Shown: positions 1-64,000 of the stretch, piece by piece
Numbering within the stretch: position 1 is the first letter of the stretch
Layout: every line of letters starts with the position of its first letter
NCBI GenBank assembly: GCA_022393335.1
Contig: JAJEKB010021880.1
Coordinates: 2,391,744 to 2,455,743, forward strand
Length of the DNA: 64,000 bases
Direction of reading: 5' to 3'
DNA from: Macrotrachela quadricornifera
Taxonomy: Eukaryota > Rotifera > Eurotatoria > Philodinida > Philodinidae
The notes under the pieces: generated by a model
The model's database searches: none
Told to the model about the DNA's origin: nothing
Seen by the model: only the letters and a program-made list of their open reading frames with translations
Made by a program: the position numbers and the translations under genes

Positions 1-1298
1 ACGAATCGTTCAGTAGACGCCATTTGATGTTCAGTCATGGTGATGTTAGATGTCAGGGTCGTGATCGAAGTTTGCAGTGTGTGTAGTTCAGATTCATGTG
101 CCGAAATGTTCAACATATCCGAGATCATCTGTTTAGCTAATTGCTCACGCAACTGTTTACATTTATAAGAGGCATTCTGCAGATTTTCATGTAAACTATA
201 TGCCGCAACACATACGTCGTGCACCAGTTCTTTCAGTCGTTTCTGCTCATCCTCGATATCAGCAATTTTTGTGTTCGATGATTTCACAGTATTGACTTTA
301 CTCGTGCTTAGATCCTTCTCATCTATCGTTTCGGCATTATTGCCTTCATTCAAGCCTTCTATTACAGTTGATATCACGTCTTCCGACTCATTTACCTTCA
401 GACCAAAATAATTTTCTTCTTGCAGGCTTCGTTTAACTAACTGATATTCTTCACTTTCATAATCTGACTGGCTACCGTCATTTGCTTCAGTCGTTGTCGT
501 CTGCTCATTGCTTTCTTCATCATCCTCATCAATTACCAGTCTTGGAATAGACGTTGTTATTTCATCGATTTGTTCATAATCATATATTGGAATGATTGTT
601 GTTTTTGCATCAGCTATTGTTTCAGTTGATGAGGTCTGTTCATCGCTTTCTGTAGAAATTGATGTTGTTGTTTCATTAGTTTCTATATTATCATCTTTTG
701 GAATAGATATTATTTTTGGATCGTAAATTAGTTTAACGGGCCAGTCTTGTTCATCATAATCTGTTACAATAGATGTTGTTGTTTCTTCAGTTTGACCATT
801 ACTATCTATTGGAGTAGATGTTGTTTCTGGATGAGGAACCATTATAACAGCATAGTCTTCTATATCATCATCTGTTACAATTGATGTTGTTGTTTCATCA
901 GTTTGTTCATAATCATATATGGGAGTGGATGTTGTTTCTGCATCAGTAACTGTTTCAGTTGATGAGACTTGTTCATCAGATTCTTCACTTCCCGTTGTAT
1001 TGATTGGTAGGATCGTCTCATCATCCCGAATCGTTTCGTTAGTGTTTTTGTCGACCTTTTCTTCATTGGCGTCTTCTAAATGAACTGTGGGCGTAATGTT
1101 TTTAATCGCATTTGATTCGCTTCCAAATTTTAAAATGCGCTGTATAATGTCATCATGAAGTATACGGTAGGCAGAAGTATAAAAAGGTACCACACCGGTC
1201 AGCATTTCATTGTGGTACCATTCTTCTTTGTACGAGCAAGTGTTCTGTTGTAAAAGCATTATTAGGAGGAGAAGATACAAAAACATTCGTGATCTCAT
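1..1298 (-). CDS. Secreted Ser/Thr/Glu-rich repeat protein with C-terminal coiled coil (partial)
   Basis: The reading frame is open from the ATG at 1298 to the window edge (432 codons, no stop), so the 3' part is missing. Residues 5-21 form a hydrophobic signal peptide followed by a Cys, suggesting secretion or surface location. Residues 80-280 are acidic and Thr-rich, with recurring ETTTSI-like units. A longer block (about residues 109-140) recurs at 219-250, sharing the core PIYDYEQ. A KR dibasic pair sits near 289-290. From about 345 to 430 the sequence is rich in E, K, L and Q and looks coiled-coil. No enzymatic motif was seen and the family is not recognised. The low-complexity middle is typical of mucin-like or stalk regions, which is inference. 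Codon phase is kept through all repeats, so the gene looks functional. Confidence 0.75.
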   Translation of the reverse strand, partial: MRSRMFLYLLLLIMLLQQNTCSYKEEWYHNEMLTGVVPFYTSAYRILHDDIIQRILKFGSESNAIKNITPTVHLEDANEEKVDKNTNETIRDDETILPINTTGSEESDEQVSSTETVTDAETTSTPIYDYEQTDETTTSIVTDDDIEDYAVIMVPHPETTSTPIDSNGQTEETTTSIVTDYDEQDWPVKLIYDPKIISIPKDDNIETNETTTSISTESDEQTSSTETIADAKTTIIPIYDYEQIDEITTSIPRLVIDEDDEESNEQTTTTEANDGSQSDYESEEYQLVKRSLQEENYFGLKVNESEDVISTVIEGLNEGNNAETIDEKDLSTSKVNTVKSSNTKIADIEDEQKRLKELVHDVCVAAYSLHENLQNASYKCKQLREQLAKQMISDMLNISAHESELHTLQTSITTLTSNITMTEHQMASTERF

Positions 1299-3136
1299 CT
1301 CACTTGTGATCAATATTATTGATTGTGCTTCATTATTTGACTCTCTTTGTTCGTTTCTTCTATCGATTTAGATCAGATTACAATATTAATAGAAAGAAAC
1401 ATGATGCTGATCTAAATTATTTTTCTCACTTCTTTCACTTATTCGATGAGATCGATTGTTACACTCATCGCTGATTAAATCGATTCCTATGAAAATGCCG
1501 ATCGAAATTCAATACTATGTGAAGTGAATAGATAATAGCGCCGGTGACGAAATCCAATCAGAAGAAAGTGGAAGTCGAACACCAACGACGAGGTAGAATA
1601 CGAGATTCTAATTATTTCGTTATTTAAAATACTGATGGATCTAGCGGGAGAAATAGTTATTGTGAAAGTATACAAATATTTCTAGTGGATTTCTTCTTCT
1701 TTCATCCATTTTATGTTATTAAAAGTCTATAGCTGGCAAGAATCAAACATAATATACGAAAAAAAGGTAATTTAGAATAGCAACAAAACTATTAGTAGCA
1801 TAGTCTATCATTCTCGACAAACTTTTACGCATCAAAACTACCTCGGGACAAGAAAAAAAGAATGAAAAATGATTTTTTTAATATACTTCGATTTGAATTT
1901 CATGGAATTTTTGTAACCATGATGGGTCTGGTAACTACCATTAAGATTTTCGACAAGATGATAGCTATTGACGTGTCGTCGGAAGTGAAGAAAATGTCTT
2001 TTAAAAAAAGGTTTTATACAGTCTTTTCAATACGCACGTTTTCTTAAGATACGTTAGATGAGAAAGAATATTCATAATTTAATATTACTATTCTAACCTA
2101 TTATACACATAAAGAATGTAATCCATGACTAGCATCTACATGTCTTGATTGGTATGAAGTATGCAATAGAAAAATTCATTGTATAGCATCGGATATTGAC
2201 AAAAGAAATTATTTTGAATTAGAAATTAATAAATGAGAAAGCGATGAATATCAATTGTCCTTTCTATTCCAACTATCTAGATACTATAGATAAATATAGT
2301 CGGAAGTTAATGATTACGGACATCATCCGACTTTTTAATGTAAAGACACTAGTCATTCAACTCCTTTCCCACAGTCGCAATGTGATTGTTGGCTCTTAAA
2401 TATCTGTATCACATATGAATGTATCACTGTTCTGATTAAATGTTACATAATAGTTTTAGTTATCATATCTCAATTCAAAGTAAATGTAAAATCACTAGTT
2501 ATATCAATTTTTAACAGTGTGTGGTTTTCAAACTCATGTATTATTAGAATATTGGACGGACGAGATAATTTTATATCATAGTATACTTCCAACTATAAGA
2601 CCGAGCTTTTCATGCTATGATGTACACAATGATGTCCATATTTTTTATCTAGTTTTACAATCGATAATGATATATACTTAGATCATTGTTCGTCTTGATT
2701 TAACGAAATTTATTGATCTTAAAAGATTGTTTCATAGATGTCTGAAACGCGATATCGGATGCAATTAAATTCATTGTTTTTATCCTTTTCTATCTCATTG
2801 TCCTGGAACAACAAAAAATATTTTTAAGTATCGAATACTATATAAAATTGATGATTGTCATGGAGAGACTTTTGTGCATCTCATTACGATAGAATAAATA
2901 GTATCGTTTTATTTCTGCTCTATCAAGTTGATAGCATTCATTCCTACAAATATTTAAAATATACAGTATCAATAAATTGTAATCTTAAATATAATTTATA
3001 TTTTTCGTATTGATCTCATTCAAAGGATTTAACTAAAAACTATAGCATTTATATTCATATGTTTATAACAAATCTAATCTTGCTTATTATACAAGTTGGA
3101 ACCCATCTGTGAATTTTCTTTCTTTTAATCAATCGA
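1299..3136. other. Intergenic, no intact gene
   Basis: AT-rich sequence without an intact gene. A perfect 7-bp-arm hairpin lies at 2298-2332. The plus frame 2292-2399 (35 codons, containing LFNVKTLVIQ) faintly resembles LRR or F-box-like rotifer proteins but is flanked by stops, so at most it is a relic. Confidence 0.4.
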
Positions 3137-3406
3137 ATGGCTACTTATTTAGATTCTTCACCAGATGTAATCATTACCGATGACAATTATCATATTTTAT
3201 AGGATAATGATGACCATTGTGCTATTTTTGTCAATATTGGAAAACAAATCTGTCGTTGCAATTTCAGTTTTATAAGCTTCTATTCTATCATTGTTCCTCC
3301 GATTCCTTTTGTGTTGGTATTATCAACAATCTATCAATTTGTTTATGTTCACTTTACAAATATGGATCTTGGTGGTTTTTTCATTCACTCTGTCAAAGTG
3401 GTATGA
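3137..3406 (+). pseudogene. Possible small one-pass membrane protein, interrupted
   Basis: A plus frame from ATG 3137 to TGA 3404-3406 is open except for one TAG at 3200-3202. The 3' part holds a hydrophobic segment (about codons 45-70). A 36-bp intron from GT at 3167 to the AG at 3201-3202 would remove the TAG in frame, but that is shorter than the other introns in this window. The product is not recognised. It may be a chance frame or a small decayed gene. Confidence 0.25.
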
Positions 3407-3545
3407 TTGATGATAAAGATGAAAAACAAACATGATCTATCGTTTAACATTCATTTCAATCACAAATTTATCTTTCTAATATTCAAATTATTTATCTGAT
3501 TTCATTTATCTTTATTATCATACCATCAGTTCAAACTCACATCGA

Positions 3546-3823
3546 AAAAGTTAGCACTATATTTTGCTTTTCTTGTCCAGATTTGCTATATTAGTTGAGT
3601 TATTTCTAAAACCACTTGGATTATATGCAGAATTTCATTCTGCATTGAATGGTACCAGTTTCAAGAGAGATCATGGAATAAAAATTGGCACTTTGATCCC
3701 AAATACTGATTCACCCGCGAAACGGATACCATTTGATTCAAAATGAAATTCTACATCTAACACAAGTGGTTTCAGAAATAACCTAATTAATATAGCGAAT
3801 TCGGACATGATGCTAACTTTTCT
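3546..3823. mobile_element. Palindromic MITE-like element, about 280 bp
   Basis: Two arms of about 95-110 bp are imperfect reverse complements (3573-3665 against 3720-3808), and both outer flanks carry an AAAAGTTAGCA-like block. Half of the same repeat recurs at 7440-7606 (minus orientation, starting CTTTTCTTGTCC), so it is a repeat family rather than a unique hairpin. No transposase and no clear target duplication were seen. Confidence 0.6.
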
Positions 3824-4029
3824 TACGTAATGAAAATGATACCCAATGGTTCTATTAAAAAATCTTGCAATTTTCCAATGCTTATAAATCTGAAGGCATA
3901 TATTCCTGAACAGAAATTTGAATAGATCGATAGAATAAATCGAAAATAAATTTACTTATATGAGTGAATCGGTCAATCCAAATTTTCTTCTTCTATATTG
4001 ATTCTAAATTGAAAAAAATCGTGGATGTT

Positions 4030-4329
4030 TTATTGAAAATGGCGACGCGTACATCGATTGATTCTTGTATGAAAATGCTCAACTTCACAAGCTGTTATAT
4101 AATCTTCATAATAAAATGTACATAAATAAGGTAGGCACGTTTTGATTAAGTATTCCCATTCATCAGCTTTACGATAGTCTGAACCTGTATGATATTCAAT
4201 ACACAATACTTGGATTGGACCGCACAATTTCGAGAAAAATCCTGCAAATTCATCAAACCATGGTTTATACATATCAATATGAATATGTTTCAATTTATAT
4301 AGCATGTATAAACAATCCTCTTCTATCAA
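4030..4329 (-). pseudogene. C-terminal fragment of an F-box/LRR-like protein
   Basis: The minus frame reads about 99 residues with the pattern HIHIDMYKPWFDEFAGF, then a short WEYLI..LPYL segment, then a stop. This style (hydrophobic 'hL.l' strands, then 'W..LI...lP.L') matches, from memory, the C-terminal part of F-box-containing proteins abundant in bdelloids. There is no ATG in frame at the 5' side and the sequence upstream on the minus strand is non-coding, so the N-terminal F-box is absent. Read as a truncated relic. An isolated terminal exon with a distant 5' exon is the alternative. Confidence 0.4.
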
Positions 4330-4793
4330 ACAAGGAACAAAAAAGTAGATGTTTTTACGGGTAAAAGGCGCACATTTTAATGCAATAAAAAAGTTGTTTT
4401 CGCGAAAGAAAAAAGTAGGCTGATAAAGTTTACGTTTTCAAAATCGTTTTTTTCTTCAAAAAATTTTTACACGTCAAAATGTCGATTCTTTCATTACTTG
4501 TCTATCTGAGGTGTTTGTATTAATAAACTGCTGCTTTCTTATAGGTACTGACGAGTGTAATCAGTCACTAGATCTCGTAAGTTTTCCTTTTTTCTATAAT
4601 CTATCTGCAGATTAACATCAGATTCTACATCATATTTTGATTCTTTTTTCAATTTAAGTTGCAACAATGAGTGACACTCAATCTCTACACGTAGGTGTTA
4701 TGGTGAAATTTTTTTCAATTTTCAACCTGAATCATCAAATGACGACAGCAGAAACAGAAAAAAACCAACACTTACTTCCTATTCTTCTTTATT

Positions 4794-4799
4794 ATAAAA
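4794..4799 (+). promoter_or_regulatory. TATA-like box
   Basis: TATAAA lies about 45-50 bp upstream of the ATG of the two-exon membrane protein. Position and sequence suit a core promoter. Not tested further. Confidence 0.3.
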
Positions 4800-4843
4800 T
4801 ACATGTACATATGCAACTATTTTTATTGTAAAAGTGAAACAAT

Positions 4844-6140
4844 ATGTCAGAAAAATCTCGCCGTGGCACTTGTCTTATATGTCTTTGTCTCCTTTCTACA
4901 GGAATTATAATTGCATCAATAATTGTTGGATCAATTGGAGCTGAATCTTATGTTAAAGAGAAACGTGATGAATCAATTTACAGACCAACGATGTGTTTTG
5001 TGAAAAATTATACAACGTATGTGTCTACGTGTTCAAGTCAAAGCTGTTATAATGTAGGATCTTATTATGCTGGATTCACTTATACGTATCCTAATATGCA
5101 ATGTACAACAACCTACTATAACTGTACAAAGGGATATTATACAGTGGTTTATAATATATCGGATGGAAGAGAAATTGAATCAACACATATACAGTGGGAT
5201 GAATTCAAACCAATCTCGGTAAGTATACATCTGGATCGATTTACAGTTAGACAAGTAGAAAAGTCTGGATATTCCTGAGCTAAGAATTTTAAACATATGT
5301 GACTAGATCAATTGTACCATCTCAGCTACATAATAGACACATATCATTATTTATTTTGTTGACCGATCTAGAACAAAAGAATCTGCCTGTACTGTTTAAA
5401 AAAGTTAAATATTGATATTCTATTGGCTATAAGCGTCAATGTATATGTAAGAATGTAATCAGTGAAAGAAAAATACTTCAAACTTAAAATAAACAGTGAT
5501 ATTACTGTTGTTAATTTAGTGAGGTCTAACAAAACTATATGTGAAAACGAAAAGTCAATATATAATTGTCTTGTTTCCTAATCTGCATCTCTTATCTTTT
5601 AAGTTTCCTGTCTTTCATGTCCGATCTTATTACATTAAAACAATCTGAGAATAAATCTCTTGATTCTCAAAAATCTATTTTAAAACTTTTATGAATAAAC
5701 AGATTGGATTTATTTTTTCTCACCTGTCTATTGAAGATGAATAATTGACAGAAAATGATCGAAGTCATATTCTGCAAGGTTCTAATGTCTATAGCTGTAA
5801 ACTAGTTAATTATTTTTGCAGTTTGGGAAGAAGAAATAAATCTATGAATAATAGTTTGTGAAATTATGTATCAATATTTTAGGTTAATCAGACGTACATG
5901 TGTTACTATGACAGTACAAACGAAATGTCGGTTCGATTGACATTGCCAAATTCATACAATCATTTGATTATGCTATGTGTAGGTTGGTCAATTGTTGGCT
6001 TTTACGTGTTGTTAATTATTGGACTATTTATCCGATGCATTTTTTTAAACTTACGAAAGTATCTTATCCAGAAAAGAAGCCGCCGAAGCGAGACCTTCTC
6101 GAAATTTGAGTCTGTCTTTCCGATATCTACGATTATTTGA
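4844..6140 (+). CDS. Two-pass membrane protein with Cys/Tyr/Thr-rich extracellular loop (2 exons)
   Basis: Exon 1 is 4844-5218 and exon 2 is 5883-6140. The intron starts GTAAGT, ends TTTTAG and is phase 0, giving 210 residues. The N-terminus is short and basic, followed by a membrane segment at about residues 10-32. A loop of about 100 residues follows, rich in Tyr, Thr and Cys with several N-x-S/T sequons (NYT, NCT, NIS). A second membrane segment lies at about 147-172, with a basic tail (KRSRR). The topology, both ends inside and a glycosylated loop outside, is inference. The intron is 664 bp, far longer than most others here. No named family recognised. It is flanked by repeats, with no related neighbour. 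Confidence 0.65.
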
Positions 6141-8534
6141 AGGGAAGTCCGTAATGACCTTCCATGAGTTTCAATCTTACTTCTACAAAACTTCAAATCG
6201 CTATTCTAGAGAAAAAAATCTGAACAAAACACTGAACTATGACGTTTAAAAATTAGTTAAAAGTGATCTTTTATTATAAGAACATATTACATAGTTAAAT
6301 CTACACAATTTTTGACAATAAAGGATCTTTAAGTTAACCAAGTTAAAAATAATTTCCTAATAATGCTATGAAACTTTGATATATTAAACGAAAAGTTGCA
6401 GTCTAACACTGGCATTTCATTTTATTTTTCCTGACAATGAGAGTTCAAAAACATAAATTGTTGTCCTAAACTTCATTATATTCATCAATTCCTGACTTTG
6501 AAAGCAGTCTACGATTACCATACCCGTATCGCCTACGAAGTTCAAATCGGCCGATCGAACATGGCAAAAAAATCCGGTTTGAAGTCTACTATACTGTAAA
6601 AATAAAAAAGTTTCTGAATACTCTCTGTTAAAGCAGTCGGCTGAAGTCGCGCGAATCGAATTGAAGATAATTTTCTTAGGATGCTTTCTGGTGTGGAACG
6701 AACAGCTGTCGTTGCAGTAGTTACTCTACGAAAATCTGTGTTTTCGTACGGGCAACAGAAAGCCGCTGTCATGATAAGTCATTGAAATTATTGAGTGTGT
6801 ATTGATACGAAGGTAAGATTTTTTCTTTTGGGGTAATATGAGGTTATTAATGTCACTGTGTGATCCGGCTCGAGTGACGCTGTGTTCTGTACGCATTATA
6901 AGAGACTCAAGTTTGTCTGTAGCTGGTAGAAGATTGTGTTTTCTATTCGGTGTGCAAAAAAAGTCGATGCTGGTGTTGTATGGACGAAAGCTTAGGATGA
7001 TGTCGAGGTTTTTGATGTGAACAGAGGAAACTATTTGTGCATTGGATATATTGTGGCAACGTGGTGAATTTCTGTGAAACTAGCATAAAAAGCGCTCCGA
7101 TGCTCTGATTTAGGCAAGTAATGGTGGTAGTGAGCGTAACCTACTGGAAAAATCCGGTAGTGTCTCTTTTAACAATACGTGGACCCGGATCCTCTAATTT
7201 CGGAGTTTTTCATGTTATTAATAGATGATATCGGATGAAATCTGGCCTTGACCGCTGCGTTTACGACTAGATATAATATATTCTGAATGGGTCGAAATAG
7301 GGTATGATAAATTTCCTGAAGAAATTCCGTCTGTATATTGTAGTTTCTCAAGACGATGCCGGACACAGAGTTTTCAGGAAAGTCGACAGGTCCGGTACGG
7401 TGCTTTCTGGCCCGAAATACTGCTTCGTTTTTCCGTATGTCTTCCGGATGGTTCCGGAGACTGGAATCATTGTCCTGGGTCAAAGTGCCAGTTTTTGTTG
7501 GATAATCTCCCTCGAGACTGATACCATTCGATTTAGAATGAAATTCTGCATCTAACCCCAGTGGTTCTAGAAATGAGCCCCTAATATAGTGAATCCGGAC
7601 AAGAAAAGCCGAATAAAGTTCTAACTTCTCGAACTCATGTAAATGCTTGAAAGAAACGAAAATATGTCGTATAGAAACTAATCTGTTTGTCGAAGTTAAT
7701 ATTTCACCAAATTCAACTATCACTGAAATTGAAACTTCTACACGATAGATCAACAAAGTTCTTTTTAGTAGAGTAAGAATATAACAGACTTTGGAGGAGA
7801 GTGTTAGTGTATGCTATAATAGTTGCTGACGTTAAGTCAAAGAAAAAAATGCTTATATATATATATGCAAAGCTGTCTTACATGTGATGTGTTTATATTC
7901 AATTGATGACTCATGACTAATTCATGAATGTACACAATGAATACAGTAGTATCTACTGCTAATCGCTTCGACAGGACGAAATATGTACTTTTTGTCCACT
8001 TAAGATTCACTCCAATACTCAAATAGTACCATAACTGTACCAAGATCATCATCCTCGATGATAAATACAACTGATAATAGCAAATGAAAGCCCAATTCAG
8101 CGTGAAACTTTGATGATCTACCCTGTAGACATTTCAACTTCGATATGGCACTGATTATTCAGCGACGGTTATGTTCAACTTTGTGATAGATGACAGTTCT
8201 TGATCAATAGATTAAAGACGATTATTTGTTATGATCAAATTAGCCAACGTAAGAAGCTCTGTTAACGCTGAAAATATGACAAGATTTGATATAGTTTATT
8301 GTTATGCTATTTTTTGTGTGACTTCTTTTTGATTAGAGTGTAATTAAGGAACTGCTGTTTAGTATCTGTTTTCATCATATTATAAGAAACCTTTTGCTCT
8401 TTTAATCACTGATTACATTTATATCATATATTAATTTGCACGAATTAGCAAAAAAACACTACATAACTAACATTTTATTGATGGTGCAAAAAACTTCACA
8501 CCGATTCATCGTATGAAAAGACATAATCATTGTT
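6141..8534. other. Repeat-rich intergenic region
   Basis: 6480-7600 is noticeably less AT-rich than its surroundings and contains repeat material, including the half-copy at 7440-7606. Frames here are broken or lie on the repeat. A short (TA)n run sits near 7855. No gene is supported. Confidence 0.5.
7440..7606 (-). repeat. Second, partial copy of the 3546-3823 repeat
   Basis: Read on the minus strand from 7606, the sequence follows the left arm of the 3546-3823 palindrome: the starting block CTTTTCTTGTCC, then the segment around GCAGAATTTCATTCT, then the TGGCACTTTGA block. The opposite arm is missing, so this is a truncated or divergent copy. Confidence 0.6.
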
Positions 8535-9090
8535 ATGAACAATACCATAAACAATACAATCGAGGAAATGGAATATCTTCAAGATTTTGAAAGCTGATTA
8601 TTTTAATTTATTCTCTTGTTTTTTTTCAATAATGTCACTTTCTGCCTTGTATTTTTATTTTCTTCTTTTCTGACGGTGATACCACGTTTAGTTTCAATAG
8701 ATAATAGTATGCTAGTGCATAATTTTTAACCGTTACTTTCTATATTTGGTGCGATGCTCTTTTCAATATATTTGCACCAACAGTAATTATTAGACTCTTC
8801 AATCTTGTCATAATTATGAGAGTTGTTCGTTTTAAAAAAAAATTTTAGAAGTACAGCAAGTAAATGGAAGAAAAATTGTCGAATGATCATTTCGATAATT
8901 GCCATTTATTGTTCGCATTTTATTGATGCTATGCTCTACTGTATTATTACTCTGAGTAATGTCTTTAGTTCAAAAAACTTTGCCTTACAGATATATACAT
9001 AAATACTAATCTATGTATTTTACATGTCAAGTCTTTGTTTGTCCTTTTTTTTGCAGCTTTTACCATTACCAAGAGAAAAAAAAAACCAGG
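8535..9090 (+). pseudogene. Decayed copy of the adjacent GPCR
   Basis: This aligns by eye with the intact receptor at 10205-11272. The ATG and first 20 codons (NNT..IEEMEYLQDFES) match, then stop codons appear. The region from TM1 to the loop after TM4 is deleted, and the match resumes at GGTGATACCACGTTTAG, the TM5-TM6 part and the final LPREK-like segment near 9060. Same strand, about 1.7 kb upstream, so a tandem duplicate that lost function is the simplest reading. Confidence 0.75.
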
Positions 9091-10204
9091 TAGTATGTAT
9101 CTTCTACTAGTTGTAATATTGCTATAAAGGCTAATCTTCAATTAACTAACTAATGACTTTGCATCTACATTAATAAATTCTTGCCGCTACCTGTTAATCA
9201 ACACAAAATTGTTTCATTATCAAATAACTAAAAGAGAGATATTATTAAAATGCCAGGAAACTATCAACAAAACGATAACAGTTATTACGAAAGTCAACAG
9301 ATGATTTTCAATTCACTCCTAATTTTTATCTTTCGTGAGAGTAAATTGATACATTTGTACAACTTTTTTTATAGGGACAAGAGATATATTCTTTGAGATA
9401 ACACTAGCAAATGCGAGATACTTATTCTATAGCTTCTTAAGAAGAGAAAAGTTATTAAGAAGGATGACAATAGATCACGTAGACAGTAAGAGAGCAAAAA
9501 TCTATCGTATATACTCATATTAATCGGAGTCAAAGAGAAGATTTCAACAATTATATAGGAAAAATATGGTATGAAATTGGATTACTATTATGATTAATTA
9601 TAATGTTAAGTTAGACGCTTGAATACCACATATTAACTCCAATGAAACTGCGCAGACAAGTTTTTTTTCATATGATTAAAACAATGGTATTTTTATCGCC
9701 ATGACATTATTTTCCATTCTTCATATTTGTCAATTCGTGCCATAATAGATTAATAGTTATATGTACCAGTCAAAATCTGATATGTGGAAGTTATCGACAA
9801 TAAACTGGTATATCAATCAGTCATACGAACAAAAACTGAAAGTCATGTTAAACCACCTTTTCTCAATCTTACACCCTCATCTTCATCCTTCTTATAAATT
9901 TACGATTTCACTATCCATATTATTCGTTTCTTCTTTATTTCATTTTGATAATCACATTGCACTTTCTGATAAATAAAGTCTGCATCATCATCTTTTTTTA
10001 TTTTTTTGCATGATTTTTTTCTGATTAATATGCAGATGTAGAATTACTATTTCAACACTTATAACTGCCAAATGTTTTTCATTATTTTTTTTAGAAACCT
10101 ACTAATTTCTTATTCTCTGATGATAGTTAAAGTATGAACTATTCTATACCAGATAACCACAAAAGAAAATTAAATAACCAGCATTTTACTGTAAACGAAG
10201 AAAT
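9091..10204. other. Intergenic spacer between GPCR copies
   Basis: AT-rich, no convincing gene. It contains the presumed promoter of the receptor starting at 10205, but no clear TATA box at the expected distance was identified. Confidence 0.4.
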
Positions 10205-11272
10205 ATGGACAATACTACAACCAACATAACTGAGGAAATTGAATATCTCCAAAGTTTTGAAAGTCGACTGTTTTGGCTTATCTTTATGTGTCCTGCTATG
10301 CTCATCTCTCTTCCTGCCTTCTATTTTTATTTTTATCATATCTTTCAAAAATATCAAGCTTTATTATATAAAAAGTCGAATAATCACACCTTATTATGCC
10401 TTTTGATCACCGATTATCTAATAGTTCAAACTGAATTACCAGTGCAAATTGGTTTTTTGACTAGAGGTCGAGCAATTATAGAAACGAAAAGTTTTTGTAT
10501 TATTTGGAATTATTGGTGTTATACTTGGTCGACGATGTCAATTCAGTTTTCAATGTTAACAGCTATTAATCGCTATTTATTTATATTTCATAAAGCATTT
10601 TTAATCAAACACAAAATATTTTGTCATTATTTACCAATTATTTGTATTTGGCTTTATCTTCCTTGCCTTTATCTTTATTTTATTATTTTCTTTCCTCTTG
10701 GTAATACCACGTTCAATTTCAAAAAAGGATGGTGTGGTACTCCACAGTTTACAACTATTCCTATCTATAGTCAATGGGATACTCTGTTTAATCTATTTAT
10801 ACCATTGATGCTTATTATACTCTTCAATCTCATCATAATTATAAGAGTTATTCTTTTAAAAAAAATTTCTACAAGTGCAGCAAATAAATGGAAGAAAAAT
10901 CGTCGGATGATTCTTCAAATGATTGCCATGTGTTGTTCTCACCTTATCGGTATTCCACCCTATTGTATTTGTACTTTGGGTATCATATATAGTTCAGCAA
11001 CATTTGCCCAAGAGATTTTTACAAACGTATTGATCTATGGATTCTACATACCAAATCTTAGTTCACCTTATTTCGCACTATTAACATTACCGAAAGAAGA
11101 AAGAGATAAAGTAATAAAGATCTTTATATACTGCAAGAGCAAACAGACTAATGATGGAACAGGAAGAATGTTTTCTATTAGTAATACTGTTACAACAAAA
11201 CCTCAAATTCAACTTACTGATATTAACTGGACTATGATTAGAAAAGCTGAACAGCAGTCAAAGTGCCAGTAA
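10205..11272 (+). CDS. Rhodopsin-like seven-transmembrane receptor (intronless)
   Basis: 355 residues with seven hydrophobic segments: about 22-46, 60-85, 98-124, 138-165, 196-220, 236-262 and 275-300. The N-terminus carries two N-glycosylation sequons (NTT, NIT). Cys98 at the start of TM3 and the Cys in KGWCGTP of loop 2 can form the usual disulphide. The DRY position at the end of TM3 reads NRY (122-124). The third loop is short and basic (NKWKKNRRM). TM7 has no clear NPxxY; IPNLSSPYF occupies the site. This matches the large divergent class A GPCR families of bdelloids, with ligand unknown. It acts at the plasma membrane. A decayed copy lies just upstream and a diverged two-exon relative is at 14060-15128. 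Confidence 0.85.
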   Translation: MDNTTTNITEEIEYLQSFESRLFWLIFMCPAMLISLPAFYFYFYHIFQKYQALLYKKSNNHTLLCLLITDYLIVQTELPVQIGFLTRGRAIIETKSFCIIWNYWCYTWSTMSIQFSMLTAINRYLFIFHKAFLIKHKIFCHYLPIICIWLYLPCLYLYFIIFFPLGNTTFNFKKGWCGTPQFTTIPIYSQWDTLFNLFIPLMLIILFNLIIIIRVILLKKISTSAANKWKKNRRMILQMIAMCCSHLIGIPPYCICTLGIIYSSATFAQEIFTNVLIYGFYIPNLSSPYFALLTLPKEERDKVIKIFIYCKSKQTNDGTGRMFSISNTVTTKPQIQLTDINWTMIRKAEQQSKCQ

Positions 11273-11355
11273 AGGACTTCATCTTGTACCATTTTTACTA
11301 GCTGTAAGCTACTCTGCAAAAAATTTTCTGGCAATTTGACCGTACGACTTTCTTC

Positions 11356-12101
11356 TCACCCATAACCTGCTTTGTTTTTAATCGAATCATTATTATAGGA
11401 AATTGTATAAACAATATCTTTACTGGTAGTTATTGAATTTATACTTGTACTAATATTATTTATTTTCGTTAACGAACTGCTTGATTGTGTAGTGATCCTT
11501 GTTGTTGTTGTTGTTGTTGTAGATGAGTGGTTAAATGTCCAATATCTATTTAATATAATATCATCCAAAGCAAATATCATTACTAAAGGACAATCATGTT
11601 CTATGCTGAACGTGATTGTATCTGTGTATGCTGCTGCTGCTGCTGGAAGTTGAATAGTAGTTGTTTGCCATCTATTAGTATCACCTATCTTTTTATTTCA
11701 TAATGGCTCTGAACGAGGTACTCTATCTATACTTAATTCTACGTTGCTTCAATTATTGGATGATTTTAAATAGTATGAAAAAATTGTAAACACATCTGTA
11801 CATCAGTTTCTATTCGAGATGTACTTATTTGACTGTTCGCATTTAATCGAAATGGTAATGTATAGTTCCAATATAAGAAATACCCATCCGATGTATATGT
11901 TGTATGATATGCCAATGGACTCAACGTTTTGTTTTGTCCTCTAATATATTTGTATTAATACGTGTAAAATTATAGAATGAAACATAATAAAGTGTAGGTG
12001 AACAATATTGTATATTCACTTACTGGCACTGGAAAAAGTTCGAATTCCCTAAAGCATTTCAATTGGCATTTTCTATTTGAAAAGTTACATGAGAAAAAGT
12101 C
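11356..12101 (-). pseudogene. Decayed MAM-domain gene with Thr/Ser-rich tail
   Basis: Minus strand. Exon 12101-12024, donor GTAAGTG, 83-bp intron, acceptor TTAG, then an exon from 11940 to the stop at 11356. The frame shows MAM-like features: a TSDGYFLYWNY strand, a W(Q) segment before 'TTTIQLP', and the characteristic ending FALDDIIL, followed by a poly-Thr/Ser tail encoded by a (GTT)n tract. Three TGA codons and one frameshift (after the CLQFF segment) break it. MAM domains are extracellular adhesion modules. The 5' end is not found. The gene is non-functional unless the TGA codons are read through, for which there is no evidence. Confidence 0.6.
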
Positions 12102-12246
12102 CTAGAATTTTTTTTCAGAAATATTAAATAAAAGATTTGAGAATGTGTATGTACAAATCTAGAGGTAGAAACACATTGTCAACTATAGTTTAGATTGAGA
12201 ACATTTTTGGCTAATCTGATTAAAAGTGTATCCTCGATGAATGAAC

Positions 12247-13756
12247 CAGAGACTGACGGTATTGCGAAAATTTAGTACCGTCTCGTACCGCGTACCGCTT
12301 TTATCAGCATCCTACCGTACCGTACCGTATCGCGTGATAAATTTTGTATACCGTATCGTACCGCCACCGCGTAGGCTTTACGGTATACCGTACCGCAAAA
12401 TACCGTATCGTGAGAACAAGTTTTCAAATATTTTCAAAGCTCATATAATTTGTTTTATTTCACATATAGACAACCTTTTCAAAGAGTCTTAATCAAGAAA
12501 AGTGTAAAGAAAACTATAATGATATGAGTAAAACCAATTTCATATGCATCATTTTTAAAATATTATATACATACAGTTGGTCAAAAAAGTATCCGATCAA
12601 ACGTTTTTGGTGCTTTATAAACATTTTACCTGTACAAACCTTTTGTAAAGACGGACTTCTATGAAACTTATATATCATAGACAGCTTTATTTGCCCTATC
12701 TTATGAAAGTATTGAAAGAAAAATCGCGATATGTTTTGAAACTGAAAACCGATATTTATAAAAAGCCATGAAATTTTCGAAAAAAGTAAATCTTTGACAA
12801 ATCTTGCAATTGAGTGTGAATTAAAAACCACATGTGTAGTTTTGTAGAGCAGCTCACGGTGCGTCGAGTAGTATATAGTAAATTAATTTTTCATTGAATC
12901 TTGATGCGAAAAGAACTCGAATACTTGTCGACAGACACACAGTGACTAAGCGTATACAACCACTTTACACTCGTGCAAAGCTATTTATCATTTTTCTTCG
13001 ACGATAGCATTGAACTAGAAAAGTTTTCTTTTCACTGATAAATAGCCAGACATGGCCTGCTTAAATAGTAGAAAAATCAAGATCAGAATTCCCTTCCAGA
13101 ATTTTTGAGCAATGTCTCGATATCTGCTCTACAAAACTACACATGTGGTTTTTAATTCACACTCAATTGCAAGATTTGTCAAAGATTTACTTTTTTCGAA
13201 AATTTCATGGCTTTTTATAAATATCGGTTTTCAGTTTCAAAACATATCGTGATTTTTCTTTCAATACTTTCATAAGATAGGGCAAATAAAGCTCTCTATG
13301 ATATATAAGTTTCATAGAAGTCCGTCTTTACAAAAGGTTTGTACAGGTAAAATGTTTATAAAGCACCAAAAACGTTTGATCGGATACTTTTTTGACCAAC
13401 TGTAGATTGATCAGATATAGCTGATGATGATTTACAAACATTTAAATCTGGTTTACTAGAATCCAATTCCATTACAGGTCAATTCTAATGAATAACAGTG
13501 AAATCTAAAAGATAAGAACAATAGATCGAAAGACAGTTTTTGTTGTTATGTTGAATTCTTTTCTAAATTTAACACAAATAAAAAATTAAGATAGATGTCT
13601 TCGAAAATCGTTGTTAGATAATGATTATTTTTGCAAAGACACGGGAGTGCGGTATAACCATCTCATACCGCGCACCGTACCGTCTCGCCCTACTAATTTT
13701 TTTTCAACACCGTACCGGTACGGTACGGTACTGATATCGCGCACCGTCAGTCTCTG
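12247..13756. mobile_element. hAT-like non-autonomous element (outer element of a nest)
   Basis: 14-bp perfect terminal inverted repeats, CAGAGACTGACGGT at 12247-12260 and its reverse complement at 13743-13756. Both ends are followed inward by dense TACCG/CGGTA repeats (12270-12415 and 13645-13740), the kind of subterminal arrays seen in hAT elements. No transposase. The expected 8-bp duplication is not seen (flanks differ), so the superfamily call is tentative. A mariner-type MITE is inserted inside. Confidence 0.6.
12574..13402. mobile_element. Tc1/mariner-type MITE with 279-bp inverted repeats, TA target site
   Basis: Ends CAGTTGGTCAAAAAAG and its reverse complement, flanked on both sides by TA (12572-12573, 13403-13404). 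Arms 12574-12852 and 13124-13402 are nearly identical reverse complements. The 271-bp centre has no transposase. TA duplication and the CAGTTGGTCAAAAA start fit Tc1/mariner. It is nested in the 12247-13756 element and is therefore younger than it. Confidence 0.85.
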
Positions 13757-14059
13757 ATCTATATTATCAAGTAGTCTTCTTCAACTATCTCGAAATATTT
13801 AATAGATAGAAAGTGTATTCAAATACTATTTAACGCCGTCTTTCAAATTCTATTAATCTCATAAACAATGAACTTTTTTTAAGCTGAAGTCCCGAGCATC
13901 TACTGCTTATCTCAATAAACCTGTGAATAAGATTGAGGACGAAAGTAGAGACATAGCGCGCAAGATCTGCGTGAAATAGTTGAACAATTAAAACTCAAAT
14001 TTCAAATTTAACACTATTGTATTTATTTGTACCATATAGAACAAGAAAAAAATGTTCAG

Positions 14060-15128
14060 TCAGTGAAGAGTTTCACGTTTGGCTAGTTCAATCGCAGGTG
14101 GAACGGTAGTAGGAACTCTCTCTGTACGTGTAGTAGGATGCACCCTGTTCTTTGATAGGAATAATTGCATAAAACTTGACCATACATCAGGAAGGCCCAT
14201 CAATGTAACAAATGGACATAGCAAGACTACTGCATAGTAACTATATGGAAAAACACTGGCATTGAGTTTGAGTAGCACTAGTGGTGCTTCGGGAGTAAAC
14301 AGTATGATCAATAGACAGATAACTATAGGAAGCCAGATGCCATTATGTACCATTACAACATACATCAATTGTAGAACAAGACGTCGATTTTTCTTCCACA
14401 TTTGTTGTTGTCTCATGCGACGTTTCTGATAAAGAACACGACTAAGAAGAACAAGACTGGCTAGAGTAGAAGTGAAAACGGGTAAACAGAGATTGATCAA
14501 TAAATCCAAACTGCCAAGTATTCTTTCATAGAGATAGCATGGTCCTGCACATGCAATTGATGTATAATCAAATTGATTGACGCATGGATAAATATAAATA
14601 AGACCAACATACAATAGAATTGGATAAATAACACAAAAGATCATCGGTAAGTAATGCAATACAATTAAATATTTCTGAAATAAATGACGATGAAAAACGA
14701 GTAAGTACCTTTCAACTGAAGCATAACTCATCAACATTAGATTAATTCCATTAAAAGTAATGTCTTGAAACGTCCAGAACTTGCAAAAATTATCTGATTG
14801 AATTGATATAATTCTATTAGGTATAAAGGCCAATCCAATCGGCAGTTCACTTACCACCTGAAAATAACAACAAAATAGTTATAAAGAAAACATTAAAAAC
14901 AAAACTAACCTGCAGAAAACTAAAAAGAACAATAATTAAAACAGTTCGATTGTGAATATCAATTCGTAATCGTTGTTTAATGATAAAGTGACCTAATATG
15001 AACAAAGAGCAAAGAACCGATGGAATGAAGATTGTGATGAATACACCAAATATAATCGACCGAACTAGTGATGTGGTCATATCTAATGATTGAATGTCAG
15101 AACTACTGTTACTGTCAGACGTTGACAT
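14060..15128 (-). CDS. Rhodopsin-like seven-transmembrane receptor (2 exons)
   Basis: Exon 1 is 15128-14910 (73 codons) and exon 2 is 14857-14060 (265 codons plus stop), separated by a 52-bp phase-0 intron (GTTAG..TTTCAG). Product 338 residues. The N-terminus is Ser-rich with NSS. TM1 and TM2 are in exon 1 and the start of exon 2. TM3 ends in ERY in place of DRY (SYASVERYL). Loop 2 has Cys residues (ACAGPC). The third loop is short and strongly basic (QKRRMRQQQMWKKNRRL). TM7 lies near 285-310 (FPYSYYAVVLLCPF). Same broad class as the receptor at 10205 and sharing the W-KKNRR loop 3 motif, but well diverged. Ligand unknown. Confidence 0.85.
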
Positions 15129-16645
15129 TTTTAACGGTCAAATTGTCAGTTTTTTTTCGATAAACGATAGAAATTAATCTGGAAAGAACACCAACAAATC
15201 GTATTACAATAAAAAAAAATTTGATGAAGTTCATCCATTCATTTCTGTAATGTAACAAAAACTCTTTAGGCTAGAAACATTCAACAAATGTGTCAAAAAC
15301 TACAGTTATAATGATGACTTTTACACTAAACAAAATAAGTTTAAATGCATGACGTGACCATTGTGTCTTCTTTTAATAATCGTTTCTTATTGATTACAGT
15401 ACAATGTAATTTCCAGAAAAAAACAATTTTTTACATGCGTGAAAATTTCTGCATTATAATATTATTACTCACTTGGTTTAGATAGTTCTTTGAATTCCGA
15501 TTCTACTAATGACTATCTGAAACAATTGTTGAATCCAGACCGTGCATCCTGATAGCACAGCGTGGGAAGATATAAAGAGGTACAAATGATCAATTATGAC
15601 ATAATTTGAACGTGTCCTACATTGTTTTTCTCTATGCTATGATTTTAAAAAGTGATGCTGAAAAACGGGAAATGAGAAAATCTTAAGAAAATTTATTATA
15701 TATCTACATCTTCAATCTAGATATTAAAAATAGAGATAATAAGAACGCCATAAGCAGGTTGTTCAAATAACTATCACCTTGTAGTGCTCCTATTTCTATA
15801 TACAAGAAAAAGATAGAATAAAACACATTTCACAAGAACTTATTCTCTAGATAGAAGATTTTTATTTAATAAATTAAAGTGAAAAATTCTATTCAAAATA
15901 AGCTGACAGTTAATAAGCTTTTAAATGAGTGTTAAAATAGTATTGCGTTACAAAATAATATATGTCACAGAGTATATTAAAATTGTCTTAGTTTAAATTG
16001 AAATATTTCGAATTGACCTAAGAAAAATGAAAACCTGCGTAAACAATTATATTATAGAGTCGTAAATAAAAATATAACTTTTATTTAATAGAATTTTTGT
16101 ATTATTGAAAGTTTGAAAATAGTATATATCAGATATTGGATGTGATATGTATTTTCTCTTTCACATTATTTATTGATTTTACCGCATCTAATTTCATGTT
16201 ACTATGTTCTTTCATCATGGATTCATTATCATCAATAAATTTTATACAAATATATCAGATTTATATTCATTTTAAATCAGTTGATACTTGTAAATGTAAT
16301 AGCGACTATGTTATAAATTGATATCAATGAAAGAAGAAAAATTGAAAATATTGTACAAAGTGTCATGAAAGAGAAAGTGGAAAATGTAAAAACTGATGAT
16401 TGCTTCTTTTTTATTAGTATTAATTTGAACTGCATTTTAATCTGTCCTTTGATATATATATATATATATACTTTGAAAGACACCAAGACATCATTCTTAA
16501 AAAACATTGCTCGAGTTTATTATTGTCCTCAAAAACACATAGAGAACATTATCAACTCAAATGATCATCAAAGATGAAGCTATTACATATTATCATTAGT
16601 GTTGTTTGACAAACAATTTTTTCATTAAGTTGACTTGACCAATAT
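15129..16645. other. Intergenic, no gene seen
   Basis: Very AT-rich with a (TA)n microsatellite near 16453-16468. The short open frames on both strands around 16277-16577 are compositional. Confidence 0.5.
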
Positions 16646-16867
16646 TCAAAAAGAACTTAAATGAAAGTATTTTATATTATCTTTCTCTTGCATTGTTTTT
16701 TTTTCATAAATCTTCAGTGTTTTCTTATGGAAAGAGAGTGTGTAAAAATAATCGCTTATTTTATTATAGAGTGAACCAATATTGTTATATGATTCGGCTA
16801 AATCCAGATGATCTTTAGAAAGATTTTTTTCGCGAATTTTGAGAGCTTTCTGACACAACAAAAATGT
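16646..16867 (-). pseudogene. TPR (kinesin-light-chain type) fragment
   Basis: The minus frame encodes one and a half tetratricopeptide units of the kinesin-light-chain spacing: ALKIREKNLSKDHLDLA, then SYNNIGSLYNKI, then KTLKIYEK. Such arrays are long (about 42-residue units) and common in bdelloids. Here only about 60 residues remain, bounded by unrelated AT-rich sequence with no start codon or domain partner. Read as a relic of a larger TPR gene. Confidence 0.6.
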
Positions 16868-18872
16868 GACTGGGTACTACTTTAAAATCTAATATACAAT
16901 TCAATATTATCATCATTGTCGATGAAGAACAAGTGAAAGCATGACCTTTAACCTTTTTATACATGAAGAGAAGATACTCTTTATATATTCATTGATAAAA
17001 ATCAAGCGATATTGTAAGATAATTGAAGATAGCAAACGAACCAGAAATGTCAAACATATCAGCTTTCAATCTATTAACTTGTAGTTTATTTATTATCTAC
17101 ATTGATTGTTAGTATATTTATATTAAATTTTGATTTGATAGTTCATCTTCATCGTAGTTTATGAAATATTGATCCCGTTTTAAAAACATGATTAATTAGT
17201 ATTTTCTTCTCAATTTATCGATTATCTATTTAACTTGTTTAGCAATCGTATAAGTACATAGATTTATATAGAGAGTTGATCTCTACTGGTATATCATTTG
17301 TTTGTTCTGTAGTAGATTTATTACTTGATCTATTTTATACCTATTTTGGCGTTTGAAACTATAATTTATGATAAATGTTTGACAATATCAGATCTTATCT
17401 ATACAATCTACGCAAGAGTATATTCACTTACTCAATCATTATTGGTCTCATTAGGTATGATTGAGGGTGACTCACACCTTTACCCTCAAGATTCTTGATG
17501 AATATATCATTAACATAGTGGTATTGAGATTTCAGTACTGTATCTTATTTTCATAGACTATCTAAGTCCAGTATATAAGTGAAAATGACTTCATCTTTTT
17601 AGCGAATGTGTTGATTATAACGACGCATGTTTATTAACTATGATACACATGATACTCAAGTAAAATCTTTTTCTACGATGTCTCACAAGACCATAACAAC
17701 TTTAGATCATCGGACAAACTAGAACTAAATCTTGAATGATCTGAAGACATGTTGTGTAATCCAGATACCTGTCTATATTATATTTTAATCTTTTCGATCT
17801 CAAGATTAAAGTAAACTAAAATTATTTTTAATTCCTTTCACATTTCATAGATATTATAGGATATAAATAGACAACTTTAGTTCAGACGTAAATAGCTACT
17901 TTGTAATTCTACCTGCATTTTTGTGTCTCAATAGATTTTCCTTGTTTTGATACGAATCAATGTGAAAAAAGCTGTCGAGAAAATAAGATCAAAGTGAACA
18001 GGACATTTTGAAGACTCTAGACTAGTCTGGTTGAGGATTAGTATTAGCTTCTCAAAAATGGTCTTGTCATACTAATTAGATTGTGTCACTACTAAAAATA
18101 ATGCAGACTAGTCAGATCCTCAATAATAGTTGATCGAACGTTCGATTCCACTTATCTTCTTTTATCCTTATGATCCTCTGTTGTATTAATGAGTTTAGAA
18201 AGTATGAATAGACTAGACTTCGGAGCATTTATGGTTCAAACCCATCCAAGAACAGTTGTCAATCATTTTTTGGTCCTGGGTGAATAGTTACGAAGTACAC
18301 TCGCAAGCAAATAAAAAAAAGGAAATTTTATCACACATGTTGCAATGGTTTTTTTCTGATTTGGGATGTATATTTATGGTAAGATTCTCACTGAATATAC
18401 TCCTTATTAACTCATTTCGCAAAGTAACTTTGTTTTCTAATATGAATTGATTGTACAGAAAGAAACAAAACAAAAATGTAATGCTGATATAATGCAATTA
18501 CGTTTGTAGGTAAGCAGATGTTCTTCGCATAAAATTTTGCATCATTTTGTTTTCATAAATTTATGATAATAAAATAATCATACATCGATATATGCCATAT
18601 AAAAAACCTTAATTTTATCGTTGATGTCTTTTAGATCAGAAACACAATAAGATTTGTTTTTGCTTTCAGGCATTAAATGAAAGTTCGAAAGCCATTTTTT
18701 TATAATGGTCCTAACAGAAATTTCCAATACGCCAAATACGGTGTATAAGATAAGTTTTTCTTATTTTAAGCATAATAGAAACCATTGACATAAGTCAATA
18801 GAAATTAGTTACTACAATCATGTACAACTTTTCATGGCGCATGTTTCCAAAAAAAAAATTTTAGATCTTATC
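16868..18872. other. Intergenic, no gene seen
   Basis: AT-rich. A hairpin at about 17461-17490 pairs TTGAGGGT with ACCCTCAA. Nothing else is supported. Confidence 0.45.
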
Positions 18873-18877
18873 ATCTA

Positions 18878-19065
18878 TGTGCCGATATCTATATATCACC
18901 TCTTATTGACTTCTTTCTAACCTTTAGCTAACCTTTATCTGACCTTGCTTTCTTCTATCTCTATTGTTACTTTCTTGTGGATATATCTCTCTCGTGACCG
19001 ATGTATATATACGGTGAATATTCATGAAATAAAGTAGCTGTGACCGATACACGTTTGTTGTTACA
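18878..19065 (+). repeat. 5' LTR
   Basis: 188 bp, TGTGCCG..TTGTTACA, identical base for base to 20823-21010. Contains GATGTATATATACGG (TATA-like) and ATGAAATAAAG (polyadenylation-like). Confidence 0.9.
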
Positions 19066-19083
19066 TGGCGACCCTGGCAAAAC
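19066..19083 (+). promoter_or_regulatory. Primer binding site
   Basis: TGGCGACCCTGGC starts at the first base after the LTR. TGG pairs with the CCA end of a tRNA. The specific tRNA cannot be named without a search. Confidence 0.65.
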
Positions 19084-19227
19084 AAACTACGCACTTCTGA
19101 TCAAAAAGAAGAAATAAAATTTTGAAGCATTCTATCGACTATACATTTTGAAATTTTGATACCATTTCAAAGCTGGTCAATTAGTCAAGTTAAGAAGCGT
19201 TTATTCTTCTCAAATCAAAGACTTAAT

Positions 19228-20742
19228 ATGAATATATCCTTCGGTAAATTAAATGGTGTGTGTCTTGATTGTATTTATTTACACGCACATGTAATCAATA
19301 AATGTAAACACACAGTGTGTATGAACTGTTTATATGAAGCAATTGACAAAAAGATTGAACTTCAAAGAATGGTATTTGTATGTCCACGATGCGAAAATTT
19401 GAATGAACATCAAACTCGTGTGGAACCAACGTCGAGTCAAGAATCAAATATAGATCAAGAAGAAAACGAATTAATCAAGCAGCTACCGAAATTAGAACAA
19501 GAAGAATTAAATGAACAACAAATACAACCAATACTGGCTTCGAACAATATTCATGAAAACTATTCAATATGGCCGGTTGGAACTGAATCGTGGCTGATCC
19601 ATGAAATTAAACCTCAAAGAGAAATTTTCGCCCGGAAAGAATGTGCAAAACAATCCATAATAAATCACACAACCGAAAATATGAATGATTGGTGCTCCCA
19701 ACAAACTTCAGAAGGTGATTTATTATGGCTTAACGGAACAGAATCATGGTATGTTCATGAAATTAAACCACAACGCGATCGATTTAAAACCATACTCGCT
19801 CCGAAGACTGAAAGATCTGAAAAATTGGATGGTTCTGAAAATTTATTAGAAGCTTCAGCTCATTATTCACCAGCTGAACAATTACCCCAAACTAATTCCA
19901 ACAGCGATCCTCCAACAAAATCAATGAAAATAAGAAACCTGGAATTTATTAGTGCTGAAGAAATTATTCTTCATAATTTTGGTGAACTTCCACAATATGT
20001 ATCGAAGATGCTACAAGATCTAAACAAATCGAGTCCAAAATTACGGGTGCGACAATCACCAATTTGTTCTCGTCTCTCAACGACAAGAAAAATGTCAAAG
20101 AATCGCTCACTCATTCGTTTATTATGGCTAATTAGTCATGGCATTACTGCACTACTTACTTTTATCTTGTTAATATTAATAAAAATAGGAATCTTATATG
20201 GTTCAACACCTGTCGCAAATAACCTTCATACTTTCTATCAAAAGCCACAATCGAAACTAAATAGTTACACGATGCCATCGATTTCCATAACACAGCATCC
20301 TACGAAATTCCTGATCGACGAAAAAATAATTGAAAAAGTTCGAAACCTCGAATCTCTATGGATTTATGCTATTACGTAAGCATGACTTTTTACTTCGAAT
20401 ATTTCTTTCGGACTTTTGGCCTTCAGATTTCGTTTGGTTATCATGTTTATTTTTCTCCGTTCAATTCTTGTTCAAAAAGCAAATGCTTAACTCTGAATTA
20501 TATTTCGTATTAATCGCGTTGCTGTCTGTTTAATTTTTTCTTTTTGTTGTTTTCCTGTGTCTAGAGTATTTTGTGTTATAACTTCTCTAAATATGACTTG
20601 CTTCACATATACGGTCGATCTTTTCCTTACACATAGACTTATGGTGTTCTTCTTATTCGTTTGTTTTCATGTATTACAATATTGTTCTCATAATCTGTTT
20701 TGTTATTGTACACGGATGAAACCGAGACAATGTAGCTCATGA
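19228..20742 (+). CDS. RING-finger membrane protein inside the LTR element (probably 2 exons)
   Basis: Exon 1 runs 19228-20375. If unspliced the frame stops at 20379 (383 residues). A good donor (AC|GTAAGC) and acceptor (CTGTGTCTAG) give a 189-bp intron and exon 2 at 20565-20742 in frame, for 441 residues. A C3HC4 RING lies at residues 12-55 (C12, C15, C26, H28, C31, C34, C52, C55), expected to bind two zincs and recruit an E2, making it a candidate ubiquitin ligase. A motif GTESW-x2-HEIKPQR occurs twice (about 118-131 and 170-183). The middle is acidic, Glu/Gln-rich. A membrane segment spans about 297-324 and exon 2 adds a second (about 406-432). No retroviral domain. An upstream in-frame extension lacks an ATG. 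E3 activity and any envelope-like role are inference. Confidence 0.75.
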
Positions 20743-20822
20743 TGGAGGCTACCAGTTTCTATTCATGCCGTAAGATGGCATATGGCAGACGCTCAGGAGC
20801 GCGTCTGGACTGAGTGGGAGGG
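20740..20822 (+). other. 3' untranslated tail with two hairpins and polypurine tract
   Basis: ATGCC..GGCAT and CAGACGC..GCGCGTCTG form two short hairpins between the stop codon and the purine-rich GAGTGGGAGGG that touches the 3' LTR. The purine tract is the expected plus-strand primer. Confidence 0.5.
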
Positions 20823-21010
20823 TGTGCCGATATCTATATATCACCTCTTATTGACTTCTTTCTAACCTTTAGCTAACCTTTATCTGACCTTGCTTTCTTC
20901 TATCTCTATTGTTACTTTCTTGTGGATATATCTCTCTCGTGACCGATGTATATATACGGTGAATATTCATGAAATAAAGTAGCTGTGACCGATACACGTT
21001 TGTTGTTACA
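20823..21010 (+). repeat. 3' LTR
   Basis: Identical to the 5' LTR across 188 bp and followed by the ATCTA duplication. Confidence 0.9.
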
Positions 21011-21015
21011 ATCTA

Positions 21016-21559
21016 CTTATGCCAAGATATTGGCAAAATAAGGAAATACAAGATAGGAAAGTTTTAAAAATAATGTGTGACAATGTTATTACTGATTCTC
21101 ATCTATAATACAAGCTACAGGTCTGAAACTTTGTAGTCATGTAGTACTAACTATGTACAATAATCTATGTAAGTTTCAAAGAATTTGCTTTTACTAAACG
21201 GAAGAACGATGAATTTTAAAAATTATTTCAGAACTTCTGAGATACCCTTTATATGTATATGTCATCTACACGATATAACAGAGGAAAGAAAGAAAGAAAA
21301 GAAAAAAATATATATAGAGATAAATGCGTCACTATAACACAACTTATTATAGATTGAAGTATTTCATATTTGATGATGGAATTCATATAAACGCCATCTT
21401 TTTCTTTACACGGACGTCATAATTTTTTCTCGTTCTGTTGGTCTGTGTTGTTGTCATGACGTGAATGTTAAAATTAAACTGTGAGTACATTTTTTTGTAA
21501 AATATATAAAGTGAAACAGTTAAAAACAAAAATAAATCATCTTACTTCTTACAACAAAA
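21016..21559. other. Spacer / likely promoter of the next gene
   Basis: AT-rich with a purine-rich GAAAGAAAGAAAAG run near 21285. No gene seen. The zinc-ribbon membrane protein starts at 21560. Confidence 0.35.
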
Positions 21560-22380
21560 ATGATTGCTCCCTCAAGAAATTCACGTTCAATTTATATTTC
21601 AATGGTTCTAAGTATGAATAAGATATTCTTTATTTAAAAATAAAATTTTTATTTTTTTCTTATTTAAGATGCATGTCTTTGTCAAACACGATTTGATTCA
21701 ACTTATCCAAATCAATTAAATGGAATAATTAATCGAGATGAATTTGAAGAATCAATGAATAATATTAATAAATCAGTCTGTTCAATCCTGGCTATAATCA
21801 TTTGCGTTATTTTTCCATTCTTATGCTTAATAGGTGGACTAGTATTATTGATTGTTGGTGCAGTAATGTCGAAAGATTCTGAAGCAAATACATCTATATT
21901 ATTTCTTGCTATTGGAGGAGGAATTGCAGGTTTTGGAATAATTTCAGTAATTATTGGAATTTGTATCATGCAAGCACTACAAACAGGTCGTATGCGAAAA
22001 GCAATAGCAGAAGAATCAACTAAATATTGCAATCGATCACCAATTCCATGTAATTGGCGATTAGAAACAACAAGAGTAACAGTGACAGGATATAAAGGTA
22101 AACGATCAAGTAGACGAATTCATACAGTAGGTGTTGCCTTTGACAAACAATTGAGAAAATTTTCTTTATTTTTCTACAGTTAGTGATTGATATTGGAAGT
22201 TCTGGTGTAGATTTCGAAAATGGAAATTTTTCAAATCAAATATCATTTCAACCATCATCAAATTTTACGCAAAAAACTTATGGATTGAATTCATCAGCAA
22301 AATTTTGTTCACAATGTGGAATGTCAAAACAAAATCAAATGTCGAAATTTTGTTCTCAATGTGGTCAACCATTTAACTGA
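21560..22380 (+). CDS. ERF4/GOLGA7-like two-pass membrane protein with C-terminal zinc ribbon (3 exons)
   Basis: Exons 21560-21611, 21669-22126 and 22180-22380, with introns of 57 and 53 bp (GTATGA..TTAAG; GTAGGT..CTACAG), give 236 residues. The region around residues 20-50 reads CLCQTRFD, then TYPNQLNGI and DEFEESMNNIN, resembling the start of the ERF4/GOLGA7 domain (aromatic, 'P-x-L-x-G-x-I', 'EFE'). That family acts as an accessory of DHHC palmitoyltransferases on Golgi or ER membranes. Two long hydrophobic helices follow (about 53-83 and 92-120). The C-terminus holds two CSQCG knuckles 15 residues apart, forming one zinc ribbon. The domain assignment is by eye. The mix of elements and the exon structure are clear, the function is not. 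Confidence 0.65.
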
Positions 22381-22680
22381 TAACAACATTTCTCATATAT
22401 TCTTACAGTTTGTTCATTATTTATAGTCTCACAAAAGGAAGATGTTATCTTTCTGATATATCAGACAAAAATATTTTATTTGAATGATTAATACATTCTT
22501 TTCTTAGTTTACTTCGATAAAAATAACATATGGAGATGCAATTCTAATTTTTTCTGTTTCGTTCTTTTTTTTTTATCTGTTACAGTGAATTCAAAACCGA
22601 TTGAATAGTTAGTTTTTTTCCGATTATTTTCATGTTCTAAATAAATAAAATGATAAGTTAAAAAAAATATCATCGGTTAC
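22381..22680. other. 3' flank, no gene
   Basis: AT-rich with AATAAA signals near 22640. It separates the zinc-ribbon gene from a convergent NHL relic. Confidence 0.35.
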
Positions 22681-23014
22681 TCAGTAACGTAAAAATTTTT
22701 GTATTCGTTGATTATGTGTATCTGCTACGTACAAGTGAAGTTGATTATCAAGTGTTAGTCAATAAAGAAAATAAAGTACGGATGATTGTTGTGTCTGTTG
22801 ATTAACCAGCTGACAAAATTGAATTCGATGGTTGGTAATGTCAATTACATACACATTGTCCATAGGGTCCATTATGACATAGTAGGGAGTTTGAAGTTCA
22901 GTCGAGATAATACCAGCCGTACTATTGAGGTGACCTACAAAAATTATCCAATTACTAGCACCAATTTCCCATCGAATAATATTATGAGCAAACTAATTGG
23001 CGATCAAAAAGTCT
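22681..23014 (-). pseudogene. NHL-repeat protein relic
   Basis: The minus frame contains two NHL-type units: DPMDNVYVIDITNHRIQF and, after a stop and frame break, LYVADTHNQRIQKF. Upstream is the linker-like AHNIIRWEIGASNWIIFVG. NHL repeats form beta-propeller blades, and the pattern 'DNVYVaD..NHRIq.f' is diagnostic. At least two in-frame stops plus a frame break, and no N-terminal or further blades, show decay. Bdelloids carry large families of secreted NHL proteins; this is one lost member. Confidence 0.7.
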
Positions 23015-26000
23015 TTTAAAATAAAATTCATTTTTTCCAATAAAAATAGTTGGATGCCATGTCACACATATGATTATCTCTTTTATTTTCCATTCTCGTA
23101 CAAGCACTTTCACAAAATATCCGCACCATACATTTATTGGAAATGATCAAAACAAAATATCAATGCATTAGTGAAGGTTATTCAAATTCGACCACAATTT
23201 CAGCATCAAGTATAATAAACTGTCAACTAATCTATTTAATGTATGGAAATTTGTTAGTACAAGTCAACGTTACAGTCATAATTGCAACTGGTAATCGACG
23301 GCTATCTGCTCATTAGTAGAGTTGAGGATGAATTCTTAATAACTTCTAATGAAGCGATAGTTTTTAACTCATCAAGATGAGATTTTTCTTGAGTTTTGCT
23401 TCAGCGATTGATAGAAACTCTACTTTAAATTATAGAAAGATTACATAAACTCAAATCTGATCATAACTTGATCAATTTTTCTCTCTTATTCCTATACTAT
23501 TTTTTTTCGAAAATAGCACATCCTACGACAACAATAACAACATCAAGTTCATCAACCACAAGAAGACACAAGTGATAATATAAATAATTACTTGTTATTT
23601 CAACTATTCAAAAGAATTGATTTTACAAAATTTCTAACATACTGTTTCATATTCTAATTTATCTCTGACTTACTTGAAGATTAGTCACCATACTTACAAT
23701 ATGGTAATATAACATCGATGCGAATGCTAGGCACAAAGATTGGATTTCCAGATATTATTCTGTAGAACAGATAGGTTTCCAATAATACTATGACAATCAG
23801 ACAAAAGCTACTGCGCTCATCCAACATACTGAAGAAGTTATGCATGTTTCACCATGAATATTTAAGTCAACATATGAATTCAGTACTAACTTGTTCCTGT
23901 TTGTAAGTATTTTGAATCGTTCAAAAATATAATTTATATTTAATAGAGTGCATAAATATGTGAGTTAAGATTTGGAACATGTACTTACAACAAATCTAGT
24001 ATGTCATAGAATATTCTAGCTTGAATTCAGCTATAGTTGATTCATGACAGAGAAGAATCAAAAAATAAACGAATTCTCTGTTATTTAGGAATTAATCTGA
24101 CAACATTAATCGACATAAATAATACAAATGAGTACAGTATCAATCCTAACATGGAAGCTGGTAGAAATATGCTTATGATTTCGGACTTTATCAACGCGTC
24201 ACGTTAACTATAAAAATTCGTGGGAATCTTTATAATATAACGATACGTCCTAATACTACTGAAACTGACGATATTTAGAGACAAATTTATGTTCTATTTT
24301 TTTAAGCTAATATCTGACAAATAATGTAAGTGAGCAATTATTTTTGATATTTTTTTTTTCTTGAATTAATTTTGAACAAACATGAAAGTTTGCTTTATTT
24401 TTCTTGAAAATACTAGCATGGCTATAAAAAACTAGTAGGATGAAAATTTTCTTCTCAAATTGCTTTAAAGGAACAATTCTTTTATCTTCAAAACACTTAA
24501 CAAAACATCATTTGTAAAGTAGAACTTACTTTTCATACGCTATTCTTTTGCATATTCATCATCGAACTATTTACCATGGGTTGTCTTATATTTAGATTTA
24601 ATATCATGTCTCTTATTCGTGTTACTATGCCACTTCACAGATTAACAAATTAGAAACACTGGATAAGTGACCTTTTCAACTTACTTTTTGTCAAATGCGT
24701 ATATCTTGTTGAATAAAATACGAGCTTTCGACGTATATTTCATCTGATCTAAACAATATTTTTATTTTACTACTTGTAATTTTGGAACAATCGTCGACGA
24801 GAACTAAAAAAAGGACATTTTGACTTATATTCCTTTCATCTGTGCTGTCATCTGCATGAGTCTACTTTTCCATGTCAGAGACATTAAATCAGATGATAGT
24901 TCACTCGTAATAAACAGAACCTAATTAATAAAACTGATACAAAAACAAAGTACATCTATGGGAAGATTAATTGTATTTATTCAAAAAAATCTATGTTAAA
25001 TTTACTTTATTGCATACAAGATTGCGAACTTTTTATTTGATTACTTTTCACTATTATCTTTAACATTGAAGTTGGGACATACAATCTAATTCGCTGTCGA
25101 CTACTCCTTTATGTCAATGTTTTTAATATTGGCTTCTATTGATCAGATACTGGTTAGTTGACGAAATAATCGTATGCAACAACCAAGTATTCTGCGTCTC
25201 GGTTATACATGTATTATTGGTAAAACATTATTTTGGTCACCATTTCAAATTCATATATTAGTTTTGCCGAATATTACACATTTCTAAACATATCTGAATT
25301 ATGGTCTGTAAAGAACATTTGAAATAGTGTTCGTTGTATTACAGGTGCTTTTAATATTTCTGTCAATAGCGCGTCCCATTGTACTTCTTCAAGAGATTGA
25401 CAACTTATTTTAGTATTACCTATGGATATCATTATCAATGTTTTGTTTTGTCTTTTATTTACAGTTTATCTTTTATATTCGCAAGTAACACAAAATTATA
25501 TGAAAAGTGCCAAGCGAATATAAGTCGAAAATATTGTAAGAAATTTATGTTTATTTACTGCTGAAATTTCCTGTTGTACTAGTTGTTATACAAATTTAAT
25601 TGTGTCAAAGACATATTGATTTGCAATGAAGAAAGTATTAACAATGAATCGAATGATTTGTGGTCACTAGATTCGATGCTTTATAACAAATTAAAAGTTC
25701 AATACACAGGTCGAAACGAGTCAAAAAAATCCGAGTCGATTCGACGGACATTTAAATACAATGAAAGATACTGTTCACTATTCATTTCAGTCTATTCAAC
25801 GTTGCTTCTTCGCTGTTGACAATGATTGTTTGACAAATTCGTTGTGATGATTTAACATTGTACTGTTTTAATGAAGCCAAAATTAATCAACATTCTCGTT
25901 TAGAAAGAACAAAAAAAATTACAAGTCGAAACAAGTTGATTTGTTGAGTATTCGACTCGTATTCGATCTCTAGTTCAATATTGTAAACATGTATCTTATT

Positions 26001-26174
26001 ATTACAAAATAAAAATAAGAAGAATATCAAAAAGGCACCTCTTGTAGGAAAGGGATCTTCATATTTATTTTGCTTTCGGAGAGAAAAATAAAAATATTTG
26101 AAAAATTGTCAGTCTTTCATTATTATTGAATATCATAAGATAGATTGGAAGAAAATAAGATATTAAATATTTAA
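23015..26174. other. Intergenic with faint coding traces
   Basis: No intact gene. The plus frame 24090-24205 (INNTNEYSINPNMEAG..) and the frames 25171-25285 (ILRLGYTCIIGKTLFW) and 25361-25533 have protein-like stretches broken by stops and may be relics of membrane proteins. I could not assign them. Confidence 0.3.
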
Positions 26175-26442
26175 TCATCGACATGATCCATATCCTCCCC
26201 ATTCATAAACACAATTACATCCATCATTACAGGCAAGTCCGTGTGCACTGCTGCAACCACCACTACAACTTTTTCCAGACGAATTAGATACATCACTTTG
26301 AAAAGAGTAATAAAAAAAATTAATTTTCGATTATTTTTAAAAGAGTTCTAACATTAACTTACTTCGGTCTTCCCATAGTTAACCTAATTAAAGCTATTAA
26401 AACGAAGAAAATGATTGAGTAGGTGAGTAATTTTACGTTCAT
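26175..26442 (-). CDS. Small secreted six-cysteine (knottin-like) peptide (2 exons)
   Basis: Exon 1 is 26442-26363 and exon 2 is 26295-26175, with a 67-bp intron (GTAAGTT..TTTCAAAG); joined, they encode 66 residues. Residues 4-23 are a strongly hydrophobic signal peptide (LLTYSIIFFVLIALI) ending near MGRP. The mature part is about 40 residues with six Cys spaced C-x3-C-x7-C-x3-C-x1-C-x9-C, and is Gly/Ser rich. This spacing suits three disulphides in a compact, possibly inhibitor-knot fold. Such peptides serve as antimicrobials, inhibitors, toxins or signals; the sequence does not decide. No propeptide cleavage motif was seen. The gene is easily missed because both exons are short. Confidence 0.65.
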
Positions 26443-26872
26443 AGTTGAATTTTGTTTTTCTCTATTGTAGAATTACACGTGATTTATTCTACAAATATTG
26501 ATAAAATAATAGAAAGAAATAAGGATTTAAAAATCTTTGAAATTTTATCGTCTCCTTAGCAGATCTATCTATCTATATACTAATATTAGCGGGTTAAAGG
26601 TTGAATAAGGCAATAGGATAGTCATAGGTCCTCGAGGACCATTACGCTATAAGGAGGCAGATAATTAATAGATAAAGATATCAGGGTAAAGAAATTAGTA
26701 CGCTGAGACTAAAGAGGCATAAGGGATAAAACTAAGAAGATATAAAGAGACAAGACTACATGCGATATAAGGGATAAGGAAATAACAGAACAAGGGTATG
26801 AGAGATGATATTACAAAAGTATACGGGTACAAAGGCGTAAAACAAAGAGGGTATAAGGCTATAAGATCTATA
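26443..26872. other. Intergenic spacer
   Basis: Contains a perfect 14-bp palindrome GGTCCTCGAGGACC at about 26627-26640 and a purine-rich stretch (26690-26870) made of loosely repeated ATAAGGG/GATAAGG units. No gene. Confidence 0.4.
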
Positions 26873-27149
26873 AACAGAATGTCTGAAAAGTCATTATACA
26901 AAAATAAAATTGAATATCTTCACTGCGGCTCGAGCAAAGTTGCTGATTTTTTTTGCCAGTGACAGAAGTATTCTTCTTGTTGAGATCATTAATGATACTT
27001 AACAAGGGGTCTCTTCCTAGACATGTCTTTATGGATATAAACTTGATACATGTCGCTATCAGTGGTAAAAAAAAATCCGCAAGTTCGCTCGAATCGCAAT
27101 GAAGATATTCAATTTTATTTTTGTATAATGACTTTTCGGACATCCTGTG
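26873..27149. mobile_element. Tc1/mariner-type MITE, 277 bp, TA target site
   Basis: Arms of about 95 bp are inverted copies: AACAGAATGTCTGAAAAGTC on the left against CACAGGATGTCCGAAAAGTC read from the right. TA flanks both ends (26871-26872, 27150-27151). No coding content. TA duplication and the mariner-like end support the class. Confidence 0.8.
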
Positions 27150-27558
27150 TACATAATGCGAACTGATTGATTGTCTATTACCGAACCAAGAGTAAACGAC
27201 AGAAGTGAAATTTTACAATAAAAAAGCATCCGTACAGTGTGCACAGGCTCTAGCTAGTAAATATATGATTATTCGTTTCAGTACCAATCGATTCAATAAA
27301 AGGAAGGTCAAATAAATAAAATATGAGAATGATAAAGCAGAAGAAAGCAATAATATCAATAAAGATAACAGAAAAATTATCAGTAGCTGAAAATCAAAAT
27401 AATTTCATGGGAAAAAGTGCAGTATTATAAAAAAATAAAGATGAAATAAAAAATCAGTGATAATGTCAGTGTATAAATCAAATTATTCATCACATAATAA
27501 TGAATTACTTAGTGATATAAAAGAATTTTTTTCATCGATTAATCTATACTTACTCAAC
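27150..27558. other. Intergenic, no gene seen
   Basis: AT-rich with no repeats or open frames of note. Confidence 0.35.
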
Positions 27559-27762
27559 CTAACTGTTGATGGGTATTTTGATGTCTATCAAACGTTCAAA
27601 TTGATTGCTCGGAGTAATATTTTCTGATGGGTCGAAGGCATGGCGATTGATCATTTTGATAGTCCATTCTAATTCTTTCTTGAAAATCTCGGGATTTCTT
27701 TCGATGGGCCCATACCTATCGAAACGCTCTTCGAGGGCTCGGAAAAAATGTCGACATATGTA
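27559..27762 (-). pseudogene. Unassigned coding exon or relic
   Basis: The minus frame after the acceptor-like TATAGCAG (ending 27763) reads about 65 residues with protein-like composition (HFFRALEERFDRYGP.. ELEWTIKMINRHAFDP) and stops with TAG. A further piece with a good donor (GTAAGTAC near 27844) lies upstream and encodes MFRSIRRYMPHN, but the reading phases of the two do not join cleanly. The family is not recognised. It could be an exon of a gene with a missed junction, or a decayed copy. Confidence 0.35.
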
Positions 27763-27765
27763 CTG

Positions 27766-30205
27766 CTATATGTCGAGTCCTCGATATTTATCGAACATAT
27801 ATTCAGAATAAGAGAAGAATTAGATTTGAACATATGTACTTACGATTATGAGGCATGTATCGACGAATTGATCTAAACATATCTTCATCTTCTAATTATA
27901 GAAACATGTTTTATCAATATATCAATTGTCCTACACGATATTTCTTTTTATGTATCAACTCTTAATTTTCATGAATATAACTTCCGTTATTTTCTCATTT
28001 AGTCAGACAACAATCATTATTTTCTTGAATATTTTTTTTCAACTCAACATTTTATAATTTAACATTAATGAAATATTGTAAAGTTAAACCAAGAAAGAGA
28101 AATAAAGAATAGATATCCATATAATAATGATACGAATCGATTGATAACAAGAAAAACTAAGATTAGTTAGTATAGATCTGTCTATGATTAATAATAATAG
28201 AACTCACTAACGAACACTATTTTTCTGGAAACCGTATAATACTGTTTTTGTTTGGATTGATTAATAATTGATAATAGCGAATATTAATCGACTTTCAAGC
28301 TATTGATATCTCAAATAGAAGCGAATTCAAAGACAGTTATGCAAAGAATTTAAAAGATTTCAACACATTTGATTAGATTTTTCTCTCATGTAGCTCGGAA
28401 TTTATGAGACAATAAAATGCAGATTTGTCTTTGAGATGATCACCAATCGTATCAAAGCATTAGTGATTTTCCTGACGGCATCTTTATACCTGATCTTTGA
28501 GAATTTTAATAAGCTTCTATTGCACAAAAAAAGTCGAGTGGTCGAATAGTCGCCTTAGATATGTTTCTTTCGCCTAGTGCTCACTATTTCGATAGAATTG
28601 GAGGGTTCGAAAGAAAGCCGAATGAGCGAAAAGAAGATGCAACTTTTTAATTCGTTCAAAAATTTTTCACGCCAATTTAAATTCGAGTACTCGGAGAAAA
28701 TCGACTGGATCGAAACCGCAGCTAGCTGGTTATCAGATTTTTCGAGGGGTGCGCATTTTAACAAAGCGGGAAAAACTTAATCGAAATAATTCTCGAGCAG
28801 TCGTCGTACCTATTGAAGACCTTTTTAGATGCACTTAGGTATATATATATGTGTGCATTCTACACGATCTTTTATTTTATATATGTAAAGAAACGAAGGA
28901 GAAGAACATATGTGTACGTATATGTAAATGTATAGATATGGAGAGGAAAGTCGTCAGGCGATATTTGCTGAAGCTGACGGCTTACTTTTCTATGTACGTA
29001 TATAAATGTTAATAATAATATTAGGAAAAGGAAACACTTTTATATAGTTAGAACGAAAAGAAAGAAATACAAATAATGTAAGATAATATGAAAATAGAAA
29101 GGTGTGAACAGAGCAATATCAATCTGTAACATACTCCCATTTGTAGAAAAACTGTGTCCTATCAGTCATTTTTACTATATAGAGAAAGATAATAAGAGGA
29201 ATATTATAATATTCTAACGCAGGGCATCGAGATTCACGCCTATACAAGCATCAAATCAAAATCAATGCTCCGATCATTATTCTCTCCACCACAACATTTT
29301 GAATACATTTAGTGTAATGAAATGGATATTCCAGAATTCTCATATTGCCGAAAAGTTGAAAATTTGGTATACATTTGCTGTAACGAGATACAGATAGCAA
29401 AATTTTTATTTAGTTGAATAAGTTGAAAATCTTGAATGGAGTCTGAGCAGCTGAATGGATAGCTGTCAGTATCAGTGTCTGTGCAATGGTGGAAGGAGTA
29501 GAATTGTGCTGTAGTGTGTATAAGTACGGTTGTATAAAGCTGGATTAATGATATAGAGTGAAGGTGTTTATTTGAATTGGATGTTTGCAAATAGTATGAA
29601 ATATTCGTATGTATGAATTATAATTATGTGTATGCTGAATATAGTTTCCAAATGAATGGATGAAAAATATTATTCGAAGGTATTTTGGGTGAGGGCTAAG
29701 GGATGGGTATGGAGGACGATATGTTAGTATATCTGGTGATGGTATTCGGCATCAATGATTCTATATGGTATTTATGTTTAAAGGAAGTGTCGCACTGTGT
29801 TGAGGTGGTTATATGAAACTTATACTGGTTAATCTTGATAAATGGAATAGTGGCGATACTTAAGTTGGCACAAGCGCTCTTAAATCGATAGTTATGATGG
29901 ACTTTCGAAGTTTGATCTTCAGCTTTCTTGTTTCACCTTCATACTCGTGAAGTCATGACAAGGTAGTTCGCATGATGGTCATACTGTTAAATATGCTCGT
30001 AAGTGAGGTACGTACTATGCGATGCTTGCATGTGATCAATTCATGTCTTTCGTCGCACTTATTTTCTTAAATATGATGTTAATCATACTACTCTTACGCT
30101 TATCCTTTGCATTAATAATGGAACCATGTCTGCCCTCACCCTCATGTTGTTCATTGTCATGAGACGATCTTTGTCCTTACCCTCACATCCTCAATGCTGT
30201 TATCA
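27766..30205. other. Intergenic, no intact gene
   Basis: An open stretch on both strands at 28555-28780 has mixed composition but no recognisable product. Purine/pyrimidine-biased sequence with GGGTGAGGG-type motifs lies at 29690 and 30133-30185. Nothing firm. Confidence 0.35.
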
Positions 30206-30560
30206 TTTTTACCACTTTTACTAGTAATACAACTTAAACGATTTACAAAAAATAATGAACGTATGAAAAAATTTGGATACTTTTGTCAAATTTCCTCTCG
30301 TTAAATTCGATCTTAATGAATTTGTGATTGATCGACAAGAAAAATATTTATATGGTCTTCTTGCTGTTGCAAGTCAAATGGATACAATCAATTTAGGTCA
30401 TGATCATGCTTATGCTCAAAAAAACAACAACGACTAAGTCAATTCAATAGTTTTGTTTCGATGATGAAGATGTTTCACCTATTGATGGAAGTGATATAGT
30501 CTCCAATAATGTCTATATACTTATCTATGTTAAACATGAACATGAAGAAATATCTTAATA
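30206..30560 (+). pseudogene. C-terminal relic of a ubiquitin-specific protease (USP/UCH)
   Basis: Three frame segments follow the USP C-terminal order: PLLLVIQLKRFTKN (the usual 'LVIHLKRF' strand), then FVKFPLVKFDLNEFVIDRQE, then LGHDHAYAQK (the His-box, normally GHY-x-AY), and FDDEDVSPIDGSDIVSNNVYI (the DD-x-x-V box) split here by a frame change. USPs cleave ubiquitin with a Cys-His-Asp triad. The Cys box is absent upstream. Two frame changes and a TAG show that it is dead. It lies 1.4 kb from the RBR ligase on the other strand. Confidence 0.7.
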
Positions 30561-32007
30561 AAAGCACTTTTTTTTTATTTCATTTTTTTCTTTTGATTCA
30601 ATGACGAATTTTTTTTAATTTATTTTTTATAAAGATCGAAGTATGGTTGTTAAAAAAATGAAAAGTAAATTCTCTTATCTATTATATATCACTAATAAAT
30701 TTACTATCGTTTCGTAAGTGTCCAACTGCAATTAAGCTATGATAAAAAAACGACACAAACAGAAAAAGAAAAAAAAATAAAAGTACTTTTCATTTTGTAA
30801 CAAGTATGTATACATGTGATTTATGTTTTGAAAATAATCTGTTTTTTCTACAATATATATAAATGAAATTTTTCAACGACTTTGATTTTATAATACAAGA
30901 TTAAATGTTATTACATTATATTTTAATATTTAATATTAGATACAAACAAAAATTAAACTTGTTAACAATTTATGTACTTATTGAATATTGAATCATTTTA
31001 TTTACATCCTCATAATTTGTCATTCGTCTATAGACAAATATTGATATAAAAGAGAGAATATAAATTTTAAACAACAAAAATATATTTAAAGAATTCTTAC
31101 AGTTTAACCTTTGTTATTTGCGTATCTTTTTATGCTTTTTGACTGTTCTTGAGACAGTTTGATTGGAATCTCCGACATGTCTTATCTACACTATTTAAGA
31201 TATAATCGATTTATTTATTTTCTAAATCGAAGTCAATATCAGAATGAAGTAATTATAAAGACTTTCATCTATTTCTGACATCGTTCTTTTCCACATTGGT
31301 TTCTTTTTAATTTTATTATGTTGCATTTTCTTATGTCATTTTCTTTCGAGACATTATAGTCACTCCTAAATATTACAATAAAGTGAGCACACTTAAACAA
31401 AAAGTGATTAGGAAAATTTTGTCAAAATATCAGAAAAATAATGAAAAAACATTTTAAGGACATATGATTACTTTGCATTTGTGTGTAAACAGGACCCTTA
31501 TCTATAAACAGCACGTACTACTAATTTAATATATTGAAGACGCTAAAAGAACGATTAACCTAACGATGATGTTTCTGTTAAGTTATTACATTAGGAAAAT
31601 GCAAAAAGAAAGAATTAATTAATACGAAAGAATCCATATGTATTATTTTTATGATCTATTTTTTCTTAAGAAAAATCTCATTCAGACTCATTGAGTGGCT
31701 GTACAAATATATAGAATCAAAAAATATTTTTATCATTAATAGTTAAACTGCTTGCAGGTTATAAAAATTATAATCTTTTTTATATTTCTTAATTTTTGTC
31801 ATAAAAAGATAATTCACACATTTTCAACTGTTATAAAAGTAATTGTCGGATTTGATGAAAGATTTATGAGATCGATACCTATTATGAATAATTTTGTGGA
31901 ATAACAGACAATTAGTTAATTCGAAAAAAACTCTTCAACTAGATTAATTTTTTAACATTTAAATAATCAAACAATTTAAATTACACTTTAATTAATTGAA
32001 ATAGTGT
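30561..32007. other. Intergenic, no gene seen
   Basis: Extremely AT-rich. It includes the 3' flank of the RBR gene. Confidence 0.4.
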
Positions 32008-32991
32008 TTATCTCTTGTTCAGTATTGGAAATATAGTATAGGTTTGTTGAACAGGTTCGACGCATTTAGCATGATAGCTATTTCCGTATTTACTTTCACA
32101 GTCCGATTCTGTTAAGAGACAGAAAAAGCAAAAATTATGACCACATGTCTGGCATGTATGATGTTTACACTTTTCATCATAAGCACCTGGAGTAGAACAT
32201 TTTGGGCAACAGCGTCGATTAGGTATTTGGAAATCTTTATTATATTGGAATTTGACAAGATTATACTTGATCATTGTTTCATAGTAACAATTACCATTGG
32301 AACAAGTATATCTAGTAGAATTGCACATAGTTTCATTATTCCAATTTTCATTGCAAAAGAAGCAAAAGTCACGAGAACAGTTTAAACATCTTTGTTTTGG
32401 ATACATTGTTTCATTGATAACGAGAGTACCACATGTGCAAACTTGACAATCAATATATTTCAGAAGATTCTGAAGATCCTTATATGATTGTAATGATATA
32501 ATAAATTCACGAGTAACAAATATATCCTTTGATGCAATGACCTTGTGACATATAGGACACTCCATCTGACCATTCTTATGTTTGAAATAATTTATAAAAC
32601 ATTCTTCACATACCATACAACAACATAATTTAATGCATTGATTCTTATTACAACAGATAAGACATTGACATCTTGTCTTTTTTATCTTTTTCAATTCACC
32701 TGGAAGATCAGCATAAATAATATCAATTAAAGTTGCTATGCCGAAAAGACCTCCATTATGAAGACGAGCAAGTACAAAAATGGTTTTATCATCTGTAATT
32801 TTTGATTTTTGTTCTTTAAATTTATCTTCATGTTCCAAATCAAGTTGAGTACCATCAACAACAAAACGATACCCATTATATGGTCCAAATGCTGCAGTAG
32901 CAACTTTTTTAAAATCTTCTAAATCAAAATTTTCTTTGATCATTGTAGGTATTGATTTACCGGCAACACTTTGAAATGTAATGTTCAACAT
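32008..32991 (-). CDS. RBR-type E3 ubiquitin ligase with N-terminal ubiquitin-like domain (intronless)
   Basis: 327 residues. Residues 1-81 look like a ubiquitin fold and end ARLHNGG, recalling the LRLRGG tail of ubiquitin. RING1 is at about 108-148 (CQCLIC..CPIC), an IBR at about 182-235 (CTCG, CLNC, CFFC) and RING2 at 261-291 (CPKC, then DEKCKHHTCQTC, then CFFC). Cys275 in KCKHHTC sits where HHARI and parkin carry the catalytic Cys that receives ubiquitin from the E2. In the family, RING1 binds E2-ubiquitin, which passes to the RING2 Cys and then to substrate, in cytosol. A short Cys-rich tail follows. The ATG at 32991 follows an AT-rich leader. Single exon, complete, all key residues present. 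Substrate unknown. Confidence 0.85.
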   Translation of the reverse strand: MLNITFQSVAGKSIPTMIKENFDLEDFKKVATAAFGPYNGYRFVVDGTQLDLEHEDKFKEQKSKITDDKTIFVLARLHNGGLFGIATLIDIIYADLPGELKKIKKTRCQCLICCNKNQCIKLCCCMVCEECFINYFKHKNGQMECPICHKVIASKDIFVTREFIISLQSYKDLQNLLKYIDCQVCTCGTLVINETMYPKQRCLNCSRDFCFFCNENWNNETMCNSTRYTCSNGNCYYETMIKYNLVKFQYNKDFQIPNRRCCPKCSTPGAYDEKCKHHTCQTCGHNFCFFCLLTESDCESKYGNSYHAKCVEPVQQTYTIFPILNKR

Positions 32992-33275
32992 TGTACAATC
33001 GATTTGATCTGTTTTGATTAAAAGAGAGAGTAATTAATACCAATAAAATATAGTGAAAAATTGAATAATTCTTTTAACTATAAAATGAAAATTTGATATA
33101 CTTTTTTTTCTTATTTCACAATTTCATGAGACAAATGACGAGTTTATATTCAAGCCAAATGGAGAAAAAATTTTACGACACATAAAAAGTAAAGACAACA
33201 GTGCAAAAAAAATTATCTTATCATTTTATAATGTTGGACTGTTTCAATTCAAACAAAAAGTGACTCATAATAAAA

Positions 33276-33512
33276 ATGGCAGTGCACGAAAAAGAAAAGT
33301 TGTTGCGACGATTGCTAGCTTTATATTTATTTAATGATGAAAACAACAAATACTATTCTTGCCTTACAGAGAAAAAATTACGTAGAAATATCTGCTGCAT
33401 CGAATGTTGCAAAAATCAACTAATTGATAACTGTTTAACGCGGAATAATATCAATAGTTCTGGAAGTTTTTCAGTTAATTTGGTTATTATAAACTTATTC
33501 GACATTTTTTGA
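33276..33512 (+). CDS. Small hypothetical protein, divergent from the RBR gene
   Basis: 78 codons from an ATG in good context (AAAATGG), starting EKEKLLRRLLALYLF, with CCIECC and other Cys residues in the middle. It lies 285 bp from the RBR start in divergent orientation, so the two could share a promoter region. An internal TTGCCTTACAG looks like an acceptor, so the real gene structure may differ. Not recognised, and possibly a chance frame. Confidence 0.25.
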   Translation: MAVHEKEKLLRRLLALYLFNDENNKYYSCLTEKKLRRNICCIECCKNQLIDNCLTRNNINSSGSFSVNLVIINLFDIF

Positions 33513-34639
33513 TCCAATAAATTTTTGATCGAAAGATAACAGACACTTTCCTATCTCCATAACAAGATACTATGATTTGAGCCTTAGAAAAATATGTAAC
33601 CTGATGTGACAGCAAGGATAGGAACTTTATTTTTAATAACTACCAGGAACGTAGACGTCTTCAGCGACAACATTGCTGAAGCTAAAGATATGTAGGATTG
33701 ATTTTAAGAAGTTTTGTGGGATAAATAATATATTTAGATGTTTCCAATTGAGGTAGCTATTTGAATTGATTACAAAGGCATTTATATTTACTGAAATGCT
33801 TCATTTTTACAAAACCATTGTCTATGTGATTGTTTTCAGCATCAAAAAAATTGATAAACTTTTGTAAATTTCATGCAACGATACTTCTTTTCGGAATATA
33901 GGGAGACAGAAATCTTGAAAAATTAAGAGTTCATGAATAGATGATACAAACTACTCATGATGTAACTGCCCAAAATGATTTACTACTTTAGAGCTCATAT
34001 TTTCGGCATATCGAAGGACTTCTAGACAAGAATAATTCCAAAAGAATATGGACTGGTTGCTTGCTTTTTTTGAGATATTGAATTTTCTAGTTTCTGAGTA
34101 GCACAGCGATTTGTACCATATATCACTATGCTATATTACAAACAAAACGCACTAGAAGCTAAAATTTTTCTCATTAATTTATCTTAATGATGAAGTCTAA
34201 ACCAATCTTTCTCGTAAAATGCACTGAAAAGATATCGAACATTATTTTGTGCTAGGAATTACATTCGAAATTATGCGATCTCATAGATAAGTATTAAATA
34301 TCTAATTATGATAGTGATAAGCTTTAAAAACATGTCCAAAGCAAAAAAATCTGCGGCAGTGACTGCATTGAATAAAAGGTAACAAGTGACAGTTCGACTG
34401 CTGACAAAAGGCCCTATCTAGATTAAAACAAATTTTGTTGACGGGCTCGAATTTCCTTAGATGTTGTTCGATGTAAGCTGAAGCAAACTATGAATATTTG
34501 ATCATAACTATGAATATAAATGCGAACAACTGATTGCAAACGAGAGAATTCGAGTGTATTATATTGTTTCATTCAGATAAGTTAATAACAATATTATCGA
34601 GTTGAATATGATAAAAAAATACACTAAACAATTAGCTTT
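33513..34639. other. Intergenic, no gene seen
   Basis: AT-rich sequence with no supported feature. Confidence 0.35.
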
Positions 34640-35330
34640 CACTGTCTATTGAAATACGCATCAGGTGGCTGAATACGTGATGTAGTATGGGCGAGTATTT
34701 TTGGTCATTTATATCCTTTGACTCCAGAATATTTGTCTGAACATCGCTAACCACATCAATAATCCGAGAGCAAGAAAGAGTTTGATGGAGTAAATAGATG
34801 AAGAACGTGATATTTCCAATATTCAACTAATGAAGTGGTGAGGTTTCCTGAAGAACTACAAATTACAGTGACATCCAATGCAAGAAACAATTTACTCGTA
34901 ACATCTCATAGGAAAAAAGTCAGCATGTGCGTATATGAGGAACAACTAGTCCAATAACCCACTGTCATTCACCTTCCCATTTGCTTCTTTCAAGGGAAGA
35001 CACGGAAGCGATGAGTTCTCCAGCAAAGGATATCATCGGTTGCACGGTATGAGAATATGTTGTAGCATTTTTTGATCTCATACGAGCCATAATAATGTTT
35101 TTACCCTCTTGCTATAGTGTCCAAGTAAAGTGAAATTCTAGCTCCAAGCCAATCTGATCAGTATTTAGAATTTTCTCACTTACATAGTTCTCCATCTTCT
35201 GATTCATATTAGCTAAAAAAAAGTTAGTAGACGCAACGATAGCATTAGGTTCGTCTGCATGATGACTTCTCACTAACTTCGTATTTTTGTAATTTTTCTC
35301 GAACAATTACAATGGCGATGTTTGAAAACT
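34640..35330 (-). pseudogene. pogo/Tigger-like (DDE) transposase relic
   Basis: Minus-strand segments keep the family order: ILNTDQIGLELEFHFTWTL (the first catalytic Asp region, 'DQTG'), then KNATTYSHTVQPMISFAGEL, then VICSSSGNLTTSLVEYW and FLLSDY at the second catalytic region. Stops (TAG at about 35110 and others) and frame changes separate them. pogo/Tigger transposases cut and paste DNA at TA sites. The DNA-binding N-terminus and the inverted ends were not found, so only an eroded core remains. Confidence 0.7.
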
Positions 35331-35639
35331 CCCAAGCATGGTTGGGATATTTCAAATATAAGACTTAGATCTTTTAACAGCATTTTAGACGATGAGAGTG
35401 AGGGTAAAGCCGAGAGTTAATAGAAGATTCTCATCCTCACAATCTCTTTCTATCAACGATTAAGTGTTTTCTTTTTCTATTGTATTAACTGTATCAGTAT
35501 GATATCAAGTATTGATATTGAATTTTTTTAATATATTTCACATTTTAAAAAGGATAAAATAAGTTACTAATAAAAGCATTTCACATATTCTTGTATCTTT
35601 TAGTTTAGTCAAGTTTTTTTTTAGATAAACAAAGAAACA

Positions 35640-36021
35640 ATAAAGATATTCTTAATCAATGGAAATTTTCCTTCATCAATTCTATAATTATGCATAAACT
35701 AGAAGTCTGTCATCTTAATTCTCTTCCTCGAGAATTTGCATTGGAGTTTGCTTATACCACTGCGACTTTTTATCATTATATTTCGATAGTTCATGAGCAT
35801 CAAGCTTAAGAAAATGAAGTTGGAATATATGAACAGGTAGGCTATCATAATTCAGTTTGATAAAAAAATTTATTCATATCGATTTCACGATCGCACGAAT
35901 GACTAATCATTTACTAATTCTATATAATTCATTGAAATCGACAGTATACATCAACGAAAGACAAATATAGAGATTTGCTTAAAGAACCGCTCACTGAAGA
36001 GGAAATCGGTCACGGCTTCTA
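35640..36021 (+). pseudogene. Unassigned two-exon protein relic
   Basis: The frame from about 35640 to a donor at 35837 (GAACAG|GTAGGC) and after the acceptor at 35944 (CGACAG) reads as protein-like: HKLEVCHLNSLPREFALEFAY, then YEQ joined to YTSTKDKYRDLLKEP. A TAA interrupts exon 1 between HEHQA and ENEV. The 108-bp intron is bdelloid-like. Family not recognised; probably a dead gene copy. Confidence 0.35.
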
Positions 36022-36423
36022 ACGGATGAATCAAATTAAAATTTCTCAATGAAACATTCACTAATCTAACTAAGAAACTGTCAAAGTTGTAATCAATCAT
36101 TCATTTATGCTAGGAAATAAAAATGTAATTAGTGATACAGAAAGAAATATGGTATGTGACGTTACTAGGAATATACATGTCGTAATTGCAATAGAAGGTG
36201 AGGACGAACATGAGCATCAAGAAATATTCAGTGAGTTGACTCTCATCCTCATGTGTATTTGTTTTATGTTTATATATTGTATTGCTGTGTCAAGAATAGA
36301 CGAACTGTATTCGTGATCATTTATATTTTATTGATGAAAAAATTAAAGAAGCACGCCATATAAGAGATTCATAAAATAATAAAATAGTTTTCTCTGTACA
36401 ACAATGCGTTTGGTAAAATTTTA
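36022..36423. other. Intergenic
   Basis: An open stretch 36107-36316 with a hydrophobic end (SELTLILMCICFMFIYC) was noted, but nothing supports it as a gene. It includes the 3' flank of the lipase-GTPase gene. Confidence 0.3.
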
Positions 36424-39400
36424 TTATTGTTCTCGATATTTATACGTACTGAAATCAGAATCTTTATCAATTATCTGATTAAAATGTTTATTTAGGAATG
36501 CACGTGCTTCGGATATGCCAGGTAAATTTCTTGATGCATGTAAACATCTATAATTTTCATCATCGATAGCTTCTTTGTTATAACATAAACAAATCAAATC
36601 TTTACTGATACCTAATCGTCTATTGATAGCTTCATTTAATTCATTTTCAATTAATGAATCAGGCATCGTGTCAATACCAGTAATAATAACAACAAATTTT
36701 GCTAATTTATTCAAACCATATTGCTCATATTCTTTATCTAAAAAGCAAAGATAAATTATTTTTGTTCTGTATTATGAAAAGCACTATCTTAGAATAATAT
36801 GATTTCATCTCATTTGAATTTAATTCAATTAAACATCTTATAATCAAACGAATTTTTTCACTTGAAATTGATAAATGTCATCTGATTTAGAGTTATGTTA
36901 GATATTTATACTCAAAGAATTAATATTAGTTTACAAGAAATGTAGGCGCTGAAATTACATTCACATGAGAAACTTGATTTTTTTGATGGAAAAATTGCAT
37001 ATACAATATTTGTAATTGATTGCAAAAAAAATTTCTGTTAAATTTATTTTTGTAGTACTCGTTTTCATTAGCAATGCATCTAAATAGTATAATTCTCATT
37101 AAACATACTCGATTGATCTATTGGAGATTTCTCATTTACAGATTTTGATTGACTGTGTGCACTTGCATGTGATACGGGCTGTTCTAGTTTTGAAGGCAAT
37201 GTTGTTATTGATGATGATGATGATGCTTGCAATTCCTTAATTAATTTTGCAGCTGAGTTATAATCAGTACCAGCTCGTACAACAATTACATAAAATGTAC
37301 TGAGTACAGAATAATTCTGATTTAAATGTGCTACAGTTTCTACAGGATCTGTCACACCAGGATAATCAATTAAATGAACTTTATTGTTACTATTTTCATC
37401 ATCATATAATGTATACATTTGCATTTGTTGTGTACGATTATCAAGATAATCACCACGTTGTGCCGGTATATTCCATAAAGAATTCAATAAACTTGACTTA
37501 CCAGCACGATGTGCACCAATAAATGATATATAATTTGTGCTCATAGATCGTCGTAATGTACATATATAATAAATATCATGTAAAACTTTAAATGCTTTAA
37601 TTTGTGATTCCATTGTGGTACCAAATAATGTTGCTCTTTCCGATCGTGTTTTTTGGTCTGGATTAAATAAATTTTTATCTTTGATTGTTTTTTCTATCAT
37701 TTTAGAATTTGTCATATCAATAATATCAAAATCAATAGATTTCTTTTCCAATATATCATATATTTGTATTTCTAACATTCTTTCATTAGCACATTCATCT
37801 GAATTACCTCCTATACTATTCAATAAAAGCGATAGATGCTCATGATAAATAAGTCTTTCTAATAAATTATGACCAATGGTAGCTACAACAGCATAAGACA
37901 ATAATGTCGTATAACCAGTAGAAAATAGTACTCCACCAGTGAGCTCTGTTGCAAGAAAAGTTCCTACAGTACCCGTAAGTAATTGATAACTGAAGAAACT
38001 AAGTAGAGCAACATGAGACAAGGCGCATGTACCAAGTAACGCACAAGTTCCAAAAAAAAGGAATGTTTTCGGATTCTCTTTTACTCCCTGCAGAAAAGCT
38101 TTATCATAATTATACTTTGGTTCTTCTGTCAAAGCTTTATATAATTCATTTATTAAACCAGACATATCATTATATAACTTTGCATCAATTGATATTGGTT
38201 TATTCATTCTTTTCATCTCTTGACATGTATTTAAATGCTTTTGAAGTAAAGTTTTAAATATTGAAGATTTACTCTGTAGCCTATTTTCAAATAATTTTTC
38301 AAAGTAATATAAGTTATTTTTAGTATTGGATAAAACTAAATGATTATTTGAATGAACATATTCAAAAAATGATCGTAGAAATGTAGCCATTAAAAAATTC
38401 ACATCAAATACTTGGAATGCTGATATTATCTGTTGACCGTCGATACTATCATCATTATAAAGTTTTAAATTTAAATTAATTTCTCCAAAATGTGTATCCA
38501 ATTTATATTGTCGTGGACCAATTGTCAAACGTTTTTCAAATGGTACTAAATTACGACTCATTAAAACCAGTTTACTTCGGGAAACCTCCAATCCTATTAA
38601 AACAGGATCCGATGCAAAGAAATTTTCTGATGTTATTATACACATCTTTTTATGTAATGATACAAAATCTAACTGATCACCAAGAATTGTTATTTTAATA
38701 TCTGTATTAGAACAGATAGCTGTAGCTTCTCGGATATTTGGAGTAAAAGATTGAAGTTCAGTTACAAGTTGTGAATTTTTTCTTACTGATGTTGAACATC
38801 GAGGACGAAAGATTTCACATGATATCAATGATGTGATATATCTTTCCATGTAATGATCGATAATATTTTTATCCGTTATTCGTGCCGTTGATGGACCAAA
38901 TGATTCGATTAATTTTTTTGATATAGAATCATCAAATTTTTCTTCATTGCTTTCATTGATTTTCATTACATTACTCTTGTAAGTAATAATCCATTCAACA
39001 AGTTCTTCATTAGTTGAATTATTTGAAGGCAATAATGAACGTATAAATCCATATTGTCCAATCGGTCTATATTCGATAGTTGTATTTACTAAAAGCTTTT
39101 TCACTGTTGGTATCAATGAATTTAAAATTTCAACGGACGATTTAATCACTGTTTGTGGTACACCAGTTGCCAATGAGATGATTGGAAGAAGTGTATTAGC
39201 TATTTCTGAACATGGTTTAATTATTGGTTCTATTGTTGATTGAAGACGTGTACCAGTTTCAACAAGATTCAGTAAATTTGGTACAATATCATTTTCATTT
39301 ATTATTGTTAAAAAGTGTTTATTAAAATTATTTTTAATTAAACTTTTAGCAACAGTATTATTACCAATAAATGGTGAGCCAAAAGCTATACTATATATTT

Positions 39401-40214
39401 GTGGTTTGTCTTTATAACTTCGATTAGCTAAATTAAATATGGCACATAAATGTGCGACACTACCACCTAATGAATGACCAGTGAATATTAAACGTTTACT
39501 ATATTCAGAAGAAGAATTAAATTCATTTATTAATGTATCATATGGAAAGTCGGAAGCACGTTTTGCAAAACCTTTGTGAACCATGCCCGATGACCATAAT
39601 ATAGGATGTATACTTAAGTCAGTTAGAACATCATCAATATTTGTTGTACCACGAAATGCAATCCATATGGTTTGGTCGTTCACATTATTGTTGCTTATAG
39701 CTAATAGATATGGTGAAAATGCGTTAGATGCAAATTTTAATCCACATTCTGGAGCAGTTAATGTTGAAATACAATCGTAAGATGAATATTTTTCATTGAT
39801 ACGAGCAATTGGATCTGAATAATAAACAGCATCAGATAATATAGCAGCTATTTGGATATCTTCATTAGAAAAATGACATTTTTCTTTATCTGGTACTATC
39901 TTCACGGGTACATGTTTGCCAGGATATAATTCATATTTTCGATTAGCTTTACACGAAAAATAACCGTCTGTATTTAACGTGAGAATGACAAGATCTTCGT
40001 CTTCATTGTTATCATTTAATAATTCGCGTAATTTTGCGTTTGGATATTCTAATAGTATCGTGTCTGAACGATTATATTCAATATGAAATTTATTAACAAG
40101 TGATTGAAACAATATGCGACATTCATCATTATTCAACGGACTTGATGAATTAGATTGATTAAAGCCTATATTAAATATTTCGTATTGCTGCTTATAAATT
40201 ATTGATAATGTCAT
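36424..40214 (-). CDS. Class-3 lipase / membrane / GTPase fusion protein (2 exons)
   Basis: Exon 1 is 40214-37109 and exon 2 is 36737-36424. The intron (GTATGT..TTTTTAG, 371 bp) keeps frame, giving 1139 residues. Without splicing the frame ends nine codons past the donor. Residues about 120-320 are a fungal-type (class 3) lipase: IAFRGT at 185-190, the nucleophile elbow GHSLGG with Ser248, and ENDIVP with candidate Asp309. About 715-790 is long and hydrophobic, probably membrane-inserted hairpins. About 890-1130 is a GTPase: P-loop GAHRAGKS (900-907), DYPG (950-953), and in exon 2 a TGID at the G4 position (usual form NKxD), then LHASRN. The lipase would cut acyl esters; the GTPase resembles IRG/dynamin-like membrane GTPases in style. 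The order lipase, membrane, GTPase is unusual. Cellular role unknown. Confidence 0.85.
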
Positions 40215-40342
40215 ATTTGTGAGAGAGGTTCTCTTGTTAGAATGCGATATTAATAGATTGTTATAGCTATTATTGTCGGTATATATTGTGAAACACGATC
40301 TAAAAGAGAGTGTTGATGTGTTTAGGAGTAGAAATTTGGACT

Positions 40343-40487
40343 CCCCCCCCCCCCCCCCCCCCCCCGNNNNNNNNNNNNNNNNNNNNNNNNNNNNNNNNNN
40401 NNNNNNNNNNNNNNNNNNNNNNNNNNNNNNNNNNNNNNNNNNNNNNNNNNNNNNNNNNNNNNNNNNGGCCCCCCCCCCCCCCCCCCC
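40343..40487. other. Assembly gap of 100 N inside a poly-C tract
   Basis: At least 23 C precede the gap (40343-40365, then G) and 19 C follow it (40469-40487); N fills exactly 40367-40466, a conventional placeholder length. The true distance is unknown. The next 80 bases repeat CAGACGTGACAGACA-like units. Confidence 0.9.
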
Positions 40488-42773
40488 ACAGACGTGACAG
40501 ACACATTAGAAACGGCTTATCACAGACGTGACAGACATCACTGACAATGACAGACATCACAGACCGTGACCAACAGACAAGAGTACCATCTCAAACCGTA
40601 ACCTACATCTTAATGTATTAATTAATTATTTGATTAGCTATTAACTAATTAATTCGGTTTAATTGATTAAATGGGTTTTAATTAATTAATTCGTGTCTGA
40701 TTAAGCAATTCATATTTAGTTAATTAATTAGTGTTTAATTAATTAAATAGTTATTGTAGATCGTGACCAATACCTAAGCTGATTAATTAATTCGCATCTA
40801 ATTGATTAATTATCCGTTAGAGACGGGATGTTGGGCTCATCATAGAGAGTGAGAAATGCGATGTAAAGTCATCACATATTATGACCTGACCTGCGATTAC
40901 GAATTCTTCAAAAAATAGGAATTCTTATAGGATTGAGTTTTTTAAAAAGAAAGGATCCTTTATAGAAAATAGGAAAATATAGGTATGTATATTTTCTCCA
41001 CAAAAGTCTAGCTATGTAAACTTGCAACTAAAAATGTTCGTCTGATAAAGTTAACTTCAACGGCTAGACTTTGCTTCGACATACACTGATGGCCAAAAAT
41101 TCCTTACTATCTTAACGTTTATCAATATTTCAAGCTGTTAGCTTGGAATTTTGATTGCACGTAGGCAGTGAGAAACGCTGGTCCTTTTCTGAAAGAAGGA
41201 ATATCTATCGTTGTGTGCTCGAGAAGAAAATTCATATCGAAGCCATAGATGTTGTTTCTAGGAATGGGCGATTTCAATCTCAACTCGGAGCTACACTTTG
41301 AACAAAAAAGATATTTTACCGAACCTTCAAAAAACGTCAATTTTACCCAAGTCTAGTTTTTCTATCAGTAATATACCAGTTACTTATCTTATGCTCTTAT
41401 TATCTTAGTTATTGCTCTATTATATAAACAAAAATTATGCTAAAGACAAAATTTTTACAATGACGTCATATTTATCTTGCTCAACATACAATATTTTTGA
41501 GAAAAGGGTACCGCATTTGAATCATTATTAAAAGTCAATTATTGTTTACTAGTTTTTACTGGTATTTCAGAAATGGATTATTGAAATTTAAAATATGATC
41601 TTTTCATAATGCTATTATAGCGATCCTAATGAAGTACTATTTTGAGAATAACTTCATGTAGATAAAAGAAAAAAAACTTCTGTTTCTCCTAGAAAAATTA
41701 TACAGAATAGTTTAAATAACATTTGAGAACGGAGGTTGGAGCTTCATATTAAGATACATAAATATTTTCAAAATACGACGAAACATACTGTAATGAAGAA
41801 AACTGTAACTAATGCTTAGCATATATATTCTAAAGATATAGAGAATCAAACTGCCGAATGATGTAATATATTTTCTTACCTTTTGAAGTGTTCCCTACAA
41901 CGTGATATAAACAGTAATTTCGAATTCTAATGTAAACATTTATGTCTGAAGTATCGAATTACATAGAAAAATCGATATACAAATAATCAGACATCCTTAC
42001 GATGAGAATTAACACTGAAATATATTGAAGTTGTTTTTATGTATCTTAAAAGCAACTTATCTTACGTATTTATATTCAATGAAATTAGTTGGTTTTTTCC
42101 AAGTAATGTTTGTTTACGTGAATCAATCAACCGTACTATTTCATACATATCATGATGAATAAGACAAATGAATATTTTTTGCACACGTTATTTTCATCAC
42201 CATACACTATATAGTTTTATCTTTTTCGATTCTTTCCTCGATGTAAGACAAAAATAAGCGCATATGTGTATACAATAGTCTTTTTACTGTATTTTTTTCT
42301 TTTTATGTTGTTTTTTTCCTGAATATGGGCTGATATTTTGGATTAAACGCCTATTTCGACTCTTTCGTGCCATTCCCAGAGATCTCATGGTTTTTTTCAT
42401 ATAATATAGGTAAAATAGGAAAAGTAGTCGAAATATAGGATAAATTAAAGGATTTTCCAAAAATATAGGTTTTTCACGAAATATAGGTCGAATCGGAGCT
42501 CAGATTATCATAAAATGTCGCGTGATCATTGGCAAAAATCACTTATTTTTGTATTCTTTTGCTCTTGAATTATTGAGAAAACAATCATATGCATAAATTT
42601 TCTGGAAAAGACATTTACTGTAGTAAATCCAACAAAAGGAGGGAACAAACACCCTCTCAGGTGAAAATTTTGGATGGAAAACTATCCTATGACCTTTCTC
42701 TGATCGAAAAGGTATTCTGTGCAAAATTTCACTGCATTTGCTCGTACCGTGTCCGAATACATAGCGAACAGAC
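40488..42773. other. Intergenic; TTAATTAA-rich block at its start
   Basis: 40488-40580 holds short GACAGACATCAC-type tandem units. 40610-40812 contains many TTAATTAA/TTAATTGA units, a local AT palindrome cluster. An end-like block CACTGATGGCCAAAAATTCC at 41083 resembles a mariner end, but the partner end was not found. No gene. Confidence 0.45.
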
Positions 42774-42996
42774 CAGAGACCGTCAAAACTGTACCGCGCT
42801 GTCCCGCGCCGTTGCTCACGCTTATGCTACATCTCGTGGAGCGCACCCCTACGCCATTCAAACGTTCGAGAGGTAGTGCAAGGACATAAAAGAAACTAAT
42901 TAGTTCTTGGAAAACTTGCTGATATGCAACAAGCGTAGGCGTGAGCATCAGCGCGGGATGGCGCGGGACAGCGCGGTACAGTTTTGACGGTCTCTG
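42774..42996. mobile_element. hAT-type MITE with 8-bp duplication
   Basis: Inverted ends CAGAGACCGTCAAAACTGTA (about 45 bp of near-perfect pairing extending into the CCGCGCTGTCCCGCGCC block). Target duplication GAACAGAC at 42766-42773 and 42997-43004 is exact. 223 bp, GC-rich against its surroundings, no coding content. Confidence 0.9.
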
Positions 42997-43049
42997 GAAC
43001 AGACAATCAGACAGATAAAATTTCTTCTTTATATATAAAGATAGCTAGC

Positions 43050-43442
43050 GGAGGTACCCGCTGAAAAGAGAATATGGTTAAAGTTTTGCATCTTCCACTC
43101 GACTTTTTCTGCTGTACATAACACGTTTTCTACAGGACTGTTCCTCGCTGTGGGTGAACTATCTGCAACATAAATTTTCCTGTCACACCTGAAACCTCTA
43201 GGACAGGACTTTTACCGTTATTCGTCAAGCATCTTTAACAGGGTTGTTCCTGCTATGCGTTAGGTATTCGCCATAGGACTTTTCTCGTCGTGCGTCATAC
43301 CTCTTTCATAGGACTCTTCTCATCGGGCTCAAGCTGATATTCTCACTCGCATCCACTCTGGACACGATCACTCTCAAATTTGCATTGAACTACGTCATTT
43401 GATTAAAAAGTGAGTAAAATCACGGTCTCTTACGACTTAGAT
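43050..43442 (+). repeat. Dispersed repeat, copy 1
   Basis: Matches 55976-56400 closely from GAAAAGAGAATATGG to CTCTTACGACTTA, including GGACAGGACTTTTACCG and GAACTACGTCATTTGATT. The preceding TTCTTCTTTATATATAAAG tail is typical of the end of another such repeat. Type (non-LTR or Helitron) not determined. Confidence 0.75.
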
Positions 43443-43489
43443 GAAGTTTCACGCATGTCTCTCTTAATCACCCCCAATTACTCTGTCGA

Positions 43490-43680
43490 TTTTCCAAATA
43501 TGTCAAGAAATCCGGAAAATAAAAATCTGGGAACGAAAAAATCAGGAAAAATAAAATCAGGAAAATAAAAAATATGGAAAATAAAAATATGAAAAAAAAT
43601 AAATCCGGAAAGATAAAATCCGGATAAGAAGGAATTTGGAAAAAAAATTCGGAAAAGAAATAAAACACGTCGATACATTT
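43490..43680. repeat. CCGGAAAATAAAA-type degenerate tandem repeat
   Basis: About twelve loosely repeated units of the form (T)CCGGAAAATAAAA. The inverted form (TCCGGATTTTTATTTTTC) appears at 45766-45830, so these may be subterminal repeats of one 2.3-kb element enclosing the MULE relic and later split by the hAT element. Confidence 0.5.
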
Positions 43681-43717
43681 TTTCTTTTTGACGATCTCAT
43701 CGATTACTCCCGACACT

Positions 43718-44110
43718 ACTGGATGAAGTTGAGCCTATGGAATATGGCGGATCTCGATGTGCGCACCAACAACAACGTTGAGGATGAGCAATTCTCCCTT
43801 TTGTCTTCATGATATCTTTTGACGAGAAGCATTTCCCTTCTCTCGTTCAGGCTGGAACAATTGTTTCAACAAGTGCATGAATAAAACTCATCCTAACATG
43901 TGGACGTTCATCGCTTGCTTGCAAGCCGAAGAAGTCATCTTTCAACAACAATCTCTCAAGCTTAAGGGGGGCTCGCAACAGAAGAAAGCGCTAATGACAT
44001 TGGCCATGCAGAAACAAATCGATAATTTTGGTACTCGCTTCTACAACGGCGATATAGACCGTGTCGAGCTTCTTGACGGGCTTTCACTATTGGTAGCTTC
44101 AAAAAAATAA
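43718..44110 (+). pseudogene. C-terminal relic of a MULE (Mutator-like) transposase
   Basis: The frame reads WNMADLDVRTNNNVE, the typical end of the MULE DDE domain ('R-T-N-N-x-x-E-x-W'), loses phase near 43790, then continues from 43877 as HPNMWTFIACLQAEE, then a Lys/Gln-rich stretch and LLDGLSLLVASKK and a stop. The catalytic core upstream is missing. Codon use is richer in G/C than the surroundings. In this family the protein moves Mutator-type elements with 9-bp duplications, not seen here. Confidence 0.65.
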
Positions 44111-44185
44111 GCTTCTTATCAAATTGTCTCTCACATCTTCATTGTTTCTACTTGTTGTGTCTTCTATGATTAATAAACTACGAAT

Positions 44186-45750
44186 CAGAGGTGGCCACAG
44201 GGCACTTTTTTTTGCCCTGCCCTGTCCTGCCGCCCGCCTCTCACTGCCCTGTCCTGATGAAAAAATGACTCATCAAATATTTTTGGCCCCGCCCTGTCCT
44301 GCTTCCAGGGCAGGACAGGGCAGGGCGCCCTGCAGGACAAGGAAAAACTTTTATTACAGATCAGTTTAAGATCCTCCCCCTCTCCCAGGAAACGAACTTT
44401 GTTATTTTCTCTTCCGATTTCAATGAAAATTTCAGAGAATGTTAGTCTGAGCTAGAATAGATTATGGTTAAAATATCTTCCCCAAATTTCAAAGAAATGC
44501 ACGAGTTCTAGTCAATTCAGCATCCCTTACGCGGGCAAGGATTTTACAACGGGGTTACTAGCTAATCATGTCGGGGTAGTTTTTAGATTGCAGAGCACCC
44601 TTACGGCTAGAACTTGACTGGTTCCGATTTTTGAATTTCTCTTTATTTAACTTTTAAAAAGCATTTTTCGGAAAATTGTCAAATTCAAAGCGCTCATAAA
44701 TATGGAATATTTAAATTTTATTATTTCATCAAAAGAGAAATTCAAAAATCGGAGCCTGGTAAGTCTTAGCCCTAACCGTTCTCTATAAAAAAAAAAACAT
44801 GATCCTTTTTCTATTGAGTCATTATTAAGAAATCCTTGCCCGCGGAAACGGTATGCTCAAAAAAATTGATTTTGAGAAAAACGAAAGAGGAACTTGAAAA
44901 TTACTCAAAAAACATGTTAGTGGGTCCAAATTTTGACCGATACGTCCGTCAACATCTGTTTCTTTTTCGAAAAATCATCAATATTTCGAAAGAGGAGACT
45001 TCAGCGCATCTTTCTATGACAAAAACTCAATTTCGACTTTTCGAAAAATCGACTTTTCTGAGAGGGAAACTTAAAATAACGCAGTTTTAGCCCAGCTGTG
45101 TCATACCGAGCTTTCAACATTCTTTTCACATTAAAATAATTAAATAGACTAGTTTATGTGGTTCATCAATAATCTTTTGTTAAGTAACACTTAATATTGC
45201 TAGCAGCAGCTAATATTTCCCAATATTTTAATAATATTAATGAAATTTAATTATACAGTATAAAATTTTGTTTTATGGTGGATATATTTCGCTATTTCAG
45301 TAGCATTACCAAAGTTACAAACGAAATACTTTGTAATTTAAAATAGAATATATTTCGCAAATCTATAAGAATAACAGTTGATTAACATGTTTTGATTCTA
45401 TGATGTAAGTAAGAAATTCTTATCGTATTTCTGTTATCCATTGTTTTTATTTCTCTCATTGTTTCTATTTCAGCTATACTTACTGGTACAAGAAAAGAAT
45501 TGCAGATAAAAATTGGTCGCAACATTGCTCATAGCTCTGTTTTTTACATGTTGAACCAAAAATTTTTATCAGAAAATATATGAAAATAGCAGGGCAAAAT
45601 CGGTTGCCCTGCCCTGTCCTGCTGCTCTGTCCTGTCCTGCCCTGCAAAATTACAGGGCAAAGCTGAAAAATAAATATTGCCCTGCCCTGTGTCAGGACAG
45701 GACAGGGCACCAGGGCAGGACAGGGCCGCCCTGTCCTGTGGACACCTCTG
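44186..45750. mobile_element. Non-autonomous hAT element, 1565 bp, with CCCTG arrays
   Basis: Ends CAGAGGTGGCCACAGGGC and (reversed) CAGAGGTGTCCACAGGAC. Exact 8-bp duplication CTACGAAT at 44178-44185 and 45751-45758. Both subterminal zones (44195-44340 and 45590-45745) are dense arrays of CCCTG/CAGGG and CCTGTCC, probable transposase contact sites. The interior has no transposase; it contains an inverted pair around TTTTTGAATTTCTC (44640/44740). It inserted downstream of the MULE relic. Confidence 0.9.
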
Positions 45751-45832
45751 CTACGAATAAATTTTTTCCGGATTTTTCTTTTTCAGGATTTACTTTTCCG
45801 GATTTTTATTTTTCGGATTTCTTTACAATACC

Positions 45833-45956
45833 GATGAAGCAAACTTTAAATTAATTTGATTTCTTATCAAAGCCATTGCATCAAATTAATGTATAGAGTT
45901 TTGTTTTTAGCAGTAAGGCTAATTTTCAATATTATTTTGTTTTGCGCAAATTCAAT
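45833..45956 (+). repeat. 124-bp direct repeat, copy 1
   Basis: Nearly identical to 52270-52392 (from GATGAARC to GCGCAAATTCAAT). Immediately followed by a GC-richer block to about 46230 that is absent from the other copy and is probably foreign. Confidence 0.75.
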
Positions 45957-46536
45957 CCGATCCCAAGTCAAACAATCCGTCCCGGAAACGGTCGATTCTG
46001 GGCAATTCCGGAGATCTTACGAAAGCAGTATTCTGATGAAGGGATCCGGCGACAGGATTTGTCTGGTTCCACCCTGAATCGACAGGAACCTGTCAAAACC
46101 GACAACCGGATACGTTGACCAGAATACTATTTCCATGTTCTGCCGATTTCAGGTATTTTTCTGCCGGAAATGGTGATTTTTCCTTCTCTTTTTGGCCGTT
46201 TCCTGAGGCTAGGATCATCGACCTGCGTGCTAAACTAATATTCAACTCATTTGAAGAGCTGTGTAGAGCAGCACGGAAACTAATTATGACAATCTTACTT
46301 ACAAACTTTTTATAGAAACACCAAATTATAACGCAATAGTTGAGAATGTTATTTCACTCCTGTGATCAGCAACCAAGCAGCAACACGAGATCTGTGGGTG
46401 TCATGAAAATCTTCATACAAACATCAAGACAACCTGTTCATAGAATAGTGTCAAAAATCAACTTTCAAATCTGCATTATTAGACATACATATTACTGCAA
46501 CGATCACAGAGTTATTTACGCATATGACAAACAAAA

Positions 46537-46997
46537 GCCAACTGTAACTTACGGCTGAATTTCTGACCAGATAATGAGACATATGCAGGTTCGTAGAGGA
46601 CGACTTCCTCCATCCAATGGTATATATGTTGTTCAATTCTATTGTGCACCATGAGAGAAAATCTACATATATATAATATTGAATGTGCACCTGGTACCGG
46701 ATTAAAGGTCAATTATTGATGCTCAAAGATTAGGGGGTGGTTGTATCGTGGCAGACCTGCTGTGAGTATTACTTGATGATCTCCAATAACCAGAATCACA
46801 TCCATCCCGTATACCTCTGAAGATCAATCCAGTCGCTGATCTTTCACCCAGTACTAGACACACTCAATATTATATATATAGGCTTTCTCTCACGGTGCAC
46901 AACAAAACTGAATAATAAATATATACCATTGGATGAAGGAAGTCTTCCTCTGTGAACTTACATATATCCCGTTATCTGACCAAAAAGTTATAGTTGC
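46537..46997. mobile_element. Foldback (MITE-like) element
   Basis: Arms 46560-46691 and 46862-46995 are imperfect reverse complements (e.g. CATCCAATGGTATATAT and TGTGCACC-GTGAGAGAAA present inverted). Outer ends GCCAACTGTAACTT / GGCAACTATAACTT. No coding content. Target duplication not resolved. Confidence 0.65.
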
Positions 46998-47000
46998 CTT

Positions 47001-47707
47001 TCAATATCTGAAGCTACTAAAGCATTTCTATACACAATTTAATATATATTACGACAACTATTCAACAATATATAACTTCAGTAAGGAAAAACCGAGCATC
47101 GTGTGATGCTTTAAACTTTTATCTTCTATATAACCCGAATTCAAATTACTTAAAGCCATTTGGCAAGACCCTTGTGCAAGGTCGAAACCGGTCATGGTAG
47201 CCTGTCTCACTACAGCAGTTAGATTATGTCAACATATACACCTTTTTAAGTATAAATGTCAGTTATATATTGGTCTAGTGATTTTCGAATTATAAAGATT
47301 ATTTGCCATCTGACGATCTACATAGTTGCAGTAAAATCTAGATTATGGTAGCTATTCTCACCCTCACTCTCATCCCCGATATTTTGACTTCTTTGAAAGG
47401 CTGTAGCTGTACGATTTTTCACGAAAAACATATAAATTCCTCCAGAATTTATCATAAAAATCAATACCATCGACTTCAATATTTAAGTGCTTTAATACAA
47501 TCACCGAATGGTGAATATCGTAGAACGACTCAATTATCTTTCTGAATAAGAACCCATATTGGATGTTTTGAACGCTTACTGATGAGGTCAAAATTTTATT
47601 GAATGCTTGCCCCGTCTCTATTGATTCTTCATATTTAATGGAAAAAGAAAATCGTATTACAGGCGTTAATTTAACGATGAATAGTCATTTGTTACGAATA
47701 GTATCTC
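47001..47707. other. Intergenic
   Basis: Holds a stem-forming block (GACCCTTGTGCAAGGTC then GAAACC) at about 47169-47190 and a CACCCTCACTCTCATCC stretch at 47359. No gene supported. Confidence 0.35.
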
Positions 47708-48058
47708 TTAGTAAACCGTATGGCAATTACACTTACACGGACCAATAAAAGTTAAACGACGACCACCACTGTGATCAGGACACGGAGGAAAACAAGTACA
47801 GCAACAAGGACAACACGTATCATCATCACGATAATCACAAATACCATAGATGCAACTACAGAAGCAACAATAAATAAAATTACAACACCAACGACGGCAA
47901 GCGGAAGGAATCCTATCATCATAACAACAAATATAATGTCCTCGGCGCCGAATCGTAGGGTGTGATTCATTGTGGTTACAGTAAAAACTTTCTACACCGG
48001 ATCGTCCCCCATAGGTACCATATATAAAAGCATTACAATCGCAGCGCCGTGTCGACAT
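47708..48058 (-). CDS. Small Cys-rich protein (hypothetical)
   Basis: 116 residues from ATG 48058. The N-terminal part reads MSTRRCDCNAFIYGTYGG and contains YCNHNESHPTIRR. The second half is crowded with Cys (IYCCFCSCIYGIC, CCPCCCTCFPPC) and ends KCNCHTVY. About 25 Cys in 116 residues suggests metal binding or heavy lipidation rather than a disulphide fold; this is inference. The frame extends upstream to 48142 without a better start. Another frame of the same strand (47970-47752) is open and strongly hydrophobic, so the coding frame is not certain. Not recognised. Confidence 0.45.
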   Translation of the reverse strand: MSTRRCDCNAFIYGTYGGRSGVESFYCNHNESHPTIRRRGHYICCYDDRIPSACRRWCCNFIYCCFCSCIYGICDYRDDDTCCPCCCTCFPPCPDHSGGRRLTFIGPCKCNCHTVY

Positions 48059-48142
48059 CTCTAAAAGAAAGTCTTTTTTAATCAGGAAAAGATTGAATAC
48101 TTGGAATAATTCATTCGTGTATTTTATGTCAAGATAGCACAA

Positions 48143-49239
48143 ACAAACTATTATGAACTGATTTTTGAATGAAAGTAATCAATTTTTTTTCTTCTATGTG
48201 ACAAGATATGTGTCAATGTTTGGGAAATCCCGTATTAACTCTTCAAGGAACAAATTGTTGTTTTTTCGCATGAGTCTTTCTCACTAAAAACGGTTTTTCA
48301 AAGTAAAGACATGCTCTATAGTTGGAAATTTTTTCAGTAGTCGATAGCTAGCAGAATTCTGCATCAGAATATATGTGTTTGAGTATTTTTGGAGCAAATT
48401 TTATGGTTAGGAAATGCGAATCACTAAGAATAAGGATTTTCCAATTCTTCAGAAAATCAGGATTTTCGGCTCACTCTGAGAGATTAAGTCACAACGCAAT
48501 CAACCTTTCAGAGGATGAAGTATGCATTATCAGCTTCATTTCGATGCAAGAACAAGATTTCTACCTATCGAAAACATTCAGATAATGGACGATAAAACTG
48601 AGAAGATGCAAAAATAAAAATGCTATAAACTTTTGCTGTCCATTGTATCACTAAATTTTTGAAAAACTCGTTGTATTCTTGCTACAAACCAATCATTCAT
48701 TATAAATTCCGATACATTTTGATTGTAGAATATTTGTGGTGAAACTTGTTGTCAAAAATACGACTCCAAGTCTCGACAAAAACGGATTTCTAGAACAAAG
48801 AACGGAGGATACAGTTCTACCTTTGTCGTTTTTTTTTGTAGTATATATGTAAGTTAGTGGTGACTGTCTGCGAATCGTCGAATCAATTGGAATGAATGAT
48901 GTGTGTTGGAAAAAGACAGTTTCAAAATACAAATGGAATTTTCTTTCAATTATTATATTTGTGTTTTTATTGTCATTGAAGCATTTTGTATGAGTTGCTA
49001 TTGACAGTGTTTCGATGAAAGAAGAAAGAACTGTTGTTGTTAAGTTTGTCGTGTCTGGCATAAGACATCCATTGATTTACTATGGAAGTCAATTGAATTT
49101 TTTCCTTTATTGCTCTTCGTTTTTATTATTATAATTCTTGTGTTAAGAGAGCCCAGAATGTGCAGCATTTTTTAGTATATCTGCGTTGAACAACGAATAT
49201 AGTTTAAAGTGTAAACAATGCATTAGAGAAAAAATAGTA
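48143..49239. other. Intergenic
   Basis: The minus-strand frame 48693-49061 is open for 122 codons but has no recognisable features and unremarkable composition. No other feature is supported. Confidence 0.3.
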
Positions 49240-49650
49240 ACATTTTTTATTTCGTGTATATCCCAGCTTATGTAAATGATAAACTCTTGAATTCTATTCT
49301 AAACGATGCACTATGAAAAGCTCTATAAAAGTGGCATGATTAAACTCCTCTGTATCTATTCCAATGGTTTTTCTTATACCCAAAATAAGCAATCTACATA
49401 ACAAAGCCACTTTGCATCATATTGGAGCTTTTAGAAACCTTTTCTAATTTACTATAGAAATTAATCCATATAAGTGTTGTAGAGTTCTAGTTGACATGTC
49501 TTTTAAAATAAAGCTCAATACTCCATTATTTTTTCAAGTCGAGATACATATAAATAAAAAGGCCTTCCAAACATTTTCAATATGATAGAAAATGGTACTA
49601 TCATGAAGGTTATTCATTTTGAGTACAAGAAAAATATTTCGCAGTACCAA
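49240..49650 (+). repeat. Ancient dispersed repeat, copy A
   Basis: Shares order and wording with 63450-63860: ACATTTTTTATTTC-TATA, a GATGC.CTATGAAAAGCTCTATAA block, CCAATG.TTTTTC, and TTCATTTTGAGTA-AGRA. Divergence is high. Confidence 0.45.
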
Positions 49651-50486
49651 AAACATTTCCCAAACATTAAACAAATTTCTGGGCATATATCGGCATAGAT
49701 GGTAAAACTATAGACAGAAACAGACATAAGCATCTTTCTCAATGAAGGGTGAGGGTGGAAACACAAACACATGCGAAAACATTGATATAAGTCATATTTT
49801 TCAGGAACAATGATGGTAGAAACACCAATAGAAGTATAACTACGGTTAGATTACATGTATGAGTACATAGTATTATGGAAGATTTACTTATGGAAATTGA
49901 TTGTATTGTAATATATCTCAAAAGTTTGTAAAAAAAGAAACGTATGAATTGGGTTATGGTCTGAAAAGAATGAATCACAATGTATATAAGTCCGTGAAAG
50001 CAAAGGAAGGAAATAACACACATGAGAAAATTGAGATTGAGTATGATATTCGTTCCTAATATTCTTCGTGTTCTTTGAAAGTAAATTTAGTTTCTTGGAA
50101 TCTAGTAAAAGGGAGTATACCAAAGTCGAACTATAAGTCAGGAAAATGTTTTTGATACTATGAATGTATTTTCTTTAGTAGGAAATTGATTTTTTCTATT
50201 TCAAAATTCTTTTCCTATCTGGAATTTTTTTCTTTGACCATTATGCTGAATATGCCCTCTTACAAAAGTTCACCGACCTTATGGGAAGAAAAATTTCTTT
50301 CCTGGAAACTAATACGAAACATCAAGTCGATCTTTCAATTGCAATGACGCAATACGATGTTGATAAATAGTTGGATTTATAATACAAAGATTTTCTTCAA
50401 TCATAATTTCATATGATACACATACATCTCGATAACTACATGTCTAATCGAATATCTGACTTTCACTAAACTTGTAATCTTTTTTT

Positions 50487-51240
50487 TTAGACTACAGTTC
50501 GAAATTGTAAATCGGATTGAATAATATTAGAATTATAATAGTAATAAATCCCTATAGAAACAATATGTTGATTTTTCCTTCCATCACGATATATTGAATT
50601 GTCTGCGGTTAATATTATATTTACAAAGTTGACTATCACTTGTAATTTTCTTCCACATATATAAATATCCTTAATTGACATATATATTCGATTCGATTTT
50701 CCTTCAGGATGAATTAAATGAGTTAAAAATTTATCAAATAAAGGAATAAAATATTCGAAGATTTGCTCAATAATAAGAGAGAATTCTGTATTTTCAATCA
50801 AATGTACATTATTAATATATGATTCAATTTTAACTTGGTTATTTATTTAAATATTAAATTTCCCCTGGTAATCATTGATAGATACTTCCATAATGAGAAT
50901 AAAGTAATAGAAAACTATATTTATTCTTTGGAAATAATGCTCTTGTATTGATGTAATTAATAGATTCGAGTGTATTATCAAAATTGATAATAAGATTTTT
51001 ATCATTAATAATTTTTGCTTATTTGTATTAGAATGTGAATCTTTTTGATTTTTTGCTACATTTTCTAATTTTTGAATATGTATCATTAATATTTCCTTCG
51101 TTTAAATAGATATTAATTTATTATTCTGATAAATACTATCAACAGCAGACATTTGTATAGATCTATCTCGTATTGAATTATAATATTCTAATTTATTAAG
51201 AATATAATCAATTTGTTTCTTTGAAACTGTGCTTTATTTT
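50487..51240 (-). pseudogene. Unassigned decayed gene
   Basis: The minus strand shows a long, interrupted, protein-like frame: KKQIDYILNKLEYYNSIRDR, a stop, IQKLENVAKNQ, a stop, then from 50801 IENTEFSLIIEQIFEYFIPL, FLTHLIHPEGKSNRIYMSIK and DIYICGRKLQVIVNFV. Several stops lie in or between the pieces. The composition is coding-like rather than random AT. I do not recognise the family. Confidence 0.35.
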
Positions 51241-52269
51241 ATTAAAGCCTCTTAAATCGAATAATACCATTTAAACGTCTCAGAGTTAAATCACTGCTGT
51301 CAGACAGATAGTCTAGATCGTATTTACAGAAAAAAGTAATTCATGAATACAATATGGATGATAGTCATTGATGTATGATGACAGTGAAGTAACTATTGAC
51401 ACAGAAATTGACTTTTAGTTGGACACTACTTATTTATTTTCGATCATTTACTACCGAAATCGTTTTATAATTCCAATGATTATGAGTATATAGAGAATCA
51501 CATATTTTTAATTTTTTGTACATTGCTGCATTTTCATATAATATATACTGAATTTTGTAATAGCATAGCAGGACAGAAAAAGATTGCATAACATGGAAGC
51601 TTATACAATAGGAATAGGATTTTTATTAAAAAAAAAAGAGAAAAGGTGAGCCGTGATTCGTGATGAAACACAATTTTTCAAATAATGAGACAGCAGCATT
51701 AATTTGGGTCTTTGAGACTACAGTCACTGATCGATTTGATATTCCCCACTTTTTTTCTAATTTATTAGTTGAAACTAGAAATTCGTTTTGCTTTTCTGTA
51801 CTTTATCATTGATAAACTTTAATAAAAATAATCTTAATTAGTATGGCAACTGCTTATACGATGTCAATGAACTGAGAAGGCATTGCCGATCTTCATCTCT
51901 TAATAATACGGAATAATGATGCAGACGAGCGTTTGTCGTTTTAGATTTTTCATAAATAAATATGAAACATTCATCGTGCTATGACAGTTTTACTCATCAG
52001 TATGTTCCGTTCGCCTCAACTGTGATTCGGAAAAGAATCGTCTTCGAAAATAACTTAGATCCATTATAAATATATTTTTTCTTTGAATTTTTAGGGACTC
52101 AAAGTCTTAGATGTAGGTGTATATAAGTTTCATCTGTTCGTATTTTTCTTTCCTATATGATTGACATCATCTAAATATGATTCTATCTATTCAGATAGAT
52201 TAAAAACAATATCATGACATTTTGTCCTTGTAATATGAAGAATACGGAAAAAATGACAACATTTCATAT
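51241..52269. other. Intergenic, no gene seen
   Basis: AT-rich, nothing recognisable. A (TA)n microsatellite lies beyond it at about 52588-52608. Confidence 0.4.
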
Positions 52270-52392
52270 GATGAAACGAACTTTAAATTAATTCGATTTC
52301 TTATCAAAGCCATTGTATCAAATTAATGTATAGAGTTTTTTTTAATCAGTAAGGCTAATTTTCAATATTATTTTGTTTTGCGCAAATTCAAT
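52270..52392 (+). repeat. 124-bp direct repeat, copy 2
   Basis: Pairs with 45833-45956, same orientation, few mismatches; see that entry. Confidence 0.75.
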
Positions 52393-52847
52393 GCAATGAT
52401 TTAACTAAACATTATTACCTGTTTAATAAAGTACTCGTCATATGGCTTGAAAAAACCTTCTTTTCCTCGCTGATATGAAGATTAAAACGTCATCGAAGGG
52501 AAAAAGAAATACGTTCTTTTCTTATCTTTTCTTTCTAAGTTATTGCATTAATCATATTTGCTACATGGTTGCGTAATAATATCAAAAAAAATATATATAT
52601 ATATATATAGAAAATTTGAATATTCGTCGGTATGTTATGTTTCTAATCAAGATATATGTAGTAATAAAAAAGGATAAGAAAAACATTTAAGTCGAATACA
52701 CGATTGTTTGTCCCGAACGATCAATTTTACTACAATTACTGAAATAAACATCAGTGATTATCATGTCAAATTATTACCATCGAAATAAACATTCGTATAT
52801 TTGAATCCAACTAAATATTTTTAGATTTATTTCTACCTCGTCTAACG

Positions 52848-55017
52848 ATGTATCATTATCAAATAATCCAAAAAACTGTTGGTAATTATGAAATAGCAAC
52901 TGATCTTGTTCATACAACATTAAAGAAAATTCGTCAATTATGTAAAAACGGTTCTGTACATGCATTAGAAACTATTTTAAAATCACTCGAACCACATCAA
53001 CTCGATCGCTATTTAAATGCAATGATCGCAGATAATCGTTCTTTCAGTGCCAGATATTATACTCCATTGATGTTTGCATCTATTCATGGACACGATTCTA
53101 TTGTACGTTTTCTATTACAAAATTATTCTCATTATTGTTTAGTTGATGCAGAGAATTATTGTTCTGAGTATGATGATGAAGATGATTGTGTTATTGATTA
53201 CTTTCCACAACAAACAGCACTTTGGTTTGCAGTCAATTCCAAACATTTAGATGTAGTTCGAACTCTCATATCAGTTGGCAAAGCAAAGATTAACCAAAAT
53301 GCGTGTTACACACTGTTGCATCTAGCATGTATGCAAGGGCAACTAGAGATGATCAAGTATCTGATAGAGAACGATGCTGATCTATATCATGTAGATAAAA
53401 ATGATACAACAGCTCTTATGATTGCTGCCAGCCATAATCATACTGACGTTGTGGAATATTTACTCAGCTTAGATAATAGCAATCATTGTCTTTTGAATGC
53501 AGTCGACAAAGAAGGATCCACTGCATTACATAAAGCAGCTAGTGCAAGATGTATAAATATTGTTAAATTATTGCTGGAGAAGCATCACACAAAAATTATC
53601 AAGAATAATGAAGGACATACGCCATTGACAGAGGCTGGAATCAATAATGACGAAGAATTGGTAAGATATTTTATTGAAAATGAAAACCATTCTTGGTATA
53701 CACTGTCAGAAGTAATCGATGAATTTGAATTAATTGGATATTATCATTTACCATAATATAAAATAGATACATGTGAAAGAACTTATTTCTATTTGAAATG
53801 TGCAATGCAAGCAAGATATATTGATTCCGAGATGCCTATTCTCAAAACCAATTTATTACTTCCAATAGCAGCTTATGACTATTGTACGGAATGTCAAACA
53901 ATTGAAGAATTAAAATCTATAAAAAATAATCCCAATCGTCTGATTTTTGAATGTTTAATGATACGTGAACGAATGGGTGTTACATCGAGATTTTTAGAAT
54001 CACTTTGCCAACAAGCTCATTCCGTTGGATATAATGGCTATATGACAAATCATCGTCTTGGTGGATATAAAGAGTGTCAGTATGCTTTACAAATATGGTT
54101 ACATGCTTATCATCTACAAGTGAAGACAGAAATTAATTTAGATAAATGTTTTTCTAATTTGTGGCAATGTACAAATTTTCTGAGTCAGTTAATCAGGAAT
54201 AATAGAACAGAAGAAATCGAATTCGATTTTTTGATGGAATTATTGCAAGCAACTGAAAATGAATTTTTTAGAAATAGAAATTTTTTATCAATATTAGATA
54301 TTAAACGACAAACTGAAGTTAGTGAAACAACGATAGATAATGGAGATACATGTTTATATATCATACTCAATCTTCTGTTTGTTGCAACAAAAGTAAGGTC
54401 GAAGAATAGATTACTAATCTGTGTTGTATTTTATTGTTGAAACATTTTAGATTTTTGTCTATAGTAGAGAAAAAGAACAAGAAAAACGAAAAATGATTAT
54501 TCAACAAGTTCAACGATTTATTAATCTAGACATGCGTACTTTATCTGATAACAAAACATTATTACATTTATCTTTGATGGCACGACATGGCTCTGCTTCT
54601 ACTGGTTTTGTCACAAGATTTCCATCTCTACCAGTCGTTCATCTCTTATTATCTTGTCGAGCACCAATCAATGCCGTTGATTATGATCATTACATACCAT
54701 TGCATGCATTTGCTAGCAATACATTGCAATATACGAATGATACAACAGACTCTGATGAAGAATGGAGTGATAAAGAATGGCAAGATATTGAAATGATATT
54801 CTACTTATTGATCGATGCCGGTGCACATTTTGATGCTAGAGCGTCGGAAAAAACACCAGAAGATTGTGTTAGACACGAAAGATTTCAACGCCTTTTCCAA
54901 AAACATCCAATTCAGCTCAGTCTGAAATGTTTATGTGCACGAATAATTCAACAGAAGAACTTAAATTATATTGATTGTCTTCCGAAACATTTGAAGTCAT
55001 TTGTTGAACTACATTGA
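52848..55017 (+). CDS. FEM1-like ankyrin-repeat protein with one in-frame stop (2 exons)
   Basis: Exon 1 is 52848-54392 and exon 2 is 54451-55017, with a 58-bp phase-0 intron (GTAAGG..TTTTAG), for about 703 residues counting through a TAA at 53754-53756. N-terminal ankyrin repeats (YTPLMFASIHGHDSIVRFLL, TALWFAVNSKHLDVV, TLLHLACMQGQLEMIKYL, TALMIAASHNHTDVVEYLL, TALHKAASARCINIVKLLL) are followed by the helical FEM1 middle region (AYDYCTECQTIEELK, ECLMIRERM), then C-terminal ankyrins (PLHAFASN, LLIDAGAHFDARA) and the VHL-box-like end (LSLKCLCARI..YIDCLPKHL). FEM1 proteins recruit C-degron substrates to CUL2 ubiquitin ligases. The frame is otherwise perfect on both sides of the TAA, so this is a recent nonsense mutation, an assembly error, or a split gene. 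Confidence 0.8.
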
Positions 55018-55975
55018 TAATAAAAAATAAATATTTAAAGCAATTGATGACAAACACTAAATTTACTATTATTGGCAAGATTCTATGTAGTTTTTTTTAT
55101 CCAGATATCTCAATTAAGCATTCAGTTAGTTGTTTTCTAAATGTGTTTTTCTTACCTTATTTTTGATTAATAAATATCTGATTACTACTACCGAAGTACT
55201 AAATTAAGACAATGCATTGAACTATGAAAGAGATGTAGATAGATTTAATTTGTCGATTCAATGTTAACGTGACTTAACAAATGATATAAATTTTTGTCGA
55301 TGTAGGATATTTTGGAAACTTTTATTTAGATATACTCATGCTTTGCTAAATGTTGATATAAATTCAATTTCAAGCTGTAGGTGAATTTGTCGAAATTATT
55401 TGTAGTGGTCGAATCATCCAAGATAGAATTGGGGATTTTTGTAATGAGAATGTAGGAGACGAAGCAAAATGGTGATAAAACGCATGCGAAACAGCTGACT
55501 TGATAGAACTTGTTGATTAACACTAATGTATTCATAAAGATCAAAAAATGTGTTGATGGTAATTATATTAGGAAATTTAAATGCTGATCAAATTTCTTCA
55601 TGATTATTAATTAAAAAGATTAGTATCGAAAGATGTGATTCTACACCAGGAACAGCTGATACTGCATCAACAACTATAAAGAAAGTGCTCGATTTTAAGA
55701 GGAATTCTCGATTCATTATTGTTCATTGTTTAGCTTCTTCGATAATATCACAAATTGAGCAAAGGGTTTTTGTAATGAATTTTTCAATGCATTCATTGGT
55801 GACAACGTTTGAATTAATGGTGATCGAGCAAACTTTAGAATTTGTTAAATAGTTTCGGCTATTTCTTTTATACTTTTATTCATGGGATCATCGATAGTTC
55901 ATAACGAAAGAAGACGTTGACGAATGAAATTACTAGAAGACAAGATTAATTCACATAAATAATTCAAATACTAGA
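55018..55975. other. Intergenic with possible minus-strand relic
   Basis: Minus-strand pieces between about 55880 and 55620 (IKEIAETI, ARSPLIQTLSPMNALKNSL, FFIVVDAVSAVPGVESHL) look coding-like but lie in different frames with stops. No family assigned. Confidence 0.3.
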
Positions 55976-57395
55976 GGAGGCATCAGATGAAAAGAGAATA
56001 TGGTTAAAGTTTTGCATCTTCTACCCGACTTTTTCTGCTGTACATAACACGTCTTTTACAGGACTATTCCCCGCTGTGGGTGAGCCATCTGCAACACAAA
56101 TTTTCTCGTCACACCTGGAACCTCTAGGACAGGACTTTTACCGGTATGCGTTAGGTATTCGCCATAGGGCTCTTTTCGCCGTGCGTCATACCTCTTTCAT
56201 AGGACTTTTTCCATCGTACCTGGAACCTCTGCTACAGATCTTACCCTGCCGTGCATCAGACATCTTCAACAGGACTCTTCTCATCGGGCTCAAGCTGGGA
56301 CACTCGCTCGCATCCATTCTGGACACGATCACTCTCAATTTTGCATTGAACTACGTCATTTGATTAGAAAGTGAATAAAATCACGGTCTCTTACGACTTA
56401 CGAGGGAAGGTCCCCAACTGTCCAATCGCTTTTGAGTTCGGACTTTGTGCATAAGGTAGACCCCAGTGAAGTATGGAAAACCTCTAAAGGATAACGACCC
56501 ATAGGCCTTCTGTTCGGAGTTATAGGCATTTTACTGGAATTTCAGCCTATGGTATGGTATTTACCAACAAATCGAATGGCGACATTTCGGCCCGAGATTT
56601 TGTCCACAGACTGGCCTGAGTATGACTAGAATACCCTGAAAATTTCGGCACAAAAGAATCTTTCCTTCTCGAGATATTAACGCCCCAAAAATCACTCATA
56701 TCTCACGAAAGATGCTAAAATTTTCTGATTTTGGAGCCTGCAATATCTCGAGAAGGAAAGACTCTTTTGTGCTGAAATTTTCAGGGTATTCTAGTGATAC
56801 TCAGGCGAGTCTGTGGACAAAATCTCAGGCCGAAATGTCGCCATTCGATTTGTTGGTAAATACCATACCATAGGCTGCAATTCCAGTAAAATGCCTATAA
56901 CTCCGAACAGAAGGCCTATGGGTCGTTATCCTTTAGAGGTTTTCCATATCTCACTGGGGTCTACCTTATGCACAAAGTCCGAACTCAAAAGCGATTGGGC
57001 AGTTGGGGACCTTCCCTCGTTAGAATCATAATAAATCTCCTAAATTTCTGGAAAATTGACGCAAAGTTCATTGTAATAGGGCTTGCATGAAATTTCACGA
57101 AGACGCCCCCTCCCTACTCCTATTAATGGTGTCAACACTCTTTAAAACTACCTCTCGACTCAGGAAAGCATCGTGGAAACTTTGGCAATGTTAGGTGTTA
57201 CATCACTATATGGGGGAGATTTCACCCTCACCCACACCCCACACCCAGTCATACTCCAATGATCATGCCGACTCCTCATCGACCTTCCTTAAGACCTAGA
57301 GAAGCATCATGGAAAGTTTGGTGATCGTAGCTTTTACAGGAACTGAATGTATAGCGAACAGACAAACAAACATTCTTCTTTATATATATAGAAGA
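55976..57395 (+). repeat. Dispersed repeat, copy 2 (interrupted at 56401-57019)
   Basis: First part matches 43050-43442. After the inserted element the repeat seems to resume with GAATCATAA and ends near 57395 with a tail GAACAGACAAACAAACATTC..TTTATATATATAG, the same kind of tail seen before copy 1. The tail contains a C-rich CACCCTCACCCACACCCC stretch (57223). Class undetermined. Confidence 0.65.
56401..57019. mobile_element. Foldback DNA element, PIF/Harbinger-type, TTA duplication
   Basis: Arms of about 280 bp (56401-56680 and 56738-57019) are close reverse complements starting CGAGGGAAGGTCCCCAACTG. TTA flanks both ends (56398-56400, 57020-57022). The uninterrupted version of the target (GACTTAGA) exists in this window at 43434-43442, confirming insertion. 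A 3-bp TTA duplication points to Harbinger. No transposase. Confidence 0.8.
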
Positions 57396-58391
57396 TATCT
57401 GAATGATATAGATAGTAATTATTGAAAAACAAACTGAAAAGAATAACTTTTCTATGACAATCCATGTGTCGTAAACTATTATTCATTTTTGGACAAAAGG
57501 TGATGAGAGAATTACGATATAAACTTGATGGGTTTTATCATTTAATAGAGCGTCGTAGAGCATGTCATTATCCATAATATTAGATTTACCCAACAAATGT
57601 AACAGATCAAGTATAGTTCCACAATCTTCATCATGCTTTTGTTCTCTAGTAGTACAATAGATTTAAATTTTTTTTGTAATATTGTCTAATTATGGGATGA
57701 AATTAGTGGTTTTGTAAAGAACATCTATAATCTTTGAACAGTATGAGATAGAAATTAGGACCTGATCTAAAATTGAAAATCTTAATCTGAACTATCGATT
57801 GTACTGTTTTACACTTAAAATTCATCATACTATTTCAGAATAAGACCATCAGAAAGATTGTGAACATATTACATTTTTCATGCTGTTTGTGAGAGAACGG
57901 GGTAAAAAAAATGTCTGATTAATCACGAGACAGAGAGCCACGAATAGCACTTTTGCGTTACATTGTATAGAACAGAAGAAAGAGAAAAATATTCATCAAT
58001 ACTGATGTAATTGATTGTAATATGAACCATGTATAAAAAATAAATGTGATTGACATTCACACATGTTTTCTTGAATGTTCATGAATAAGATATTAAATTT
58101 CTCATTTTGTCGTCAATCGGGCTGACATGATATTCGGCTCAACAAATTTTGTATAGGCCACTGAGCAAGTCTTATACAGTTAATCCGTAAACATCTAATG
58201 GATCAATTCTATATCTAGGAGGCTATGATAAGTTTCTCTTTTCTTGCTCTTCTCTATTGCTCCATTTTTTTATCTTTCGTCCTTCTTGTCTGATCGTAAA
58301 TTTTGCAGGAACTGAAAAAACAACAGAATTTTGTCATGGTAAAACAAGTATAACCCAACATTTGTTTTTCTCGTTCTTGATGTTGTCGTTG
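57396..58391. other. Intergenic, no gene seen
   Basis: AT-rich. It ends at the AAAAAG microsatellite upstream of the LRR gene. Confidence 0.35.
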
Positions 58392-58428
58392 TAAAAAGAA
58401 AAAGAAAAAGAAAAAGAAAAAGAAAAAA
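58392..58428 (+). repeat. (AAAAAG)n microsatellite
   Basis: About six units, roughly 50 bp upstream of the LRR gene start; probably within its promoter or 5' leader. Confidence 0.8.
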
Positions 58429-58476
58429 ACAAGATTTTTTTACTTTGTTGAGTAGAAGCACACATCGTCCTTGTAA

Positions 58477-58986
58477 ATGAGTGAAAAAGAAACTACTACT
58501 GGGCATGAACGCGTTTTGGAATTAATTACAACGCTTAAAAACGAATCGAATTGGGACTTAAATGCTCAAAAACTGACTGATGAAGATATTAAAACTCTTT
58601 CAAAGGAATTACAATCGAATAAAAATTGTGCTGTACTTCATTTACATTTGAATAACATCACTGATGATGGTGTCTCCTATATTGCTGAAATGTTAAAAGT
58701 AAACCAAACACTTACAGATCTGTACTTAGGTGCAAATGAGTTCGGTGATCAAGGAGTGGAGGTATTATGTCAAGCATTAATACATCACAATAGAACACTT
58801 AACGTCATTGATCTAACATACAATCAAATAACAGACAAGAGTATAAATATGATATTAGATATGTTTAAGGCGAACAACAAATTGATGGGATTCATGTTGA
58901 CAGGCAATCCTATTTCAGAAGAAAGCAAGGACAAACTACGTGAGGTGGTTAAAGTGAGAAATATTAGTTTGGGTGCTGATTTTTAA
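58477..58986 (+). CDS. Short ribonuclease-inhibitor-like LRR protein
   Basis: 169 residues, single exon. Residues 30-165 hold about four 28-residue leucine-rich repeats of the RI/NLRC type: VLHLHLNNITDDGVSYIAEML, LTDLYLGANEFGDQGVEVL, LNVIDLTYNQITDKSINMI and a weaker LMGFMLTGNPISEESKDKL. The alternating strand-helix pattern (LxLxxNxIxDxG) forms a curved protein-binding surface. No signal peptide, membrane segment, NACHT or F-box is attached, so it is a stand-alone intracellular LRR, common in bdelloids. The N-terminal 30 residues are acidic. Partner unknown. It is far shorter than vertebrate NLRC proteins, and a missed exon on either side is possible. Confidence 0.8.
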   Translation: MSEKETTTGHERVLELITTLKNESNWDLNAQKLTDEDIKTLSKELQSNKNCAVLHLHLNNITDDGVSYIAEMLKVNQTLTDLYLGANEFGDQGVEVLCQALIHHNRTLNVIDLTYNQITDKSINMILDMFKANNKLMGFMLTGNPISEESKDKLREVVKVRNISLGADF

Positions 58987-59616
58987 TAATCGACTAATGA
59001 TTCATCTCTATTGCAGAAAAAAAATGTATCTGACTATTTTTTCAATAAGTTTAATCGTAAAATAAATCGACAACTGCGATTTCTACTTTTTCAAAGAAAC
59101 TGTGTTACTACCTATTTCGTGATCATAATCAATAGTATTGGTTATAATTCAATCTTGAGGGTGAGGGTGCCTCATTTTCACACCTCAATATTGAGATCGT
59201 ACGGATAGTTTTTGCGCTTAAAATAGTCGTCGTTTTCAAAGTTTGATCTCGTATTCAACGTAGACTCAGATTAGAATGTTAATCTTTATAATATAAATAG
59301 TAAATGAGTTGGTGAATTTTTTATCATCACCAAATCTATACAAAAAACCTGTGTCTTGAGGTCAAAAAAGTGAGTTCGAAAGTGCATAAACTCCAAATTT
59401 GGAACTGACTTACGCATCGACACTACAAATCAATAAGCATCTCATCTAATTAGTATTCAATTAACTAGTACTCAACCATTATGGAGTCACGTCATTACTG
59501 CTCAACTAAGTAACACTAGTTAATTTTAGTATCGAACTAACTAGCGCTAACTACGATGAGTACTGAACTAATTAGCATTAAATAAGTTGAATAATCAAGT
59601 ATTACGAGACAACATA
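58987..59616. other. Intergenic
   Basis: Includes GAGGGTGAGGGTG at 59158-59170 and, at 59440-59600, a loose array of AACTAGTACTCAA / CTAACTAGC-like units. No gene. Confidence 0.35.
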
Positions 59617-60279
59617 CTGAGGTGTTCAAGCATTTTAGATCCCATCTTTTAGCGATTGGTAGTCTACAATGAGGTATGAAAAACCTTAAAAGGAATCATC
59701 CCCTCGTGTCTTTCTTCTCGAGATATCGAATTTTCGAAATTCATATGAACACAGAGAGCGAACCGAGATATTATCGTTTTGTAGAAAATAGTAGAACAGA
59801 AGAGTGAGAAAGTTTTTCAGTTTCGGGCACTATTCGTGTGATCTGTTGTGAACTAAAAGTTGGATCAATCTTATCCATAACAGCTCTATTTGTTATTGAT
59901 CGGCCAACAGAATTTTTGAAGTTCTTCATTTTGTTTCTGCTCTTAATTTAAACGAGGATAATCATTGACGATGCTCGAGAATAATTAGCTATTAAGGCTG
60001 CTGTTTCTTTTTCACTGCATGTTACAATTCATCTAACTCTTAGTTTACAACAAATCACACGAATAGTGCGCGAAACTGGAAAACTTTCTCAATCTTCTAT
60101 TCTACTATTTCCTACAAAACGATAATATCTCGGTTCGGTCTCTGTTTTAATGTGAATTTTGAAAGTTCGATATCTCGGGAACAAGGGTACGAGAGGATGC
60201 ATCCTTTTGAGGTTTTTCATACCTCATTGAGATCTAGCTGTCGCCAAAAGATGGGACCTAAAATGCTTGAACACCTCTG
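59617..60279. mobile_element. Foldback element, 663 bp, TA-flanked (Tc1/mariner-like)
   Basis: Inverted ends CTGAGGTGTTCAAGCATTTT and CAGAGGTGTTCAAGCATTTT. Arms of about 240 bp (59622-59860, 60035-60279). TA on both sides (59615-59616, 60280-60281). The CAGAGGTG start also recalls hAT, but no 8-bp duplication exists. No coding content. Confidence 0.75.
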
Positions 60280-60510
60280 TATGTTCCCTCGTGTGCAAAA
60301 GAATCGGTTTCCAAACAAGAAAATCTTATAATATTTCAATTATTTATCTGAGCTGAGAAGCACATACAAACGAGTCAAATAAAAGATGCTTCCATATGAC
60401 AAGATAATGGAGGAAATAAAAATTTTGTTATACCTGTGAAGAAACCTTTTTCTTATTATTGAGTAGCTTATGATAAATACGTAACTGTCTGTGAATAAAT
60501 TTTAGATCTA

Positions 60511-61614
60511 ATGACGTCATCAGTTACTTATCAGCGTAAACGAGCATTAGTCATCGGTATTAATAAATATTCCACAAACCCATTATCTTATTGTATAAAT
60601 GATGCCAGGGATTTAAAAAAAACTCTCGAAGACATTGGATTCGACGTATCAATAGGAATTGACTGCAACCGCAAAGATTTTCTACAAGTGATTGACACAT
60701 TTGCTGAAGCAATAGTGAGTACCGATCTAACATTATTCTACTTTTCTGGTCATGGCAAACAATATGAAAACGAAAATTATTTGTTGCCATCAAATTATGA
60801 CTATGATTTTAGTACGATGGAGAGTAAATACATAATGGACAACGCCATTAATGCACAGTTTATTTTGAAGAAAATAGGTGATAAACATTGTCGCGTAACG
60901 ATATTTATATTTGATTGCTGCAGAACATTCATTCGAACTAAAGGAAGTGATATGCAGTACGGTTTATCACCTATGCGTGCACAACAAAAAACCCTAATTG
61001 CATATGCATGTGGTCCAGGTGGAGTAGCAGTTGATGAAACCCAAAACGGTAAAAATGGTTTCTTTATTGAAAATTTGTTAAAATACATTACAATACCCAA
61101 TCGTGATATTGAAGATGTATTCAGGAATGTTGCTCATGATATTGAATTACAAACTCATGGTCTTCAACTGTGCCATCGATCAAGCTCTCTCACAGAAGAA
61201 GTCTGTTTGATAAAAGATAATGTTAAAGGTTAGTGTTTGTTCTTTTTAATTTAATCTCTTATCATACGGTCTCAAAATCCAACTCTTCACTATCATTACT
61301 CACCAACATGTCATCTGAAACATAGGAATAAGCTTTTTGAAAATGGGAATCAGTTTCCATCCATTTTCGAGTTTAGCATGTCTTACCAAACTTTGTTTTT
61401 TAGAAATAATGAAAATCAGAGGATGGTACTTTTATAAGAAATATTAATTTTTCTAAAAAACAAAGAACTTAACAAATAGACTTGTCGTTCGTTCTTTTGT
61501 TTGACTTTTCTTTTAGTGCCAGAATTATCATCTATAGTTGTCCATTCAGATTTATTCAAATCGATGTTTTCTTTGTTTGTCAATCAAGAAATTTCGCTTC
61601 GAGCACTTTTATAG
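60511..61614 (+). CDS. Caspase-fold (peptidase C14-like) protein (2 exons)
   Basis: Exon 1 is 60511-61228 and exon 2 probably 61517-61614 (donor AAAG|GTTAGT, acceptor CTTTTAG, 288-bp intron), giving 271 residues. Exon 1 read alone ends two codons later. The p20 fold is clear: KRALVIGINKY strand, INDARDLKKTLEDIGFDV, the catalytic His in FYFSGHGK (His81), and IFIFDCCRTF with candidate catalytic Cys137. Further, AYACGPGGVAVDE resembles the strand before the p10 part. Such proteins (metacaspase/paracaspase/caspase-like) cleave after Asp or basic residues. No CARD, DED, TPR or WD40 is attached within the mapped exons. An AG before the ATG (ATTTTAG|ATCTA) allows a 5' non-coding exon. Exon 2 is less certain than exon 1. 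Confidence 0.8.
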
Positions 61615-63270
61615 AATATCTGAATCGAACACAAATAATTTTGATCTTCCCCAGCTATGAAGAATTGTAATCTCTAGTCAAACTATTCTACGAAAAATAG
61701 GTGGCTAATCGAAGCCAGAGAGCAGACGTATACAGACGGTTGACCAAAAGTTCGAAGCCCCGTGTTTAAAGGACTCTGTTGGATAAGATGATCTACTCAA
61801 ACATGGAAAACCAAACATACTATGTTGCAGAGCTCTTTCAGACATGTCGAATAGCATATACCAAATCCTAATTTTATAAGACTTAAAAGGAACTAGAGTC
61901 AACTTACTGGTAGGCGATTACACACGCACACCCTTAATTTCCTCGTATCAAAGATTAGATGACTGATGATGCTACGTACATGTGGTTATAGTTCGTTAAA
62001 AGCTCTACAAAACTATATGCGAGAAAAAACACTTTACCAACACTTTCGGCTCATACCAAAGAGAACAGTATTCAGTAACTTATCATGCTAGAATGTAGGT
62101 GTATAATCAGCTATCAGTAAATTGAATGTAGCTCCTTCAAAGTCTTATGACAACAGGACTTACTAGATGCCATAAGATGCGCCTCAAAACGTTCTACATA
62201 GTATAGTTAGTTTTCTATTTCTGAACAAGTCATCTTAACTGACAAGTCTTAAATATCGAGCTTAGAACTTGTAGTTAGCCCTAAGTATTTGTTCTAGGTA
62301 GTGTGATATAGCCAGGTTTTCACCATCACTGTGTCGGTCCTACATCGAGTATTGAACAGTTTATCACATTTTAGTGAGACACACTTTTCATACTCTTGGC
62401 TGTTAACCTTTGACAATTAGAAAAACGGTCACTCAGAAAAGCATTTCTGTTAATATGAAAAATAAGAAAAATGATATAATGCGCATCTGTCGGATCCGGA
62501 AAAGGTACTTGAGGATTAGACCAGTAAATAGTAATTCTGCATGAAACCATTGAGCATATGTTTTACAAATTATATCTGTGAAGAGAGCTGAGGCTGACCA
62601 ATTAAGATCAAAGAGGTTTTAAGTTTTTCCTGAGAGTAAAATGAATCCTAAAAAAGGCAATGTTGTATAATGAATCTCTCCTTATGCTTTGTACTGATGA
62701 AATAAAATAGCTTTTTTTTGTAAGATTCATTTTTGCCAATCAATAATTTGTCTGATCTGTTTGGCGACTCGTAGAAATGACACATTTTCCATTACTAAAA
62801 CACTTCGGATCACAGTTACTCAAAAAGAACTTGCAGAGAAATGCTTTGCGCTGCAAATTAATAAGATCAGAAATACTCAGACCAAATTAAAGCTCCTACT
62901 GAGAAAGTACCAAACTTAAAATATAGATTGCTCTTGACGTGCAAGGACGAAAATATTTGAATTTCACTGTATTCACAATTTCAGTACAGTCACATAAGTA
63001 TGAGAGAATTATTTATATTTATTTCACATGTTGTCAACTAAATATTTGCATTTTATACTTCAAAAATCTTTCTAAGATTCATCGACTATGCTAAAGTCTT
63101 ATTAGTTGCAATCTCTCCTGAAACATAAGTGGTATTGTAATACAAAAAGTGAGCTGTTATTTATCAAAACATTACAACATCGATATTTCCTATTTTATTT
63201 TAACTAAAAACATTATAATGTAAAGATAGTTTATATCAGGTGCGGTATAAATATTGCAGAATTTCGTATT
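61615..63270. other. Intergenic, no gene seen
   Basis: AT-rich with no supported frames. Confidence 0.4.
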
Positions 63271-63870
63271 TTCAAAATATCTCACTACAGAAAAATTGTA
63301 TAATCTTGATTTTTTTTTCAAAAGATGCATCATGAAAAAATCTATAAAAACTGTATGATTAAATCCTTATTGACTTGCTCTGATGATTTTTCTATTTAAT
63401 TAAAATGAAAGAACTATATAGTAGTGCTATCGAGTACTTAAAAATGTTTGTAACATTTTTTATTTCATATAACTCTCGACTTAAGAAAATATTAATATTA
63501 GAACGACGGTTGTCGCTTTCAAAAAGTGTGTCATGAACAGACCTAGAATAATTTTAAGGACAAATTTCTATTGACTTGTTCCGATGTTATTTCCGATATT
63601 CAAAATAAACAATTCACATAGTATCGCTATTTCTAACCATAAAAATATTTGGAAGACATTTTCATTTCTTAAATATCTTGGTTTCGGAAAATAATAACAC
63701 TTTGATTTTTGTTCAGATGATACGCTATTGAGAGTTCTAAAAAAGCTCTATGAACAAATTTTTATTGCAAAATAAAACAAGGTCGTCCAAATACTATTAT
63801 CATACTATATAGAGTGGGGAGTAGCGTCGTCATATGACCTGTTCATTTTGAGTATAGGAGACACCATCAG
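63271..63870 (+). repeat. Degenerate tandem repeat and dispersed repeat copy B
   Basis: Units of about 180-200 bp recur at about 63290, 63480 and 63690, each with a 'GATGCRTCATGAAAA..TCTATAAAA..GATTAAAT..TATTGACTTG' style order, strongly diverged. The same family is at 49240-49650. Confidence 0.4.
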
Positions 63871-64000
63871 AACAACCCAATAGGAATTTTTTCTTACAGT
63901 TTTTGTAGAGTTTTTTCCGTTGTATGTTTTGAAAAAATTGAAGATTATTTAATTCATTTATGCTCATAGATTTGCAAAATACTAAATGTGCCAATATTTC

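What the first reader, a model, noticed from the sequence alone, without database searches (positions are those of the whole stretch)
18873..21015. LTR element whose only gene is a RING-finger membrane protein
All marks of a single retrotransposition unit are present (identical 188-bp TG..CA LTRs, ATCTA duplication, primer site, purine tract), yet gag and pol are absent and the interior is one RING plus membrane-segment gene. Bdelloid LTR elements are known to acquire extra ORFs besides gag and pol (envelope-like, esterase, exonuclease types), but here the extra ORF is the whole cargo. It may be a non-autonomous element that keeps a RING protein to help its own spread (for example by degrading a host restriction factor), or a host gene captured between LTRs.
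Basis: partly seen in the sequence, partly recalled or inferred. Interest (0 to 1): 0.9.

Follow-up and report, generated by a model that had tools for sequence, protein, structure and literature searches.

The report
Satellite-like LTR element encoding RING protein
This is a small jumping element, probably of a bdelloid rotifer, that lacks the usual copying genes and carries instead one gene for a probable membrane protein with a RING-like domain; a larger retrovirus-like element in the same genome has matching ends and could supply the missing machinery, which makes the small one look like a genomic satellite.

Summary
In detail: two identical 188-bp TG..CA LTRs, an ATCTA duplication, PBS-like and PPT-like stretches enclose one 383-aa ORF and no gag or pol. 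It is a family, not a lone capture. A second complete copy lies on contig C4568 (own duplication GATAG, ORF 96% identical); a third is cut off by a contig end; two decayed relics share one old insertion. A 7.9-kb gag-pol-env-like element on C4901 has LTRs 99% like the C4568 copy's and 94% like the window's, and shares the first 16 bp after the LTR and the 36-bp PPT block. The homologous region on C4565 lacks the insertion. The protein joins a divergent RING, WPxGTESWxxHEIKPQR motifs, a membrane segment and a conserved C-terminus. The motif also follows Gag in Rotaria gene models and in decayed LTR-like elements of this genome. Best reading: a non-autonomous element mobilised by a TelKA-like helper and keeping an accessory protein that acts at membranes, perhaps by ubiquitination. 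Mobilisation and protein function are inferred; selection tests on copies here were not significant.

The parts
18873..18877 (.). 5' target-site duplication ATCTA
   Evidence: sequence
18878..19065 (+). 5' LTR, 188 bp; TATATA at 19004 and 19006, AATAAA at 19028
   Evidence: 29 LTR matches in the own genome
19066..19081 (+). PBS-like TGGCGACCCTGGCAAA, same in the autonomous relative; primer tRNA not identified
   Evidence: tRNA pattern negative
19228..20379 (+). single long ORF, 383 aa (RING - WP motifs - membrane segment - tail)
   Evidence: relatives
19261..19392 (+). RING (C3HC4) region, residues 12-55
   Evidence: ligands invariant in the eight RING pieces that I chose and aligned; weak Pfam; weak PDB matches led by TRIM32
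19570..19620 (+). first motif WPVGTESWLIHEIKPQR, residues 115-131
19726..19776 (+). second motif WLNGTESWYVHEIKPQR, residues 167-183
20140..20196 (+). predicted membrane segment, residues 305-323
   Evidence: helix 292-319 in both low-confidence models
20314..20376 (+). conserved C-terminal segment IDEKIIEKVRNLESLWIYAIT
20787..20822 (+). 36-bp block ending in the PPT-like GAGTGGGAGGG, 94% identical in the autonomous relative
20823..21010 (+). 3' LTR, 188 bp, identical to the 5' LTR
21011..21015 (.). 3' target-site duplication ATCTA
   Evidence: sequence
18786..18872 (.). 5' part of the dispersed repeat in which the element sits (continues 21016-21251)

Best explanation
A non-autonomous LTR retrotransposon that is transcribed from its own LTR and mobilised in trans by an autonomous gag-pol-env-like (TelKA-like) element with matching LTR, PBS-like and PPT sequences. 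Its one protein is a membrane-anchored RING protein kept for the element's benefit. I infer that it acts at the membrane where helper particles assemble, using the WP motif and tail to reach that place or the helper's Gag, and its RING to ubiquitinate a local target (a host restriction factor, or the helper's own Gag or Env). Shown: insertion anatomy, several copies, a candidate helper with matching cis sequences, and a modular protein family whose motif also sits behind Gag. Inferred: transcription from the LTR, trans-mobilisation, membrane location, site of action, ligase activity and its target.
For: Second complete copy with its own duplication GATAG and identical LTRs. Third site at the starts of contigs C560/C561 (one difference in 983 bp between them, so probably two versions of one site), with a 3' flank unlike that of C4568. 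Candidate helper on C4901: identical LTRs, gag PF03732, pol RVT_1/RNase H/rve, a 590-aa third ORF; 3 differences between its LTR and the C4568 copy's. Homologous region without the insertion. LTR and interior histories differ: window against C4568 copy, LTR plus leader 28 of 350 positions differ against 27 of 1594 in ORF plus 3' UTR, Fisher p 1.8e-8 (leader grouped with the LTR after seeing the counts; LTR alone against the whole interior p 4.7e-4), as expected if the cargo recombined between LTR lineages. P0001-P0004, 32-53% identical, keep RING ligands, motif, a hydrophobic segment and C-terminus in one open frame. The motif stands behind a Gag in Rotaria gene models P0012, P0013 and P0015 (the last two nearly the same sequence); the P0012 Gag is 64% identical over 172 aa to the helper's Gag. 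It also follows a Gag-like frame between LTR-like repeats at C4397 and, frame-shifted, C2367.
Against: Copies in this genome show no significant constraint: window/C4568 6 synonymous and 15 non-synonymous changes, ratio 0.66, p 0.42; window/L026 ratio 0.62, p 0.11; window/L015 0.49, p 0.07. RING matches are below Pfam cut-offs and weak in the PDB. Both structure models are poor, mean pLDDT 37.6 and 38.9. No expression data. Only one close copy of the helper gag was found; the next best-scoring match is 42% identical. No tRNA with perfect complement to the PBS-like stretch. The genomic context of the metagenome relatives was not seen. The Gag-motif elements of this genome are broken and lack the tail. 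RING-coiled-coil ORFs without LTR-like repeats within about 1.5 kb exist at C351/C352 and might be the cellular source.
Confidence: 0.6

Rival explanations
1. Passive cargo: a host RING gene was captured between LTRs and rides along with no effect on the element.
For: No significant purifying selection among copies in this genome; RING-coiled-coil ORFs without nearby LTR-like repeats in the same genome; relics with stops.
Against: P0001-P0004 at 32-53% identity still have the whole layout in one open frame, which a passenger would not keep; the motif is joined to Gag elsewhere. Database proteins are open frames by selection, which weakens this somewhat.
Confidence: 0.22
2. Element-borne restraint: the membrane RING or Gag fusion holds the helper back, and the host or the satellite profits, as truncated Gag proteins do elsewhere (recalled: Ty1 p22, enJSRV).
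For: Motif behind Gag of the helper's type in Rotaria gene models; only one close helper gag found against several RING copies and many solitary LTRs.
Against: No interaction or expression data; low copy number has other causes; the 2017 bdelloid paper argues that self-limiting elements would be out-competed (Discussion read).
Confidence: 0.12
3. Domesticated host gene: the window copy is now a cellular gene flanked by remaining LTRs.
For: Intact ORF.
Against: Identical LTRs and a flawless duplication mean recent insertion; the homologous region lacks it; a second intact copy lies elsewhere.
Confidence: 0.04

Closest known systems
TelKA LTR retrotransposons of bdelloids and the non-autonomous TelKA2n (Rodriguez et al. 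2017, PMC5408684; abstract, Results, Discussion and figure legends read)
   Same: Short TG..CA LTRs; the helper has one gag Zn knuckle C-x2-C-x4-H-x4-C, GPC near the integrase end and a third ORF of 590 aa with a C-terminal hydrophobic stretch; TelKA2n is a non-autonomous relative that keeps an extra ORF.
   Different: [quoted passage not shown] in the window element no piece of gag, pol or env was found, and it encodes a RING protein. No RING ORF is named in the sections read.
Bdelloid ORF3 types (GDSL esterase, DEDDy exonuclease, TM, CC) of Vesta, Juno and Athena (same paper)
   Same: Extra ORFs shared between different retroelement types.
   Different: In the LTR elements those sit behind gag-pol; here the ORF is alone, and the shared module is a motif, often with membrane segment and tail, joined to RING, Gag or another N-terminus. 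Their ORF3 sequences were not at hand for comparison.
Non-autonomous LTR elements with captured genes (maize Bs1, TRIM, LARD; recalled, nothing read)
   Same: LTRs, PBS, PPT, no pol.
   Different: Captured pieces there are usually host fragments; here one protein layout recurs in distant relatives.
Membrane RING ligases of viruses (KSHV K3 and K5; recalled, nothing read)
   Same: RING plus membrane segment; a possible working analogy.
   Different: RING-CH type with two membrane segments; no sequence tie was tested.

Membership tests
Non-autonomous LTR retrotransposon | Paired LTRs with TG..CA ends and a target-site duplication | tested here: met
Non-autonomous LTR retrotransposon | Several copies at different sites | tested here: met
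   C4568 complete, C560/C561 cut by contig start, C4635/C4463 relics
Non-autonomous LTR retrotransposon | No gag or pol, with an autonomous partner sharing cis sequences | tested here: met
Non-autonomous LTR retrotransposon | PBS complementary to a tRNA 3' end | tested here: inconclusive
   16 bp shared with the helper, but no tRNA gene with perfect acceptor complement found
Non-autonomous LTR retrotransposon | Trans-mobilisation shown | not testable with these tools
   needs an experiment
TelKA clade (the helper) | GPC in place of GPY/F at the integrase end | tested here: met
   QGPCKI in the pol frame, against the description; by eye
TelKA clade (the helper) | gag Zn knuckle CX2CX4HX4C | tested here: met
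   CYTCGMKGHIRKNC; PF00098 just below cut-off. Shared by nearly all bdelloid families, so not specific
TelKA clade (the helper) | env-like fusion protein of about 600 aa with RXXR, fusion peptide, coiled coil and membrane anchor | tested here: inconclusive
   590 aa with C-terminal hydrophobic stretch; no Pfam match at E 0.01, no RXXR seen by eye ahead of the putative fusion peptide
TelKA clade (the helper) | dUTPase domain between PR and RT | tested here: inconclusive
   no Pfam dUTPase match at E 0.01; the paper describes the domain in all Juno, Vesta and TelKA families
TelKA clade (the helper) | pol groups with TelKA in a tree | not tested
   no reference sequences at hand
RING E3 ligase | Eight zinc ligands in C3HC4 order | tested here: met
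   window ORF and the seven others chosen; regular pattern in 6 of 19 family members. Lost in P0007 and in the C4424 relic, by eye
RING E3 ligase | Significant match to a RING model | tested here: inconclusive
   Pfam below cut-offs; PDB best E 0.047, TRIM32
RING E3 ligase | Ubiquitin transfer | not testable with these tools
   needs an assay

The most novel reading that the evidence does not exclude
Bdelloid genomes hold a helper-satellite system. Small LTR elements share a protein module (WP motif, often with membrane segment and C-terminal tail) that has been joined to RING, to Gag or to other N-termini. They use a retrovirus-like helper's particles for copying and possibly for travel between animals. 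The RING protein is a retroelement-encoded membrane ubiquitin ligase that shapes this traffic.
Probability: 0.22. Interest if true: 0.85.

Novelty: new variant of a known kind. Interest (0 to 1): 0.64.

Why it matters
Non-autonomous LTR elements are usually thought of as shells that need only cis signals. An element whose whole coding content is a conserved RING protein with a membrane segment, with its likely helper in the same genome, would be an animal counterpart of a satellite virus with its own accessory gene. Because the same motif is joined to Gag in other proteins, it gives a concrete lead to how retroelements interact at the membrane, and makes the open question of what the extra ORFs of bdelloid retroelements do directly testable.

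Tried and rejected
Viral contigs: three scans (RING protein, alignment A1, LTR pattern) found no relative. Structure prediction was poor twice, so no fold search was made. The PDB profile of the whole family gave only histamine-receptor matches at E 0.3 and above, taken as chance. A pattern for a tRNA with perfect complement gave 0. Purifying selection between copies in this genome: direction as expected, not significant. The hairpin before the PPT folds no better than shuffles (z -0.62, -0.38, -1.08), so I make no claim for it. The ungapped comparison of the interiors was out of register over the leader and ORF and is replaced; the codon counts (6 and 15) agree. The flank searches for an empty site of the C4568 copy did not complete.

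Full report
What is there. LTRs of 188 bp, identical, lie at 18878-19065 and 20823-21010, between two ATCTA copies; TGGCGACCCTGGCAAA follows the first LTR and GAGTGGGAGGG precedes the second. One ORF of 383 aa fills most of the space. Upstream ATGs exist at 19001 and 19024 inside the LTR and at 19065 across the LTR border; the last opens, by eye, an 11-codon frame that ends before the RING ORF.

The insertion is real and young. The LTRs are identical. The homologous region on contig C4565, 94-96% identical on both sides, has no element; it also lacks about 330 bp of a dispersed repeat around the site, so by itself it could be a deletion. But paralogous copies of that repeat (L051, L053; 73-79% identical) align without a gap at the junction of the joined flanks; two of the three alignments read ATCTA there, one ATCTG.

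It is a family. The LTR search of the own genome (450 Mb; counts are lower bounds) gave 29 matches. Two are the window's, two flank a complete second copy (C4568, duplication GATAG), two flank the autonomous element (C4901, duplication GTACT), one each follows a RING interior cut by the start of contigs C560 and C561, and one each begins the relics at C4635 and C4463. Fourteen others that I fetched show no RING match and no gag, pol or env-like match in their stretches; of 11 of these whose ends I compared, 8 have an exact 5-bp duplication and 3 do not, so most look like solo LTRs. Five of the 29 were not fetched. The RING protein itself has 17 matches in the genome: the window, the copies and relics above (7 matches in all) and ten weaker ones. 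The two relics, which contain stops, share the same 5' flank and lie in regions about 88% alike in the longest aligned piece (which includes the element), so that insertion is older than their divergence and the RING element is an old resident.

The likely helper. The C4901 element has identical 203-bp LTRs, gag (PF03732), pol with RT, RNase H and integrase, and a 590-aa third ORF without a Pfam match. Its LTR differs from that of the C4568 RING copy at 3 positions and is 94% identical to the window's, gaps left out. It shares the 16 bp after the LTR and the 36-bp PPT block (94%); blastn found no other interior match. GPC near the integrase end and a single Zn knuckle fit the TelKA clade as described by Rodriguez et al. 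2017 (PMC5408684); dUTPase and the cleavage site were not confirmed, and no tree was made. Only this one close gag copy was found in the assembly; the next best-scoring match is 42% identical.

A mosaic. Window and C4568 copies differ at 28 of 350 positions in LTR plus leader but at 27 of 1594 in ORF plus 3' UTR (p 1.8e-8). I grouped the leader with the LTR after seeing the counts; the LTR alone against the whole interior gives p 4.7e-4. The 3' UTR (6 of 442), which should be free to change, is as similar as the ORF (21 of 1152), so unequal constraint is not the likely cause. Recombination between LTR lineages during reverse transcription is the simplest cause (inference).

The protein. Two searches gave 18 relatives, P0001 to P0018. 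With the window protein, 19 were examined: the motif G-x-E-S-W-x-x-H-E-I-K-x-x-R (allowing variants) occurs in 19 of 19, partly by construction since the search used it; a hydrophobic stretch of 1.6 or more in 14 of 19; the tail R-x-L-E-S-L-x-I-Y (with variants) in 13 of 19, in 12 of these one residue before the end; the RING pattern in 6 of 19. Gag domains above cut-off occur in P0012, P0013 and P0015 (Rotaria magnacalcarata; P0013 and P0015 are nearly the same sequence) and a sub-threshold one in P0018. P0012 lacks the tail; P0013, P0015 and P0018 have it. These are database gene models, P0013 and P0015 marked partial. The P0012 Gag is 64% identical over 172 aa to the helper's Gag, so the motif has been joined to a Gag of the helper's kind.

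In the own genome, Gag-like frames followed by the motif lie at C4397, C2367 and C4716. The first two lie between LTR-like direct repeats of 192 and 146 bp at 93 and 97% identity; by eye, C4397 has GTTTC on both sides if its repeat ends in TAATA, while C2367 has GATTC and GGTTC. All three are broken by stops or a frame shift, and they match P0018 over residues 1-206 only, without the tail.

Against P0001-P0004, identity is concentrated in RING (49-79%), motif (67-83%) and tail (48-71%) and falls to 19-31% in the long linker.

Relatives of the RING without the membrane part exist: RING with coiled coil (C351/C352, P0019-P0021) and RING with motif and coiled-coil-like sequence (C4424, with ligands lost, and P0022). 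They may be cellular genes or remains of other elements; I could not fetch enough DNA to tell.

How it probably works. LTR transcription, packaging into the helper's particles and copying by the helper's enzymes follow from the shared cis sequences (general knowledge of LTR elements; trans-mobilisation not shown). The protein is probably inserted in a membrane, with the RING on the same side as the motif. Because the motif follows Gag in other proteins, I infer that it acts where Gag assembles. Ubiquitination of a host restriction factor, or of helper proteins, is the most likely activity. The selection tests on copies of this genome do not reject neutrality (p 0.42, 0.11, 0.07), which is the main weakness; the relics also carry changes made after they died.

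Print. Searches of the open PMC library listed no paper whose title or abstract start describes a RING ORF as the sole gene of an LTR element, the closest query, found no paper. From PMC5408684 I read abstract, Results, Discussion and figure legends; from PMC7943196 only the passages; the rest were search listings. Subscription papers were not searchable.

Noticed in passing
own genome C1771:9808-13087, C3900:266946-269902, C3456:26828-33486, C4305:10950-16009, C2260:1577-9955, C3470:84937-93189, C4063:294368-296576: Gag matches in head-to-head (divergent) pairs about 0.8 to 7 kb apart at seven places in the search with the helper's gag; cause unknown.
   Followed up: no
window 37080-40301 (-): ORF with a class 3 lipase domain and, about 580 residues later, a GTPase domain; an unusual pairing.
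   Followed up: partly
window 32008-33033 (-): ORF with RING and IBR-like cysteine clusters (IBR matches below cut-off), a parkin-like arrangement by eye; no tie to the LTR element's RING was tested.
   Followed up: partly
window 60499-61233 (+): Caspase-domain ORF (PF00656).
   Followed up: no
L036, L037, L039, L040, L041, L044, L045: Long imperfect palindromes (about 240 to 610 bp) lie near the distant RING and Gag-motif relatives; perhaps fold-back repeats.
   Followed up: no
L014 and L017; L024 and L027: Solitary LTRs with similar flanks in pairs, so probably insertions shared by homologous regions.
   Followed up: no
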